The notes below the pieces were generated by a model. The model saw nothing but the letters and a program-made list of their open reading frames with translations. It searched no databases and was not told where the DNA came from. Both the position numbers and the translations under genes were made by a program. Below, one piece after another: positions 1 to 64,000 of a stretch of 64,000 bases of DNA. The stretch lies in the NCBI RefSeq assembly GCF_019703855.1, contig NZ_AP024086.1, forward strand, positions 3,554,501 to 3,618,500, read 5' to 3'. Each line of letters starts with the position of its first letter. The first letter of the stretch is position 1. Source of the DNA: Desulfomarina profundi. Lineage in GTDB: Bacteria; Desulfobacterota; Desulfobulbia; Desulfobulbales; Desulfocapsaceae.

Positions 1-15
1 GCAGGAGAAAAACAG

Positions 16-375
16 ATGTCAACTGAACTTGTTCTTTCGGCAACAGCTCTGATCGGGATTGCTGTTCTTGTCCCTGTCATGATGGTCCTCACTGCAGTTC
101 TTGGACCCCGTTCCAAAGGAAAAGTAAAAAACGAAGCCTACGAAAGCGGTATCGGGTCCATGATCGGCGGGGCCGACCAGAAGTTCAGCGTCAAGTTTTA
201 CCTGCTGGCAATTCTCTTCCTGATCTTCGATATTGAAGCGGTATTTATGTATCCATGGGCTGTATCCGTCCGGGAACTCGGGTGGTTCGGTTTTACTGAA
301 ATGGTTGTCTTCATGCTGCTTCTGCTTACCGGACTCATCTATATCTTAAAGAAAGGGGTGCTCAATTGGCGTTAG
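16..375 (+). CDS. nuoA: NADH-quinone oxidoreductase subunit A
   Basis: Small membrane subunit of complex I, which passes electrons from NADH to quinone and pumps ions across the inner membrane. The 119-residue protein has three hydrophobic segments (about 8-30, 62-82 and 90-110). The conserved NuoA loop is visible as YESGIGSMIGG at about 42, and the motif FLIFDIEAVFMYPWA near 68-82 is diagnostic. An AGGAG sequence lies 6 bases before the ATG. It is the first nuo gene in the window, and its end overlaps the nuoB start by 10 bases. The promoter lies outside the window. Confidence 0.96.
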   Translation: MSTELVLSATALIGIAVLVPVMMVLTAVLGPRSKGKVKNEAYESGIGSMIGGADQKFSVKFYLLAILFLIFDIEAVFMYPWAVSVRELGWFGFTEMVVFMLLLLTGLIYILKKGVLNWR

Positions 376-878
376 GATTGGAAGCAAATCTCGGCGACAC
401 GGTTATCACTACCAAGCTTGATGAAATAGTCAACTGGGGCAGACAGTATTCCCTGTGGCCATTCGTTTTTGGAACAGCCTGCTGTGCAATTGAATTTATG
501 AGTGCGGCGGCAAGCCAGCATGACATCTCCAGGTACGGTGCGGAGGTCGTCAGGTTCTCACCAAGGCAGGCGGATCTCATGCTTGTCTGCGGAACTATCA
601 GCTATAAACAGGCTCCGATTCTGAAAAGAATCTACGAACAGATTGCAGAACCCAAATGGGTAATGGCCATTGGTGCCTGCGCAAGCTCCGGGGGCATTTA
701 CGACAATTACTGCACAGTTCAGGGAATTGATACGGTGATTCCAGTCGACGTGTATATCTCCGGCTGCCCGCCACGACCTGAAGCAATTCTGGATGGGTTG
801 ATGAAGATCCAGGACCAGATTAAAGGCGAAAGTGTTCTGAAAGACCGCCATAAAGACTTTAAAGGGATTCTCGACTGA
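366..878 (+). CDS. nuoB: NADH-quinone oxidoreductase subunit B
   Basis: Peripheral-arm subunit that carries iron-sulfur cluster N2, the last cluster before quinone. The 170-residue protein shows the paired cysteines GTACCAIEFM near 36 that characterise NuoB, with further cluster cysteines at LVCGTIS, IGACASSGG and SGCPPRPEAI. The start is a TTG inside the end of nuoA, which gives tight translational coupling; no later ATG would preserve the usual N-terminus. The gene is intact and ends one base before nuoCD. Confidence 0.96.
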   Translation: MALGLEANLGDTVITTKLDEIVNWGRQYSLWPFVFGTACCAIEFMSAAASQHDISRYGAEVVRFSPRQADLMLVCGTISYKQAPILKRIYEQIAEPKWVMAIGACASSGGIYDNYCTVQGIDTVIPVDVYISGCPPRPEAILDGLMKIQDQIKGESVLKDRHKDFKGILD

Positions 879-879
879 T

Positions 880-2594
880 ATGAGTGCGACGGCGTTAGAA
901 AAATTTCAAGCCGCATTTCCGGACGCGACCTGCAAAAGTGTTCTGGATACTGTGGTGATTGACGTGGAGCCGGACAGGCTGGAAAACACACTTTCCACAC
1001 TGAAGACTGATCCCGCATTGAACTGTGGCCTCCTTCTCGATGTTACCGGAATTGATTATAAAGACTATCCTGGGCCAGACCGGACACGCTTTGCTGTAGT
1101 CTACACCCTGCGCAACTGGCAGGACAATTTTCTTGTTCAGGTGCGCTGTCCGGTGGAAGATCCGGAAAAGGGAGTCACTTCCGCAACTCACCTCTGGGGT
1201 TCGGCAAACTGGGGTGAACGGGAAACCTGGGACCAGTATGGTATTACTTTCCAAAATCATCCGGACCTGAGGCGCATTCTCAACCACTGGCAGTTCAAGG
1301 GTCATCCACTGCGCAAGGATTACGACATAGGAAAAGGCCAGATCTGCACTGAAAGTGATAGACTGGAAAAAGAAATCAGGGCGAGACTTGCCGAAAACGG
1401 TATTGAAGAATCCACCATGAAGGATATCAATACCGAAATCATGTTTCTGAACCTGGGCCCATCCCACCCCGCCACCCATGGTGCCATCCGGATTCTCACC
1501 GCGCTGGACGGGGAAACGGTCATGGCCAATGTCAACGAGATAGGCTATCTGCACAGGGGATTTGAGAAAACGGCAGAAAACCGTACCTACAACCAGATAG
1601 TCCCTCTGACCGACAGGTTGAACTACTGTTCCTCCATGATGAACAATATCGCCTATGTCAAGGCGGTTGAATCGTGGCTGGGAGTAGAGATTACTGAACG
1701 TGCTCAGTTCATGCGCGTTATCCTGACCGAATTCTACCGGGTCCTTGACCATCTGGTGTGCATAGCGGCAAATCTGGTTGATATGGGTGGACTGACAAAC
1801 TACTGGTACCTCTATAATGAAAAGGAAGCGGCTTATGATTTCATCAGCCGCCTCACCGGAGCCAGGCTGACCAGCTCCTTTACCCGCATCGGCGGTATGT
1901 ACCGGGATTTTTATGAAGGATGGGAAACCGACCTGGAACTCCAGCTGCGTGACATTGAAAAGGGTATCGGTGATTCCCTGGCCCTTATAGAAACCAACAG
2001 GATTGTCCACGACCGGACTCAGGATGTCTGCATTCTTCCTGCAGAAACTGCCCTTTCCTACGGTTTTACCGGCCCGACCCTGAGAGCAAGCGGGATCCCC
2101 TTTGACCTGAGAAAGGATGCGCCGTACTACAACTACGAATCCTTCGACTTTGAAGTTCCCGTGGGCAGCAAGGGGATATCTACGACCGGGTAATGATCCG
2201 TTTCGAGGAAATGTTTCAGAGCATCAGCATTATCCGCCAGGCAATGAAGTCCATCCCCAAGGGCCCGGTCTTCATACAGAATTCACAGGTAGTTCTCCCA
2301 CCCAAGAACGCTGTCTACAATAATATTGAAGGACTGGCGAATCATTTCAAATTGATCTTCGAGGGTGTCAAAACACCATCTGGAGAATGGTATGATTCCT
2401 TTGAAGCGGCAAACGGGGAACTGGGTTTTCATTTTGTCTCCGACGGTTCAGGTCAACCTTACAAACTGAAAGTTCGCCCTCCCTGTTTTTATATAATGGG
2501 CGGATTCCATAAAATGATCGAAGGGAACATGATTGCCGATGCAGTTATCAACCTGGGAAGCATCAATATTATCGGCGGGGAGTTGGACAGATGA
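880..2594 (+). CDS. nuoCD: Fused NADH-quinone oxidoreductase subunit C/D (frameshifted in this sequence)
   Basis: Fusion of NuoC (about residues 1-160, with the motif DQYGITFQNHPDLRRIL) to the 49-kDa subunit NuoD (LGPSHPATHGAIR onwards, with EIGYLHRGFEK). NuoD lines the quinone site and packs against NuoB. The frame stops at 2193 in VPVGSKG and resumes at once with MIRFEEMFQSISIIRQ. One extra G in the run at about 2171-2174 gives VPVGSKGDIYDRVMIRFEE, the normal NuoD sequence. The repaired protein is about 571 residues. Its TGA overlaps the nuoE ATG (ATGA). A fused nuoCD is also known from enterobacteria. The break is most likely a sequence error, because both halves are fully conserved. Confidence 0.93.
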
Positions 2595-3097
2595 GTGACC
2601 GTTCACAACTGATATCTACAGGAAAACCATTCCAGTTCGACAGCAAAAGAGATGCCGAATTCGAGCGTCTCGTCAAACGCTACCCGACACGGGAATCCAT
2701 GATTCTTCCGGCCCTCTGGCTGACCCAGGAGCAGGAAGGCTGGATCAGTGCGGAGGCTATAGCCTATATAGCCGACAGGATTGGCACCTTTGCCAGCAAG
2801 GTCTTTGAATGTGCAACGTTTTATACGATGTACCACCTTCAACCCATGGGCAAGTATCACATCTGCGTCTGCCGGACATTATCCTGCTGGCTGCGAGACA
2901 AGCAGGCGATAGTTGATTACCTCAGGGACGAAATTGGTATTGAGCCGGGTCAGATTAGTGAAGACGGCAGATTCAGCCTCGAAGAAGTTGAGTGTCTGGG
3001 CCACTGCGGCACGGCCCCTGTTGTCCAGATCAACGGTGAATTCCATGAGGAGATGGATGTGGACAAGCTGAAAGCACTGCTGGCAGGGCTTGATTGA
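2591..3097 (+). CDS. nuoE: NADH-quinone oxidoreductase subunit E
   Basis: 24-kDa-type subunit of the NADH-oxidising module with a thioredoxin-like [2Fe-2S] domain. The 168-residue protein begins with a helical region (YPTRESMILPALWLTQEQEG). It shows the cluster ligands in CRTLSC at about 94-99 and CLGHCG near 136-140. The start overlaps the nuoCD stop. A gap of 87 bases separates it from nuoF, the largest gap between the first seven nuo genes. Its presence with nuoF and nuoG means this complex I has the NADH dehydrogenase module and not a ferredoxin-only arm. Confidence 0.95.
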   Translation: MSDRSQLISTGKPFQFDSKRDAEFERLVKRYPTRESMILPALWLTQEQEGWISAEAIAYIADRIGTFASKVFECATFYTMYHLQPMGKYHICVCRTLSCWLRDKQAIVDYLRDEIGIEPGQISEDGRFSLEEVECLGHCGTAPVVQINGEFHEEMDVDKLKALLAGLD

Positions 3098-3184
3098 AGC
3101 CATAAAGAAGAATGAGAATCGCCCTTCCGGCATAATCAGCACCGTGCGGGAACTGATTTTCAGACACAATGTGAGCGAACAGAT

Positions 3185-4470
3185 ATGGAAGTGAAAATAC
3201 TCAGTGCCAAGTTCGATATGAAGGACGCCAACAGGCTTGAAGTTGCAAAGCAGCATGGCGCCTATGCTACCCTTGACAAACTCTTCTCCATGAAACCGGA
3301 AGAAGTTATAGCCGAGGTGAGAGACAGCGGACTCAGGGACGTGGCGGAGCCGGGTTTCCCGCCGGTGTGAAATGGGGCTTTCTTCCGAAAGATACAGGTA
3401 AACCTGTCTACCTGGCAGTAAACTCAGATGAATCGGAACCGGCAACTTTCAAGGACCGCTATATTCTTGTGCGTGACCCCCATATGCTGATTGAGGGTAT
3501 TATCATCTGCAGCTACGCCATCGGTTCCCATGATACCTATATTTATATCCGCGGTGAATACACAACCCAGGTCAAGGTACTCCAGGCGGCCATTGATGAG
3601 GCTTATGATGCGGGGTATCTCGGAGATAAGGTAGCCGGTCATGATTTCAAGCTGAATGTCACCGTCCACCGTGGTGCAGGTGCTTATGTCTGCGGTGAAG
3701 AAACAGCACTCCTCGAATCTATTGAGGGCAAAAAAGGCCAGCCACGCTCCAAACCGCCTTTCCCAGCGGTTGCCGGACTGTATGACAGCCCGACAATTAT
3801 TAACAATGTTCAGAGTATAGCCTCTCTGCCATTCATTATTGAAAATGGAGCTGATGCCTATAGGAAATACGGCACGGAAAAAAGTCCAGGCACCCATCTT
3901 TTCGGTATCTCCGGACATGTGGAAAAACCAGGCATGTACGAACTCCCTCTCGGGCTGCCGCTTCTGGAAGTTATCGACAAGGTAGCGGGAGGGGTCTGGA
4001 AGGGTCGAAAACTCAAAGGTATCATTCCCGGTGGCAGTTCCACTCCGGTACTGACTCCCGAAGAGGCAAAAACAGTAACCCTTGACTATGAATCAATGGC
4101 TGAGCACAAAACAATGTTCGGCTCCGGTGGTATCGTCGTCCTTGATGAAACCGTTGACATGGTCAAACTCGTGCAGAACCTGATCTATTTTTACCACCAT
4201 GAATCCTGCGGACAGTGTACTCCCTGCCGTGAAGGACTGGGTTGGATGTTGAAGATCATCAACAAAATTGTTGCCGGAAAAGGAAGGCTTTCCGACGTGG
4301 AGTTGCTCCGGGAACTCTGTGACAATATAGAAATGAAGACGGTTTGTGTCCTGTCGGCCGCCTGCACCATGCCTGTTCGCAGTTACCTTGATAAATTCAG
4401 ACACGAATTTGAGGCCTGTGTTGCAGGAGAAAATGGATCAAAGCAGGAAACAGAACAGGAAGAGCGCTAA
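3185..4470 (+). CDS. nuoF: NADH-quinone oxidoreductase subunit F (frameshifted in this sequence)
   Basis: Subunit that binds NADH and FMN and passes electrons to a [4Fe-4S] cluster. The first frame gives 61 residues ending in DSGLRDVAEPGFPPV and stops at 3370. One extra G in the run near 3339 gives SGLRGRGGAGFPAGVKWGF, the conserved nucleotide-binding glycine-rich loop. The second part shows GAGAYVCGEETALLESIEG (FMN and NADH site) and the cluster motif ESCGQCTPCREG. The repaired length is about 428 residues. The ATG at 3185 is the best start, since the upstream in-frame sequence is not NuoF-like and meets a stop at 3113. Confidence 0.93.
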
Positions 4471-4533
4471 CCCACTTGAGGGAAATGCAGGTTTACTGCA
4501 CTCCCAAGGTGAATGATTATCAGGAAATACCCC

Positions 4534-6096
4534 ATGGCTGAAACGATTAAGCTTTTTGTGAATGGATGTGAAGTCGAAGTTGAGGCAGGCAAGAACCTGA
4601 TAGATGCCATCGGTGCTGTCGGTATTGAAATCCCTCATCTCTGCTACCATCCAGCACTTGGTGCCGACGGAAACTGCCGTATGTGCCTTGTCGGCATAGA
4701 AGACGGCAGACCACCTCTTGTACCGGCGTGCAAGACACAGGCGGTTGAAGGAATGAAAGTGCTTCTTGATGCGGAGCACATTAAAAAAATACAGAAAGAC
4801 GTACTGGAACTGGAACTGATAAACCACCCAACCGACTGTCCTATCTGCGACCAGGCAGGAGAATGTTCCCTGCAGGACTATTATATGACCTATGGCAGAG
4901 AAGAAAGCCGGATGAATGTGGACCAGGTCAAAAAAGCCAAGAAGCTGGATTTCGGCTGCGGTGTCGTTCATGACCAGGAACGATGCGTGGTCTGCGGCAG
5001 GTGTGTTCGATTCTGTCGCCAGATCACAAAGACCGGAGAGCTTGGAATAGTCAACCGAACTGATTCAGCCCGGGTCACGATCTTTCCCGGCCGACCCCTT
5101 GATAACAGGTATGCACTGAATGTGGTTGATCTCTGTCCTGTGGGTGCCATGACCAGTGCTGATTTCCGATTCAAACAACGGGTCTGGTTCCTGAAGAAAA
5201 ACAGAAGCATCTGCCATGGCTGCTCCAGGGGTTGCAACATAACCGTCGACCATAACCGGGAAAAGGACAGTGATGATATGATCTATCGTTTTCGCCCGCT
5301 TTTGAATGAGCAGGTCAACGGTTATTTCATGTGCGACGAAGGCAGGCTCAGCTATCACGGTGAAAATGAAAACAGATTAAGCGAAGCTAGGTTAAGCAAA
5401 ACTCCTCTTTCCTTTGATGACGCAGTCACTGCCGCACTCAGGGAAATAGAAAAACATGATGACATTCTTTTTCTGCTTTCTCCGAACAGTACACTGGAGC
5501 AGATGATGGCCATCAGATCTTTTGCGGAAAAAATCGACGCCACCCTCTCGGGATTCAGTGATGGGTATATCAAAAAGGGTGACGGTGATGATTACCTCAT
5601 CCAGGATGATAAATCCGCCAACCGGGCCGGTCTTGAACTTCTGGGAATAGACAGCTCGAAAGAGGCTTTTGAAACGGCTCTGAAGAAAGCTGATCTGCTC
5701 TTGAATTTCAACAACGATCTGCTCCTCGCCTACAGTGAGACAGAATTGAAAAAACTGTTGAAAGATACCCGTGTTATCGGATTATCCAGCCATGAAACAG
5801 CCTGTTTCCAGCAGGCCAACTTGTTGCTTCCCGTGGCGTCCTTCACCGAGTACGGCGGCAGTATCATCAACTGCGATTCAATTCTGCAGTTTTTTGCAAA
5901 GGCCGTCAGTAAAAACAGCGAACCTGTTGAAATCTGTGAACTGATTTCCCTCCTGGGAGGCCCCTTCCATGACAGAACGCAGCTGTGGGAGGAACTGAAA
6001 AAAAACTGTGAGCTGTTAAGCAATGTTGATCCAGACAATATCCCGCCAGCGGGGTTGAAATTAACTGATAGTGAGGCTGACAATGTCCCGGCTTGA
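4534..6096 (+). CDS. nuoG: NADH-quinone oxidoreductase subunit G, short form
   Basis: Iron-sulfur subunit that links the FMN site to NuoI. The N-terminal ferredoxin domain has cysteines in HLCYHPALGADGNCRMC. The His-Cys3 motif is HPTDCPICDQAGEC at about 88-101, the next cluster is CVVCGRCVRFC, and a molybdopterin-type 4Fe-4S motif CHGCSRGCN lies near 225. The protein is only about 520 residues, whereas many NuoG proteins have 700-900, so most of the C-terminal molybdopterin-like domain is missing. The ATG at 4534 has an AGGA 8 bases upstream; an ATG at 4513 is possible. The 3' end overlaps nuoH by 14 bases. Confidence 0.93.
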   Translation: MAETIKLFVNGCEVEVEAGKNLIDAIGAVGIEIPHLCYHPALGADGNCRMCLVGIEDGRPPLVPACKTQAVEGMKVLLDAEHIKKIQKDVLELELINHPTDCPICDQAGECSLQDYYMTYGREESRMNVDQVKKAKKLDFGCGVVHDQERCVVCGRCVRFCRQITKTGELGIVNRTDSARVTIFPGRPLDNRYALNVVDLCPVGAMTSADFRFKQRVWFLKKNRSICHGCSRGCNITVDHNREKDSDDMIYRFRPLLNEQVNGYFMCDEGRLSYHGENENRLSEARLSKTPLSFDDAVTAALREIEKHDDILFLLSPNSTLEQMMAIRSFAEKIDATLSGFSDGYIKKGDGDDYLIQDDKSANRAGLELLGIDSSKEAFETALKKADLLLNFNNDLLLAYSETELKKLLKDTRVIGLSSHETACFQQANLLLPVASFTEYGGSIINCDSILQFFAKAVSKNSEPVEICELISLLGGPFHDRTQLWEELKKNCELLSNVDPDNIPPAGLKLTDSEADNVPA

Positions 6097-7368
6097 TATT
6101 TTACTGATTGCCATACGAGTTGCCTTCGGGGCGTTTATTCCGCTCTGTTTCATTGCCGTCTGCGTCTGGATGGAACGCAGAGGTGCCGGTTTCTTTCAGG
6201 ACCGGGCGGGTCCGAACCGTGCCAATATCTTCGGTTTCAGGGCCGCGGGACTGGTACAGAATCTCGCCGATGCCGCAAAACTCATCTTCAAGGAAGATGT
6301 GATTTCCGGCCACATCAAACACAAGTTCTATTTTGTCCTGGCACCGCTTATCGTATTTTTCACCGCTGTGGTTTCCTTTGCGGTAGTGCCCTTTGCCGAC
6401 ACCCTGGTACTGAACGGTAAAAGCTATATCATGCAGGCCATTCCCGTCGATCTTGGTATTCTCTGGTTCCTGGCCCTTGCCGGATTCAGTGTCTACGGCA
6501 TTATCCTTGCAGGCTGGTCCTCCACCAATAAATATGGTGTTCTCGGTGGACTTCGCTCGGCTGCCCAGGTTATCAGCTACGAAATTCCCATGGGCCTGGC
6601 CATTGTCAGTCTGCTGGTTGTGTATGGCACAGTTAACCTGAATGAAATGGCCCATTTTCAGGGACAGCTCCTTTTCGGCTTTATCCCGATGTGGGGTGTT
6701 GTCCTCCAGCCCCTGGGGTTTATAATTTTTCTGGTTGCCGCTTTTGCGGAAACCAACCGGACGCCGTTTGACCTTGCCGAAGGCGAAAGTGAAATTGTTG
6801 CCGGTTTCCACGTGGAATACAGCGCCATGAAATTTGCTGTATTCTTCATGGGAGAATACGTGGCTCTCTTTGCCTCAAGTGCGATAATTGTCACTCTCTA
6901 TTTTGGTGGATACCAGGTACCGTTTCTCGCCACCGAGACCCTGGTCAATTATGCCAAACCTGTGGCTTTTATTCTCATGATCGCCCTGCCTGTCATGATG
7001 TATTATTTCGCTGGTTGGATCAGAAGAAGTAATATCAGCCATTACCCCGGGAAAATGATCCCCGGGTCCATGAAGCCAATGTCTATATTAAATGCTTCTG
7101 GGGTCTGGTCGCCATTCTGGAACTGGCACTGTTGGCAATACTGCTCCTCAAGTCAGGTGGTGATGCAGCCCACGTTTTTGTGACTCTGCTGCAGGTTACA
7201 ACCTTTCTTCTGAAAGTTACGATGATGATCTTTGTGTATATCTGGGTTCGTTGGACCCTGCCCCGTTTTCGCTACGATCAATTACAGAAACTGGGATGGC
7301 AGATGCTCCTTCCACTGGCACTTCTGAACATCTTCATTACAAGCGCGTTTGTTGTTGCGCTCAGCTAA
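6083..7368 (+). CDS. nuoH: NADH-quinone oxidoreductase subunit H (frameshifted in this sequence)
   Basis: Membrane subunit that joins the hydrophobic and peripheral arms and forms part of the quinone channel. It has about eight hydrophobic segments, and the conserved [18 protein letters not shown] and [16 protein letters not shown] loops are present. The first frame drifts into nonsense after NISHYPG at about 7050. One extra G in the run at 7049-7051 gives [20 protein letters not shown] and then joins the C-terminal segment ending in [14 protein letters not shown], the usual NuoH end. The repaired length is about 428 residues, longer than the enterobacterial protein. The start at 6083 lies inside the nuoG end. 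Confidence 0.92.
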
Positions 7369-7382
7369 AGGAGGCTTTTTCC

Positions 7383-7907
7383 ATGGGTGCTAAAGTTAAA
7401 ACAATGGAACGCAGGGGCGCGACCTGGACCGAGCGGGTCTATCTCATAGAGATTTGCAAGGGAATGGCTACGACTTTTCGCCATTTTCTCAGAAACCTGC
7501 TCGATAACTCCAAGCTCTATGTCCGTCATTATCCGGAAGTACAACCTGAAATACCGGTTCGCTGGCGTGGTCGTCACAGGCTCACCACCCACGAAGATGG
7601 TACGGTCAAATGCGTTGCCTGCTTCATGTGCCAGACCAACTGCCCCGCCAACTGTATCAGTATTGAGGCGGGAGAGAGACTGGACGGCAAAACGGAAAAG
7701 ATGCCTGTAAAATTTACTATTGACCTGCTGGAATGCATTTACTGCGGTTATTGTGTGGAGGCCTGTCCTCTGGACGCAATCCGCATGGATACGGGTATAT
7801 TCTCTGTTACCGGTTACAACAGGGACAGTTTCGTTCTCAGTCTCGAGGAACTGCTGCAAACCCCAGGTGCATTTTCCGAAGAAGAATACAAAAAAGGGGG
7901 CGCTTGA
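7383..7907 (+). CDS. nuoI: NADH-quinone oxidoreductase subunit I
   Basis: Ferredoxin-like subunit that carries clusters N6a and N6b and feeds NuoB. The 174-residue protein has two [4Fe-4S] motifs, CVACFMCQTNCPANC (about 78-92) and CIYCGYCVEACPLDA (about 117-131). The N-terminal amphipathic stretch that anchors the subunit to NuoH is present. An AAGGAGG sequence lies 7 bases before the ATG and follows directly on the nuoH stop. Confidence 0.96.
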   Translation: MGAKVKTMERRGATWTERVYLIEICKGMATTFRHFLRNLLDNSKLYVRHYPEVQPEIPVRWRGRHRLTTHEDGTVKCVACFMCQTNCPANCISIEAGERLDGKTEKMPVKFTIDLLECIYCGYCVEACPLDAIRMDTGIFSVTGYNRDSFVLSLEELLQTPGAFSEEEYKKGGA

Positions 7908-7911
7908 TATC

Positions 7912-8421
7912 ATGTTTGCCGAGTGGTTATTTACCGGTTTTTCAATCCTGTCGGTTCTTGGCGCCATTGGCCTGGTCATGTTTCGACACCCAATGAACGG
8001 GGCAATGAGCCTGATTGTTACCCTGATCTCTCTTGCTGGACTCTATGCACTGCTGTCCGCCAAACTGATCTTTGCGATTCAGCTCATTGTCTACGCCGGG
8101 GCCATAATGTCCCTTATCCTCTTTATTATCATGTTTCTCAATATTCAGACGGAGGATCTTCCTGAAGAAAAAGGACGTTTTCTCTACCTGCTGGGTGGTG
8201 TGGTAGTTCTCGTGCCTGTTTTCACCTTCCTCCTCAAGATTATAAAGAGCCTGCCGGACACAAAAACCACCATCATAGGAAACGGCTTTGGCGGGGTAAA
8301 GGAGGTCGGTCTTGTCCTTTTCAACGACTGGCTTCTTCCCTTTGAAATTGTATCAATTCTTCTGCTCGTGGCTCTTGTGGGTGCCATAGTCCTTGCAGGA
8401 AAAAGGAGGATGAGCAAATGA
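7912..8421 (+). CDS. nuoJ: NADH-quinone oxidoreductase subunit J
   Basis: Membrane subunit of complex I with five predicted hydrophobic segments in 169 residues. The third segment contains the conserved [18 protein letters not shown] stretch, which holds the pi-bulge helix known from NuoJ structures. It starts 4 bases after nuoI, and its stop overlaps the nuoK start (ATGA). The ATG at 7912 follows a purine-rich AAGGGGG. Confidence 0.95.
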
Positions 8422-8714
8422 TTCAGAACTATCTCATCTTAAGTGCCATTCTCTTTTGTATCGGCATCCTTGGCGTCGTTTCCAGGCGAAACGTCCTCAC
8501 GGTTTTCATGTCGATTGAGCTTATGCTCAACGCAGCTAATCTTGCGTTTATTGCCTTTTCCAGATTCCATGAAAGCATGGACGGTCATGTGCTGGCCATG
8601 ATGGTAATGGCGGTGGCCGCAGCTGAAGCGGCTCTTGCACTTGCGGTTGTCATACTGCTGCACAAGCACAAAGGCAAACTGGACACCAATGTATTCAGCT
8701 TGTTAAAAGGGTGA
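8418..8714 (+). CDS. nuoK: NADH-quinone oxidoreductase subunit K
   Basis: Small MrpC-like membrane subunit (98 residues, three helices). The conserved membrane glutamates that take part in ion transfer are visible in [15 protein letters not shown] (Glu near 36) and [12 protein letters not shown] (Glu near 72). An AGGAGG lies 6 bases upstream of the ATG, inside the end of nuoJ. The family length is about 100 residues, so the gene is complete. Confidence 0.96.
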
Positions 8715-8718
8715 TTTC

Positions 8719-10638
8719 ATGGAACATACTGTAAACTATCTCGGTTTTATCCCGCTTTTTCCCCTTCTGGGTGCTGTTGTGCTGGGGGTGATGCATATGC
8801 TCACCTGCACAGAAGAAAAAAGTCCTTTTTCCGAAAAACTCTACGGTGTGCTGGCCTGTGTCGGCCCCGTAATCTCTTTCCTGTTCGCCCTGCTGGTTTT
8901 CTTTCAACTCAAGGGCATGGCCCCTGAAGCAAGGTATCTCAGCCATGACGCCTTCACCTGGTTCAGTGTTGGTGAGCTTACAGTCAAAATGGGCTTTCTT
9001 GCCGATCCTCTCAGCTCACTTATGCTGCTCTTTGTGACGTTTATCGGTTCGTTAATCCACATCTATTCCATAGGTTATATGGCCGATGACAGGAATTACG
9101 GGAAATTTTTTGCCTACCTCAATCTTTTTCTCGGTTCCATGCTCATCCTGGTGCTTGGCAGCGGACCTGTTGTCATGTTTGTCGGCTGGGAGGGGGTCGG
9201 ACTCTGCTCATATCTCCTGATCAGCTTCTACAGTGAAGACACCAACAATGTTATCGCCGGTAACAAGGCCTTCATCGTCAACAGAATTGGCGATCTTGGC
9301 TTTGTCCTGGGGATGGCTTTTCTTTTCTGGGCAATTGGCTCCGGTGGATTTGATTATCTTTCCCTGAGGGAAAATGCCCATCAGCTTACCCCGGCCGTTG
9401 GCCTTGCCGTCTGTCTGCTGCTTTTTGTCGGTGCCTGTGGTAAATCAGCACAGATTCCTCTTTATGTCTGGCTGCCGGACGCCATGGCCGGCCCCACTCC
9501 TGTTTCTGCACTCATCCATGCTGCGACAATGGTTACCGCCGGTGTCTACATGGTTGCCCGTTTCAGCTTTATCTATGCCCATGTACCTGTCGCTGGAACA
9601 GTGGTTGCGTGGATCGGTATCCTGACTGCTCTACTGGCTGCCATCTTCGGCATGTTCCAGCGTGATATCAAAAAGATACTTGCCTATTCCACGGTCAGCC
9701 AGCTCGGTTACATGTTTGCCGGTGTCGGTGTTGCCGCATACTCCGCAGGAATCTTCCATGTCTTCACCCATGCCTTCTTCAAGGCTCTGCTCTTTCTCGG
9801 TGCCGGCGCAGTTATCTACGCTCTGCACCATGAACAGGATATATGGAAAATGGGCGGGCTGAAAGATAAAATGCCCAAAACCTACTGGACCATGCTGATC
9901 GGTGCCTTTGCCCTGGCAGGATGTCCACCGTTTGCCGGTTTTTTCTCAAAGGATGAAATCCTCTTTTCTGCCCTCGCCAGCGGCCATACCGTTATCTGGA
10001 TTATCGGAGTCGCTGTTGCCGGAATGACGGCCTACTACACCTTCCGTATGATATTTCTCGTCTTTCACGGTACTCCCCGAGACAAAGAGGCCTTTGATCA
10101 TGCGGAGGAAGCTCCACCTGTCATGACAATTCCTCTTATAATTCTGGCTGTCGGTGCTCTTTTTGCCGGTTTTCTCAACTTCCCCGCAATCTTCGGTGGA
10201 CATCTCAAAGTTTCACACTGGCTGGCGCCCAGCCTTGTGGAACACCACCCCCATGTGGGTGTCAGTGTCGAAATACTTGCCATTGCCACCAGTATTATCG
10301 CCTTTGCTATCGGTATCAGTATCGCCTGGAAAAAATTCGGCCACGGAGCCGAAGAGCCGGAATACAAAGGCTTTGCCAAATTCGGTTACAATAAATTTTA
10401 TGTGGACGAAATATATAACGCCATCTTTGTCCAGCCTTACAAGGCCATTGGCACAGTGATCTGGAAAAATCTGGAACCCAATGTCACAGATATTCATGTA
10501 AAATTATCCACCTGGCTGTACCGAAAAGGAGGCAGCGCCTTCAAGGTATTCCAGAACGGCTTTGTCCGGGTATACGCAATTTATATGGTCATAGGTTTGA
10601 GCCTTATGAGCCTGCTTCTCTCTCAATCGCTCAATTAG
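8719..10638 (+). CDS. nuoL: NADH-quinone oxidoreductase subunit L
   Basis: Largest antiporter-like subunit of complex I (639 residues) with about 15 transmembrane helices and the long lateral C-terminal helix. Conserved features include FVGWEGVGLCSYLLI, with the key glutamate, the NRIGDLGF loop, the GACGKSAQIPLYVWLPDAMAGPTPVSALIHAATMV region (here from about 235) and DIKKILAYSTVSQLGYM. The gene is intact. It lies 4 bases after nuoK and 13 bases before nuoM. Confidence 0.97.
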   Translation: MEHTVNYLGFIPLFPLLGAVVLGVMHMLTCTEEKSPFSEKLYGVLACVGPVISFLFALLVFFQLKGMAPEARYLSHDAFTWFSVGELTVKMGFLADPLSSLMLLFVTFIGSLIHIYSIGYMADDRNYGKFFAYLNLFLGSMLILVLGSGPVVMFVGWEGVGLCSYLLISFYSEDTNNVIAGNKAFIVNRIGDLGFVLGMAFLFWAIGSGGFDYLSLRENAHQLTPAVGLAVCLLLFVGACGKSAQIPLYVWLPDAMAGPTPVSALIHAATMVTAGVYMVARFSFIYAHVPVAGTVVAWIGILTALLAAIFGMFQRDIKKILAYSTVSQLGYMFAGVGVAAYSAGIFHVFTHAFFKALLFLGAGAVIYALHHEQDIWKMGGLKDKMPKTYWTMLIGAFALAGCPPFAGFFSKDEILFSALASGHTVIWIIGVAVAGMTAYYTFRMIFLVFHGTPRDKEAFDHAEEAPPVMTIPLIILAVGALFAGFLNFPAIFGGHLKVSHWLAPSLVEHHPHVGVSVEILAIATSIIAFAIGISIAWKKFGHGAEEPEYKGFAKFGYNKFYVDEIYNAIFVQPYKAIGTVIWKNLEPNVTDIHVKLSTWLYRKGGSAFKVFQNGFVRVYAIYMVIGLSLMSLLLSQSLN

Positions 10639-10651
10639 GTAAGGTGCAATA

Positions 10652-12181
10652 ATGTTTGAAAATGTCCTTTCAGTCATGATCTTTCTGCCGATCCTTGCGG
10701 GTCTGGCGCTCCTCCTTTTCCCGGTTGGAAAAAGTGGTTCCAGGCTTACTGGATTCATTGTCTCCGTTATCATTTTCATGTTCGGTATTGAATTATTCCT
10801 TGATTTCACAGGTAATGGCGGCATGGAATATGCTGTTAACCGGCCCTGGATAGACTCCCTCGGTATCAGCTACAGCCTAGGCATTGACGGTATCAGTCTC
10901 CTTGTTCTCCTGGCATGCTCCCTGCTTTTCCCTCTGATTTTTGCTGTTTACTCCGGTAAAACCAAAGGATACTACGCTAATCTTCTTATTGCCCAGGGAG
11001 CGATGCTCGGAGCCATTTGTGCCACAGATATTGTTCTGTTTTACATCTTCTGGGAAATCATGCTTCTGCCGATCTTTTTTATGATAGGTCTCTGGGGTGG
11101 AGAAAAACGTCTCGCAGCAACCCTGAAAATCACCATCTACACCATTGCTGGTTCCCTGCTCATGCTGGCCGCCCTGGTATATGTCGGTGTATCCTACCAT
11201 TCCCAGTTCGGCGCCTGGAGTTTCAATATCGCCGACCTGAGAAATCTTGACCTTTCAGGGGGCTTCGCGGTTACTGCCTTCATAATGTTCATGATAGCCT
11301 TTGCTATTAAAATCCCCTTGTTTCCTTTTCATACCTGGTTACCGGACGCCTATACAGAAGCACCAACTTCTACGACCTTTGTCCTTTCAGCCATCATGGC
11401 AAAAATCGGTGTATACGCGGTTATTCGCTTTGTCATACCTGTCTTTGAAATTGAATTTGCCCGATTTGCCCTGCTTCTTTCACTGGCCGGAGTGGTGGGC
11501 ATGATGTATTGCGGTCTGGCGGCAATCACCCAGAAGGATTTTAAACGACTGCTTGCCTTTTCATCCGCCTCGCACATGGGCATCATTGCCCTCGGCGTTT
11601 TCTGCATGAATATTCAGGCCCTGACCGGTAGTCTATTCCAGATCGTTGCCCATGCGACGAGTACCGGGATACTTTTTGTTTTTGCCGGTCTCATTGAAGA
11701 AAGAATGCAGACACGGAATATTGCCGACCTTGGCGGTATCGCCTACCGGGCGCCGATCTTTGCAACCTTCTTTGCCATTGCAATGCTGGCGTCAGTGGGC
11801 CTGCCCGGAACCAGCGGGTTTATTGGAGAATTCCTGATTATTCTCGGAGCCGTTAAATTCAATGCATTTATCGGTTTCCTGGCTGGAACAGCACTTATTA
11901 TCGGTGTCTGCTATATGCTGTGGATGTTCCAGCGGCTCTTTTTTGAAAAGAGCAATACAAAAACCGAAGGGTTTAAGGATCTGAGCCTCCTGGAGACTGT
12001 GACCTTTTTACCGGTCATTCTTCTCATTCTCTTTATGGGGATCTATCCACAACCCTTTCTTCAAAAAATTGAACCGGCTGCCGAGCTTCATGTTGCCGGT
12101 TTTACAACCATGACGGTAACTGAAACTGTCGCCGAAACTGTCGTCCCCGCTCAGGAACACGACACCCATCACAAGAATTAA
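10652..12181 (+). CDS. nuoM: NADH-quinone oxidoreductase subunit M
   Basis: Antiporter-like membrane subunit (509 residues, about 14 helices). The motif FYIFWEIMLLPIFFMIG carries the conserved membrane glutamate. FHTWLPDAYTEAPTSTTFVL and DFKRLLAFSSASHMG are typical NuoM stretches, as is the GLPGTSGFIGEFLI segment near 390. The last 40 residues are polar and rich in T, V and E and look variable. The AAGGTGCAATA upstream serves as a modest ribosome site. Confidence 0.97.
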   Translation: MFENVLSVMIFLPILAGLALLLFPVGKSGSRLTGFIVSVIIFMFGIELFLDFTGNGGMEYAVNRPWIDSLGISYSLGIDGISLLVLLACSLLFPLIFAVYSGKTKGYYANLLIAQGAMLGAICATDIVLFYIFWEIMLLPIFFMIGLWGGEKRLAATLKITIYTIAGSLLMLAALVYVGVSYHSQFGAWSFNIADLRNLDLSGGFAVTAFIMFMIAFAIKIPLFPFHTWLPDAYTEAPTSTTFVLSAIMAKIGVYAVIRFVIPVFEIEFARFALLLSLAGVVGMMYCGLAAITQKDFKRLLAFSSASHMGIIALGVFCMNIQALTGSLFQIVAHATSTGILFVFAGLIEERMQTRNIADLGGIAYRAPIFATFFAIAMLASVGLPGTSGFIGEFLIILGAVKFNAFIGFLAGTALIIGVCYMLWMFQRLFFEKSNTKTEGFKDLSLLETVTFLPVILLILFMGIYPQPFLQKIEPAAELHVAGFTTMTVTETVAETVVPAQEHDTHHKN

Positions 12182-12198
12182 GGCCAGGATAAATTATT

Positions 12199-13608
12199 AT
12201 GAATGATTTTCTGTCATTGCTCCCTCTAATTATAATCTGTTCAGGTGGTATTGTGCTGATGCTCCTCTCCGTTCTCGAAACCATGAAAACGGAAACCGCC
12301 TCGTATATAAGCCTTGGTTTTTTTGGAATTGCTTTTTTCATTCAATTTCTTATTGCCTGTTACCCGGAATCTGATCTTTTTGCCGGCACATTCAGTTCGA
12401 TGCTGGTGGCCAATTCCTTTACCGGTGTTGCCGGGCTTATTATCCTGGGTGCAGGTTTTTTCACGGTAATGAGCTGCCATACTTATTTTCAGCAAAACAA
12501 AGTCTGTACCGTTGAATTCTATTCCCTGCTTCTCTTTGCAAGTTGTGGTATGATCCTGCTGACCTTGGCAAGAGAACTGATTACCGCGTTCATTTCCCTG
12601 GAAATCATGTCCCTGGCTATCTACATCCTGGTCGGATATGACAGAAAACGTGTTACCAGCACCGAAGCCCTGCTCAAATATCTCATGCTCGGAGCATTTG
12701 CCGGAGCCTTTTTTACCATGGGAGCCGCTCTGGTCTATGGAGCTGCCGGCTCCACAAGGTTTGTCGAAATCAGTAATTATATTTCTTCAAACTCCGCTGC
12801 TACACCTCTGCTTATTGGCGGTGCCTTTTTCATCCTCATCGCTTTTCTTTTCAAGGTTGCCGCTTTTCCGTTTCACGCCTGGGTCATCGATGTTTATGAC
12901 GGTGCGGCAACTCCCGTAACCGGATTTATGGCAACTGCCCTGAAGGCTGCCGTATTCACTGTTTTTGCCAATTTTCTCGCCATCAACGGTGCCCTGCAGA
13001 AAGAATGGATCACTTTTCTCTTCTATATCGCGTTGTTTACCATGTTCGGCGGCAATCTGATTGCCATCGGCCAGTCAAATATCAAACGTATGCTTGCAGC
13101 CTCCGGCATTGTTCATTCCGGCTATCTCCTCATAGGTCTGATTGCCATCAGCACCAAGAGTTTCACAGGTTCTGTTATCGCTTATTACCTTGCTGCATAT
13201 GCGGTCGGCACCTTGGGAATTTTTGCCGCTCTCTCTTATCTTGGTGGCAAAAATGAAAGCAGAGTTTCCTTTGATGATTTCAAGGGACTTGCAAAGGTTC
13301 GCCCCTATTCCGCAGCAGCTATCTCGGTTTTCCTTCTGTCCATGGCCGGTATTCCTCCAACAGCTGGCTTTATGGGAAAATTTTATATTATCACAAGTGC
13401 TATTACTGAAGGCCAGATTGCCCTTGCTGTTTTCGGTGTCATCAGCAGTATTCTCTCAATGTGGTACTATCTGCGTCTCATAATCTGCATGTATTTCAAT
13501 GAGGCGGAAGACAGTTTCGAAATTGAAAAGTCTCCCTTTGCCCCGGCATGCACATTTATTCTCGCAGTCTGTGTTTTTGCCATTGGACTCTACCCCATCG
13601 TCATTTAA
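12199..13608 (+). CDS. nuoN: NADH-quinone oxidoreductase subunit N
   Basis: Last subunit gene of the operon and third antiporter-like subunit (469 residues, about 14 helices). The conserved SLEIMSLAIYILVGY carries the membrane glutamate. The lysine helix KVAAFPFHAWVIDVYDGAATP and NIKRMLAASGIVHSGYLLIG match the family. The gene is intact. No hairpin with a T run follows in the next 250 bases, so the end of the operon transcript is not defined by the sequence. Confidence 0.96.
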   Translation: MNDFLSLLPLIIICSGGIVLMLLSVLETMKTETASYISLGFFGIAFFIQFLIACYPESDLFAGTFSSMLVANSFTGVAGLIILGAGFFTVMSCHTYFQQNKVCTVEFYSLLLFASCGMILLTLARELITAFISLEIMSLAIYILVGYDRKRVTSTEALLKYLMLGAFAGAFFTMGAALVYGAAGSTRFVEISNYISSNSAATPLLIGGAFFILIAFLFKVAAFPFHAWVIDVYDGAATPVTGFMATALKAAVFTVFANFLAINGALQKEWITFLFYIALFTMFGGNLIAIGQSNIKRMLAASGIVHSGYLLIGLIAISTKSFTGSVIAYYLAAYAVGTLGIFAALSYLGGKNESRVSFDDFKGLAKVRPYSAAAISVFLLSMAGIPPTAGFMGKFYIITSAITEGQIALAVFGVISSILSMWYYLRLIICMYFNEAEDSFEIEKSPFAPACTFILAVCVFAIGLYPIVI

Positions 13609-13858
13609 AACCTATACAGAGGTAGACGGTGCACTACATTGTGGCAATTTAAAAGAATTGTATTACAGTTTTAACTGTGAAACCCCATCGCAGAAAGTGT
13701 TTCCGGCCGCAGTCTGATTTTCATCACTCTGTTGCAATCACAGGGTGTAAATACCAGCAGGTTTAAAAGGTAGATCTATGGATTGGATCCGGCCATGCCT
13801 TTATCAGGAAGCCGGCCCTGCATACAATAGTTTATATTATCAACCGGGAGTCAACCAT

Positions 13859-14299
13859 ATGAAAGTAAAGGACATATTAGCTGTTAAAGGCAGTCAGGTC
13901 AGAACAGTTCACGAGGACATCTCTGTTATAGATGCAATGTCAATTTTCTCAGCAAACAGGGTTGGTTCTCTTCTGGTCGTCGACAAAAATGATTCCATTC
14001 TCGGGATCATTGCCGCTCGGGATGTTCTCATGGCAGTCCTGAATGACCTGGACAGGATCACTGAATTGCCGGTCAAAGAGATCATGACCAGAGAACTCAT
14101 TGTCGCCACTGAAAACGATGATGTTGATTATGTACAAGCTATCATGACAGAAAACCGCATCCGGCATATTCCTGTTATTGAAGGGAGTGATCTGAAAGGT
14201 CTTATTTCCATTGGTGACGTTGTTAAAGCCCAATTGAAAAAAAAGGATGTGGAAAATAAATATCTGAAGGATTACATAGCCGATAAGTATCCAGGATAA
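13859..14299 (+). CDS. CBS-domain pair protein
   Basis: Small cytoplasmic protein of 146 residues made of two CBS domains in tandem (about 4-60 and 70-126), a Bateman module that in other proteins binds adenine nucleotides or related ligands. Visible marks are VGSLLVVDKNDSILGIIAARDVL in the first repeat and RIRHIPVIEGSDLKGLISIGDVV in the second. The chosen ATG has GGGAG 8 bases upstream; an upstream in-frame ATG at 13778 would add 27 residues that are not CBS-like. It stands alone between nuoN and a strong terminator. The ligand and partner are unknown. Confidence 0.85.
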   Translation: MKVKDILAVKGSQVRTVHEDISVIDAMSIFSANRVGSLLVVDKNDSILGIIAARDVLMAVLNDLDRITELPVKEIMTRELIVATENDDVDYVQAIMTENRIRHIPVIEGSDLKGLISIGDVVKAQLKKKDVENKYLKDYIADKYPG

Positions 14300-14320
14300 C
14301 AGTTTATCCTTTCTCAACCC

Positions 14321-14356
14321 GAAAAGCCCTCAGGTTGTTTCCTGAGGGGCTTTTTT
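14321..14356. terminator. Bidirectional intrinsic terminator
   Basis: A stem of GCCCTCAGG and CCTGAGGGGC with a short TTGTTT loop is flanked by AAAA on the left and TTTTTT on the right. It can therefore end transcripts both from the CBS gene on the plus strand and from the convergent symporter gene on the minus strand. Confidence 0.9.
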
Positions 14357-14384
14357 GTTCTGTTATCCTGTTACTGCTGATGCG

Positions 14385-15729
14385 TTATTCCTCCTTCGCA
14401 AAATATTTTTTGGTTTCAGAGACCACCACTGGAGTAAGAAAAATCAAACCGATGAGATTAGGTACAGCCATTAATCCATTCAAAGTATCAGAGATATTCC
14501 ATACAAGACTTAATTTCGCCATTGCTCCAACGCCTACAAAACAGACAAAAACAATTCTGTAGGGCAGAATCGATTTGACGCCGAACAGAAATTCCATCGC
14601 CTTTTCACCATAATAACACCACCCAAGGATGGTAGAATAGGCAAAAAGGACAATACCCAATGTCACGACATGGGCTCCCCCGGCATTCCGGCAGCAAACG
14701 CTTTCGTCGTCAGCTCCGCCCCGTATCTCCACTGGACCAGAGTCCCGTAAGTATCAATACCAGACCGGTCATTGTACAGACAATTATAGTGTCAATAAAA
14801 GTCTGGGTCATGGAAACCAGAGCCTGGCTGATCGGGGTTTTAGTCTGGGCTGCTGCTGCTGCAATTGGTGCACTTCCCAATCCTGATTCATTTGAAAAAA
14901 CCCCTCTGGCAACACCCATTCGAATAGCCAGCATTATCGAGGCTCCTGCAAACCCGCCAACGGCTGCAGTTGGATTGAAGGCCTGTTTAACTATGAAAAC
15001 CAGGGCAGCGGGAACATCTGCAATATTCACGAGAATGATATAACCAGCACCTGCAACATAAAAAAGAATCATAATCGGTACAAGAAACCCTGTCACCCTG
15101 CCGATATTTTTAATTCCACCTAAAACAACTGCGGCTGTACAAACCATCAGAACAATACCAGTTATCAGTGGTGAGATAGAATAGGTGGCTTCCACCGCAT
15201 CGGCAACAGAATTTGACTGAACCATATTACCGATACCAAAAGCTGCAACTGCTGCAAAAACAGCAAAAACAGTCCCCAGCCACGGCATTTTCAATCCTTT
15301 TGAGATATAATACATGGGACCGCCACTCATCTCGCCATTTTCGTCGACTTCCCTGTATTTTACTGCCAGAACAGCCTCCGCGTATTTTGTCGCCATCCCA
15401 ACGAGACCTGTTATCCACATCCAGAAAAGGGCACCGGGACCACCAACAGCGATTGCAGTAGCAACTCCTGCAATATTACCGGTACCTACTGTAGCAGACA
15501 GAGCTGTCATCAATGCCTGAAAATGGGTAATATCACCTGGTTCATCACTGTCTTCCTTTCTCTTTATGAGAGCAAGATAGAGCGCATGTCCCAATTTGGT
15601 AAACTGCAATCCGCGGAGGGCGAAAGTCAACCAGAACCCTGTACCGACCAGAAGGATCAGCATCGGTGGCCCCCAAGCAAATGCACCGATTTTACCAACA
15701 ATCGCATCTAGCGAATTCAAAAAATCCAT
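14385..15729 (-). CDS. Sodium:alanine/glycine symporter, AGCS family (two frameshifts in this sequence)
   Basis: Inner-membrane carrier that takes up alanine or glycine with sodium. The N-terminal half shows the family signatures [41 protein letters not shown] and GGPMYYI, and later [17 protein letters not shown]. About ten hydrophobic helices are visible. The frame breaks twice near the C-terminus. One extra base in the C run at about 14721-14724 and another in the run at about 14676-14680 rejoin [20 protein letters not shown] to [17 protein letters not shown]. The repaired length is about 448 residues, normal for the family. The ATG has AAGGAGAG 6 bases upstream. A sigma-54 site lies 112 bases upstream. 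Confidence 0.9.
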
Positions 15730-15840
15730 ATCTTCTCTCCTTTTACCTGAATCTGGAATAATAAGCAGTCCCAGTGTAGAACCGCAGCCTGAAACCAACA
15801 CCAACAGAAAGCAGATTTTTCCGCTTCTCTGCAATAGTGC

Positions 15841-15856
15841 TGCAATAGGCTTGCCA
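15841..15856 (-). promoter_or_regulatory. Sigma-54 promoter of the symporter gene
   Basis: Read on the minus strand the site is TGGCAAGCCTATTGCA. The consensus is TGGCACG, four free bases, then TTGC and A or T, so only one conserved base differs and the GG to GC spacing is exact. Transcription would start near 15830, giving a leader of about 100 bases before the ATG at 15729. A sigma-54 activator gene (18735-20335) lies upstream beyond the inserted IS element. Confidence 0.75.
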
Positions 15857-15918
15857 TTCTTCCATACAACTCAATTTGAAATAACAGAGGGACCCCAGAG
15901 ACAACCCTCTTGACCAGC

Positions 15919-15955
15919 GACAATTATAATTCCTTTTGACGACAATTAAATTTCC
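15919..15955. repeat. Left terminal repeats of the IS21-type element
   Basis: The copy CGACAATTATAATTCC at 15919-15934 is followed 21 bases later by a diverged copy, CGACAATTAAATTTCC at 15940-15955. Both are inverted with respect to the pair at the right end. Multiple terminal repeats act as transposase binding sites in IS21 elements. Confidence 0.85.
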
Positions 15956-16003
15956 CGGAAAATTGTGATCTGATTATTCATATTTCTCAAAGGAGGAATA
16001 TGG

Positions 16004-17487
16004 ATGGTCACAGATATTCAGGTGAGGAAATTGAAGAAATACTTAAGTCAAGGGAAGACGTTGGAAGTAGCAGCGGCTAGAGCCGGCATGGATGAGAAAA
16101 CCGGTCGCAAGTATAGAGATAATGGCAAATTGCCAAGTGAGATCAGTGCGGAGCGAGTGAGGGAGTGGCGAACTCGTAAAGATCCTTTTGAAGGTATATG
16201 GCCAGAGGTTTTACAATTTCTGGAAACTAATGAAGGTTTGGAAGCCAAAACTCTTTTTACCCATTTTCAAAGGATTTATCCCGGTTCTTTTGGAGATGGC
16301 CAGCTCCGCACGTTTCAACGTCGAGTAAAAACCTGGCGTTGTACAGAAGGTCCAGGACGTGAAGTTTATTTTCCCCAGGTGCATGTGCCTGCACGGTTGA
16401 GTCAGTCTGATTTTACAGATATGTCCCAATTACAGATCAGTATTGGTGGTCAGCCTTTTGATCACCTGATCTACCATTTTGTGCTGACATATTCGAACTG
16501 GGAGACAGGAACGATCTGTTTTTCCGAGAGTTTCGAAAGCCTGAGCGAAGGATTACAGAAGAGTCTATGGAAACTTGGCGGAGTTCCAGAACAACATCAA
16601 ACAGACAGGTTGTCAGCTGCGGTGAATAAACCGGATAACCCGGAAGAGTTTACCCGTGGCTACCAGGGGCTTTTGGCCCATTACAAATTGCAAGGCCGTA
16701 AAATCAATTCGTCAAGCCCCACGAAAATGGTGACATTGAGCAGCGCCATCATCGTTTCAAGAAAGCCGTAGATCAGGCCCTGATGCTGCGAGGTAACCGG
16801 GATTTTACTACACGCAAGGAATATGAGTTATTTCTACAGAAGCTGTTTGCACAACTCAACTGCAACCGCCAGGAGCGCTTTCAAGAAGAACAGTCGATGT
16901 TGCGTCCACTGCCTTCGGGTAAGCTCGACACATGTACTCGTTTTGAAGTTCGAGTTGGTCCCAGCAGTACGATCAGAGTAAAGCACAAGGTTTACTCGGT
17001 GAATAGTCGACTTATCAAAGAAACAGTCACAGTGCGGCTGTATGCAGAGTATCTGGAGATCTGGTACGGTCAGAAACATATTGAGAATATCCCCAGAATA
17101 CGAGGCGGTAGCAAACATTATATCCAGTACCGCCATATAATTGACTGGCTGGTTCGAAAACCCGGTGCATTTGAGAACTACAGATACCGCAGTGATCTTT
17201 TTCCTACGAGCAGGTTCCGGGTTGCCTATGACTCTCTGCGCAAATTTCGTACCGTTACGGGAGCAGCAAAAGAATACTTATCTATTTTACAGCTTGCTGC
17301 CCAAGATAATGAGACAGCTGTAGATGATGCCCTTCGTCATCTGATTGACCATGAAAAGAACATTGATTTTGCCCAGGTAAAAACACTGCTTGTCTCTGGT
17401 AAACCGGTTGAACCGATTACCAATATTTCTGTCCAGACTGTTGCCCTCACAGGCTATGATCAACTCTTACAGGAGGGTTGCAGATGA
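16004..17487 (+). CDS. istA: IS21 transposase IstA (frameshifted in this sequence)
   Basis: Transposase of about 494 residues after repair. An N-terminal helix-turn-helix (VRKLKKYLSQGKTLEVAAARAGM) precedes a DDE integrase core with Asp in LSQSDFTDMSQ and Glu in HENGDIEQRHHRFKKAV. The frame stops at 16771 after INSSSPTKM. One extra C in the CCCC run at about 16718-16721 restores INSSSPHENGDIEQ, which contains the catalytic glutamate. AGGAGG lies 7 bases before the ATG. If the break is a sequence error the transposase is active; if real, the element is dead. Confidence 0.9.
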
Positions 17488-18245
17488 GTTCAACCGATAA
17501 TCGAATTATCCTGGATGCGTCTCTTAAAAAGCTTTATCTGTCAACTATCCGAGCCTGTTACCAGGAGGAGGCGGATTTGGCGAGAAAGGAATCACTAAGC
17601 TATGAATCATACCTTCAGGAACTGGTTGTGCGGGAGTGTGAAGAAAGACGCCATAAACGCATTACCAGATATTTGCGAGAATCCAGACTGCCCCTGGAAA
17701 AAAACTTAGCTTCGTTTGAAATGGATCGGCTTCCGGCCAAACTGAGCGGCTTTGTCAATAGTTTGCTGGAAGGTTCTTTTCTTGACAGGTGTGAAAACAT
17801 ACTAGCTTTTGGAAACCCAGGTAGTGGAAAAACCCATCTGCTCTGTGCCATTGCCCAGGAACTGATTAACAAGGATAGGCGTGTTTTCTTTTCTCCGTGC
17901 AGTCTGCTGGTGCAAAATCTGCTGGTGGCCAAAAAGGAGCTTGTTCTTCCAAGATTTCTGAAAAAACTTGCCAAGTATGATGCCATACTGATCGACGATA
18001 TCGGCTATGTCCAGCAAAGCCGAGAAGAAATGGAAGTGCTCTTTACCCTTCTTGCGTATTGTTATGAACGGAACAGTATCATGCTAACCAGCAATTTACC
18101 ATTTTCACAGTGGGAGAAGATATTTAAAGATCCAATGACTACGGCTGCAGCGATAGACCGGCTTGTGCATCATAGCGTAATACTGGAACTTAATCTTGAT
18201 AGCTACAGACTGGAAAAAGCAAAACAAAGCCTTGAGGAAAATTAA
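17484..18245 (+). CDS. istB: IS21 helper ATPase IstB
   Basis: AAA+ ATPase of 253 residues, related to DnaC, that assists IstA in target selection. The Walker A motif is GNPGSGKTH near 110, the Walker B is ILIDDIGYV near 171, and sensor 1 is LTSNLPFSQW. AGGAGGG lies just upstream of the ATG, and the start overlaps the istA end by four bases. The frame is intact. Confidence 0.93.
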   Translation: MSSTDNRIILDASLKKLYLSTIRACYQEEADLARKESLSYESYLQELVVRECEERRHKRITRYLRESRLPLEKNLASFEMDRLPAKLSGFVNSLLEGSFLDRCENILAFGNPGSGKTHLLCAIAQELINKDRRVFFSPCSLLVQNLLVAKKELVLPRFLKKLAKYDAILIDDIGYVQQSREEMEVLFTLLAYCYERNSIMLTSNLPFSQWEKIFKDPMTTAAAIDRLVHHSVILELNLDSYRLEKAKQSLEEN

Positions 18246-18502
18246 TAATCACAGAATAGGGGGCTCTGCCCCAACCCCGAGGTTTAACGCATTGTGGCCA
18301 TGAGGATGAAGAAAGAAAAGACCGGGCAAATCCTTATACCCGGTCTTCATCCTTACGGCACTCATCTCGGCGCTCGGGTCGCTCCTCAGCGTTGCCCTAT
18401 CCTCCGGATGAGTACAAATAAGTTACATTTTAGATGAGGACACTGCAACAGAAACAGAAAAAGCAATGAAATATTATTGCGTATTATTATGTGGTTAAGG
18501 CC

Positions 18503-18541
18503 GGAATTATAATTGTCGCCAGCCGGGAATTATAATTGTCG
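18503..18541. repeat. Right terminal repeats of the IS21-type element
   Basis: Two perfect copies of GGAATTATAATTGTCG at 18503-18518 and 18526-18541 are the inverted partners of the left-end repeats. From 18555 to 18734 no gene is seen; this stretch is the former upstream region of the symporter, next to the end of the regulator gene. Confidence 0.85.
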
Positions 18542-18734
18542 TTGATTACCCTCTGAAATCAACTGCAACATCATAGAGATAGAAAAGAGGAATTCCTTGT
18601 GGAACAATCAGATGGAAAGGAATGAAAAAACGGAAAACTCGATGATCAACAGAATTTGGAACTTTTTAGAACCATTAAAATTTAAATACTCCATACCTCA
18701 CTGTTCTAACAGTAACAATTTGCATTGGAACGAA

Positions 18735-20335
18735 TTAATTCCATTGGAAACTTTTATCACCTTTTTGAAGTTTATATTTTCCAATTTTTCTGATCAATGC
18801 TGTATGAGAAATCTTTAACGCTCTGGCAGCCTGGCGAATACTTCGTGTCCTGTTGAGACTTTCTACAATAATCTGCTTTTCATATTGACCCATAAGACTC
18901 TTGAGTCCCATGTCGTTCTGAAAACCCAAACCCTCATCGCGATGAACGAACAGATCCACTTCACTGCTGATAAGAATGGAATCCACCCCTATCATGTCTG
19001 AATCACTTAATATAGCACCACGCTCAATTACACTTTTCAACTCCCGAACATTTCCGGGCCATGTGTATTTCAACAGTTTTGCCAGAGCAGCCTTGCTGAG
19101 AACCTGATCTTTTTTTCCCAGTCTTGCATTAAACCGATGAAGAAAAGCTGCAGCCAACAGGGGAATATCGATCAATCGCTCACGTAAAGGGGGAATCTGA
19201 ATAGTAAAACCATTGATACGATAGTAGAGATCCTCCCTGAAACGTTTCTCACGGATGAGTTTTTTCAGATCCATATTAGTGGCAGTGATCACTTTGGCAT
19301 CAACAGGTATTTCATCATATCCGCCAATTCTCCTGACAACACCCTCCTGAAGCACCCTGAGAATTTTTGCCTGAGGTCCGGGAGGCATATCGCCAATCTC
19401 ATCAAGAAAAATAGTCCCGCCGGCTGCCGCCTCAAACAGGCCGGGCTTGCCCTTTTTCCTGGCACCGGTAAAGGCTCCACGGGCATAACCAAAGAGTTCA
19501 CTTTCGATAAGAGATTCGGGAATGGCAGCACAATTTATGGGAATAAACGGGCCGGACCGGCCACTTTCAAAATGAATTGCCCTGGCAAAAAGTTCTTTGC
19601 CGGTACCACTTTCACCGGTAATGGAAATGATTGCGTCAGTATCTGCAATCTTTCTGGTGAACTGTATCAGATTTTGCACCACGGGGCTTTGACCGATAAA
19701 ATCATCAAAAGTTACCTGCAGTGGTCGGGAAACGGCATCAACCATTTCCTTGACCACTTTCAGGTCCTGCAGAAGTAATACTGCACCGACACGCTTGCCG
19801 GAAGAATCAGTTATTGGTTTGGCCGAACCGTAGAATTCGATTCGGCCCCGGCTTGTAATTACACTTTTTCTCCGGCTGACCTGAATTCCTTTTTTCAAAC
19901 ATTCAAACAGGATGGAATTCTCCAGGGCCAGCTCACTGATATGAGTTCCGATAACCTGCTCATAGATCAATCCGAAAATATTACAGGCAACACTGTTGAT
20001 GGTGTTTATTCTACCACTCTCATCTACAGAAATTATGCCCTCACTCATTCCATCAAAGAGAGTACGAAACCATTCCTCCCGCATTTCATGGGGAGCCACT
20101 CTATTTTGCGCCATTCCCGAATACCTGCAAGTGCCGGAAAAAGCTCGAGAAGCGCTGAGCCATCAAAAGGATAATCCGGTTTTTCAATCTCAAGCGAAAT
20201 GGTTGCCAGTCCCTGCTTCTGCTGCAGTTCCATGGTAACAATGTTAAGGCTCTGTTCAGTCATAAGCCTTGCCACATCAAAGACCAGGCCTATTCTGTCC
20301 TTAAATTTCAGTTCAAACTTAAGATTTCCGGACAT
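18735..20335 (-). CDS. TyrR-like sigma-54 activator: ACT-PAS-AAA+-HTH (frameshifted in this sequence)
   Basis: The N-terminal ACT domain (about 1-75, LKFELKFKDRIGLVFDVARL) probably binds an amino acid. A PAS domain follows (FDGMSEGIISVDESGRINTIN). The AAA+ domain has Walker A GESGTGKE, the sigma-54 contact loop GAFTGA, GGTIFLDEIGDM and the arginine finger region. The C-terminal helix-turn-helix is SIRQAARALKISHTALIRKI. The ACT part and the rest lie in different frames; one extra base in the GGGG run at about 20091-20094 joins EWLP to HEMREEWFRTLFDG. The repaired protein is about 533 residues, close to TyrR (513), with the same domain order. It lies 52 bases after livF and probably ends the liv operon. 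Unlike most TyrR proteins it sits beside a sigma-54 target promoter. Confidence 0.87.
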
Positions 20336-20387
20336 ATGGTTTCAATTTAAAAAGCATGAAGCCTCCACGGATTCACAAAAGAACGAA

Positions 20388-21112
20388 TCAGCCACCCAGG
20401 TATGCCTTTTTCACATCAGGATTATCCAGCAACTCTTCTGAAGTGCCCTCAGCCGTTATTTCACCCGTGTCAAGAACATAACCCCTATGGGCCAGATGAA
20501 GAGCAAGACTGGCATTCTGTTCGATGAGCAGAATGGTCATACCCTCTTCATTGAGACGTTTGAGTGTGCGGAAAAGCTCATATTTCAGCACCGGAGCAAG
20601 CCCCATGGACGGCTCATCCAGAAGAAGAAAGGTACAGCCTGTCATCAGTGCCCGACCAACAGCCAGCATCTGCTGCTCCCCCCGGAAAGTGACTCGCTCC
20701 TCTGATTTTTCCTCTCCTCCAGCCTTGGAAAAAGATCAAAAATTCTCTTGTATTCTGCAGAGAAATCAATGTCCTTGTCCCTTGCATACGTGGCAAGAAT
20801 AAGATTTTCCATCACCGTCAGATTTCCAAAAATATGCCGGCCTTCGGGAACCAGTGCAAGCTTGAGATCTTTAACAACTGATGATGCCTGGGTTTTCAGA
20901 ATCGATTCGCCCCTGAATTTGATATCACCTTCAACAACCCTGGGTGCTTCCGGGGGCGGCAGCCTGGTAACAGAATAGAGACTCGTTGTTTTTCCTGCAC
21001 CATTTGCACCGATAAGGGTCACAATCTCACCCTCGTTCACATGAAAGCTGATGCCGTGCAGGGCCTGTATATTGCCGTATTTTACTTTAAGATTTTCAAC
21101 AGAGAGCAACAT
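20388..21112 (-). CDS. livF: Branched-chain amino acid ABC transporter ATPase LivF (frameshifted in this sequence)
   Basis: Cytoplasmic ATPase of the high-affinity transporter for leucine, isoleucine and valine. Walker A is GANGAGKTT, the LivF-type ALVPEGRHIFGNLTVMENL stretch is present, and Walker B is FLLLDEPSMGLAP. The frame breaks inside the signature motif. One extra G in the run at about 20681-20686 turns LSGGSSRC into LSGGEQQMLAVGRAL. The repaired length is about 241 residues, normal for LivF. The ATG overlaps the livG stop by one base. Confidence 0.93.
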
Positions 21113-21906
21113 TATATATTATCATCTCCCAGATAGGCGGAAATAACCGCGGGATGATTGCGGACATGTTCGGCGGAACCTTCCGCGATTGTCTGTCCAA
21201 AGTCAATTACCTTGATATCGTCACAGAGCTCCATCACCACATCCATATGATGCTCTATCAGCCAGATAGTCACGTCGAATGTCTTATGGATCCACTGTAT
21301 AAGCCTGATCAGCTCCTGCACATCGGCGGAATTCAACCCGGCTGCCGGTTCGTCCAGCAGCAGCAGCTTCGGTTTCTCCGAAAGGGCACGGACAATTTCA
21401 AGTTTACGCTGCAGTCCATATGGTAGATTGGTTGGATACTCTTCCATATACTTTTCCAGCTCAAATATTTTCAGTAATTCCCGTGCCTCATGTTCAATAC
21501 GTTCTTCACACTCAAAATAATCACGGCTGCGAAGAATAGCCTTGAAAAAGCCATATTCCAGCTTTCCATGCTGAGCCACCCTAATATTGTCGAGCACAGT
21601 CATCTGGTTCCACAACCTGATATTCTGAAAAGTCCGGGCAACTCCAAGAGCCGTCACCTTATGGGGTTTCAGTCCTGCTGTTGACTTGCCACAGATGAAG
21701 ATCTCTCCTTCGGTCGCCTGATAAAAGCCACTGACCAGATTGAATACTGTTGTTTTACCAGCTCCGTTGGGTCCGATCAGGCCAGCCATGGCGTTTGAAC
21801 CAAGGCGTACATTAAAATCAGACACAGCCGTCAGGCCGCCAAAACGCTGGGTCATATTGCGAATCTCGAGTACCCAAGATTCCTGTGTTGGTGTATTTGT
21901 CTGCAT
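21112..21906 (-). CDS. livG: Branched-chain amino acid ABC transporter ATPase LivG
   Basis: Second ATPase of the Liv transporter (264 residues, intact). Walker A is GPNGAGKTTVFN and Walker B is LLLLDEPAAGLNSADV. The LivG mark GVARTFQNIRLW and the switch region WLIEHHMDVVMELCD are present. The signature motif is NLPYGLQRKLEI, where Pro-Tyr-Gly replaces the canonical Ser-Gly-Gly, as is usual in LivG. It lies between livM and livF, with a 1-base overlap to livF. Confidence 0.95.
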   Translation of the reverse strand: MQTNTPTQESWVLEIRNMTQRFGGLTAVSDFNVRLGSNAMAGLIGPNGAGKTTVFNLVSGFYQATEGEIFICGKSTAGLKPHKVTALGVARTFQNIRLWNQMTVLDNIRVAQHGKLEYGFFKAILRSRDYFECEERIEHEARELLKIFELEKYMEEYPTNLPYGLQRKLEIVRALSEKPKLLLLDEPAAGLNSADVQELIRLIQWIHKTFDVTIWLIEHHMDVVMELCDDIKVIDFGQTIAEGSAEHVRNHPAVISAYLGDDNI

Positions 21907-21908
21907 AG

Positions 21909-22933
21909 TTATTTAAACCGATAGAAACGTTTCAGCTTTGGAAAGATATCGGAAAGCTCCCGATTCCCCATAATGCCTTCCGGACGAAACTGCATGACTA
22001 TTATCAGAATAAGCGGGATAATAACCCACTTCAAAATCTGCAAGGGACGAAGCAGTTCCAATAAAATAGTGAAAAATATCGCCGAAATAACTGCACCTGA
22101 AAGTGAAGCCATGCCACCGAGATAAACCATCACCAGAACCTCGGTTGATTTCAGAATATTAAAACTACCCGGATTGACATAGCCGATAATATAGGCAAAA
22201 AGACCACCGGCAATCCCTGCCAGTCCGGAAGAAAGCATGAAAGTTATCGTCTTTATTTTATTGGTGTTTACACTCATTATTTCCGCAGCCACCTCATCCT
22301 GACAGATAGCTGATACCCCTTGCCGAAGGTGGAAGAATTATATCGTCGCAGAATCCAGACAGTGAAAACTGTAAAGAGAAAGACCCAGATAACCATCCAT
22401 GGCAGATCAATTGTATCCCCCATGGCATTAACAACCTTCTTCATCCCCATAAATCCACGGGAACCACCGATAACACCCAGGTTTTCAATGAGGCTGATAA
22501 TAATATAGTTTGCGGCAATGGTAATAATGGCAAGGTAATCTCCCCTGGTCTTATAGGAAGGCAGGGCAACAAGCAGACCGGCAACAGCGGCCGCAATCCC
22601 TCCAACCAGAATAAGAAGGGGAAAGCAATAGATGGCAAGTCCGGGATCCAGCAGTGGTGCCCCAAAAACCTTATCTTTAGAAAACAGCAAAACACCGAGG
22701 ATGGATGAAACATAAGCCCCCACACACATGAATCCGGCATGGCCACAGGAAAATTCCCCCATATTGCCGTTTACCAGGTTGAGACTGGTGGAGAGAATAA
22801 TATTGACTCCCATGAACATCATTACCGACAGCACATAAAGGCCTATGGCCTCCTGATAGGCAAAATATGTTATGATTCCGCCGAAAAGAACAAGCAGCAG
22901 ATGCACGGAATATCGTTGTAATATTGATTTCAT
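21909..22933 (-). CDS. livM: Branched-chain amino acid ABC transporter permease LivM (frameshifted in this sequence)
   Basis: Inner-membrane permease with 8-10 hydrophobic segments. The family stretch NLVNGNMGEFSCGHAGFMCVGAY and the coupling region IGGSRGFMGMKK are visible. The frame breaks at FGKG; one extra G in the run at about 22319-22322 restores FGKGVSAICQDEVAAEIMSV, which is the EAA-like loop that docks the ATPase. The repaired length is about 341 residues. AAAGGAG abuts an earlier ATG at 22939, so the ATG at 22933, with proper spacing, is preferred. Confidence 0.92.
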
Positions 22934-22944
22934 TGGCATCTCCT

Positions 22945-23855
22945 TTATATCTTGGTGGTTTTGGCGATGCCAAAGAGACCGGTCGGTTTTATTGACAGAA
23001 TAACCAGTAGTACAGTAAAGGCGAGCAGGTCTCGATAGGTGGATGGAAAAACAGCCACCACCAGAATTTCAACTGCTCCCAGGAGAAATCCTCCGAGAAA
23101 TGCCCCCTGATATCTCCAATTCCGCCGACCACTGCGGCAATAAATGCCTTCCATCCGATGAGTGCACCCATATACGGTTCAAGAATGGGGTAACTCATGG
23201 CAAAGAGCAACCCAGCCAGACCTGCAAAAGCGGAACCAAGAATAAAGGTGATAACAATAATATTATCAATGGGAATACCCATGAGTGGTACAGCAAATTT
23301 GTCATAGGAAATAGCGCGCATGGCCATGCCCACTTTGGTTCTTGTTACAATCCACTGCAGAATGAAAAAGGAGAGAATGGCAGTGACGATAACCGCTATT
23401 TTCAAATTGGTGAAACTCACTCCACCAACAGTATAGACCTGTACGGGAATAAGCTCCGGAAAAGCCTTTCTGCTTGCACCGAAAATGGCGAGGTTGGCAT
23501 TTTCAAGAATCAATCCGCACATCAACGCGGTTATGACAACATAAAGCCTGTGTGCCCCTTTTCTCCTCAGTGGCCGATAGGCTATCCGTTCAAGGGAAAC
23601 CCCCACAGCAGCAGTCAGGATCATGGTCAACGGAATGGCCAGGGCCAAAGCGACCCATCCTGGAAGCCCGACAACACCCAGCATGAAGGTTACCAGAAAA
23701 AAGGCAATATATGCTCCGACCATGAAAACATCGCCGTGGGCAAAATTAATAAGAGTCAACACTCCATACACCATGGTATAGCCGAGTGCAATCAAGGCAT
23801 AAAAACTTCCCCACTGCAATGCATTGATTAAATTTTGAATAATACTTTCTAACAT
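22945..23855 (-). CDS. livH: Branched-chain amino acid ABC transporter permease LivH (frameshifted in this sequence)
   Basis: Inner-membrane permease of the Liv transporter with about eight hydrophobic segments. The N-terminal GSFYALIALGYTMVYGVL and NFAHGDVFMVGAY are diagnostic. The frame breaks in GGIGDIRG. One extra G in the run at about 23105-23109 gives GDIRGAFLGGFLLGAVEIL and the normal C-terminus ending IKPTGLFGI. The repaired length is about 303 residues. It is separated from livK by 226 bases that contain a strong hairpin. Confidence 0.92.
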
Positions 23856-23998
23856 GAAGCGCCTCTTGCACTTTGTTGTTCCGCCCTGTTGCAGGCAGTA
23901 AAAGATCAGGTTGCGAGTCTCTGCACCGATGCGTCACACCACAGACAGGCAAACGAAAACCCCGAACCGGCCCATGCACTGTTCGGGTAAAATACGAT

Positions 23999-24032
23999 CC
24001 GGTAGATGCGGTGGAAAAACCGCATCTACCGG
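23999..24032. promoter_or_regulatory. Intercistronic hairpin between livK and livH
   Basis: A perfect 13-base stem (CCGGTAGATGCGG and its complement) encloses an 8-base loop. On the minus strand it follows the livK stop by about 50 bases and is not followed by a T run. It probably protects the upstream livK message and so favours excess binding protein, as is common for binding-protein transporters. This role is inferred. Confidence 0.6.
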
Positions 24033-24081
24033 ACCTTTTCCGGTCAGAGATGTCTGAAAAAACACATCGACAGGATGGCTG

Positions 24082-25251
24082 TTACTCAGGGCATACGGAC
24101 TCGGCGAATTCGAACGCACCGGAGTCACTGATCTTAACGACAACAGCACATTTTACAGGATCTCCCTGGTCATCAAACTTCATGCTGCCGGTTATACCGT
24201 CAAAAGTAGGGATGGCCGCCATGGCTTTCCGTACCGCTTTGCGATCTTTTCTCAATTTACCGGTAAGACCGCCGGTATTTTGAATAGCCTTGAGAACAAT
24301 CCTGGTTGCATCCCACGTGAGGGCAGCAACATCATCAGGCACATAACCGTATTTTTTTGTATACCGGTCAATGAATTCCTTGGTCGCCCCGGTTGCTCCT
24401 GCGGCGGCGTAATGAGTGGAAAAGTGAAGACCCTTGCAGTCATCTCCGCAGAGAGTCATGAGTTCGGAAGAACCCCAGGCATCAGAGCCCATGAACTCAC
24501 CTTTGTATCCGAGTTGATGGGCCTGCTTTACAATGAGAGCCACCTGATTATAGTTGTCAGGCAAAAAGATGAAATCAGGCTTGGCACTGATGATTTTGGT
24601 CAACTGCGCTGAAAAGTCCTGGTCCTTGGTGCCATGACTTTCAAAGGCCACGACGGAACCTTTGCCGACTTTTTTCTCAAAAACATCACGGAATATTTCA
24701 GCCAGACCTTTCGAATAGTCATTGGAAAGGTCATAAAGAACCGCTGCAGTTTTGGCATTAAAGGTTTTAACGGCAAAATTAACGGCAACAGGTCCCTGGA
24801 AAGGATCTAGGAATGCAGCCCGGAAGACCCAGGGACGATCCAGAGTGGTATCAGGATTGGTTGACCAGGGAGAAACCATTACGGTCTGATTGTCATCGGC
24901 AACCTGACCGGCTGGAACAGCCTGTTTACTGGAATTGGGTCCAATCATTGCCAGAACCTGATCCTTGTCGATAAGCTTGAGGGCTGTGGTTACCGCGGAT
25001 TCTGCCTTTGCTTCATTGTCCTCATAAATGAACTCGAGCATATACTTCTTCCCACCAACTTCCAACCCGCCGGCACCATTGATATCAGCCTTCAGCATCT
25101 CTGCAGAAAACTTGGATGATTCACCAACCTTGGGGATATCTCCAGTCAATGGAATATTGTAACCGATCTTGATCGTATCGGCAGACAGGGCCGCACCTGC
25201 AACAAGCAGGGCGGAACAGGATACAATTGCGGCAATTAACCTCTTCTTCAT
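24082..25251 (-). CDS. livK: Branched-chain amino acid periplasmic binding protein
   Basis: Type I periplasmic binding protein (389 residues) that captures branched-chain or related amino acids for LivHMGF. A signal peptide is clear: MKKR, a hydrophobic core, then ALSA before DTIKIGYNIPLTG. The family marks include GPNSSKQAVPAGQVADD, where Ser contacts the ligand, and the paired cysteines LCGDDCKGL. The gene has a purine-rich GGAGGAG before the ATG. It is the first gene of the operon. The exact substrate among Leu, Ile, Val and other amino acids cannot be told from the sequence. Confidence 0.93.
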   Translation of the reverse strand: MKKRLIAAIVSCSALLVAGAALSADTIKIGYNIPLTGDIPKVGESSKFSAEMLKADINGAGGLEVGGKKYMLEFIYEDNEAKAESAVTTALKLIDKDQVLAMIGPNSSKQAVPAGQVADDNQTVMVSPWSTNPDTTLDRPWVFRAAFLDPFQGPVAVNFAVKTFNAKTAAVLYDLSNDYSKGLAEIFRDVFEKKVGKGSVVAFESHGTKDQDFSAQLTKIISAKPDFIFLPDNYNQVALIVKQAHQLGYKGEFMGSDAWGSSELMTLCGDDCKGLHFSTHYAAAGATGATKEFIDRYTKKYGYVPDDVAALTWDATRIVLKAIQNTGGLTGKLRKDRKAVRKAMAAIPTFDGITGSMKFDDQGDPVKCAVVVKISDSGAFEFAESVCPE

Positions 25252-25587
25252 AAACTCCTCCTCCTTTACGTTTTACAGTCAGCCCCGATCTCCCATCAAC
25301 CCGGACTAACCGGATTTTCCGTTACCTGCATAAGACGCCGAAAACGGAAACAGTGAATCAACTCAGGTCGTCGAACCTGAGGTGCAGCTGAACCATATGG
25401 CTCGGCAGCAATGGAAAATAACAGCGACGAATTGCTGATTTTCCAATTGCTGAATTCATGGAATAAAATCTGCTTCAGGACGGACGTAAGGTGGCGTCCA
25501 TCCGAACAAACTACTTATACCTGTAATTGTTCCGTAATTCAAAACAGTTTTTAGAAAAAGGAATTTTTTTATCTGAAAACCCTGCCT

Positions 25588-25840
25588 CATTAGCCCGCAT
25601 TTTTCATCAGTTCAGGCGGCGTCAGCTACAAAATTTTCAACAGTAAATAATAGTGGCCTATATTTACTGTTGAAATATTGCAGAAGATGGCGTCGCCTGG
25701 GCTGACCTTGGGTGAACATTGTGTCAATTTTGTTCGACTACTGATAGTAGGCTAATTATTTGTATTCTATAGCTAATCTCAAAATTGACACAATGTTCAT
25801 GAGAAATGCGGGTTAGTGTCTGTCCAGGAATGAGATTTTA
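25588..25840. repeat. Palindromic MITE-like element, copy 1 (family B), abutting a family A end
   Basis: The core is a perfect 19-base inverted repeat, GAACATTGTGTCAATTTTG at 25714-25732 and its complement at 25780-25798. Outer imperfect arms with GCCCGCATTTTTCAT (from about 25592) pair with ATGAGAAATGCGGGT near 25798. A further palindrome (TTTCAACAGTAAATA and its complement) lies at about 25637-25674. At 25814 starts a family A end (TGTCTGTCCAGGAATGAGA). The remaining bases 25252-25587 are the livK leader, with a CTCAGGTT/AACCTGAG stem near 25366-25382 and no gene. Confidence 0.65.
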
Positions 25841-25860
25841 TAAAAACATCACCTGTCTGA

Positions 25861-26139
25861 TTAAACCAGTGACCTGACGCCATCAAAAGCCTCATGTTCC
25901 GCTCCGTGTTTCTCCACCTGCAGAACATCGGGTAATTTCTGAATCTGCTTGATAACCTGGTCAAGCTTCACCTGTTCCACTACCTGCAACCACATGCGGC
26001 TTGTTTTTCCGCTTTTTTCCGGAACACAGACTATTCCTTCCAGATTGTACGCCCTGCGGGAAAAAAGACCGCAGATATGAGACATGACCCCCGGATGATT
26101 ATTCACCGTCAATTCCAATACTGTAACAGCTTTTTTCAT
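25861..26139 (-). CDS. ilvN: Acetolactate synthase small subunit
   Basis: Regulatory subunit of acetohydroxyacid synthase. The 92-residue protein is a single ACT domain (VLELTVNNHPGVMSHICGLFSRRAYNLEGI) that binds valine for feedback control in the family. It is of the short IlvN type and lacks the extra C-terminal domain of IlvH. Its ATG overlaps the ilvB stop, so the subunits are translationally coupled. Confidence 0.93.
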   Translation of the reverse strand: MKKAVTVLELTVNNHPGVMSHICGLFSRRAYNLEGIVCVPEKSGKTSRMWLQVVEQVKLDQVIKQIQKLPDVLQVEKHGAEHEAFDGVRSLV

Positions 26140-27845
26140 GATATTTCCCTCGTTTTGCGATTGACATTCTCTGCATTAAATCCACCCAGCATTTCACTGT
26201 TGGCCGCCCCCGGAGGTACCATCGGATAGACTTCCTCCTCCACGGCTACGGGCACATTTATCAGGCAGGGTCCCTTTTCATTTAATATTTTTGACAACAG
26301 ATACGGCAAATTGCAACCAGGACCGGTATGAAAGGCCTTCATGCCGAACCCTTTTGCAATGGCCGAAAAATCAACATCAATCTGAAAATCAGAGGCAAAA
26401 CAGTTCTGATTATAAAACAGATTCTGCTGTTGACGGACAAGTCCCAGCGACCTGTTGTTCATTACTATAATTTTTACATTTACCTGCTGCTCAACAGCGG
26501 TTGCCAGCTCCTGAATATTCATCTGCAGACTGCCGTCACCGGTAAAAAGAACAACCTGGCTATCGGGATTGGCCAGGGCAGCACCGATGGCTGCCGGCAG
26601 ACCAAATCCCATGGTACCGAGCCCGCCGGATGTCAGGAACTGACGCGGTCTCTGCAACGGATAAACCTGAGCGGTCCACATCTGGTGCTTTCCCACATCA
26701 GTTGCCACAAAACAGTTTTCCCCCATCAACTCGGAAATCTTCAGGATCAGGCCATACGGTTTTTCTGGAACTATGGCTTCCGGTGAAGTCATGGGATACA
26801 TCTCCTGCAGAACCTCTATCTGGTTACGCCAGATTGTTCTTTCATTTGGTTCAACCATGGGCAGAAGAGCCCGCAGGGATTCCTTGACATCTCCAACCAG
26901 TCCCACATTGGCACTCTTTAATTTTGAGACTTCACTGGGATCTATGTCCATATGAATAACATGAGCGTCAGGACAGAATTCAACAATTTTGCCGGTCGCC
27001 CGATCATCAAAACGGGCTCCGGCAGCGATGAAAAGATCACACTCCTGCAGGGCCATGTTGGTTGAACGGGCCGCATGCATCCCCAGCATTCCCAGGGAAA
27101 GGGGATGATTTTCCGGCAGACTGCCAAGACCAAGAAGGGTCATGGTGGCAGGCAGAGAGCTTTTTTCCAGAAGTGCCCGCGCTTCGCCTGCAGCCTCCCC
27201 GAGAATAACACCGCCCCCGAGACAGAGAATCGGCCGCCTGGCACGGTTGATAAGAGTAGCAGCAGCCCGAAGCTGATCATTATCAGCACTTGGATTCTCC
27301 AGCCTGCGTCCGGGTTCCGGCCAGGAAGAAAAACTTATTGTCGCTGTCTGTACATCTTTAGGAACATCGATCAATACAGGTCCCGGACGTCCCGAGAGGG
27401 CAAGCTCAAAAGCCTTCGGTATGATCTCCAGAAGTTCCCCGACTTCCCTTACCAGGTAGTTGTGCTTGGTAATTGGAATGCTCATACCATAAGTATCAAC
27501 CTCCTGGAAAGCATCCGTACCGATAAGTGATGCCGGAACCTGACCGGTTATACAGATTACCGGAATCGAGTCAAGATATGCATCAGCAATGGCCGTCAGG
27601 ATATTGGTGGCACCAGGCCCGGAAGTAGCAAAACAGACCCCGGCCTTTCCGGTGGAACGGGCTATTCCCTGTGCCAGAAAGCCGGCACCCTGTTCATGCC
27701 GGCAGAGAATATGCCGGATGCTCCGGCTTTTCTGCAACGCATCATAAAGGGGAAGGTTGGCCCCACCGGGTATTCCGGCAATGATGTCTATGCCCTGACG
27801 CTCCAGCATCCTGATTATCAGTTGAGCTCCATTCATAGTTTCCAT
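26136..27845 (-). CDS. ilvB: Acetolactate synthase large subunit
   Basis: Catalytic subunit of acetohydroxyacid synthase, the first common step of valine, leucine and isoleucine synthesis. Thiamine diphosphate, FAD and magnesium are its cofactors. The activating glutamate lies in CRHEQGAGFLAQGIARSTGK. The thiamine-diphosphate motif is present as GDGSLQMNIQEL followed by NNRSLG, and the FAD region is central. The protein has about 569 residues. The chosen ATG has AGGAGGAG 6 bases upstream; in-frame codons further upstream lie inside the attenuator. ilvN follows directly. A leader peptide and terminator upstream indicate attenuation. Confidence 0.95.
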   Translation of the reverse strand: METMNGAQLIIRMLERQGIDIIAGIPGGANLPLYDALQKSRSIRHILCRHEQGAGFLAQGIARSTGKAGVCFATSGPGATNILTAIADAYLDSIPVICITGQVPASLIGTDAFQEVDTYGMSIPITKHNYLVREVGELLEIIPKAFELALSGRPGPVLIDVPKDVQTATISFSSWPEPGRRLENPSADNDQLRAAATLINRARRPILCLGGGVILGEAAGEARALLEKSSLPATMTLLGLGSLPENHPLSLGMLGMHAARSTNMALQECDLFIAAGARFDDRATGKIVEFCPDAHVIHMDIDPSEVSKLKSANVGLVGDVKESLRALLPMVEPNERTIWRNQIEVLQEMYPMTSPEAIVPEKPYGLILKISELMGENCFVATDVGKHQMWTAQVYPLQRPRQFLTSGGLGTMGFGLPAAIGAALANPDSQVVLFTGDGSLQMNIQELATAVEQQVNVKIIVMNNRSLGLVRQQQNLFYNQNCFASDFQIDVDFSAIAKGFGMKAFHTGPGCNLPYLLSKILNEKGPCLINVPVAVEEEVYPMVPPGAANSEMLGGFNAENVNRKTREIS

Positions 27846-27896
27846 GTTTTTCTCCTCCTGTTGTTCATCCCGTCGACTTTCAGGCGGAGGAAAAAA

Positions 27897-27937
27897 CAAA
27901 AAACCCCCGCCGGCGAAGCGCCGACGGGGGTTTTAAT
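27897..27937 (-). terminator. Attenuator hairpin of ilvBN
   Basis: On the minus strand the stem ACCCCCGTCGGCG / CGCCGGCGGGGGT with loop CTT is followed by TTTTTTGTTTTTT. It lies about 27 bases after the stop of the valine-rich leader peptide and about 50 bases before the ilvB ATG. That is the layout of a translation-controlled transcription attenuator. Confidence 0.88.
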
Positions 27938-27963
27938 TATTTAATTTTACTGGACTTACCCCC

Positions 27964-28062
27964 TCATGGCACTCCGCCTTCAACCGTTCGGACCACGACC
28001 ACCACACTGAGAACCAGCACTGCAGAATAAAAGACGCTGATGGTGGAAAGAAGTGAGTTCAT
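27964..28062 (-). CDS. ilvL: ilvB leader peptide (attenuation)
   Basis: A 32-codon reading frame that encodes MNSLLSTISVFYSA, then VLVLSVVVVVRTV, then EGGVP and a stop. Of its 32 residues nine are valine, four are leucine and one is isoleucine, with five valine codons in a row. It ends just ahead of an intrinsic terminator and starts about 48 bases after a sigma-70-like promoter. Ribosome stalling at the valine and leucine codons when charged tRNA is scarce would free the ilvBN genes, as in the enterobacterial ilvB leader. The ribosome site before the ATG is weak (GGTTTAA). The gene symbol is by analogy. Confidence 0.85.
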   Translation of the reverse strand: MNSLLSTISVFYSAVLVLSVVVVVRTVEGGVP

Positions 28063-28109
28063 TTAAACCATGAGTAAGGTAATTATAAAAAAATACTGCC
28101 TGTAATTTT

Positions 28110-28138
28110 TTGATAGCAGAATCAGCCCTGCCAGTCAA
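28110..28138 (-). promoter_or_regulatory. Sigma-70-type promoter of the ilv leader and ilvBN
   Basis: On the minus strand TTGACT and TATCAA are separated by 17 bases. The site lies about 48 bases before the leader peptide ATG. Confidence 0.65.
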
Positions 28139-28272
28139 GTATTTTCTTAATTACCTGGAGAAATACAATTTGCTCTGTAGAAAAAAAATAAAGAATTGTT
28201 GGGAAATTCCGGTTGCTAAAAGAATCGCAAAAGGTATTGTAGAATAATTCACTTTGTGACTCCGTCCAGAGC

Positions 28273-28327
28273 TCAGCCCGGCAAACTTGCAGCATCTCCA
28301 AATTGGCTGAGTTTCATGGATAATCAG
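28273..28327 (+). repeat. Short dispersed repeat, copy 1 (family C)
   Basis: This stretch resembles 33165-33222 and the complement of 59342-59405. The shared core is ATCTCCA, then GGCTGAGTTTCATGG, then TAATCAG. It ends about 50 bases before the alcohol dehydrogenase ATG. From 28139 to 28272 nothing else is seen. Confidence 0.5.
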
Positions 28328-28377
28328 AGAAGATTTAAAAAACACCCAGAATCCGTAAAACTTTTTTCGGCAGAAAA

Positions 28378-29568
28378 ATGGTTTCTTCCTTTCAATGTCT
28401 CCCTGTACCTCAGATAGATTTCGGCCCTGGAAAACTGTCTGACCTGCCTGAGTTCTATAAATCTTACGGTAAAAGACCTGCTCTTGTCCTTGGCAGAGCC
28501 TCTCTTTCGAGACAACACACCTGGCAGAAGATCAAGGCAGAAATTACTGATATTTTCGGGCCCGACAAGCCTCCAGTCATACAGGTTTCCTCCGAACCGA
28601 CCCCTACTCTCATTGACGAAGCCGTATCCCGATTACTTCAGAACCATGTGGATATGGTCATTGCAATCGGCGGTGGCAGTGTGCTGGATGCCGGCAAGGC
28701 TATCTCTGCCATGCTTGTTGAACAGGCACCGGTCATGGACTTTCTTGAAGGAGTCGGTAAAAAAAAACCGAAAGGCCGTAAACTGCCGTTTATTGCGGTC
28801 CCGACTACTGCCGGAACAGGCAGTGAAACAACAAACAATGCAGTAATCAAATCTGCGGAAAAAGGTTTTAAAAAATCTTTGCGCCACAAAAATTATTACC
28901 CGAACCTGGCTCTCGTGGATCCGGAAATGACCCTCTCCTGTCCCCCCTCTCTTACTGCGACCTGCGGTATGGACTGTTTTACCCAACTGACGGAAGCGTA
29001 TCTTTCCACCCGTGCTTCTGCCCTGACCGACAGTCTTTCGCTTGACGGTATCCGCTCCATAGCCAGGTCCCTTGAGACTGTGTTTCAAGATGGTTCAAAC
29101 CTTGAGGCCAGATCGGACATGGCTTATGCCACCCTGCTTTCCGGAATCGCTCTGAGTAATGCGGGACTGGGAACCGTTCATGGACTGGCCGGTACCCTGG
29201 GAGGTTTTCTTGATATTCCCCACGGAACAGCCTGCGGCACCCTCATGGCCATAACCAACAGAACAACCCTTGACATACTGAGGAAATCTACAGCAAAAAC
29301 GGATACGGAAACGACAGCCCTGCGAAAATTCTCCAACCTTGGCAGGATTTTCAGTAAAGAATCGACAAAAACCGACAACTGGTACCAGGATTTTTTCATA
29401 AACGAACTGATTCGACTGACCGATCTGTTTGAACTGCCGACATTTGATAGATTCGGCATGAATTCCACTGACCTGGAAAAAATTACTTTCGCCTCAACCA
29501 ACAAGTTTAATCCCGTGCAGCTGTCCCGTGAAGATCTCATGCACATTCTCTCAGCCAGACTACGATGA
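28378..29568 (+). CDS. Iron-containing alcohol dehydrogenase family protein
   Basis: NAD(P)-dependent group III alcohol dehydrogenase of 396 residues. The nucleotide-binding loop is AIGGGSVLDAGKAIS near 97, followed by PTTAGTGSETT near 140. Metal ligands in this family are Asp, His, His, His. The Asp is in GMDCFTQ, where the usual second-ligand His is Gln, and the later two are in VHGLAG and PHGTACG. The Gln change may alter metal or substrate choice. The alcohol or aldehyde substrate cannot be told. It overlaps the next gene by four bases, so it may be co-transcribed with the O-antigen ligase gene. Confidence 0.85.
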   Translation: MVSSFQCLPVPQIDFGPGKLSDLPEFYKSYGKRPALVLGRASLSRQHTWQKIKAEITDIFGPDKPPVIQVSSEPTPTLIDEAVSRLLQNHVDMVIAIGGGSVLDAGKAISAMLVEQAPVMDFLEGVGKKKPKGRKLPFIAVPTTAGTGSETTNNAVIKSAEKGFKKSLRHKNYYPNLALVDPEMTLSCPPSLTATCGMDCFTQLTEAYLSTRASALTDSLSLDGIRSIARSLETVFQDGSNLEARSDMAYATLLSGIALSNAGLGTVHGLAGTLGGFLDIPHGTACGTLMAITNRTTLDILRKSTAKTDTETTALRKFSNLGRIFSKESTKTDNWYQDFFINELIRLTDLFELPTFDRFGMNSTDLEKITFASTNKFNPVQLSREDLMHILSARLR

Positions 29569-30785
29569 TTTCCTTTTTCAACCGCGCAAGTATTTTTTCG
29601 GTCATTGCAACCTGCTTCTTCATTCCTTTTTCAACAGCCTTTACCGCCCTTTTTTCCACCATGGCTGTGCTCTTCTGGTTCCTGTCCGGCAGATTTCTGA
29701 ATTTCCCGAAGATACTGAAAAACTATCCAACAGCACTGGTGTCCCTTCTTCTTTTTTTCCTCTTTATCATAGGGTTGCTCTACTCACCGGCAGAGCTGTC
29801 AGACGCTTTAAGTAATTTAAAAAAATACAGAGAACTTCTTTTCCTGCCCATTGTTATTTCACTCCTTGACGGCAGGCCCGGGGCAAAATCAAATGCAATC
29901 AACAGTTTTATCGCTGGTTGTATCTTCCTGATGCTCGTTTCATTTTTCATGAAATTTGGAATCATCCCGTCGGACAGATACGGTAATTCTCTGGTCTATC
30001 ACATTACCCACTCGTTTTTTATGGCCCTCCTTGCCTTCTGGTCGGCCCATCGCACCGCTGATTCAAAGCAATACAGATATTTCTGGCTCTGTGTCACTCT
30101 TGCAGCTCTGGCCAATATCAGCTATGTGGCTCCAGGCAGAATCGGCATGCTTGTCCTGATCGTACTCGGTCTGCTCTTTTGCACCCAGCGTTTCTCGTTC
30201 AGGATGCAGATAGCTGCTGTTCTCATTCTGTCAGGACTCTGTTCAGCACTCTATTATTCTTCAGACAATATTTCTTCTCGGATAAACAAGGCCATTGCCG
30301 AAGTCCGTGCCTACGAACATGAACACGGATGCTCCCGGACATCCATGGGCATGCGACTCGACTGGTATATTGACTGTGTCACACTGTTTCAGAAAAAGCC
30401 GCTTTTTGGTTATGGAACAGGCGGTTTTGCAGTAGCCCATGACAAACTTATCAAGGGAACCGGTGTCCAGCGAACTGATAATCCCCATAACGAATACCTT
30501 TTTATCGCCGTACAACTCGGAAGCGTCGGGCTCTTTCTCTTTCTGCTCCTTTTCTTTCTTGCCCTGCTGAAATCATCAAAGATGGTCAGACCGGACGGTT
30601 GGCTATTGCAGGGAGTTGTAATCAGTATGGCCACCGGGTGTCTGCTCAATTCATTTCTGTACGACTCCCAGCAGGGACATTTTTTCGCCTTTCTTGCCGC
30701 TGTTCTCCTGGCCAGTTCCCAGCGGCACTCACTGACATTTTTCCGGACAGGTGAAAACTTCAGAACTATTTCAAATAAGTTCTGA
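29565..30785 (+). CDS. O-antigen ligase family membrane protein
   Basis: Polytopic membrane protein of 406 residues with 10-12 hydrophobic segments. A large periplasmic loop carries the ligase-family signature: a region with GYGTGGFAVAH and then TDNPHNEYLFIAVQLGSVGL, in which the conserved His-Asn-Glu is seen. Such proteins either join O-antigen to lipid A-core (WaaL) or polymerise O-antigen (Wzy); the sequence alone does not separate these. The neighbour waaA, convergent and overlapping by 20 bases, supports a role in lipopolysaccharide assembly. Confidence 0.8.
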   Translation: MISFFNRASIFSVIATCFFIPFSTAFTALFSTMAVLFWFLSGRFLNFPKILKNYPTALVSLLLFFLFIIGLLYSPAELSDALSNLKKYRELLFLPIVISLLDGRPGAKSNAINSFIAGCIFLMLVSFFMKFGIIPSDRYGNSLVYHITHSFFMALLAFWSAHRTADSKQYRYFWLCVTLAALANISYVAPGRIGMLVLIVLGLLFCTQRFSFRMQIAAVLILSGLCSALYYSSDNISSRINKAIAEVRAYEHEHGCSRTSMGMRLDWYIDCVTLFQKKPLFGYGTGGFAVAHDKLIKGTGVQRTDNPHNEYLFIAVQLGSVGLFLFLLLFFLALLKSSKMVRPDGWLLQGVVISMATGCLLNSFLYDSQQGHFFAFLAAVLLASSQRHSLTFFRTGENFRTISNKF

Positions 30786-32010
30786 TATATTGACAAGTTA
30801 TCTCAGTTCCACCCTGTTTTTTGGCAATATATCTATTCACTTTTTCTCCAAGAACATTTTTATCCATCGGCTTTTCAAGAGCCTCCACCAGCAGACCGAG
30901 AACTTCCTCCCTGTTGTTTCCTTTTTTTACCAGACCTTCCCGAAAAACCTCCTCACCAACCCAGGAAAAATCATTGAGAAACGGACCGGTCACAGGAACT
31001 ACCCCGTTCATGAAAGCCTCAATAAAATTCTGCCCTCCAATGGGGGCCAGACTACCTCCGACAAAAACCGCATTCGCCCTGCGATACTCATCCGCCAGTT
31101 CTCCAAAAACATCCCTTATAACCACAGAAGCGCTTCCTGAATCCGCTTTTGAAGACTGAAGAATCCAATTGATATTATTCTTCTCAAGCCGTTCCATCCA
31201 ATCCTGCACCCTGTGCATATGGCGGGGAAAAAGATGAACAAGAAGCTCCGGAAATTTCTGCAAAAGCATTTTTACCAGAAAAAGGACATCATCTTCCTCC
31301 TCCCGGGCTATTGAAGCCAGCACCAGGGACATGTCTTTTTTTTCATCATGTTCATCCCAATAACGATAAGTTTCAATACGATCAAATTTAAGGTTAGGTA
31401 TATACTGTGCCTGCCGGGAAGAAAGACCAAAAAGATCGGCAAAACGTATCCTGTCATTTTCCGAAATCGCCAGAACTGCCATTGGCTTGAGTCTTTTCCA
31501 GATAAAACCGATCTTCCCGTACCTCCTGGAACTTTTTTCAGTCATACGACCGTTGACAATGATATAATTCTTTCCTGCACGTTTCATTTCAGCCAGAAGT
31601 CCGGGCCATATCTCCAACTCAATCAGGACAAGCAGTTTTGGATCTGCAATTTTTACAGCTTTGCGAACCAGCGGAGGGCTGTCAAAAACCATATAGGCAA
31701 CAGTAACCCTGTGGCATTGATCACCTGCCACTTTCTCCAGTATTTCCTTACCTTGCAAGGTATTAGTGGTAATAAGAATATCCAATTCCTGCGTATCATC
31801 CAGTCCGGCAACGATCTGGCCCGCCAGGTAGGCTTCTCCTGCAGAAGCTGCATGAATCCAGAGATCCACCCGGGAAAAAAGGACTTCCTTCAGGGTGCGC
31901 TCTGCACATCCCTCTTTTAACCTGTGCGAACGAATGAGAAAGGGAAGGACACAAATCCACAGAAAATGATACAGCCGGAACACCAGGTGAAATAAAAATG
32001 TTTCTCTCAT
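30766..32010 (-). CDS. waaA: 3-deoxy-D-manno-octulosonic acid transferase
   Basis: Inner-membrane-associated glycosyltransferase that adds Kdo to lipid A precursors. The 414-residue protein has an N-terminal membrane anchor (about 5-25), the motif WIHAASAGEAYLA with the catalytic glutamate of the family, ELEIWPGLLAEMKRAG, and a C-terminal nucleotide-sugar site AVFVGGSLAPIGGQNFIEAF. Length and motif order match WaaA. It stands alone on the minus strand, and its 3' end overlaps the O-antigen ligase gene. Confidence 0.93.
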   Translation of the reverse strand: MRETFLFHLVFRLYHFLWICVLPFLIRSHRLKEGCAERTLKEVLFSRVDLWIHAASAGEAYLAGQIVAGLDDTQELDILITTNTLQGKEILEKVAGDQCHRVTVAYMVFDSPPLVRKAVKIADPKLLVLIELEIWPGLLAEMKRAGKNYIIVNGRMTEKSSRRYGKIGFIWKRLKPMAVLAISENDRIRFADLFGLSSRQAQYIPNLKFDRIETYRYWDEHDEKKDMSLVLASIAREEEDDVLFLVKMLLQKFPELLVHLFPRHMHRVQDWMERLEKNNINWILQSSKADSGSASVVIRDVFGELADEYRRANAVFVGGSLAPIGGQNFIEAFMNGVVPVTGPFLNDFSWVGEEVFREGLVKKGNNREEVLGLLVEALEKPMDKNVLGEKVNRYIAKKQGGTEITCQYIRTYLK

Positions 32011-32049
32011 ATAATCCGAATATTTTTATTTTTCAGCGTGGCCTGTAAC

Positions 32050-32216
32050 CCGCAAGAACTGACTTTTGATGAATATTGTGTAAATTTTTCTCAATCACTG
32101 ATAGTTGGTGTCTGTCCAGAAATGAGATTTTATGTTCGAGTTCAAGGAGCATAGAAAAATAGTTTGTATTCTACAGATTTTCCCAAAATTGACACAATGT
32201 TCATGAGAAATGCGGA
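32050..32216. repeat. Family B palindrome, copy 2, interrupted by a family A segment
   Basis: The arms GAATATTGTGTAAATTTTT (32071-32089) and CAAAATTGACACAATGTTC (32184-32202) match the element at 25714-25798, as do the inner words CACTGATAGT and TTTGTATTCTA. Between those words this copy carries about 54 extra bases from 32107 that begin GTGTCTGTCCAGAAATGAGA. Those bases match the repeat at 53519. The whole gap 32011-32340 contains only these repeats. Confidence 0.65.
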
Positions 32217-32340
32217 AACAGGCACATTTCTGAAAATCCGAATATAACCTGCCTTCATCAGAAAAACAGTGAAATAATGGCCTTTCTTCCTTGAGATGCA
32301 GCGAACAATAAAGCAGTAAGAGTTCACTGGGCAAGGTATG

Positions 32341-32772
32341 CTATATTATATTAACAACCATCTTTCTCACACCAACCCGCTGTCCCTTGATATTCTGAAC
32401 CACAAACCGTCCCCCACCAAGCAGTCTCTGGTTCCAGCTGCAACGAAGACGGATCTGATCTCCTACTGAAACTACTTTGGTTCTGGCTGCCCCGACCGCC
32501 ATCTCAAAGCCGATTCCCCGCGGGGAAATGTCGTAAAGATTTATATCCAGTTCCCTACCGGAATTTGTAACAAGAACAGCCTTTCCAGTCTGGAGCTCCC
32601 GTAGAAGAGCTCGCCGGTTAAACACACACCTGGTAACCTCTCCGCATCGATGGCATCGGATGTTTCTTCTTCGCAAACTGGGGGGAACAGTGATATTTTT
32701 CTTTGTTCCACAACCGGGACAACGGAACTGAAGTCTGTTGTTTATAACTCGAAAGGTCCTTGTTTTTCCCAT
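32341..32772 (-). CDS. Zinc-ribbon and PilZ domain protein
   Basis: Cytoplasmic protein of about 143 residues. The N-terminal part has two CxxC pairs (CPGCGTKK and CHRCGE), which suggests a zinc ribbon. The C-terminal part is a PilZ domain with RRALLREL and the motif NLYDISPRGIGFEM, which matches the D/NxSxxG signature of cyclic di-GMP binding. The ATG at 32772 has GGTGGA upstream. A GGDEF protein lies at the window end and a second PilZ gene at 35.9 kb. The output process is unknown. Confidence 0.8.
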   Translation of the reverse strand: MGKTRTFRVINNRLQFRCPGCGTKKNITVPPSLRRRNIRCHRCGEVTRCVFNRRALLRELQTGKAVLVTNSGRELDINLYDISPRGIGFEMAVGAARTKVVSVGDQIRLRCSWNQRLLGGGRFVVQNIKGQRVGVRKMVVNII

Positions 32773-33242
32773 TTTTTCCACCAAGTAACCAGTGTCGCGT
32801 CAACGCTGCTCTGACGCATACGACTTGTCCTTTTTCGCGCCTGCTTCGCTACAACTTAAGCACATAACACAACTATGCGCCTCAAGCCGTGGTTTACGGC
32901 CACAAAAAATCACGGTGCAATAGTGCACCATTTCATCGTTAACAAGCACTAACTAAACTGTTATTCCTGTTGAATTTCCTGTCATATTAATATATCCCGA
33001 AAAACAATACAATACAGTGACACATTGATAATTATTTAATATTACATAAAGAAAACCAGATCCAAACAATTTTACAAGGCAAATAATCCCCCTGAGTACG
33101 CACGAAACTCTGTCACACTCGTACTTCCTCCTGTCAATTTGAATTTTTAAAATTTTTTGACCATAGGCCAGCCTGGCAAAACAGGTACATCTCCAGGCTC
33201 ACTGAGTTCACTGGTAATCAGCAATAACTTATTCTACTCTCT
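32773..33242. other. Intergenic region with a family C repeat
   Basis: No gene is seen here. The region holds small stems (GTGCAATAGTGCAC near 32919; GCCGTGGTTTACGGC near 32886) and an AT-rich stretch. A second copy of the short family C repeat lies at 33165-33222 (ATCTCCAGGCTCACTGAGTT). No convincing promoter was found. Confidence 0.5.
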
Positions 33243-34276
33243 TCATTTTTCATTCAGAGTAATAATCCGACCTGCACGCAAAACCGTGACACTCAATTTT
33301 TTTCCTGCTTGACTTAAACCATATGTATAATCACCCAGTTTTTTAAAAAAATCGGGTTCATCATTCACAGTCATTTCTCCAATTTTCAGAATAATATCCC
33401 CTCCCACGCTGAACTCTTCCCCTTCTATGGTCATTTTCAGGCTACTGGGATGCAAGCCAATCTTACCACCCCAGGATACCCCGGAAACCCTCTTCACCAA
33501 CAATCCAAACTCCTGGGGAACATTGAGAACACGAGCCAGACGCCCCTGAACAATTGTTCCTTCAATTCCGGACCAGGTCTGGGCCCGGTCAAGCAGATCC
33601 AGACATTGATTACTGGTAACAGCGAACGCCAGCCCCTGGAAACCTCCCGATACCGTACTGATATGGCTGGCAATACCTATAACTTCCCCATCCATGTTGA
33701 ACAGAGGTCCCCGGAATTTCCCGGATTCATGGCGGCATCAGTCTGAAAGACCTCCATGCTACCGGCCCCAAGCATAGCTCCCGTCTGTAAACGAGAACTG
33801 ATATAACCTACACTCAGGGAATGACTGAAGCCAAGGGGTGAGCCAACCACAAAAACCTTATCACCAATACGAACTTTATCAGAATCGGCCAGTATCACGG
33901 GTCTGGGCAATTTAATCTCCTCTGTAAGACGAAGAACGGCTACATCTCCCCAGCTCACTGACACCACAACTTCGGCAGAAGAACTCTGACCATCAGGAAA
34001 GGTTACTCTGATTTTTTCCGCTGTCTGAATGACATGGGAGGCTGTCAGAATAGTACCCTTGTCATCAATAAGTACCCCTGAACCACTATCTCCGCTGGCA
34101 ACTTTCTGGTCTTCATCGGCAGACACCGCCACCTCGTCCATGGAAATCGCCACGATATCAACCACAGCGGGATTCACCATCTGATAAAGATCCGGCAGGT
34201 TTGCGGCCAGCAGAAAATCAGGCAACTGGATTCCAAAAAAAACCAGGGAAAGCAATAGAATGTGTAATCGTATCAT
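33243..34276 (-). CDS. HtrA/DegP-like trypsin protease with PDZ domain (frameshifted in this sequence)
   Basis: Exported serine protease of the S1C type, about 344 residues after repair. A signal peptide or anchor occupies residues 2-22. The catalytic triad is His in TASHVIQT, Asp in DVAVLRL and Ser in NPGNSGG. A single C-terminal PDZ domain contains GDIILKIGEMTVNDEPDFF. The frame breaks right at the catalytic serine; one extra G in the run at about 33706-33709 turns GNSGDLCS into GNSGGPLFNMDGEVIG. GGAG lies 9 bases before the ATG. It follows the subtilase gene on the same strand, and both are probably envelope proteases. Confidence 0.88.
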
Positions 34277-34526
34277 TTCCAACTCCAATTGATAGTGATG
34301 ATATGGAAGCATCCATCAATTTACTCAGGCCATGCTGGTAAATGAGAATGCAGCCAAAAACCAATAATCGGCAATTAAATCAGAAGCGCAAAACATCAAA
34401 GACACGGACGCCAAAATAAACTCTAACTAACTGAAAATAAATCATATCCTGCAGAGAAACAAAGAATCCGAAATTTCAATCCTGAAGAACGAGACAATGC
34501 CTGATTCAGGTTGTATTGGCAGTATT

Positions 34527-35681
34527 TTACTTTTCCAGCCCTACCAGACAGAGAACCAGACTGGTTTTGTCCCGACATGAAGCAACAGTTTTCGGATCGG
34601 GGTGAAGGATGGCAAATAATCCGGATGCCTCTGCGGAAGCCATGGAAGTCCCGGTCATAAAGCCAATTTCGCTTCCCGGCAGAGTTGCCAGAACGTAATG
34701 AGACGGCAGGATGAGATCTGCCAGAGATGCTACCCGACTGTTGGGCACCAGGCTACCATCCTCCAGTTCTCCGGCCACACTGATGACACGGGGATGAGAG
34801 GCAGGAAAACTGAGTGCGGTCAGTCCGGCATCATTTCCTGCAGGTGCCAGAAAGAGTATATTTCCCACAGCAGGGTCATCGAGGATCGTGGCAACAATAT
34901 GATCTGAAAAACTGGTCCCCAGGCTCATATTGACAATATCTGCTCCCTGGCTTGCTGCCGCGTCAATGGCCTGCACAATGGAGGAGGAAGAACAGCGTGC
35001 CAGGGCTTTGTCCTCATAGAGTTGTTCACAGGCCCGCAAGGCAATCAGTTCACTTTCCGGTGCAATACCGGCTGTTCCACTCCCATTGGACAGTGCTCCG
35101 ATAATTCCTGCAACAGCCGTTCCGTGAATTTCAGGTCGGTACCCTGAATCCTCAACATAATTGGCATGGGTAACAATGTGAGAGGAAAGATCTTCATGAT
35201 TCACATCCACTCCTGTGTCAATTACGGCAACCCGGACACCTCTGCCGGTAGCATTGGTCTGTATATTCAAAAAATCCAGTACAGTTTCCCTGTTCAGATC
35301 CTCGTCAACAGAACCCAGAGTGAAATAGTAATAATCCGGCTGAACCTGCAACCCTTTGTATTCCTTTCCTATTCGTCGGCTGAGTGCCTCCATATCTCCC
35401 GAGGTGGAAAAAAGAACAATCTCCCTTCCAAACTGCGGCAATTTCTTTCTCCCGACAACTACCAGATGATATTTTCCGGTGAGTTCTTCAAGAAGCGCCT
35501 TGTTATTCCCCTCCCTGCCTTTGCCAACCAACATCAATAACCGACCGGGAACATAAGATTTCTGTTCCTGCCCGAGAGTAGGAACAGTTTCTTCACCCTG
35601 CACAGGAGGTATTATCTGGACAAGATAGAAGATGGTCAAAAGAAACAAAAAAAAATAAAGGGGGCGAATGGTTTTTCCCAT
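34527..35681 (-). CDS. Exported subtilisin-like serine protease (S8)
   Basis: Subtilase of about 384 residues with an N-terminal signal or anchor (PLYFFLFLLTIFYLVQII). An inhibitor-like propeptide lies at about 40-120. The catalytic domain has Asp in VAVIDTGVDVNHED, His in EIHGTAVAGI and Ser in MTGTSMASAEASG. The C-terminus is short and ends soon after the catalytic serine. A TTG start at 35699 is an alternative; neither start has a clear ribosome site. The gap to the next gene (34277-34526) shows no feature. Confidence 0.88.
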   Translation of the reverse strand: MGKTIRPLYFFLFLLTIFYLVQIIPPVQGEETVPTLGQEQKSYVPGRLLMLVGKGREGNNKALLEELTGKYHLVVVGRKKLPQFGREIVLFSTSGDMEALSRRIGKEYKGLQVQPDYYYFTLGSVDEDLNRETVLDFLNIQTNATGRGVRVAVIDTGVDVNHEDLSSHIVTHANYVEDSGYRPEIHGTAVAGIIGALSNGSGTAGIAPESELIALRACEQLYEDKALARCSSSSIVQAIDAAASQGADIVNMSLGTSFSDHIVATILDDPAVGNILFLAPAGNDAGLTALSFPASHPRVISVAGELEDGSLVPNSRVASLADLILPSHYVLATLPGSEIGFMTGTSMASAEASGLFAILHPDPKTVASCRDKTSLVLCLVGLEK

Positions 35682-35848
35682 GATACTTTTCAGGTCCAAT
35701 GGGGATTTTCTCAGTTTACAGTAGGAAAAATTTCAAATATGCACGATAAAGTGATCTTTTGTCATGTTATTTTCATTTTCAATATACTCTTTCTATCCAT
35801 GTAAGCAATGATGATATTTCTGTTGCCTGCACCGGAAAATGACACCTG

Positions 35849-35878
35849 AATCCTGCAATTCACGAAGTGCAGGATTTT
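35849..35878. repeat. Minimal palindrome (family D, solo form)
   Basis: The arms AATCCTGCA and TGCAGGATT flank a short middle. Read on the minus strand it is the left arm AAATCCTGCACTTCG joined directly to a right arm AATTGCAGGATT of the large element at 60926-61171. It lies just after the pilZ stop and could act as a weak terminator. Confidence 0.55.
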
Positions 35879-35883
35879 GACAA

Positions 35884-36318
35884 TCAATCCAACCCGGATA
35901 TCTTTGAAGCAAAAATTCCTTTAATAAAATCCTGATACTCCTCTTCAAGTCCCTCGAAAGACATGCCGGTAATATATTGTTCGCCACATTTACGGGAATA
36001 TTTTACCTTTGTTCTGGAGAGAATTTTCTGTCTGCCAAGGAAAAAACCAACCTTCGCCGGTCTATCTTCTGCAAGTTCAGAATCCAGCCGTATTGCCAGC
36101 CCGAAAGGAGTCAGGTCAACCAGCTTCCCTTTTTCGTCAAAATTGCCTGCTACAACCTTTACGGGAATAGATTTAACGTCGAGTATGGGGTAGAGCTCCA
36201 AATCCTTCATTCTTTTATGTGCCCTTTTGCCCAAAGGGTTTTCCGGTTTATATTCCCAGTCAACCTGCAGTCCGTCAAGAGAAGGAATATCATCCCAAGC
36301 AGTTTTCTTTTCAGCCAT
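35884..36318 (-). CDS. PilZ domain protein
   Basis: Cytoplasmic protein of 144 residues. A PilZ-like signature is visible as RAHKRMKD (RxxxR-like) at about 33 and DLTPFGLAIRL, a D-x-T/S-x-x-G variant, at about 68. It is thus likely to bind cyclic di-GMP, though the Ser to Thr change weakens this. GGGAG lies 6 bases before the chosen ATG at 36318; a start at 36366 would add 16 residues. Its target is unknown. Confidence 0.75.
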   Translation of the reverse strand: MAEKKTAWDDIPSLDGLQVDWEYKPENPLGKRAHKRMKDLELYPILDVKSIPVKVVAGNFDEKGKLVDLTPFGLAIRLDSELAEDRPAKVGFFLGRQKILSRTKVKYSRKCGEQYITGMSFEGLEEEYQDFIKGIFASKISGLD

Positions 36319-36571
36319 AATCACTCCCGAAAAAACAAATTCATTTTTATAACTGTCAAAATACAAAGGTACAGATTATCCTATCAAGGTATTGTCCGAA
36401 ACATTTTTTTTTCTAAAAACCTTAACCTTATAAAAAATCTATTTAGTGCTTTACTCCTGAATTCCTGTCATAAAAACAAGAACCAGGGAAGGTGTTTTAA
36501 AATCAAATATTTAAGTTTATTTCCATGGCACTTATACTCCTTTGTGAGGTGTTAGTCTGAACTGTTCACTC

Positions 36572-36600
36572 TTGACTTGTCGTTTCCGTAAACGTATAGT
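36572..36600 (+). promoter_or_regulatory. Sigma-70-type promoter of the export cassette
   Basis: TTGACT and TATAGT are separated by exactly 17 bases, 52 bases before the tolC-like ATG. The rest of 36319-36652 shows no gene. Confidence 0.7.
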
Positions 36601-36652
36601 CGCAAAAAATTAAATTCTATATTACAATGGTCCTGATCAGAATACATTTATC

Positions 36653-38085
36653 ATGAAAATATCACTACGATATTACGGAATAACAACATTGGCATTTTCG
36701 TTCTTTCTTGTCAATTGCATACATTGTCCACCAGCCGTGTCACAGGATTTTGATTTCAGTAATGCCTGGAGGCAACTGACAAAAAAAAGCAGCATTCTCC
36801 ACGCGGAACAGGCAAATATCGACCAGGCGACTCACAAACAGGACGCCGCTAGAAATCTCTACCTGCCCCAGGTCAATCTGAAGGCAGGGTATCTCTATCT
36901 GGATGATAACATTCAGCTCAGTCCCGATGATATCCTGGACAGTATGCCGGCCGGCTCCACCCTCGAAAGACAGTTTGGTGCTTTGGGGCAAGCCATGGGA
37001 TTTTCCGCAGAAGCCCTGCAACATGGCCTTACCTCCACCATCAGTGATCGTGAAATCAAGAGCAGCAGCCTCAGTCTCCTCTGGCCGATTTACACGGGGG
37101 AAGAATCACGGCAGCCCAGGATATTGCCGATGCTTCCGTTTCCGAAGCCAGAAAACAGCATGAGCTGAAACTGTATGCCCAGTTCCGGGAACTCTGTCGC
37201 CGCTACTTTGGAGTGGTCATGCTCAGCCAGCTCCTCGATACCCGCCTGGAAGTTGAAAACAGCCTGAAGATACACCTGCACCATGCACAACTCATGGTTG
37301 AAAACGGACAGATTGCCCAGGTGGAACAACTCCAGGCAGAAGCATCCCATGACAAGGCAAAGGTGGACCGAAAAAAAGCGGCTTCCAATCTGCGCATTGC
37401 CCAGGCAGCCCTGACCAGTCTGCTTCAGGAGGAATCACTGGTCCAGCCGACCAGTCCCCTGTTCATTAACAGGGATCTTCCCGCTCTCGATACTTTTATA
37501 AAGAAAACCCTGACCGGATATCCGGCACTGTCCATCCTGGAGGCCAGAAAACAAATGGCAAACGACCTTGTCGCCGTGGAAGAAGGGAAATATTATCCGG
37601 AAGTGGCCCTCCTCGGTAATTACAATCTCTACGAAGAGGACAGTCTCGCTGGTAAACTGATGCCCGACTGGTTCATCGGTCTTGCCGTAAAGGTCCCTCT
37701 TCTTGAACGAACCGGACGAGGGGGAAAACGACTGGCGGCAAAAAGCCTCATTAAAAAAGTTGAAGCCCTGCAGAAACAGGCCAGAGAGGATCTGTCCATA
37801 CTTGTGGAAAAAACATACAGACTGACAAAACAGGCTATCACAGAATACGACGGCCTTGCCTCAAGCCTGAAACTCGCCGAAAAAACACTCGAACTGCGTG
37901 AAAAGGCCTTTGACCAAGGACTGGCAACCTCCCTTGACGTGGTTGATGCGCGGCTCTATGTGGCTGGTGTAAAAAACCGACGCTCCCATGCCGCCTATAC
38001 CTATGTAACCCGACTGGCGGAGCTGCTGGCCATAAGTGGAGAGCTTGACCAGTTTCCCGTATATCAACATTCCGTTCAACCCTGA
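36653..38085 (+). CDS. TolC-family outer membrane efflux protein (frameshifted in this sequence)
   Basis: Outer-membrane channel protein of about 477 residues after repair. A signal peptide ends near residue 30 (PPAVSQ). The TolC architecture is seen as two repeats with long coiled helices (NIDQATHKQDAARNLYLPQV; RLEVENSLKIHLHHAQLMVE). The frame stops at 37168 after WPIYTGEES. One extra G in the run at about 37098-37102 gives WPIYTGGRITAAQDIADASV, the normal mid-protein sequence. It is the first gene of a four-gene export unit and lies 11 bases before hlyD. Confidence 0.88.
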
Positions 38086-38096
38086 AGGATTTTACC

Positions 38097-39086
38097 ATGC
38101 GTGTTATCAAGATATTTTTCCTGACTTTAATCGCGGCCGCCACAGCCGGCTGGCTCTGTTACAGCTTCTGGATTGCCTACCAGCCTCCCCCGGTCATTAT
38201 CCAGGGACAGATCGAGGCACAGCAATACAGTATCTCGTCAAAAGTGCCGGGACGTATTGATAAGGTCATGGTGAAAAAAGGTGATCTCATAAAAAAAGGA
38301 CAACTGATCTTTACCCTGTACAGTCCGGAAATAGAGGCAAAACTGACCCAGGCAAAAGCCGGAAAAGAGGCCGCTGACGCCCTGGCGGAAAAAGCGGAAA
38401 AAGGTGCCCGGACCCAGGAAATCGCAGCTGCCCGGGACAAGTGGCAACAGGCAAAAGCCGCCCGAAAACTCCTGGAAAAAACCTACAGACGCATAGAAAA
38501 CCTCTACAGGGGTGGCGTTGTCGCCGAGCAGAAAAGAGATGAAATTGACATGAAACTGCAGGCTGCACGCTATACCGAAAACGCGGCCCGCCAGCTCTAT
38601 GAAATGGCAAAGGAAGGTGCAAGAGAAGAAACCAGAAAGGCGGCAGCCGGCAAGGCCCGCATGGCTGCGGGAGCAGTGGCGGAAGTTGAGGCCTATGTAG
38701 CTGACACCCGGATCAGGAGTCATCATGACGGTGAGGTTGCCCAGATCCTTCTCAGGAGTGGAGAACTGGCTCCCAGGGGATTTCCGGTAGTAACACTTCT
38801 TGACATGGCGGACAGCTGGGCTGTTTTCCATATCCGGGAAGACATCCTCTATAAATTCAGCAAGGGTACAGCATTCAAAGCAAAAATTCCCGCCCTGGGA
38901 ACAAACAGGATATACACCTTCAAAGTGACCCATGTTGCCGTAATGGGCGATTTCGCCACCTGGCGAGCAACCAATACCAGCAAGGGCTTTGATATGCGGA
39001 CTTTTGAAGTTGAAGCCCGTCCCGTTGAACCGATAAACAACCTGCGGGTCGGCATGAGTGTACTCATCAGTGATCTGGTACAATGA
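38097..39086 (+). CDS. HlyD-family periplasmic adaptor protein
   Basis: Membrane fusion protein of 329 residues. One N-terminal transmembrane helix (about 5-28) is followed by a biotinyl-lipoyl-like half (SISSKVPGRIDKVMVKKGDLI). A long coiled hairpin rich in Lys, Ala and Glu spans about 75-200, and a beta-barrel part ends in NLRVGMSVLI. It links inner-membrane permeases to the TolC-like channel. It is closest in kind to the YhiI and YbhG adaptors. Its 3' end overlaps the first permease gene by four bases. Confidence 0.88.
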   Translation: MRVIKIFFLTLIAAATAGWLCYSFWIAYQPPPVIIQGQIEAQQYSISSKVPGRIDKVMVKKGDLIKKGQLIFTLYSPEIEAKLTQAKAGKEAADALAEKAEKGARTQEIAAARDKWQQAKAARKLLEKTYRRIENLYRGGVVAEQKRDEIDMKLQAARYTENAARQLYEMAKEGAREETRKAAAGKARMAAGAVAEVEAYVADTRIRSHHDGEVAQILLRSGELAPRGFPVVTLLDMADSWAVFHIREDILYKFSKGTAFKAKIPALGTNRIYTFKVTHVAVMGDFATWRATNTSKGFDMRTFEVEARPVEPINNLRVGMSVLISDLVQ

Positions 39087-40242
39087 AAATTTTCCAACCT
39101 GAAAAAATTTCCGAATGGCGGCTGCTCCTCACTGATCCCTGGCTCTGCTCCCTGGTGACTTGGCTGTTTCCGACAATTTCTCTGGTAGTCTATGCGATCT
39201 TTTCCCATGGCCTGGCAAGGGATCTGCCCATGGGTATCGTTGATCTGGATCACAGTCGTCTCTCCCGTACCATGGCCCGGTATTATGACGCCAGCCCGAC
39301 CCTGGCCGTAAGGCACGTCTATACCTCGCCCGCAAAAGGTATTGCCGCCATGCGAAGCGGAGAAATCTACGGTCTGATTATCATGCCCCCGAATATGGAG
39401 AAGAATACAATTCGAGGCAACGCTCCCCAGGTTGACGGATACTATAACAGCCAATTTCTGCTAATCGGCAAACTGGTGAAAAGTGCGATGCTCCAGGCAC
39501 ACGCAACTGCAGTGGCCGGGGTAGAGGTCATGAAAAATCTCAGTTCAAACATGGTGGTTATGGGTCAGGCAATGGCGGCAGCCGTTCCGGTTTCCAGCCA
39601 GATGACACCACTTTTCAACAGCAACAACAACTATGCCCAGTTTCTTCTTTCTGCCATTATCCCGGCAATCTGGCAGATTTTTATTGTGGTGACCAGTGTT
39701 CTTACCATCGCAAAGGAATTGCGCAGAGAGGGACTTGCCAACTGGCTTGCCCCCAATCCACTCGCTACCCTGTTCAAAAAACTCGCCCCTGCACACTGCT
39801 CTTCTGGCTGCACGGGATGCTCTTTCTTCTAGCCATGTCCGCTGCAGGCTGGCCCATGCATGGTGATCCCGGTTTTCTTGTCTTCTGCCAGCTCCTCACA
39901 GTTCTCAGTTGCCAGGCAATGGGGGCTCTTATCTTTTTTCTCAGCCGTGATCCGGCCCGCAGCCTTGGACTGGCCGCGGCCTACGCGGCTCCCGGCCTGG
40001 CCTTTATGGGAGTCACCTTTCCGGCCACTGACATGACCCTGCCGGCACGAATCTGGAGAAGTCTGCTGCCGGTCAGTCACTATATCGACATCCAGATCGC
40101 CCAAATCAACTACGGTGCCCCACCTTTCCAGGCACAACCCCAGATAGAGAACCTGTTGCTTTTTATCATCCCGGTGCTGCTGACCGTGATCCTGGCAGTG
40201 AAAACAATGAAAAGTGAACCTGTCACGGAGGCCGGAACATGA
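39083..40242 (+). CDS. ABC-2 type permease, first of two (frameshifted in this sequence)
   Basis: Inner-membrane permease of the YhhJ/YbhR type, about 386 residues after repair. One helix near residue 25 is followed by a large periplasmic domain (IVDLDHSRLSRTMARYYDASP) and then five or six helices. The frame stops at 39832 after LFKKLAPAHCSS. One extra C in the run at about 39785-39788 gives FKKLAPCTLLFWLHGMLFLL. It contains no nucleotide-binding domain. It overlaps both neighbours, so the four genes form one operon. Confidence 0.85.
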
Positions 40243-41413
40243 CCCTGTTAAAACTGTTTGAAATGGAACTCAGGGCCATCTTCACAAACACTGCCCTGCT
40301 GCTCACCGTCTTCGGTGGAGTCCTGTTCTACAGTTTTCTCTACCCGCTACCCTATGCAAAGCAACTGCCACGGGAGCAGAAAACTATCTTGGTCGATCTG
40401 GATGCTAGCCAACTCAGCCGTAACCTCGCCCGCATGGTGGATGCAACTCCGCAGGTACAGATTGTCCACCAGGCCCATAGTTTGACAGAAGCCAAAAACG
40501 TCATGCTCGAAAAAAAACTTGCTGGAATCCTGGTGATCCCCAACCATTTTTACCGGGACCTGCTTCAGGGCAGGAGTCCTACCCTGGCTTACGCCGGAGA
40601 TGCCAGTTATTTCCTGGTTTACGGTACCGTTCTCCAGGGAATGATGAGCGCCGGAAAAACCCTTGCCGCCCAGGTCAAGATAAAACGGCTGCTTGTTTCA
40701 GGCCGCCCCTGCAACTGGCAAAAAACCAGTACAGCAGTGTCAGGCTGCAACTCCATGCCCTGTTCAATGAGGCGGGAGGTTATGTCAATTATGTCATTCC
40801 GGCGGTTTTTATTCTGATCCTCCACCAGACTTTGATTATGGGAGTTGGTATTCTCGGCGGCACCCAGAACGAGCTGGCGGTTGAAGGGGAACCCATTTAC
40901 TGGTATTCTGCGTCTCCTGCAAAACTTCTGCTCGTTCGCACCATTATCTTCTTTGTCATTTACACTCTGCTCTCCCTCTACTATTACGGTCCGGCCTTTA
41001 AACTCTACGATATTCCACGCCTGGCGAATATCTCCGGGCTTACCCTGCTCAACCTGCCCTTTCTGCTGTCCGCAACTTTTCTCGGTATTGCACTTTCCAC
41101 AGTGTTGCCACGAAGGGAACTGGCCACCTTGGTGATTCTCCTCAGCTCCATGCCCATCGTCTTTGGATCCGGGTTTATCTGGCCCCGGGAAGCCATTCCC
41201 TTTCCTGTTCTCCTGCTGATGCAGTTTGTTCCTGCAGTTCCAGCAATCAAGGCTTTTGTCATGCTCAACCAGATGGGAGCCACTTTTCATCAGATTACCC
41301 CTCTTGTCACCCAGCTCATCCTCCTCGCTCTTTTTTACGGTATCCTGGCCTACCTCCTTCTGGAGAAAAAATTCAAAACCATTCAACCGGCTGCGGGAAA
41401 AGCGGAGTATTGA
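40239..41413 (+). CDS. ABC-2 type permease, second of two (frameshifted in this sequence)
   Basis: Second permease of the same type, about 391 residues after repair, with the same layout: one N-terminal helix, a periplasmic domain (ILVDLDASQLSRNLARMVDAT) and a C-terminal six-helix block. The frame stops at 40817. One extra C in the run at about 40708-40711 turns SGRPCNWQ into SGRPLQLAKNQYSS and joins the membrane part. The two permeases look like diverged duplicates that could form a heterodimer. No ATPase gene lies in the operon or anywhere nearby. Confidence 0.85.
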
Positions 41414-41545
41414 TATTACCTATGACAACCGGCGAACATATCGGTTTTTCCTGTTTGACTTATCCGATTTACCCATACTATTGTCTGCTCGGAAGTTGCC
41501 CTTTTCAGAGAGGGGCTGTTTATAAACCACTGTAAGGAATTTAAA

Positions 41546-42823
41546 ATGGGTGAAGATTACAAATCAATGTGGATGGAGCTGGGTCTGGATCTCGATGGGC
41601 ATGATGCGCTCCTCAATGTACTGGCACAGGCATATAACGATATCTTTCTGTCACAGAAAGACAGACCTGAAACCATGTCCTATTTCGATTTTGTCATGAG
41701 TGAAGTCCATGGACTCCGTATCAGGGAGCTGCTTGAGGAAAAGAAAACAGGTCGAAAAATTATAGGTTCCTACTGTGTTTTTGTACCAGAAGAAATTGCC
41801 CTGGCCGCCAATGCTACCCTGATCGGTCTCTGTTCCGGTGCTGATTTTGCCACGGACGAAGTGGAAAAGCTGCTGCCCCGCAACACCTGCGCCCTGATTA
41901 AATCCTCCTTTGGTTTTAAACTCGGTAAAGTATGCCCGTATCTTGAAAGTGCTGATATGATCGTTGGAGAAAACACATGTGACGGCAAGAAAAAAAGTTA
42001 TGAATCATTTAAAAGCCTGGTGGACAATCTTTATATCATGGACCTGCCCCAGGTTAAGTCGGAACAGGGGAGAGAGCTGCTGAAAAATGAATATTTTCGA
42101 TTTAAAAAGGCGGTGGAAGAATTAACGGGAGTTACAATTACTGCCGATTCGCTGAAAGACGCGATCCGTACCGTTAACGCCAAGCGTGCGGCTGTCCACC
42201 GGCTTTCCCTGCTGCGCAGGCATGATCCGGCTCCCATTTCCGGCCTGGATGCCCTTCTTGCCAACCAGATCTTTTTTTATGACAACCCGGCCCGGTTCAC
42301 TCAATCAGTCAATGCTATCTGTGAAGAGCTTGAAAAACGTGTTCAGAAAAAAGATGGTGCTTTTCCTGCAAAAACAGTGCGCATCCTGCTCTCCGGCTGC
42401 CCCCAGGCTGTTCCCAACTGGAAACTTCCTGCAATTGTGGAACAGAGCGGCGCTGTGATCGTCGGTGAGGAGTCATGTGTCGGTGAACGGGGATGTCGGA
42501 ACCTCACCGACGATTCGGGCAATTCAGTGGATGAAATGATGGAAGCCATTATCGACCGTTATTTCAAGATTGACTGTGCCATCTTCACCCCCAACGGCGA
42601 AAGAATTGACCATATCAAGGAGATGTCAAAGACCTACAGGGCTGATGGAGTCATTCACTATGGATTGCAATTCTGCCAGCCCTACCTGATGGAAGCCATT
42701 CCAGTTGAAAGGGCCCTGGAAAAAGAGAGTATCCCCTGTCTGCGTATTGAAACCGATTACAGTATGGAAGATGCAGGTCAACTCACAACCAGGGTTGAGG
42801 CCTTTATTGAACAGCTCCGATAA
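41546..42823 (+). CDS. Double-cubane cluster reductase, HgdB/YjiM-type
   Basis: Protein of the 2-hydroxyacyl-CoA dehydratase superfamily (425 residues), in the group of double-cubane-cluster proteins related to YjiM. Characterised members hold an [8Fe-9S] cluster and reduce small unusual substrates in vitro; the natural role is unknown. Conserved cysteines are seen in GLCSGADF, RNTCALIKSSFGF, KVCPYLESADMIVGENTCDGKKK, LLSGCPQAVPNW and EESCVGERGC. The C-terminal QFCQPYLMEAIPVERALE is typical. AAGGAATT precedes the ATG. Its activase follows after 27 bases, and selD and yedF come next. A benzoyl-CoA reductase or dehydratase role is less likely without a partner subunit. Confidence 0.83.
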   Translation: MGEDYKSMWMELGLDLDGHDALLNVLAQAYNDIFLSQKDRPETMSYFDFVMSEVHGLRIRELLEEKKTGRKIIGSYCVFVPEEIALAANATLIGLCSGADFATDEVEKLLPRNTCALIKSSFGFKLGKVCPYLESADMIVGENTCDGKKKSYESFKSLVDNLYIMDLPQVKSEQGRELLKNEYFRFKKAVEELTGVTITADSLKDAIRTVNAKRAAVHRLSLLRRHDPAPISGLDALLANQIFFYDNPARFTQSVNAICEELEKRVQKKDGAFPAKTVRILLSGCPQAVPNWKLPAIVEQSGAVIVGEESCVGERGCRNLTDDSGNSVDEMMEAIIDRYFKIDCAIFTPNGERIDHIKEMSKTYRADGVIHYGLQFCQPYLMEAIPVERALEKESIPCLRIETDYSMEDAGQLTTRVEAFIEQLR

Positions 42824-42850
42824 TTGGATTGAGTTTCAAGGGAGATACAC

Positions 42851-43600
42851 ATGAACTTTGCAGGAATTGATATCGGCTCCCGCTCCATCGAGCTGGTGGT
42901 TGTGGACGAAGACGAACAGATTGTCTCCGCCCTTCAGGCCGATACCGGGTTTGATCCCATTACCGAGGCGGAAAAACTGACAGAACAGTGTGATTTTGAC
43001 AGAATCATGGCCACTGGATATGGCCGCAACCTGTTTGAAATCTCTTTTGATGCTCCTACCGTCACGGAAATCAAAGCCCATGCCCTGGGAGCAAAAACAC
43101 TTTTTCCCGAAGCGGGAGCGATTTTGGATATTGGTGGTCAGGACACGAAGGCCATTTCACTCTTTGCCAATGGGAAAATAAGAAAATTTGAGATGAACGA
43201 CCGCTGTGCGGCCGGTACAGGAAAATTCCTGGAAATCATGGCTGGCGCCCTCGGATTTACCATTGACGAATTTGGCAGACAGGCCCTGCTCGCTGAAAAA
43301 GAACTCTCTATTTCAAGCATGTGCACTGTTTTTGCCGAATCCGAAGTAACTTCCCTTATTGCCGGAGGAGAAAACAGGCATGAGATAGCCCTCGGCCTCC
43401 ACGCCAGTGTTATGCGACGGGCCGCATCGATGATCAGCCGTGTCTGCCCTGAAGGAGCCATCGTTTTCACCGGCGGGGTTGCAAAAAACCCGTGCATGAT
43501 TACTCTGCTCGAAGAAAAACTTGGGCAGAAGCTGCTCGTTCCCGATGACCCGCAACTGGTTGGTGCTCTGGGCGCCGCATTGCTCTCAAAAGGTAAGTGA
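42851..43600 (+). CDS. BadF/BcrA/HgdC-type ATPase, reductase activase
   Basis: ATP-dependent electron-transfer protein of 249 residues in the ASKHA fold, YjiL/HgdC type. It hydrolyses ATP to push low-potential electrons into the double-cubane partner. The phosphate loops are GIDIGSRSIELVV and LDIGGQDTKAI. The two cysteines that bridge the dimer [4Fe-4S] cluster are in NDRCAAGTGKFLE and SSMCTVFAESEV. The C-terminal adenosine motif is FTGGVAKNP. The gene is intact. Its stop codon lies inside the left arm of a long palindrome. Confidence 0.9.
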   Translation: MNFAGIDIGSRSIELVVVDEDEQIVSALQADTGFDPITEAEKLTEQCDFDRIMATGYGRNLFEISFDAPTVTEIKAHALGAKTLFPEAGAILDIGGQDTKAISLFANGKIRKFEMNDRCAAGTGKFLEIMAGALGFTIDEFGRQALLAEKELSISSMCTVFAESEVTSLIAGGENRHEIALGLHASVMRRAASMISRVCPEGAIVFTGGVAKNPCMITLLEEKLGQKLLVPDDPQLVGALGAALLSKGK

Positions 43601-43698
43601 TCAGGGCACCGCATATTCGCACGGTCGCAACTGCCCGCATAGTAGGCTATAGCGGGCAGTCACGCCTGCACGAATCTACGGCATCCCTGATCACTTAC
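43593..43698. repeat. Long hairpin between the activase gene and selD
   Basis: Perfect 14-base arms (GTAAGTGATCAGGG at 43593-43606 and its complement at 43685-43698) enclose partly paired middle parts and an inner 9-base stem, ACTGCCCGC at 43630-43638 with its complement at 43652-43660. The left arm includes the activase stop codon. There is no T run, so it is more likely an RNA-processing or stabilising structure, or an inserted palindrome, than a terminator. Confidence 0.7.
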
Positions 43699-43769
43699 AG
43701 GGGTAAGGTAGGGGAAAACACAGAGTTACAAATCCTGTGACCAGCTACCGCAAAAGAACACAGTAAATC

Positions 43770-44825
43770 ATGACAACACAACACAACAAACCCATCCGGC
43801 TGACCGAAAGCGTCTCCGGATCCGGCTGAGCATCAAAACTCGCTCCAGGGGACCTGGACAAGGCATTATGCGGTATTGATTTTCCCAGCGATGAGAATGT
43901 TCTTATCGGTCTCGACCGGGCTGACGATGCCGGAATATACCGAATCAGCGATGACCTGGCCCTCATCCAGACCGTTGATTTTTTTACACCGATTGTCGAT
44001 GATCCCTTCGCCTTCGGCCAGATTGCCGCGGCCAACGCCCTGAGTGATGTCTATGCCATGGGTGGTGTCCCGAAAACTGCTATGAACCTGGTGGCTTTTC
44101 CAGGAAAGGAGATGGATCTCTCCATTCTCCGGGCAATCATCGAAGGTGGCATCGACAAACTGAAAGAGGCGGAAGTCGTCCTGATGGGCGGACACAGCGT
44201 GGAAGACAAGGAAATCAAATTCGGGCTGTCCGTCACCGGCATCATCCATCCCCGTAAGATTCTTGCCAAAAAAAATCTGCGGCCGGGAGACAGGCTGATA
44301 CTCACCAAACCCCTGGGGACAGGGATTATCAACACTGCCATCAAAGCCGCCATGGCACCGGCGGAACTCTGCAACAGGGTGACCAGGATCATGGCGACCC
44401 TGAATCGCAGAAGTGGTGAGATTATGGAAAAATTTGACATAAGTGCCTGTACGGATATAACCGGTTTCGGCCTGCTGGGCCACCTTGCCGAAATGGTATG
44501 CGGCTCCGGCAACAGCGTCACGATCAACTCAGGTGATATTCCACTTATCCCGGAGGCCATTGATTTTGCCAATATGGGTTTTGTTCCAGCAGGCGCCTAT
44601 AATAACAGAACATTCAGGGAAGAGATGATCACCTTCAATCCGCAGGTACCGAGAACTCTTCAGGATATCCTTTTTGATCCCCAGACCTCGGGAGGATTAC
44701 TGATCAGCGTTCAGGAAAACCAGGCGGAAAAACTACTGAACGCCTTGAAGGAAGGTGGTGTTGAAGGAGTCGCACAGATTGGTGAAATTGTCTCCGGTCC
44801 GAAAGAAAAAATAGAAATCAAGTAG
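43770..44825 (+). CDS. selD: Selenide, water dikinase with in-frame selenocysteine
   Basis: SelD makes selenophosphate from selenide and ATP for selenocysteine and selenouridine synthesis. Read from the ATG at 43770 the protein is MTTQHNKPIRLTESVSGSG, then UGA, then ASKLAPGDL and on through GLDRADDAG and DALSDVYAMGG-type ATP-site motifs to the stop at 44823-44825. The UGA is codon 20, exactly where SelD has its catalytic Cys or Sec in the Gly-Cys/Sec-x-x-Lys motif. The total is 351 residues, normal for the family. The frame is open on both sides of the UGA. The gene therefore encodes a selenoprotein, and the host should carry selA, selB and selC. yedF follows after 13 bases. Confidence 0.93.
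43827..43858 (+). promoter_or_regulatory. UGA selenocysteine codon and candidate bacterial SECIS hairpin in selD
   Basis: The UGA lies at 43827-43829. Fourteen bases downstream, TCCAGG (43844-43849) and CCTGGA (43853-43858) form a 6-base stem with a GGA loop. Size and distance fit bacterial SECIS elements, which lie just 3' of the UGA inside the coding region. Confidence 0.75.
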
Positions 44826-44838
44826 AACAAGGAAAAAA

Positions 44839-45443
44839 ATGAAAACGATTGATGCCCGTGGCCTGGCCTGTCCAACCCCGGTTCTTGAGACAAAAAATAT
44901 CCTGGAAACAAAAAAACCAGACTCAATCCGTGTCACCGTTGATAATCCAGCCGCCCAGCAGAATGTCCAGCGGTTTCTGGAATCCCGGGGCTTTGAAACC
45001 CTCCTCGAGCAACAGGGTGATGATTATTTTATTTCCGGCTCACGGGATTCAGCCCCCCGCAACAGACTGAAACACCGACCTCTCCCGTTTCAGCAGAAAA
45101 CAACATTCAGAAAATCATGGTAATGTGCGGCACTGATTCCCTGGGTTCCGGCGACAGGGAACTGGGCGGAAAACTGATGACCAGTTTTTTGCGCACCCTG
45201 GAAGAGATGGGTGAGGAACTGTGGCAACTTGTTTTTGTCAACAGCGGTGTCAAGTTGGCCATAGAGACCTCGGAAGTGCTGGATGACCTGAAAAGGCTTG
45301 AAAGAAATGGTACGACCATCCTGGTCTGCGGTACCTGCCTGACCCACTTCGAGCTGCTGGAGAAAAAACAGGTGGGAGTCACCACCAACATGCTCGATAT
45401 CGTCACGGCCATGCAACTGGCCGACAAGGTGATTAACGTCTGA
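44839..45443 (+). CDS. yedF: Selenium metabolism protein YedF, TusA-DsrE fusion (frameshifted in this sequence)
   Basis: The N-terminal TusA-like domain begins MKTIDARGLACPTPVLETK, with the sulfur-carrier cysteine in CP-x-P. The C-terminal DsrE-like domain begins MVMCGTDSLGSGDRELGGKL and ends with TNMLDIVTAMQLADKVI. The frame stops at 45122; one extra C in the run at about 45054-45059 gives SAPPQQTETPTSPVSAENN as a linker and joins the two. The repaired length is about 201 residues. Proteins of this build occur with selD in selenium-using bacteria and may deliver selenium or sulfur. That role is inferred from context. Confidence 0.87.
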
Positions 45444-45456
45444 CCTCCATAAATTA

Positions 45457-46436
45457 TCAGAGCAAACCCTCGGATTTATACCATTCAGCAGTATTACGCA
45501 GACCTTCCAGTAGACCGACTTGAGGTGTATAACCAAGGAGTGTTTTGGCCTTGGTTATATCAAATGACCGGCTTTTAGTAAAAAAATCGACCCGTCTCCT
45601 GTAAATGGGGGGTTCGATTCCCAGGGGAATACAGATTTTCTCGCAGAGGCTGCCGGCCAGCTGAAAGGGCAGTGCGGGAACATGGACTTTCAGCTCGGAA
45701 CTGCCGTTTATACGGGCAATTGTATCGAGCAGGGCATTCAGCTGAAGATTTTCATCTCCGCCTATTATAAAGGATTCGCCTATTGCTTCCTCCCTTTCCG
45801 AGGCAAGAATAAACCCATCCACCAGATCATCAATATAGACCATGTGATAATATATTTTCCCGGTTCCGATCACAGGCGTCACCTTCTTAACTGCCAGCTT
45901 GAAGAGCTTCAGCAACCGCATGTCACCGGGGCCATATATTGCAGTGGGGCGTACCACGGACAGGGCAAGATCATTTTTCCGGGCAAACTCATGGGCAAAC
46001 AGCTCCCCTCCAGTTTTGTTCTCTGGTAAATATCGGCAGGTGCGTAGGGAGAATCCTCCCGCGCAGGCGGTTCCTTGACATCACCATGCACACCCACGGT
46101 ACTGCAATGCACAAATCGTTTAACACCATTTTCTACTGCGGCCTCCAGGAGATAACGGGTGCCCTTGACATGGATATCCCGGTAATCCTGATCAACGGAA
46201 CCGGCTGTCCTGAACATTGCGGCAATATTAAAAACCTTTTCACATCCGGCCACTGCCCTTTCCACTGAACCCCTGTCCCGGATATCCCCTTCAATGACTT
46301 CAAGACTGCTGCTCTCCGGCAGCATAACCCTTGCAGCTGACCGTACCAGCAATCTCACTTCATGGCCGTCCGACAATAATTTTTTACTGAGATTATGACC
46401 TGTAAAACCGGTTGCCCCGGTAACGAGAATTTTCAT
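45457..46436 (-). CDS. NAD-dependent epimerase/dehydratase, extended SDR (frameshifted in this sequence)
   Basis: Short-chain dehydrogenase of the extended type, about 326 residues after repair. The nucleotide loop is VTGATGFTGHNLSKKLL at residue 5. The catalytic region has HCSTVGVHG and YQRTK (the Tyr-x-x-x-Lys pair). The frame is lost after TKLEGS; one extra G in the run at about 46002-46005 gives TKLEGELFAHEFARKN and then VVRPTAIYGPGDMR. The C-terminal part varies by substrate. It resembles dihydroflavonol reductase- and hopanoid-associated sugar epimerase-like proteins, but its substrate is unknown. Confidence 0.85.
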
Positions 46437-46508
46437 TTTTCCGTTCTGTTCTTTTCTTGATTATATACGAAACTCAAACTGACATTCGCGTAGCAGGATA
46501 TTTTCAAT

Positions 46509-47702
46509 TCATTGCATGTCATCAATAACACCTTGGTAAAACGCTTTCAATTTTTTCCGAAATGACCCAATAGAATGGTTTTGCTCTGCCACTTCCCTGC
46601 CTTTTTTGCCCAGTCTTTCCCGGAGGTCCTTGTCTTCAAGCAAAGTAACCATAGCCGCAGCCATGCTTTCTGCAACCGGTTCCACAAGGCAGGCAAACCC
46701 GTCATCCAAAACCTGGGTATGAGTTGGCAACCTGGTCGCCAGAACCACCTTGCCGGAGGCAAGGTAGGAATACAGTTTCATGGGTGTATTGTTTCCCTGG
46801 ATTCGAGGAGAAAGCAGGATATCAGCCTGCCTCAGATAGTGGGCAAGAAGGGACACCGGCCGCATACCGCAGAAAACAGTATTTTCTCCGATTTCCAGAT
46901 CCTGTGCCTTTTCCCTGTATTTGGCTATCGTTTCCTCAGTTCCACCGATAATCACCAGGTTACCCTGGCATCCCCGCAACCGGGCCAGTTGGAAACTTTC
47001 CAGAAGCAGGTCTATTCCCTGGTATCCTTCAAGGTTCCCCACGTAGAGCATAATTGGTCCGGAAATGTCGTATCTTTCCCACAGCAGTTCAGCCGAATGG
47101 GCATTTTCATCCAGCAGACTGATGTCCTCCAGCCTGGCAATTCTCTTTTCAGAGGCATAGTCCCGAGCAATCTCCTCCAATTCACGGCACACGGCCATAA
47201 CCCCGTTACTGCCCCGGACCGCACTTCTTTCAAAAAACCTGAGTAGCGAACGAAAAGGACGAAGAAAAGAAAGCTTGTCAACCATCTGGATAACAAGAGA
47301 AGAATCCATATCATACACATATGGAATTCCTGAAAAAAGAGAAACAACCCTGACAAGAAAAACCGACTCCTCCACCGCATGAACCAGGTCAAAATCATAT
47401 TTTTTCAACAGACGAACCATGGAAAAAAACATCACTCCGTCGCAAATGATTTTTTTGAATGATATGGAAGGAGGAATGTTCTTAATTCCTGGAATTGCCG
47501 GAATCCTGTGCAAAGTCACACCGTCCATGGCCACGTCCTCACCCTCGTGAAAAACAAGCAGATGAACATCAAAACCAAGGCGGGCCAGCTCTTCCACCAG
47601 CAATTTCACGGCAATGGGTGTACCTCTTTCCTGGAAAAAGGGTTGGGGGGCAAGGACCAGTATTTTTCTGTCCGTAAAAACTGTATCAGCTGTCACCACC
47701 AT
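46509..47702 (-). CDS. Glycosyltransferase, GT4-like (GT-B fold)
   Basis: Cytoplasmic or membrane-associated glycosyltransferase of about 397 residues. The N-terminal domain has PQPFFQERGTPIAVKLLVEEL and an inner DFDLVHAVEE. The C-terminal domain has MLYVGNLEGYQGIDLLLESF and the nucleotide-sugar site with NNTPMKLYSYLASGKVVLAT (Pro-x-Lys-x-x-Glu-like, here with Ser for Glu). It may make a surface glycan or glycolipid. The ATG at 47702 or the GTG at 47711 could be the start; both overlap the methyltransferase end. The gene follows glpD and the methyltransferase on the same strand. Confidence 0.82.
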   Translation of the reverse strand: MVVTADTVFTDRKILVLAPQPFFQERGTPIAVKLLVEELARLGFDVHLLVFHEGEDVAMDGVTLHRIPAIPGIKNIPPSISFKKIICDGVMFFSMVRLLKKYDFDLVHAVEESVFLVRVVSLFSGIPYVYDMDSSLVIQMVDKLSFLRPFRSLLRFFERSAVRGSNGVMAVCRELEEIARDYASEKRIARLEDISLLDENAHSAELLWERYDISGPIMLYVGNLEGYQGIDLLLESFQLARLRGCQGNLVIIGGTEETIAKYREKAQDLEIGENTVFCGMRPVSLLAHYLRQADILLSPRIQGNNTPMKLYSYLASGKVVLATRLPTHTQVLDDGFACLVEPVAESMAAAMVTLLEDKDLRERLGKKGREVAEQNHSIGSFRKKLKAFYQGVIDDMQ

Positions 47703-48501
47703 TTCCCCCACTTTGCTTCTTCAGGTCTGCACGGACAATAACAGGAGAACCAAAAAAATACGTTGCCCCCGTCAACCTGCAACACCCCTCTGCAAGGGTG
47801 GAAAAGAACCTGTTTTTAACCTTCCGATGAACAACCATCGGCAGAAGGAATTCGGGCCTGAACACAATTTCGCCACAACCATTCTTTCGGAATTCCGCGG
47901 CTATCTCACCCCTGGAAAAGAGGGTAAACGGTCGTGTATTCCCCTCCATCTTCTTTTTCATACCGAAAAACTGTTCATAGAGAATATTGGTACTTCTTCT
48001 ATCAGGATAATCAACAATAACACATCGCTGTGCCACCCGGCACAGTTCCGCCATCAGCTCCCGCCACCTTTCGGCATGGGGAAGATAGCGAAATGCCATG
48101 ACCACCTCAAAACTGTTATCATCAAAGGGCAGGTTGAGAGAATCACAGGTAAAATACTCAAAACTGTCGGGCGCAAGACGCTGATCAAGACGCGTTCTGC
48201 AGCTGTCGGCACTACCGGTTACCGTCACATCGAACCCTTGGTGAACAAGTGGTTCGGCAAGCTGTGCGTGACCTCCACCCACATCAAGAATTCTTGCCTT
48301 AGGTAATTTTGCAAGCAGGTCCAGAGTTATTGCACTCTGCCTTTCAAGAAAAAATTCACCGGCGACACCTTTGAACCGTGATGCGTAGTCGGCTGAAGCC
48401 GTCTCTATATCCGCTGTTTCCGGAAACATGTTTATCTTCCCTGCTCTCTCATCTTCTGTCTCTGGCTCCATGACAGTTTTATGATTTATTCCATGTAACA
48501 T
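47686..48501 (-). CDS. SAM-dependent class I methyltransferase
   Basis: Methyltransferase of about 271 residues. The SAM site is seen as ARILDVGGGHAQLAEPLV (motif I) and YFTCDSLNLPFDDNSFEVVMAFRYLPHAE (motifs II-III, UbiE-like; shown in part from about residue 128). The substrate is unknown. The chosen ATG at 48501 lies inside the glpD end and has GGTGGAG 8 bases upstream; the ATG at 48471 lacks such a site. Upstream in-frame sequence is the shadow of glpD. It is in an operon with glpD and the glycosyltransferase, so a lipid or glycan substrate is plausible. Confidence 0.8.
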   Translation of the reverse strand: MLHGINHKTVMEPETEDERAGKINMFPETADIETASADYASRFKGVAGEFFLERQSAITLDLLAKLPKARILDVGGGHAQLAEPLVHQGFDVTVTGSADSCRTRLDQRLAPDSFEYFTCDSLNLPFDDNSFEVVMAFRYLPHAERWRELMAELCRVAQRCVIVDYPDRRSTNILYEQFFGMKKKMEGNTRPFTLFSRGEIAAEFRKNGCGEIVFRPEFLLPMVVHRKVKNRFFSTLAEGCCRLTGATYFFGSPVIVRADLKKQSGGNGGDS

Positions 48502-50155
48502 AACAATGCTCCACCTGCGCGACCTGTGAAGCTTCCTCCTCTTTACTCCAGCCCAGCACCCTGCCCATAATCCGGGCAAGGTTCTGAAGAACATGTAGTG
48601 GAGGGCATTCTGCGGAGCCAAGACATGACCTCCTGAACACCACGTCAGCCAAGTTGCTCGCCATCTCTTCAGCAATAAAATAAAGGACTTCCGCCTCAAG
48701 AAGAAGCGGACTGTCACTCACCCGCTGAACCTTACCATCCCGAAACCCACCACCCTCCACCAGGAAGGCAAAAACATCCCGCCAGACCGGACCGTAAACA
48801 GACTGTAGATGAGAACGAAGCTCTAAATATTCTTCTCCAAGCTCACGGATCAGGGGACCGAAATCGGGCTTGAGGCTTTTTCGGGTGTCCGCATACGCTG
48901 CCGGTGATTTTTCAGGGAGCATCTTCAACCTGCGAATACCGGCCAGGACCCGTCCTGCGATATCAGGGGCAGTTGTGTATTTTACGCCCTTGATGGTAAT
49001 AAGTCCTTTCAGGCCACCGTTTTTCTCATGAAAAAGGACTTCCGAAGATTTATTCAACTGAACACTGTCAGGTTTTTGGGTGTCCGCCTCCTTCATAGGC
49101 AGAACCCCGCCATGATAAAAAGTCACATCGTCCATGGACAACTGTCCCGGAGGATAGATCTTGTTGATCTCTTCCAGAACCTCATTAATATCATCTTTTC
49201 CGAGAGAAAACTGATCAGCCGGACCTGTCCAGGGCTTATAGGCTGTACCGATCATTGTATACTCTTCGCGCCAGGGGACAAAGAAAAAGAGCCGCTTTCC
49301 CCGCTTGATCACAGCATCCCTGTCCACATAATCGGTATACCCTTCAAGCCCCACGGCATAGCGTTTGAACAGCTTTTTTTTCACTACAATATTAATAGCA
49401 GTGGCCCATTTCTGCCCGACCAGTCCGGATTCCATGCCGGAGAGCAGGCCTATCTGCGGCCCACTGGCGTTGACCGCCAGGGAACAGGACAGGGTGAACT
49501 CACTGTTATCGAGAAGATCCCTGACCCGCAGCCCGCAAAGACTATTTCCACTTTTCTCCAACGAGAGGACTTCCATGTAATTTGCAACACATCCGCCATA
49601 TTTTGCACTTTCCCTGACAAATTCGAAGGTCAGCCGCTCACTGTTCTCGGCAATGGCATCATACCAGACAGCACCACCCGTGAGATTGTTTTCATCTATT
49701 CCCGGAATAATCCACCTGCATTCATCAGCAGAAAGAGAAGTCCCGGCGGGAAGGTGATTTTTTCCATCCAGGCCTCTATTTCTGTCAAAGGCGACGAGGT
49801 CATAAACCCCAAAGGCGAGACGCATCATTTCCCTGCCCCTGATACCATGACCATAAGTTGGCATAAGACAGGCCAGAGGCTTGACCAAGTGGGGTGCAAA
49901 GGACATCATTGCCCTTCTGGAGACAATAGATTCACGCATCCTTCTAAAATCCCCATGCTGAAGATAACGGATGCCACCGTGGATAATTTTCAGGCTGTTG
50001 GCGGACGTGGCGTGCCCGAAATCCCCTTTTTCCAGCAGGGCAACAGTGTAACCGGCCCTGGCCGCCTCCAAGGCCAGGACCGCACCATGAATACCTCCTC
50101 CGATGATGACCATATCAAAATGAGTCGTCACCAGGCGTTCTCTTTCTCTTTTCAT
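48479..50155 (-). CDS. glpD: FAD-dependent glycerol-3-phosphate dehydrogenase
   Basis: Membrane-associated flavoenzyme that oxidises glycerol 3-phosphate to dihydroxyacetone phosphate and feeds electrons to quinone. The 558-residue protein starts with the FAD motif DMVIIGGGIHGAVLALEAARAG. It has the GlpD marks TSANSLKIIHGGIRYLQHGDF, FFVPWREEYTMIGTAYKPW and, near 395, LITIKGVKYTTA. A C-terminal helical domain follows. The length matches the aerobic-type GlpD. No glpF or glpK lies nearby. The ATG lacks a strong ribosome site; the in-frame ATG 14 codons later is a less likely start because it would trim the FAD strand. Confidence 0.9.
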   Translation of the reverse strand: MKRERERLVTTHFDMVIIGGGIHGAVLALEAARAGYTVALLEKGDFGHATSANSLKIIHGGIRYLQHGDFRRMRESIVSRRAMMSFAPHLVKPLACLMPTYGHGIRGREMMRLAFGVYDLVAFDRNRGLDGKNHLPAGTSLSADECRWIIPGIDENNLTGGAVWYDAIAENSERLTFEFVRESAKYGGCVANYMEVLSLEKSGNSLCGLRVRDLLDNSEFTLSCSLAVNASGPQIGLLSGMESGLVGQKWATAINIVVKKKLFKRYAVGLEGYTDYVDRDAVIKRGKRLFFFVPWREEYTMIGTAYKPWTGPADQFSLGKDDINEVLEEINKIYPPGQLSMDDVTFYHGGVLPMKEADTQKPDSVQLNKSSEVLFHEKNGGLKGLITIKGVKYTTAPDIAGRVLAGIRRLKMLPEKSPAAYADTRKSLKPDFGPLIRELGEEYLELRSHLQSVYGPVWRDVFAFLVEGGGFRDGKVQRVSDSPLLLEAEVLYFIAEEMASNLADVVFRRSCLGSAECPPLHVLQNLARIMGRVLGWSKEEEASQVAQVEHCYVTWNKS

Positions 50156-50223
50156 ATCAACTGATTATTAAAATAAATCGAGATCAAAGCAATCGCAAAT
50201 CTGCCCATGGCCACCAAAGATAA

Positions 50224-50808
50224 TCATCTTCCGTCCCTGATGGCCGACACAATCTCCCGACCAAAATCTGCTGCTTTTTTTATCTCTTCCGGATGGTCAA
50301 GAACCGCTTTTCTCTTGTCCACACCCTTGATGAGTAAATCACCGCCATACTCAACATCCATGGCATCAAAAATATAACGGCTGGTCAGAACCGAGCAGTC
50401 AAAAATCTTCGCTCCCCTGGTGGCTGCAGTAGAGAGCAGATAGCCTTTTCGCATCTCATCTTCACGACATCGTTCCTTCAGCAGATACTTTCTGGCCCAC
50501 CTGGCCTGCATTCTGTCGCCGAAAATCTTGCACTGGGCAGAAAGACCATAAAAATAAACAGGACTGACGAGGAGAATAGAATCTGCCACATCGACCAGCT
50601 CGTACAGTCCGATCATATCATCTTTTACCACACACATGCCGCTTTTATCACACCCTCCACAACCCTGACAAGGGCGTAGAGACAGGTCATTGAGTCGAAC
50701 ATATTCCACCGAGCCGCCATTTTCTTCAAAAACGGAAGCCACTGTTTTTGCAATTGTTTCACTGTTTCCGTTTTTTCTGGGACTTCCGAGCAGAACAAGC
50801 ATTTTCAT
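50224..50808 (-). CDS. Flavodoxin-like NAD(P)H-dependent FMN/iron-sulfur protein
   Basis: Protein of 194 residues with a flavodoxin-like fold. The FMN phosphate loop is LLGSPRKNGNSETIAK at the N-terminus. A compact cysteine cluster, CQGCGGCDKSGMC at about 47-59, resembles the [4Fe-4S] motif of archaeal and anaerobe iron-sulfur flavoproteins. The stretch LLVSPVYFYGLSAQ is typical of the family. AAGGAGG lies 7 bases before the ATG. It probably moves electrons in the cytoplasm; partners are unknown. Confidence 0.82.
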   Translation of the reverse strand: MKMLVLLGSPRKNGNSETIAKTVASVFEENGGSVEYVRLNDLSLRPCQGCGGCDKSGMCVVKDDMIGLYELVDVADSILLVSPVYFYGLSAQCKIFGDRMQARWARKYLLKERCREDEMRKGYLLSTAATRGAKIFDCSVLTSRYIFDAMDVEYGGDLLIKGVDKRKAVLDHPEEIKKAADFGREIVSAIRDGR

Positions 50809-50831
50809 GGAATATCCTCCTTTTTTCCGTA

Positions 50832-50972
50832 GGGTGTCTTGAAAAACAAGAATTTTCGTTTGAGGTCAAGGAACAGGGAAATTAAAAAGTGCTCCATGTT
50901 GGGCTATATGAGCATTTTTCATTTTCCTGTGACGCAGAGATTGGGCGAAAAAGCAATTTTTCAAGGTGGCCC
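50832..50972. repeat. Palindromic repeat related to family A
   Basis: The ends GTGTCTTGAAAAACAAG and the complement of TTTTTCAAGGTGGCCC form terminal inverted repeats of about 20 bases. The inner part (GTGCTCCATGTTGGGCTATATGAGCATTTTTC, here described in part) matches the inner part of 53519-53685, including CGCAGA, ATYGGGC and AAAAAG words. The ends differ from that copy, so this is a subtype. The rest, to 51190, holds a CCTGAAG/CTTCAGG stem near 51061 and no gene. Confidence 0.55.
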
Positions 50973-51190
50973 GTAATCAATAATAACGGGAAATTTTCAT
51001 TGTTCGTTGCACCCAAAGGGTATAAATACCCAAAAGGCATGAATGAGTCAGTTGGTTTATCCTGAAGTTGTAACAGCTTCAGGAATAAGGAAAATCCCCT
51101 CCAGACGGGATAGTATGCAGATTAGCCTATTTTGGCAAGCATGATGATGAAATCCTTTTGAAAAAAACAGAGGCAGCCACAGACAAAAAA

Positions 51191-51228
51191 AGAGGCAGCA
51201 CCCTGCGCCCTGGGGTGTTGCCTCTTTC
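51191..51228 (-). terminator. Intrinsic terminator of the PEP-CTERM gene
   Basis: On the minus strand the stem GAGGCAACACCC / GGGTGCTGCCTC with a 9-base loop is followed by TTTTTTT. It lies about 55 bases after the stop codon at 51282. Confidence 0.9.
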
Positions 51229-51281
51229 AGAGTCTCCTTGCTTTCTGCAAAGAGAACCCGTTTTTATCGTTTGACAGCCGA

Positions 51282-51958
51282 CTATTTTTTCCTTCTGCCA
51301 AAACCGGCAAGGCCGACAAGGCCTGCACCGAACAGCAGCATGGTGGCCGGTTCAGGTACCGGAGCCGTTCCCCCACCAATGACATCATTATCACACCATG
51401 GAGCATAGGCGACAAAAAAACTGTCCGGGTCAAGAATTATATTAAAATTCGAAAAATCATAAGTAATATTATAGCCGGATTGAGTTGCCCCAAAAGAACC
51501 GTTCAAAAGAGTCAACGAACCGTCGTCGTTAATACCATTGGGGTTACCTGTTCTGTTAGTAGTTGCAAACGTGTATGTGTAATTATCAGCCACACTATAT
51601 AAACCATCATCAGGTACATTCCCTGTAGAAACACTATTACGCTCACCACCATCATGGACAAAATAATCCCAGCTGTCCCACGCACCATCTGTCGAGATAA
51701 AAAGAGAATCAAATGCCTGACGATAAGTACTATCGTGCAGAACAATTGTTACTGATTCAAGATAGTTGCCGATATCATTATATGTAACATCCATATGATC
51801 AATCTTGGGGTGCCCCACTCATCACCGGCAATAGGTGAAGTATAACCAGGCCAGTTCACCCAATTATCTTCATAAGTCAATGTCGTAGCAGAAGCCATTC
51901 CGGCTCCCAAAGCCGTTGAGACAGTCAAAGCTAAGGCAGCAATCAGTTGTTTTTTCAT
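51282..51958 (-). CDS. PEP-CTERM sorting domain protein (frameshifted in this sequence)
   Basis: Exported protein of about 225 residues after repair. A signal peptide (MKKQLIAALALTVSTALGAG) leads a beta-rich middle part of unknown function. The C-terminus is the sorting tag PVPEPATMLLFGAGLVGLAG followed by FGRRKK: PEP motif, one helix, basic tail. Exosortase would cut it and process it to the surface or extracellular matrix; no exosortase gene is in the window. The frame breaks near the start; one extra C in the run at about 51814-51817 gives DEWGTPKIDHMDVTYND. GGAG lies 6 bases before the ATG. A sigma-54 site lies upstream and a terminator downstream, so it is monocistronic. Confidence 0.87.
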
Positions 51959-52009
51959 GTTTTTCTCCATTTGTCTTGAAGTATACCAAAAAATCTTTTT
52001 TAAACATCA

Positions 52010-52025
52010 AGCAATAATCGGTCCA
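52010..52025 (-). promoter_or_regulatory. Sigma-54 promoter candidate of the PEP-CTERM gene
   Basis: On the minus strand the site is TGGACCGATTATTGCT: GG and GC elements at exact spacing, with TTGC and a T. Two bases of the first half differ from TGGCACG. Transcription would start near 52000, about 42 bases before the ATG. Confidence 0.6.
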
Positions 52026-52181
52026 GTTTTATTTTTTTAAAGATTTTCTTTTATGATAACCTTTTACAAACAAATAAAGCACTGGCGTGAAACTGAAAAC
52101 AATCTCAAAAAAAGTTCTGTAACACGTATCTTTTCCGATAAAGCGGAAAATACAGGGTCTTAAAACCGCCCAGCCACCTTT

Positions 52182-53378
52182 TTACCGCTGCAAGGCTTCT
52201 GCTATCGCATCACAGACATATCCGATATTTTTTGAGGTCAGTCCAGCCAGATTAATCCGTCCCCCGCCCACTACATAGATACTTTTATTTTCTCTCAACC
52301 AGTCCACCACCTCCGCTGACAAACCACTGAAGGAAAACATACCCCGCTGCCGGGCGATATAGGAAAAGTCACCCTCGACACCTCTTGCCACCAGTCCCTC
52401 AACCAGGGCCCTGCGCATATCCCTGATCCGTTCCCTCATGCCGCCAAGTTCCTCAATCCACAGGGAATAAAGTTCGGGACGATCAAGAATCGTTGCGGCA
52501 ACAAGCCCTCCATGTGCAGGAGGATTTGAGTAGAGAACACGAATAGTGGTTTTCAAATGACTGAAAGCAACAGCAGCTTCTTTTTGCGTTGGACAGATCA
52601 GTGTCAGAGCCCCGGTCCGCTCGTTATACAGGCCGAAATTTTTAGAAAATGAACTGGCTACCAAAAAGTCCCCACCAAGGGCTGCAAACTGTTCAACTGC
52701 AAAGCGGTCCGCTTCAACACTCTCCCCGAATCCCTGGTAGGCAAAATCAAGAAACGGTATCCAGCCCTTTTCATTGCTTATTGCCGCAATCCTGCGCCAT
52801 TGCTCCCTGTCAGGGTCAACTCCGCTGGGATTATGGCAACAGGTGTGCAGGAGAACGACATCTCCGCCGGGAATATTTTCCAGACTGGCTGTCATTCCGT
52901 CAAAATCAAGTTGTCTGTTTTCCGCATCATAATACGCATACTGCTCAAGTTCAAAACCGGCGGCAGAAAAGACTGCATTGTGATTTGCCCATGTGGGAGA
53001 ACTCAACCAAACCTTTGCATCCGGATAAAACTTTTTCAGGAGATCGCCGCCAACACGCAGAGCTCCAGTTCCCCCGGGGGCATGAGCGGTAACCGCACGA
53101 CCGGAATTTATCACTTCATTTTCCTCGCCAAAAAGAAGCTTCTGGACATTTTTTCCATATCCGGGATCACCGGGAATTGGCAGATAACTTTTTGTTTTTT
53201 CTGATGCCAGCAATATTTTTTCAGCCTCTTTCACACAGGAAAGAACAGGAGTATTTCCTTCATCATCCTTGTAGACTCCAACACCGAGATTCACTTTTTC
53301 CGGATTTCCGTCCTTTTTGAAAGCATCCGTCAGTCCGAGAATGGAATCAGCCGGTGCCGCTTCTATGTTTTGCCACAT
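52182..53378 (-). CDS. Class I aromatic/aspartate aminotransferase
   Basis: Pyridoxal-phosphate enzyme of 398 residues in the AspC/TyrB group (aminotransferase Ib-alpha). The N-terminus MWQNIEAAPADSILGLTDAF and NLGVGVYKDDEG match this group. The lysine that binds the cofactor is in SSFSKNFGLYNERTGAL, and the phosphate contact region is present. The HNPSGVDP motif and the C-terminal RGMFSFSGL are typical. It exchanges amino groups between aspartate, aromatic amino acids and oxoglutarate; which substrate prevails cannot be told. The gene stands alone. Confidence 0.9.
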   Translation of the reverse strand: MWQNIEAAPADSILGLTDAFKKDGNPEKVNLGVGVYKDDEGNTPVLSCVKEAEKILLASEKTKSYLPIPGDPGYGKNVQKLLFGEENEVINSGRAVTAHAPGGTGALRVGGDLLKKFYPDAKVWLSSPTWANHNAVFSAAGFELEQYAYYDAENRQLDFDGMTASLENIPGGDVVLLHTCCHNPSGVDPDREQWRRIAAISNEKGWIPFLDFAYQGFGESVEADRFAVEQFAALGGDFLVASSFSKNFGLYNERTGALTLICPTQKEAAVAFSHLKTTIRVLYSNPPAHGGLVAATILDRPELYSLWIEELGGMRERIRDMRRALVEGLVARGVEGDFSYIARQRGMFSFSGLSAEVVDWLRENKSIYVVGGGRINLAGLTSKNIGYVCDAIAEALQR

Positions 53379-53518
53379 ATTGCCTCCGAATTTTTTAAAA
53401 ATTTATATAGACAGGTTAATCTTATTTCCGTTATCCATAACAGCCAACAGTACAGAAATCATACGGTTCGCCGCTTATGATTCACGAGTATAAGGTAATG
53501 AAAATTCCTAAATTCATC

Positions 53519-53685
53519 TAATGTCTGTCCAGAAATGAGATTTTTTGTTCGAGTTCAGGTAAGCGTAGACTCCGAGGAGCATAGAATAATAAAAAGCGCA
53601 TCATATTAGGCATATGTGAGTATTTTTATTTTTCGTAGCACGCAGAAATCGGGCAAAAAGGCCATTTATGGACAGGCACCATCTA
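53519..53685. repeat. Palindromic MITE-like element (family A, full copy)
   Basis: The left end AATGTCTGTCCAGAAATGAG and the right end CATTTATGGACAGGCACCAT are imperfect inverted repeats. They enclose about 130 bases without a gene. Partial copies lie at 25814, at 32107 (inside a family B element) and at 54736. The rest of 53379-53849 shows no other feature. Confidence 0.65.
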
Positions 53686-53849
53686 AGCATAAAAACAGAC
53701 CACGATAAATTCAACCTGTATTCACAACGTACTGCCAACATCAAAAGCCTGAAAAAAGCCCTGTTTTCTTCCTTCTATTGATATTTGCTCCAACAATTGG
53801 TAGTAAATCAATTCTGTCAGCCTTAACCTTCAACACTGTTCTCCGAAAA

Positions 53850-54697
53850 ATGAAAAAACTATTAATCACCTTTTTTCTTCTCTTGTGTCTGGCGATCACT
53901 ATTCTTGCGACAGTAGACCTTGCTCCCTACCTGCAATCTTCTGCTGAACCTTCAAGGGAAACGGATGCCATCCCTGCACATATACCTGAAAAAGCAACCT
54001 TTTCTTCCCAGGCAGAGAAAAAAGAAGTTGCTCTGGTCAAACCCGAGTTTTCCACGAAAAAAGAAAAAAAATCAAAAAGAATAATCACTCTGGACAAACC
54101 AGTCAGCGATATTCCCGTAAAACCGGAAGAACCTGCCGCAACAACACCTGACAAACTGCAGGCAACAGCTGTACCATCGAAACCACAACAAACCGAAAAC
54201 CAGACTCCACCGGATCCGGGGCTGAATATACCAACATACTCCCGGGGCTTTATCCCTACTCAGTTCTCCTGGATACATTTGATGAAAAAAATACTGTTGT
54301 TGCCGCAGTCACCACATACAGGGAAAAAGGACTCTCCCCCTACTGGGTAAAAGTCAACCTGGGAAAAAAAGGAATCAAATACAGACTATTTACAGGTTTT
54401 TTCCCTACAACAGCTGCGGCCACAACCTACCTTGAAGAACATAATATAACAGGCAAACCCATAAAACCGACAAAATACACAGCACTGGTCAGCCTCTTTG
54501 ACAAAACACAACCACTTGAGGATATGAAAAACAAACTTAAAACCTTCTGTTATCCTTACAGTATACAATCGGAAACAGGCCCGTATTTCCTCTTTGTCGG
54601 CAGTTTTTACACAATCAATGGAGCAACAGAACAGTGTGCAGAACTGCACACAGAAAACATCCCCTGCATTGTAATAAAAAGAGGTATCGGCAGGTAG
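53850..54697 (+). CDS. SPOR-domain-like exported protein (frameshifted in this sequence)
   Basis: Protein of about 282 residues after repair. One N-terminal membrane helix (residues 4-22) is followed by a Pro-, Glu- and Lys-rich linker. The C-terminal half looks like a SPOR repeat pair that would bind denuded peptidoglycan: VVAAVTTYREKGLSPYWVKV and FTGFFPTTAAATTYLEEH, then a second unit with YFLFVGSFYTINGATEQC. The frame is lost near 54241; one extra base in the CCCGGGG run restores GLYPYSVLLDTFDEKN. It stands alone, flanked by family A repeat ends. Confidence 0.75.
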
Positions 54698-54735
54698 AGT
54701 ATAGGATTTCCTTATCCTGTACCTGCCCGGAAAAG

Positions 54736-54762
54736 ACTATTTATGAACAGGCACTATCTAGC
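54736..54762. repeat. Solo right end of a family A repeat
   Basis: ATTTATGAACAGGCACTATCTA matches the right end of the full copy at 53663-53685 with two changes. It overlaps the stop codon of the potassium channel gene, so the insertion may have set the end of that protein. Confidence 0.55.
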
Positions 54763-55759
54763 CGATAGCCTTTGCCATTCTCCTTACTTCCTCCCTTTTA
54801 CCGATCACAACGATGACATCACCGGAATCAAACTGTTCGTCGGGACCGGGATTGAATATCATCTCACCGGACAGTTTTTTTATGGCCACTATGATCACTC
54901 CGAAATCCTGCCTGAGCTTACTGTTCAGTACCGTCTTTCCGGCAATGGACGAATCCCGGGCAACAACAGCTTCTTCCATTTTCAACCCCAGTTCGTTGTT
55001 CATCAGTGTCTGGTCAAGAAAATCTATCACTGTAGGTTTCTGAAGAATTCCGGCCATCCTTTCTCCACCGATCTGATAGGGACAGACTACCCTGGAGGCC
55101 CCGGCCCGCAGAAGCTTGTTCTCATTACTGACATCGGATGCCCTGGCAAGAATAAAAATATCCGAGCGCATACCTTTTGCCGACAGGGCAATAAAAACAT
55201 TATCTGCATCAGAACTGACTGCGGTGACCAGCCCCCTGGCCTTGTCAAGGCCAGCTTCGACAAGGGCCTCATCCGAAGTGGCGTCCAGATTCAGGTAAAG
55301 AATATCCTCCGCCTCAAGCACCTCAATCTGCTCCGGGTTCTGTTCGATGACTACAAGGGGTATTCCAGCCAGTTTCAGTTCCTGTACTATTATGGAACCG
55401 ATCCTTCCATATCCGCAGACAATATAGTGATCCTTCAGTGCCGCAATCTGCTTTTCCAATTTTCTTCTCCCCAGAATTTTTCGCAGTTCACCTTCAACAA
55501 AGATCCTGGCTACCTGACCAAGGGTATAGGTAAGTAAGCTGATTCCACAGACTATAATGATAATGGTGATTCCCCTGCCCATGGGAGAAAGAGGTCTCAC
55601 CTCTGAAAAACCGACAGTACTGATGGTAATCAGGGTCATATAGAATGCCTCGAAAAACGGCATATCCTCAACCATGACATAACCGACTGTACCAAAGGCA
55701 ATGGTTGCCAGAAGGAAGAATAACGATATTTTCAGTTTGGAATAATCCAAGTTCATCAT
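54758..55759 (-). CDS. Potassium channel with RCK (TrkA-N/TrkA-C) domains
   Basis: Inner-membrane channel of about 333 residues. Two helices (about 8-28 and 66-88) flank a pore loop with TLITISTVGFSEV, where the selectivity filter is TVGFS and not the usual TVGYG. A cytoplasmic RCK-N domain follows (IVCGYGRIGSIIVQEL, a Rossmann fold), then an RCK-C domain (VLNSKLRQDFGVIIVAIKK). The ATG at 55759 starts just before the first helix; earlier in-frame ATGs would add non-conserved residues and cross into the divergent promoter region. It is divergent to the acyl-CoA ligase gene. Confidence 0.85.
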   Translation of the reverse strand: MMNLDYSKLKISLFFLLATIAFGTVGYVMVEDMPFFEAFYMTLITISTVGFSEVRPLSPMGRGITIIIIVCGISLLTYTLGQVARIFVEGELRKILGRRKLEKQIAALKDHYIVCGYGRIGSIIVQELKLAGIPLVVIEQNPEQIEVLEAEDILYLNLDATSDEALVEAGLDKARGLVTAVSSDADNVFIALSAKGMRSDIFILARASDVSNENKLLRAGASRVVCPYQIGGERMAGILQKPTVIDFLDQTLMNNELGLKMEEAVVARDSSIAGKTVLNSKLRQDFGVIIVAIKKLSGEMIFNPGPDEQFDSGDVIVVIGKREEVRRMAKAIG

Positions 55760-55943
55760 ACCGGTAAAGTTTCGGGTTTGATGCGGAGTTTTCTCCGCAA
55801 AATCTGTTTTTACCATGAAACTGGGCTGCCAGGCCAAACAATTCTCCCGGAATTGTAAAGATTTTCTTGAAAAGAGTGGCTCCTGGCGTATCATTAATAA
55901 TAGATCGATACCATCATTCAAATTAAGCAGAAAAGGAGAATCA

Positions 55944-58067
55944 ATGGACAAGCTTGATGCCATCTTCGCACCGGAATCGGTTGCGGTAATCGGCGCCTCA
56001 ACAAAGAAAGGCAAGGTCGGTCACGATATTTTTGCCAATATCCTTTTCGGCGGATACAAGGGGACCCTGTACCCCGTCAACCCGAAGGCTAAATCGATTC
56101 TCAGCGTTAAATGTTACACATCGATTGCCAACATTCCCGATCCCATAGACCTGGCCATGATCATCCTCCCCCCGAAACTCGCCCTGCAAGCTGTTGAAGA
56201 CTGCATTGCCAGGGGAATCAAAGGTGTTGTCATTGTCTCAGCGGGCTTTAAAGAGGTAGGCGGAGAAGGTCTGATTATTGAACAGAAAATCCATCAGATG
56301 TGCCAACAGGCCAATATCAGAATAGTCGGGCCCAACTGTCTTGGAGTCATCAACCCGTCTGCCGAAGTCTCTCTGAACGCCAGCTTTTCAAACAGAATGC
56401 CGGAATCCGGAAATATCTCCTTTATATCCCAGAGCGGCGCGCTCTGTACAGCAGTACTCGATTTTGCAGCCGACAAGGGATTCGGATTTTCCAAATTTAT
56501 CTCCATCGGTAACAAGGCCGATGTGGACGAGCTTGATCTCCTCCGTTATTACCATAAGGATCCGGATACAGATGTGGTCATGATCTATATGGAAGAACTG
56601 GCCAGGGACCCGGAGCAGTTTATCCGGGAGGTTCGTGAGATCACCTCCGGTGCCAACCCTACCCATGTTCTCGCCATCAAATCAGGAACCTCGGACGCCG
56701 GTGCGCTGGCAGCAGCATCCCATACCGGATCTCTTGCCGGACCCGATGCCATCTATGATGCTATTCTTGCCCAGGCGGGAATTATCCGCTGCCAAACAGT
56801 GAATGAACTCTTTGACTATGCCCAGGTCTTTGCTTCAAAAAAGGCACTTCGAGGTGACAAAATCGCCATTGTCACCAACGCGGGAGGCCCCGGAATTATC
56901 GCAACTGACATGAGTGAAAACTCCGGCTTGAAACTGGCACAATTCACCGATGAAACCATCAGGGAACTGCACAGGTACCTGCCGCCAACTGCCAATTTTC
57001 ATAACCCGGTGGACGTGATCGGTGACGCTGCAAGGGACAGGTATGAAAACACCCTGGCTACCGTAATAAGCGACCCCGGAGTTGATGGGGTACTGCTCAT
57101 TCTGACACCCCAGTCCATGACAGATGCCGTGGGCACGGCCGAAGCCATTGTCAATATCGCCAGGAATTCGGTCAAACCGATTATCTGCTGTTTCATGGGA
57201 ATCGTTGATGTCTCAGATGGGGTCAAACTACTGCAGAAAAATCACCTGCCGGTCTACCACTTCCCCGAAAGTGCCGCCAGGGCAATGGGCGCACTCTACC
57301 AGGGAACAAAATGGCTCTCCAGGAGAACCCTGCCCCAGTATGACATACAATATGACAGCAAAAAAGCAGAAGAAATCATTAATTCCTGTCTTGAAAAAGA
57401 GCAATACATCCTTGGTGAACTTGACGGCAGCAGAATTCTGCAATGTTATGGTTTCAATACTCTGAAGATGGAACTGGCAACCAGCAGGGACGAAGCGGCT
57501 GACCTGGCTGAAACAATCGGTTTTCCCGTGGTCATGAAAATCGTCTCCTCCCAGATCCTGCATAAATCGGAAGCAAACGGTGTCAAGGTGGGTCTGGAAA
57601 CCGCGGAAGAGGCCAGGGAAGCCTTTACCGAAATCATGGCGGACGCGGCCGCCTATGATCCAGCTGCCGAACTTGATGGTGTTCTGGTTCAGCAGATGGC
57701 TCCATCCGGTACTGAAGTGATCCTGGGTGTCAGCAAGGCGCCCATGTTTGGACACGCCGTCATGTTCGGCCTGGGAGGAGTCTTTGTGGAAATATACAAG
57801 GATGTGGTGTTCAGCCTGGCTCCCCTGGGCCGCAACGTTGCCCGACGCATGATCAAACGAATCAAAGGCTACCCGATTCTTACCGGTTTCAGGGGCCAGC
57901 CACCGGCCGACATCGAAATGCTGGAAAAACATCTGGTCTCGCTCAGGGCCATGGTAACCCATCATCCCGTTATCAAAGAGCTGGATATCAATCCGCTCTT
58001 TGTTCATGCCGAAGGAGAGGGAACAACTGTTGCCGATGTCATCATCACCCTGGAGGACAAATCTTAA
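55944..58067 (+). CDS. Acyl-CoA/acetyl-CoA ligase, ADP-forming, fused alpha-beta
   Basis: Enzyme of 707 residues that interconverts acyl-CoA, ADP and phosphate with acid, CoA and ATP. The alpha part has the CoA-binding domain (SVAVIGASTKKGKVGHDIF), IVGPNCLGVINP, and the phosphohistidine region AAASHTGSLAGPDAIYD. The beta part has the ATP-grasp domain (GFPVVMKIVSSQILHKSE and QQMAPSGTEVILGVSK), and the final IKELDINPLFV is typical. The same superfamily includes protein acetyltransferases (Pat), but no GNAT domain is present here. AGGAGA lies 6 bases before the ATG. It probably gains ATP from acetyl- or other acyl-CoA. Confidence 0.9.
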   Translation: MDKLDAIFAPESVAVIGASTKKGKVGHDIFANILFGGYKGTLYPVNPKAKSILSVKCYTSIANIPDPIDLAMIILPPKLALQAVEDCIARGIKGVVIVSAGFKEVGGEGLIIEQKIHQMCQQANIRIVGPNCLGVINPSAEVSLNASFSNRMPESGNISFISQSGALCTAVLDFAADKGFGFSKFISIGNKADVDELDLLRYYHKDPDTDVVMIYMEELARDPEQFIREVREITSGANPTHVLAIKSGTSDAGALAAASHTGSLAGPDAIYDAILAQAGIIRCQTVNELFDYAQVFASKKALRGDKIAIVTNAGGPGIIATDMSENSGLKLAQFTDETIRELHRYLPPTANFHNPVDVIGDAARDRYENTLATVISDPGVDGVLLILTPQSMTDAVGTAEAIVNIARNSVKPIICCFMGIVDVSDGVKLLQKNHLPVYHFPESAARAMGALYQGTKWLSRRTLPQYDIQYDSKKAEEIINSCLEKEQYILGELDGSRILQCYGFNTLKMELATSRDEAADLAETIGFPVVMKIVSSQILHKSEANGVKVGLETAEEAREAFTEIMADAAAYDPAAELDGVLVQQMAPSGTEVILGVSKAPMFGHAVMFGLGGVFVEIYKDVVFSLAPLGRNVARRMIKRIKGYPILTGFRGQPPADIEMLEKHLVSLRAMVTHHPVIKELDINPLFVHAEGEGTTVADVIITLEDKS

Positions 58068-58096
58068 CCCGATTAAGTGAAACAGCTCCAGAGAAC

Positions 58097-59158
58097 TCAG
58101 GCTACCAGATCCACCTGCTGCATGGTAACAGCACGACCATTTTCCATCAAGGCAATACCGGTGGAGCGAACCTGCCCAAGGAGTTCATTTTCACTATCCT
58201 TCACCAAGAACGGGCTGGCAATACTGCCCAGGTAAATTGCCCCGACTCCCGCCTTGCCAAGGGCAACAAGGCTGGTTGTTCCGTCGGGGCCTCGACTCCA
58301 GATGCGAAGCTTATCATAAATAGCATCGTTTTCGTCAATCCAGTCATTACCATCCGTATCATAGAGGGCCAATTCCTGAAATCCGTTACCGGTCCGTGCT
58401 CCAAACAATTCATTTCCATCATCAATCTCCCCGTTTTCATTTTTATCAAGGGCGAGAAAACCACTCCCCGGATCGACAAAAGCTATCTGCTCACGGGTCC
58501 CATCTGCATCGATATCAAAATGAAAATTTCGCTGGCCAAGTTGACTGCCTGTTCCTGAAAAATTGATCACCAGAGGATCCTTCAGAGCGTCTCCAGCCCG
58601 AACTTGAATATTCTGCTCGCTGTAAAACTCACGGCTCATCGAAAGTGACACTGAAAAATCTATTTCCATGCCGTCTTCTGTTTTGATAATACCATTCGCC
58701 TGAAAATCCATGGATTCATATTCATAATGAGATTCATGATTATCGTAAATCAATCCGTAACCTCCACTCCCCTCTTCCATCTGTACAACCCCATCACCTT
58801 TCTCAACTACCGGTTCATTGTCCGGAACCGGATTCACCAGATCGAATTTTCTCCCTGTAAGGCGCTCAACAAGAGATTTCAGCAGGCGGATATTGAGATC
58901 CGATTCCATTTTCTCCTCTTCCGTCATTTTCCCATCAAGCGGATTGACATGACGTCTTTTTACACCTTTGTCCGCCAGGGATACTCTATCTTCCTTTCCA
59001 CGTCCCAAGCCGTGGAATTGATTCTTCTTCCCTCCCCCGGGGCGACGGGCCTCCCAACCGGAATCATCCTTCCAGGCTACCAGGGATTCCTGTTTTTTAT
59101 ACTGTTCTGTTAAGGTTTGTTCGGAAAAAAACTGTATTGCTGAAGTGGCAATTTTCAT
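58097..59158 (-). CDS. Hypothetical protein with EF-hand-like calcium motifs
   Basis: Protein of 353 residues without a clear signal peptide. The first 110 residues are polar and look disordered. The C-terminal half has several Asp- and Asn-rich loops, such as DIDADGTREQ, DKNENGEIDDGNELF and DTDGNDWIDENDAIYDKL, which resemble EF-hand or VCBS-like calcium sites. They lead to the stretch LRIWSRGPDGTTSLVALG that is often seen in large calcium-binding surface proteins. AAGGAGGG precedes the ATG. The function is not known. It could be secreted by a type I or other system, for which I see no tag. Confidence 0.65.
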   Translation of the reverse strand: MKIATSAIQFFSEQTLTEQYKKQESLVAWKDDSGWEARRPGGGKKNQFHGLGRGKEDRVSLADKGVKRRHVNPLDGKMTEEEKMESDLNIRLLKSLVERLTGRKFDLVNPVPDNEPVVEKGDGVVQMEEGSGGYGLIYDNHESHYEYESMDFQANGIIKTEDGMEIDFSVSLSMSREFYSEQNIQVRAGDALKDPLVINFSGTGSQLGQRNFHFDIDADGTREQIAFVDPGSGFLALDKNENGEIDDGNELFGARTGNGFQELALYDTDGNDWIDENDAIYDKLRIWSRGPDGTTSLVALGKAGVGAIYLGSIASPFLVKDSENELLGQVRSTGIALMENGRAVTMQQVDLVA

Positions 59159-59341
59159 GACGGCCCTCCTTGGCAGAAAAGTGGAATGTATCGTTCTGCG
59201 CTCATCCTTGAACACAGAAAAAAGAATGCTCTCTCTATATCGGATGGTGTCGGATAATTGTTTACCCAAGAAATCAGTTGCACGAGATTTACCATTGCGA
59301 TAGGATACGCGGGTTTCAGCAAGTTTTAAAAAACTAATAAT

Positions 59342-59405
59342 TCCTGATTACCCATGAAACTCAGCCGTCCTGGAAATATTCCTGCTTTATGAGGCCAGTC
59401 TGCTT
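59342..59405 (-). repeat. Short dispersed repeat, copy 3 (family C)
   Basis: The complement reads with GGCTGAGTTTCATGGGTAA and TCCAGGA words shared with 28273-28327 and 33165-33222. It ends 14 bases before the aspartate kinase ATG. Confidence 0.5.
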
Positions 59406-59418
59406 ACCCGGTGATACC

Positions 59419-60813
59419 ATGAATACACTTCGAGTCGAAAAAATAGGGGGCACCACAATGTCCCGCTTCAATGAGGTTCTCCAAAACGTCATATTGAAAG
59501 ACAAAAACGACATTTATAACAGAATATATGTCGTTTCTGCCTATGCTGGTATCACCAACGAACTCTTGGAGCATAAAAAAACCGGAACTCCAGGTATTTA
59601 CCAGATATTTGAACAAGGAAAAGAATGTGAAACGGCAATGAACCGGTTAAAGGAAAGGCTCTGTGAGCTGAACCGTAAATTTGCCACCACCGGCCTGGAT
59701 ATAGAAGCTGCCGACTCCTTCATCTGTGAACGGATACGATTTGCACTCAATATTCTGAAATCGATGAACAATGTGCTTGCCTCCGGTTACGTCAACCGCA
59801 ACGAACTGTTACTGGCCGCAAGGGAACTCCTGACCTCCATCGGTGAAATGCACAGTGCCTTCAATACAGCAAACATCCTCCAGAACCTGGGGTACAACGC
59901 CACCTTCGTTGACCTGAGCGGCTGGAAGGACAGCAGGGAACGAACCATTGATGAACGGATCCGTTATACATTTGCAGAACTCGACCCGAGCAGCACCATC
60001 TGTGTAGCAACAGGGTACACCAAGGGAACGGAAGGTATCATGAGAGAGTTTGACAGAGGGTATTCAGAGGTTACCTTCTCCAAAATCGCCGTACTGCTGG
60101 GTGCCGGAGAGGCAATCATCCACAAGGAATACCACCTCTGCAGTGGAGATCCTGCCATTATCGGTGAGGACAAAGTCCATCCGATCTGCAATACCAACTT
60201 TGATGTTGCAGACCAGCTGGCCGATGTCGGAATGGAGGCAATTCACCCGAAAGCTTCCAAACCACTGGAAACAGCAGGGATCTCCATTCGGGTCATGAAT
60301 GCCTTTGATCCGAGCCACAGCGGTACACTGATGACCAAGGATTATATCTGTCCCAAGTCAAAAACCGAAGTTATCACCGGCTCAAATATTGTCACCTGCC
60401 TTGAAATCCACGATACCCATATGGTTGGTGAAGTCGGGTTCGATATGAAAATCATGCAGGTGCTGGAAAAACATAATGTCAGTTATATCAACAAGGCCAC
60501 CAATGCCAACACCATCGGTATGATCATCTATGAAAAGGACTGCACCCCTCAGCTGGTAAAAGACATGCAGGAGCGGTTCGAACTTGTTACTACCCAGAAT
60601 GTGGCCATAGTCTGTGCCATCGGTTCAAATATCGCCAAACCCGGAATTCTTTCAAAAGCAACCAGGTCACTCGCAGACGCCAATATCAACATTCTGACAG
60701 TCTCCCAGACATCAAGGCAGACAAATATGCAGTTTACCATCAACCGGAAACATTTCATCCCGGCACAGCGGGCCCTGCACAAGGCCCTGTGTGAGGAGGA
60801 TAACACAATATAA
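59419..60813 (+). CDS. Aspartate kinase, possibly ectoine-type
   Basis: Phosphorylates aspartate to start the lysine, threonine and methionine (or ectoine) route. The 464-residue protein begins VEKIGGTTMSRF, where most aspartate kinases have KFGGTS. The catalytic site stretch VVSAYAGITNELLEH is present, as are GYTKGTEG and a metal/ATP region. Two ACT domains form the C-terminus (TCLEIHDTHMVGEVGFDMKI and AIVCAIGSNIAKPGILSKAT). The KIGGT start and the LEHKKTGTPGIY stretch resemble the Ask_Ect group, as I recall it. No ectABC gene is in the window. GGTGA lies 5 bases before the ATG. Confidence 0.85.
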   Translation: MNTLRVEKIGGTTMSRFNEVLQNVILKDKNDIYNRIYVVSAYAGITNELLEHKKTGTPGIYQIFEQGKECETAMNRLKERLCELNRKFATTGLDIEAADSFICERIRFALNILKSMNNVLASGYVNRNELLLAARELLTSIGEMHSAFNTANILQNLGYNATFVDLSGWKDSRERTIDERIRYTFAELDPSSTICVATGYTKGTEGIMREFDRGYSEVTFSKIAVLLGAGEAIIHKEYHLCSGDPAIIGEDKVHPICNTNFDVADQLADVGMEAIHPKASKPLETAGISIRVMNAFDPSHSGTLMTKDYICPKSKTEVITGSNIVTCLEIHDTHMVGEVGFDMKIMQVLEKHNVSYINKATNANTIGMIIYEKDCTPQLVKDMQERFELVTTQNVAIVCAIGSNIAKPGILSKATRSLADANINILTVSQTSRQTNMQFTINRKHFIPAQRALHKALCEEDNTI

Positions 60814-60925
60814 CCTAACACCCCACAAGAGGGTATAAGTGCCTTGGAAATAAACCTAACCATTTAATTTCAAAACACCTTCCCCGGTTTCTCGTTTTTT
60901 ATGACAGAAATTCAGGACTAAGGCA

Positions 60926-61171
60926 CTAAATCCTGCACTTCGGGAATAAAGAAAAAATATTTATACTGTATAAACAGTTAATTATCATGTCTCAGTAAGG
61001 GCTGTACTACTCGCTATCCGAGTAAGATTGTTTTTTTCTTTATTCCCTCGCCCTACGGGATTGGCAATTTTACCAAATCTGCTTCGTTATCAAGGGGTTG
61101 AAGTATGGTAAAATACGTCTGCACCCTTGATGCCTCGCATCTCCGATAAACTTGCCAATTGCAGGATTTAG
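60926..61171. repeat. Large nested palindromic element (family D, full form)
   Basis: Perfect 12-base outer arms, CTAAATCCTGCA at 60926-60937 and its complement at 61160-61171, enclose two further inverted pairs. These are GGGAATAAAGAAAAAA (60942-60957) with its complement near 61031-61047, and TTGGCAA with TTGCCAA. No reading frame fits. A 30-base version with only the two ends lies at 35849-35878. The rest of 60814-61289 shows no gene or terminator. Confidence 0.65.
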
Positions 61172-61289
61172 GTATGAATTTCCCCGAAAAACAAAACTGT
61201 TCACATAATCGAAGGGTTAGTGTATTTTATTGTTACGGTAGAAATTTTCAGGTAAATGTTCGCGAATTCAGGAAATGGGAATCTGCTCA

Positions 61290-61577
61290 ATGAGTGAACC
61301 AGCCAACTCCGCATGGGATGGAACAGAACGGCGGAAAAAAAATCGCAGACGAGATGACCATGATCGCCGAAAAAGTATGGAAAGAAGGTGTGACATCAGG
61401 GAAAACCGGCGGAAACCAAAAAAAACTCTTCGCACCTGGATGCGCTCTCTGACAAACGCACGCCTGGGTGTCGACAGACGCAAAGGAAAAGACCAGCGAA
61501 CTCTCCATGACCGCAGGAATCCGTCGCCTCGCTCAATGCTGACCAAAGAGGAACTGGCCGATCTCCTGGGGGAATAA
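61290..61577 (+). CDS. Small Arg/Lys-rich hypothetical protein
   Basis: A 95-residue basic protein that I do not recognise. It carries a repeated word of the type Asp/Glu-Arg-Arg: TERRKKNRRR, DRRKSMERR, ENRRKPKK, VDRRKGKDQR and HDRRN. The acidic end is LTKEELADLLGE. GGGA lies about 10 bases before the ATG; an ATG at 61275 in the same frame is possible but has no spaced ribosome site. The periodic charges suggest RNA or membrane-surface binding, which is a guess. Confidence 0.55.
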   Translation: MSEPANSAWDGTERRKKNRRRDDHDRRKSMERRCDIRENRRKPKKTLRTWMRSLTNARLGVDRRKGKDQRTLHDRRNPSPRSMLTKEELADLLGE

Positions 61578-61664
61578 TACCCGGTTCTTGCTTCTCCTTG
61601 GTAACTGGTCACAGGATTTGCAACTATCTGTTTTCATTTACCTTACCCTCATTGCTCCCGGTCA

Positions 61665-62594
61665 TCACTTCTCTTGTTCACCACTTTCCCCATCACAATC
61701 TTCAGCGACTGAACACCCTTCCTCCTTCTGCAGAAAAGGCAGGTAACTGTATCCTCCATCCTCTGTCCCGGAAACAGTCCCGCCATACTCAACTTCACTC
61801 CCACAATTTTCCCGGAGGTAACGAATAATTCTGCTCTCACCCTTAAAAATCTGAATTTTCTCCCGTCCCTGAACAACGAGAACCGGAATTTCGGTAAGAT
61901 CTAACTTTTTGAGAAAACTGACGTTAACCAGAGGGTCATACTCCGGCAACCGGCTGCTGCCGGAAAAGGAAAAATCCTTCACTTTGTCAATGGGGTTAAA
62001 GCGTATAGTACAACTGCGTTTTTCATCCATGACAGCGATCACATTCTCACAATGGGGACATGTTTCAGAAAAAAAGAGATACAGGGAAGGTTTATCTTTT
62101 TCTCCTGGAATCTGCGCATAACTTCCCCTGCCAAGAGACACATTTCCCCCTGCAGACGCCTTGAAATCAAGAGAAGACAGGGCAAGAAAGACAGAAAAGA
62201 AGAGAACAGCCCCTCCAGCAACCTGCTTCAATCCACTCAAAACAGTCAACAAGATAATGGCCGAACAGACAATAAGACAATAAGAACAGAAAGTGGAAAG
62301 AACCACATACTGAAAAAAAATAAGGACACCCTCGGCGGCTATACCTCCAAAGAGTACTAAACCTGCAAGAACCCGGAACAATTCCTTTTTCTTTCGCACC
62401 TGGAGGAAACACCAGGACAGAAACAGAAAATAAAAACAACCGGCAAGATTAAAATAGAATGGCGACACCCGTGTAAAACTGTCCACCACGGCACAACCGT
62501 CATTCAAACAGATACCTTTGCTGCCAAAAAATATAAGAAGAGCCTGAATTCCGGTCAGCAGCGCTGCGAGAGATGAAATTATTACTCTAACCAT
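61665..62594 (-). CDS. VKOR family protein fused to a thioredoxin-like domain
   Basis: Membrane protein of 309 residues for disulfide bond formation in the periplasm. The VKOR domain has four or five helices, the loop cysteines CLNDGCAVVDSF near 29-34 and the active CSYC near 108-111. A thioredoxin-like domain follows with the redox motif ETCPHCENV near 180. In such fusions VKOR passes electrons from the thioredoxin partner to quinone, so the protein replaces DsbB and perhaps DsbA. The start ATG has no strong ribosome site. It stands alone between convergent and same-strand genes. Confidence 0.85.
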   Translation of the reverse strand: MVRVIISSLAALLTGIQALLIFFGSKGICLNDGCAVVDSFTRVSPFYFNLAGCFYFLFLSWCFLQVRKKKELFRVLAGLVLFGGIAAEGVLIFFQYVVLSTFCSYCLIVCSAIILLTVLSGLKQVAGGAVLFFSVFLALSSLDFKASAGGNVSLGRGSYAQIPGEKDKPSLYLFFSETCPHCENVIAVMDEKRSCTIRFNPIDKVKDFSFSGSSRLPEYDPLVNVSFLKKLDLTEIPVLVVQGREKIQIFKGESRIIRYLRENCGSEVEYGGTVSGTEDGGYSYLPFLQKEEGCSVAEDCDGESGEQEK

Positions 62595-62651
62595 AACAGG
62601 TTCAATGATAAGAATAACATGCAGTTTTGCAAGTTAACCAAAGGAAAAAAA

Positions 62652-64000
62652 TTATCCCTGTGTATAAAATTCAGTTTCCAGGCAGTTTCCTCCTCTCTCC
62701 TTGCACCTGTACAACGCCCTGTCAGCCCTGTAAAGCATTGCATCCAGGTCATCTCCCTCGTGAAAAGAAGTAACTCCACAACTCACGGTAATAAGATTTT
62801 CAGGATCATCAAGTTTACTGCCCTTCCCCCCAGATCTGCCATTCTGATCGCCTGCCGTATTCTCTCTGCCATTTTCAGAATTCCGTCCGTTTCCTGACAG
62901 CAGAGAACAGCAAATTCGTCCCCTCCCCATCTGGCCAGGGTATCGGTTGGACGGATATTCTCCTTGATGAGTTGGGCAACATTTCTCAGGACATTGTCTC
63001 CTGCCAAGTGCCCGTTAGTATCATTAACATTTTTGAAATTGTCCAGATCCATCAAAATAAGGCTGAACGGTTTTTTACTGCGGGAATACGAATACACCTT
63101 ATTTTCAAATTCTTTCTCAAGGGACCTTCTATTAGCTACACCGGTCAATTCATCTGTTACTGCAAGCGTTTCCAACTCTTCCTGGTATCGATTTATCGCA
63201 CCAAGAGTTATCAAAACAACAAAAAAAGAAGCCACCAGCCCAAAGAAAATACTACGAATAAAATTCCGACGAGCTGTAGACAGAACTTTTCCCTCATCCT
63301 GTTCAACCAGAAGAAACCAGGAAAATGAACTGATAAACCGGGCGGTGAGAAATACAGTTCTGTGGTCTCTTTCAAACTCAAAATTTCTGGGGTCGTTTCC
63401 TGTTTCAAGTATTTTTTCCGTTATCTTCCCGATTCCCTCCATATCGCCAATAGACACCTTTTCAATATATTTTTTTTCCGGATGCACCATGATCTTTCCC
63501 TCACGGTCAGTCAGGTAAACAACCCTCTGGTACTTCTGTTTATACGCAGCAATGAGTTCGGAGACATGGTCAACTTTCAGGCCGACACCAGTTACTCCCA
63601 GGAGTTTTCCTTCAGAATCGAACACTTTATAATTTATGAAAATCGTCAGGATATTACCCGCCGCTTCGTCAGTATCAACCTCAATATCATATTCCTGGTT
63701 CTGGGCTGTAAAATCATAATACCAGACATCGTGGGAATCCATTGGCGAAACAGTTTTATGAATACCGTTGTACCGGTAGTATATTCCGGTATGTGCAGAA
63801 ACAAAGAATGTGGTGAAAAAATCATATTTTTCTTTAATTCCATTGAGATACATTAATACCTTATCGACATCCTGTTCTCCCTCACTGACCCAGTTCTTTA
63901 AAAAATGGTCGGTGGCCATGGAGGACGAAACCAGCAGGGGACGCATCATTTCCGAGGTCAACTCAGAGTAGATATTATCCATGGTCAGGGGAAGGTCGTT
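62652..64000 (-). CDS. Diguanylate cyclase with periplasmic sensor domain (5' cut by window edge, frameshifted)
   Basis: The visible part is about 448 residues; the frame is open to the window edge, so the N-terminal helix lies outside. A periplasmic dCache-like sensor domain (YYDFTAQNQEYDIEVDTDEA and GVTGVGLKVDHVSELI) leads to a membrane helix (SIFFGLVASFFVVLITLGAI) and a GGDEF domain. The motif ARWGGDEFAVL is intact, with an RPTD inhibitory site 5 residues before it. The frame is lost after RMADLGG; one extra G in the run at about 62824-62829 gives LGGKGSKLDDPENLITVSCG and the normal end. It makes cyclic di-GMP, which the PilZ proteins here could read. Confidence 0.87.

Follow-up and report, generated by a model that had tools for sequence, protein, structure and literature searches.

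The upstream region of the acetolactate synthase genes ilvBN in Desulfomarina profundi raises the question whether a short, valine-rich reading frame and the GC-rich hairpin behind it form a regulatory switch or merely lie next to each other. We analyzed a stretch of 64,000 nucleotides (the window) and assign a probability of about 0.92 to the reading that its positions 28138–27897 (minus strand) are a ribosome-mediated transcription attenuator of the ivbL-ilvB type. Most likely, the leader frame and the hairpin jointly sense valine, as their E. coli counterparts do. For the coordinates of all parts see Table 1.

Table 1. Parts of the ilvBN leader locus in the window.
Feature	Position	Strand	Basis
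Sigma-70-like promoter, TTGACT - 17 nt - TATCAA	28110..28138	-	read directly
-35-like element TTGACT	28138-28133	-	
-10-like element TATCAA	28115-28110	-	
Leader peptide frame, 32 codons, MNSLLSTISVFYSAVLVLSVVVVVRTVEGGVP	27964..28062 (ATG 28062, TGA 27964)	-	corresponding frames in L002-L007
Control codons GTG GTG GTC GTG GTC (Val 20-24)	27991..28005	-	
Antiterminator 5' segment GTGCC ATGA GGGGGT, overlaps the end of the leader frame	27958..27972	-	
Segment common to terminator and antiterminator, ACCCCCGTCGGCGC	27918..27931	-	
Intrinsic terminator hairpin, 16 pairs, then T-rich tail 27899-27890	27900..27934	-	terminator scan and covariation
ilvB Shine-Dalgarno sequence AGGAGG	27854..27859	-	read directly
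ilvB, acetolactate synthase large subunit, isozyme-I type (AHAS I)	26136..27845 (ATG 27845)	-	NCBIfam NF006016
ilvN, small subunit, one ACT domain, 92 aa	25861..26139	-	NCBIfam NF006036, ORF

A first-pass annotation of this DNA had described a promoter, a leader frame with five consecutive valines, a terminator and ilvB. All four were found at the given place, in that order and with that spacing, on the minus strand. The leader peptide contains 10 valines and 4 leucines among its 32 residues. Control by both amino acids had been suggested; valine alone is better supported, since the four leucine codons are less tightly placed. In the terminator stem, 11 of the 16 pairs are G-C. Two terminator-like sites were detected in the region (0.5 expected), the second nested inside the first. 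The start codon of ilvN and the stop codon of ilvB overlap in the sequence ATGA.

The promoter is absent from the list of a stricter promoter scan, because that scan accepts a -10 hexamer only if it ends in T. The word TTGAC lies 41–86 nt 5' of the leader start in eight of nine loci (the window, six relatives and the Desulfocapsa locus L034, the ninth being L083), and upstream of 29 of 77 leaders with 6.2 expected from shuffling. None of the Shine-Dalgarno-like words searched for precedes the leader ATG of the window; such a word is present at 29 of 84 leaders, some of whose starts may be wrongly chosen.

The leader promoter shares its intergenic region with a divergent gene for an iron-containing alcohol dehydrogenase (28378–29568, plus strand). 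A periplasmic binding protein (Peripla_BP_6, 24082–25251, minus strand) is encoded downstream of ilvBN; its family is associated with branched-chain specificity. The window also contains two copies (25702–25841 and 32059–32215) of an interspersed, imperfectly palindromic, MITE- or REP-like repeat of about 114 bp, one of them located between ilvN and the next gene. At least 40 copies, 85–100% identical and including the query, occur in the same genome (40 of 210 candidates scored).

To classify the genes behind the leader we compared them with protein family models. IlvB scored 901.6 bits against NCBIfam NF006016 (cut-off 870) and IlvN 130.3 bits against NF006036 (cut-off 128), and on these scores the pair is classified as isozyme-I ilvBN, the type of E. 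coli AHAS I. In a large-subunit tree from a quick search, with SH-aLRT as the only support measure, the window sequence belongs to a clade of eight together with L034; this clade lies inside the isozyme-I clade, whose separation from five canonical synthases is fully supported. The same genome also carries a canonical acetolactate synthase (46–48% identical) with a small subunit of 161 residues. Upstream of this second ilvB our detector found no terminator and no valine run above 1.

Isozyme-I type ilvB was observed in 7 of 38 genomes of the genus, family and order of the window (window included), the six relatives being 64–70% identical to it. It was found in none of six other genomes of the same genus, which are incomplete (72–88%). 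All seven loci have leader and terminator at the same place, and the 5' arm of the terminator contains CGGCGC or TGGCGC. The leader frame is thus conserved in six of six relatives, with 33–44 residues and at the same position before ilvB. The long valine run is not kept in all of them: its longest pure stretch is at least five in L001–L004 and three in L007, but only two in L005 and L006, where valine is mixed with leucine and isoleucine. For this reason a strict version of the detector misses L005 and L006.

A wider sample came from a scan with the alignment of the seven proteins, which yielded at least 80 loci chosen on the protein and not on the leader. The final set of 89 loci comprises 80 among the matches listed, the seven relatives, and E. 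coli and Proteus as references; the loci are not independent, since many are Enterobacterales. Nearly all are isozyme I, L112 hardly so (outside the main isozyme-I clade, 46% identity). Among the matches listed, a relaxed detector found leader and terminator before 84 of the 89 ilvB genes, with a valine run of at least four in 56 of 89. At 503 other gene starts the combination occurred nine times, never with a run of four or more. The strict detector responded at 64 of the 89 loci (among the matches listed) and at none of 23 canonical ilvB paralogues, of which L020 and L021 have little upstream sequence. Single assignments need comment. L107 has no upstream sequence, and no leader with terminator was obtained for L082 and L106. 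The relaxed detector overlooked L042 and L044, although both show valine-rich frames. L098 is probably a false leader, L033 is the same contig as L006, and for L077 the detector picked the poorer ORF.

These counts bear on the simplest alternative, an ordinary terminator next to a chance frame, where the hairpin ends an upstream transcript or constantly damps ilvB and the valine run is meaningless. Terminator-like, GC-rich hairpins are indeed common, being found upstream of 80 of the 503 background gene starts. Leader and terminator with a run of at least three valines, however, occur at one of these 503 starts as opposed to 74 of the 89 loci (among the matches listed), and the pairing between the leader's end and the terminator arm shows covariation (see below). 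We regard a chance arrangement as very unlikely.

In the tree the loci carry nine phylum labels: Pseudomonadota, Thermodesulfobacteriota, Verrucomicrobiota, Spirochaetota, Bacillota, Omnitrophota, Binatota, Armatimonadota and Elusimicrobiota. The last four are represented by one metagenome bin each, so that contamination is possible. Of three Bacillota loci one (L091) has a leader, and L098 and L106 have no credible one. The earlier remark that such leaders are best known from enterobacteria was fair, but they are not confined there, as eight phylum labels stand beside that of the window.

An attenuator involves two mutually exclusive helices, and a search for the second one had been proposed by the first-pass annotation. 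This rival pairing was found. The segment GUGCC....GGGGGU (27972–27958) pairs with ACCCCC...GGCGC (27931–27918) in the 5' arm of the terminator, and compensating changes occur in relatives. In the window this duplex has an energy of -24.0 kcal/mol compared with a mean of -15.1 kcal/mol for dinucleotide shuffles (z = -2.97), and one of 200 shuffles was equally good. Over 84 loci, a set that includes the duplicate pair L006/L033 and L077 with another ORF picked, z is below 0 in 83 (mean -2.07). The sole exception is L098, which we judge to be a false leader.

We modeled the effect of a ribosome by truncating the nascent RNA at the terminator loop and folding it with an assumed ribosome footprint of 30 nt masked. 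For the window, 11 antiterminator pairs formed with the ribosome at the valine run, none with the ribosome at the stop codon, and 13 without a ribosome. E. coli ivbL (L031) gave nine, none and ten pairs, respectively. The numbers for the stalled ribosome and the ribosome at the stop codon were 12 and 0 in L002, 14 and 0 in L003, 14 and 3 in L004, and 15 and 0 in L080; L104 from Spirochaetia was weak (4 and 0). The contrast follows from the positions within the frame: valine codons 20–24 comprise nt 58–72, the antiterminator segment nt 91–105 and the stop codon nt 97–99, so that a ribosome stalled at valine frees the segment and one at the stop codon covers it.

Full-length folding with a stalled ribosome yielded the terminator in the window and in the other five non-enterobacterial loci tested. 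In E. coli, by contrast, the antiterminator was kept and one terminator pair remained. The difference is explained by the higher stability of the terminator in the window (-30.1 versus -20.1 kcal/mol in E. coli). As the full-length fold of the window is the terminator in both ribosome states, even the stalled one, its switch would have to be kinetic, and likewise that of the other five loci. Furthermore, since the antiterminator also forms without a ribosome, an untranslated leader alone would not terminate unless another fold intervenes. In full-length folding the 5' end of the leader pairs with the leader's own end, a candidate protector hairpin that would make termination the default of an untranslated leader; the nascent ribosome-free fold keeps the antiterminator.

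Based on these folds we propose the following mechanism, in which translation of the leader, termination and the nature of the signal are what we infer. Transcription would start 5' of the leader frame. A shortage of charged tRNA-Val would make the ribosome stall in the valine run at codons 20–24. Its footprint would then end before nt 91 of the frame and leave GUGCC....GGGGGU free to pair with the 5' arm of the terminator, so that RNA polymerase could read into ilvBN. If valine is plentiful, the ribosome would reach the stop codon and cover the antiterminator segment. In that case the 16-pair terminator would form and transcription would end near 27897.

Both helices are conserved by compensating changes. 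In 53 chosen regions, 92.3% of the cells of the terminator helix and 85.5% of those of the antiterminator helix are paired, with double changes in seven of ten and six of nine pairs, respectively. For this set we removed 24 loci by hand, near-copies for the most part, with L052 and L081 among the others, and then seven of the remaining 60 (L039, L070 and L079 as near-copies; L063, L077, L085 and L112 as odd). Because such a choice could favor the result, the counts were repeated on 82 regions (77 distinct), i.e. all 84 detected ones except L033 and L098 and with a better ORF for L077. The counts hold: 89.7% of the cells are paired in the terminator (double changes in seven of ten pairs) and 86.7% in the antiterminator (seven of nine). 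The covariation score was reached by none of 500 shuffles for either helix and either set, a control that ignores the relatedness of the sequences; on some other measures one or two of 500 shuffles reached the antiterminator. When the antiterminator partner was slid along the sequence, at most 49.1% of the cells were paired and the covariation score was at most 0.089, compared with 86.7% and 0.156 for the actual partner. In this comparison there was no excess in pairs or cells changed on both sides. Thus the anatomy of the element, its two rival helices and their conservation are established by computation.

The conserved part of the element also bears on the possibility that the RNA senses a ligand directly, for instance as a T-box or a ppGpp riboswitch, with the frame being incidental. 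A ppGpp riboswitch controls some ilvB genes elsewhere, according to PMC10272879. At the gathering score no Rfam family matched the window, and none of Rfam 15 matched the leaders of 20 related loci. What is conserved is a valine-coding run together with the rival helices, and no further conserved core is visible in the alignments. In the last 13 codons of 21 Enterobacterales leaders, 0, 1 and 7 columns are variable at codon positions 1, 2 and 3; judged from this alignment, the third bases are free and the pattern is that of a translated frame. Direct sensing is therefore extremely unlikely. Matches to known Rfam leaders on the minus strand of the region were rejected as they stayed far below the cut-offs (e.g. 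His_leader with 26.1 of 49 bits). The 20 leaders without a match include the annotated E. coli ivbL (L031, 961–1059), so routine RNA annotation misses this element.

A third alternative assigns the function to the peptide, as a small hydrophobic protein with attenuation as a second role. The leader peptide is hydrophobic, and for Sinorhizobium a trpL leader peptide with activity in trans is reported (PMC7298713). The sequences, however, differ widely between groups outside the valine run. The dipeptide -AP near the C-terminus recurs in 55 of 84 leaders, but it is read from the GCGCC segment needed by the antiterminator and would thus reflect RNA pairing and not a function of the peptide. A peptide with a role of its own is in our judgment highly improbable.

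Sequestration of the ilvB Shine-Dalgarno sequence was considered as a conserved second layer and rejected. In the window (27900–27846, minus strand) the T-rich tail with CCTCC can pair with it. Over 52 loci, however, the mean pairing was 0.53 compared with 0.49 for shuffles, and 28 of the 52 exceeded their own shuffle mean (ranks: window 12/100, L007 1/100, L004 7/100). Words complementary to the Shine-Dalgarno sequence are somewhat frequent after the terminator (15 of 83, 6.5 expected).

Both NF006016 and R1, a covariance model of the element built from the 53 chosen regions, were run on 247 genomes of the phylum. NF006016 matched at 1e-200 or better in 14 genomes, eleven with at least 753 bits and three with 667–669 bits, the latter taken as canonical on score (the canonical enzyme of genome G113 has 610.7 bits). 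In 11 of 11 isozyme-I genes an R1 match ends directly upstream of ilvB; nine of these loci are outside the model, and G000 and G235 (the locus of L078) are inside. No R1 match adjoins ilvB in the three lower-scoring genomes, searched to E 1. Some of the survey leaders have short valine runs (VVV in G112, G145 and G225; interrupted in G054 and G063). By itself R1 is not specific. It matched at E ≤ 0.01 in 110 of the 247 genomes, with positions assigned to a minority, among the matches listed, and ilvB leaders score down to 35.2 bits, within the range of matches without ilvB. Of 20 fetched R1 loci, L117–L122 and L132 look like chance matches. Strict filters in turn lose matches: G191 had none at first and later one of 33.3 bits, away from its ilvB.

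Four loci of the survey deviate from the usual arrangement. In G167 two valine-rich leaders, each with its own terminator, precede one isozyme-I ilvB (reverse complement of L114, 703–976; G167:C36:33225–33498, minus strand), a predicted double attenuator; tandem attenuators are reported for Salmonella mgtCBR (PMC3641672). In G113 a similar leader with terminator (L134, 3967–4082; G113:C182; R1 75.3 bits) is located not before an isozyme-I ilvB but before a cluster of ilvD, canonical ilvB, ilvH and ilvC. In G181 a frame with VVVVVV near its end and a terminator precede an acyl-CoA synthetase gene (L116, 563–732; G181:C20), whose best NCBIfam match is MbcS with 451.5 bits, short of the cut-off of 850. 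The arrangement may reflect control of branched-chain acyl activation by valine, or may be fortuitous. Finally, at the contig start of G088 (L115/L136; G088:C15) a valine-rich leader ending in -GAP and a hairpin lie about 210 bases from the contig end and face it. As the adjoining 3 kb contain no ilvB, the gene under control probably lies beyond the contig end.

The distribution raises the question of common origin. AHAS I has been described as confined to gammaproteobacteria except for Desulfovibrio and one firmicute (PMC5727371), and the word 'leader' does not occur in the main text of that paper. Leader-peptide attenuators have been suggested, in one view, to arise repeatedly (PMC2965389). 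Over 49 loci the distance between attenuator cores tracks the distance between the IlvB proteins (rho = 0.51, 0 of 500 permutations); for distant pairs the relation is weak (rho = 0.18, 20 of 500; rho = 0.16, 39 of 500). On these sequence comparisons, deep common descent of all attenuators is likely rather than established. We tentatively suggest, at slightly less than even odds, that one old valine-leader module accompanied isozyme-I ilvB across nine or more phyla, was kept almost everywhere the gene goes, and can be doubled (G167) or taken over by another ilv operon (G113). If true, this would contradict the published view of isozyme I as essentially gammaproteobacterial. Since a single attenuator can be traced together with the gene behind it across several phyla, and a paralogue lacking the element serves as control, the age and the mobility of the switch become testable.

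The ivbL-ilvB attenuator of Enterobacterales, E. coli among them, is the closest known system. Leader-peptide attenuation of E. coli ilvB is classical, reportedly going back to Hauser and Hatfield in 1984. Both systems have an isozyme-I ilvBN gene pair, a leader of 32 residues with a valine run, and the same contrast between the stalled ribosome and the ribosome at the stop codon in the nascent folds. The antiterminator words are also alike (GCGCCG...GGG with CCC...CGGCGC in ivbL, GTGCC in the window), and CGGCGC is the terminator core in both. The leader ends in -GNAP in ivbL and in -GGVP in the window. The window differs from E. coli in its taxon, in having one valine run instead of two, and in lacking a Shine-Dalgarno-like word before the leader.

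The ilvB of Corynebacterium is of a type different from the isozyme-I gene of the window. Attenuation of ilvBNC is reported for C. glutamicum (PMC11857589). PMC10272879 proposes that uORF attenuation is common for ilvB and reports motifs in Corynebacterium, in Leptospira and in 'various bacterial phyla' (ilvB-OMG). The Corynebacterium ilvB-II motif resembles the window in its branched-chain-rich uORF and terminator before ilvB, but this uORF, described for Corynebacterium, usually has 15–17 residues as opposed to 32 (PMC10272879). The ilvB-OMG and Leptospira ilvB motifs likewise have predicted uORFs with branched-chain codons, with at least three consecutive valine codons in those of Leptospira (PMC10272879). 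Leaders of the window type appear to differ from these two, as no Rfam family matched the window or the 20 leaders compared at the gathering score. Two comparative-genomics studies cited in PMC10272879, Vitreschak 2004 and Lopatovskaya 2010, predict attenuators in proteobacteria and beyond and concern, by title, the same class of mechanism. Among the titles and abstract openings listed, there was no description of a valine leader of ilvB outside enterobacteria.

For a lineage resembling sulfate reducers, the analysis provides a well-supported annotation of valine attenuation of ilvBN; its covariance model locates the element beside isozyme-I ilvB. The kind of attenuator is known, namely the ivbL type. 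New are the taxon, the breadth of its occurrence, the tandem copy and the copy before another ilv operon, and its distribution is wider than described in the literature passages compared.
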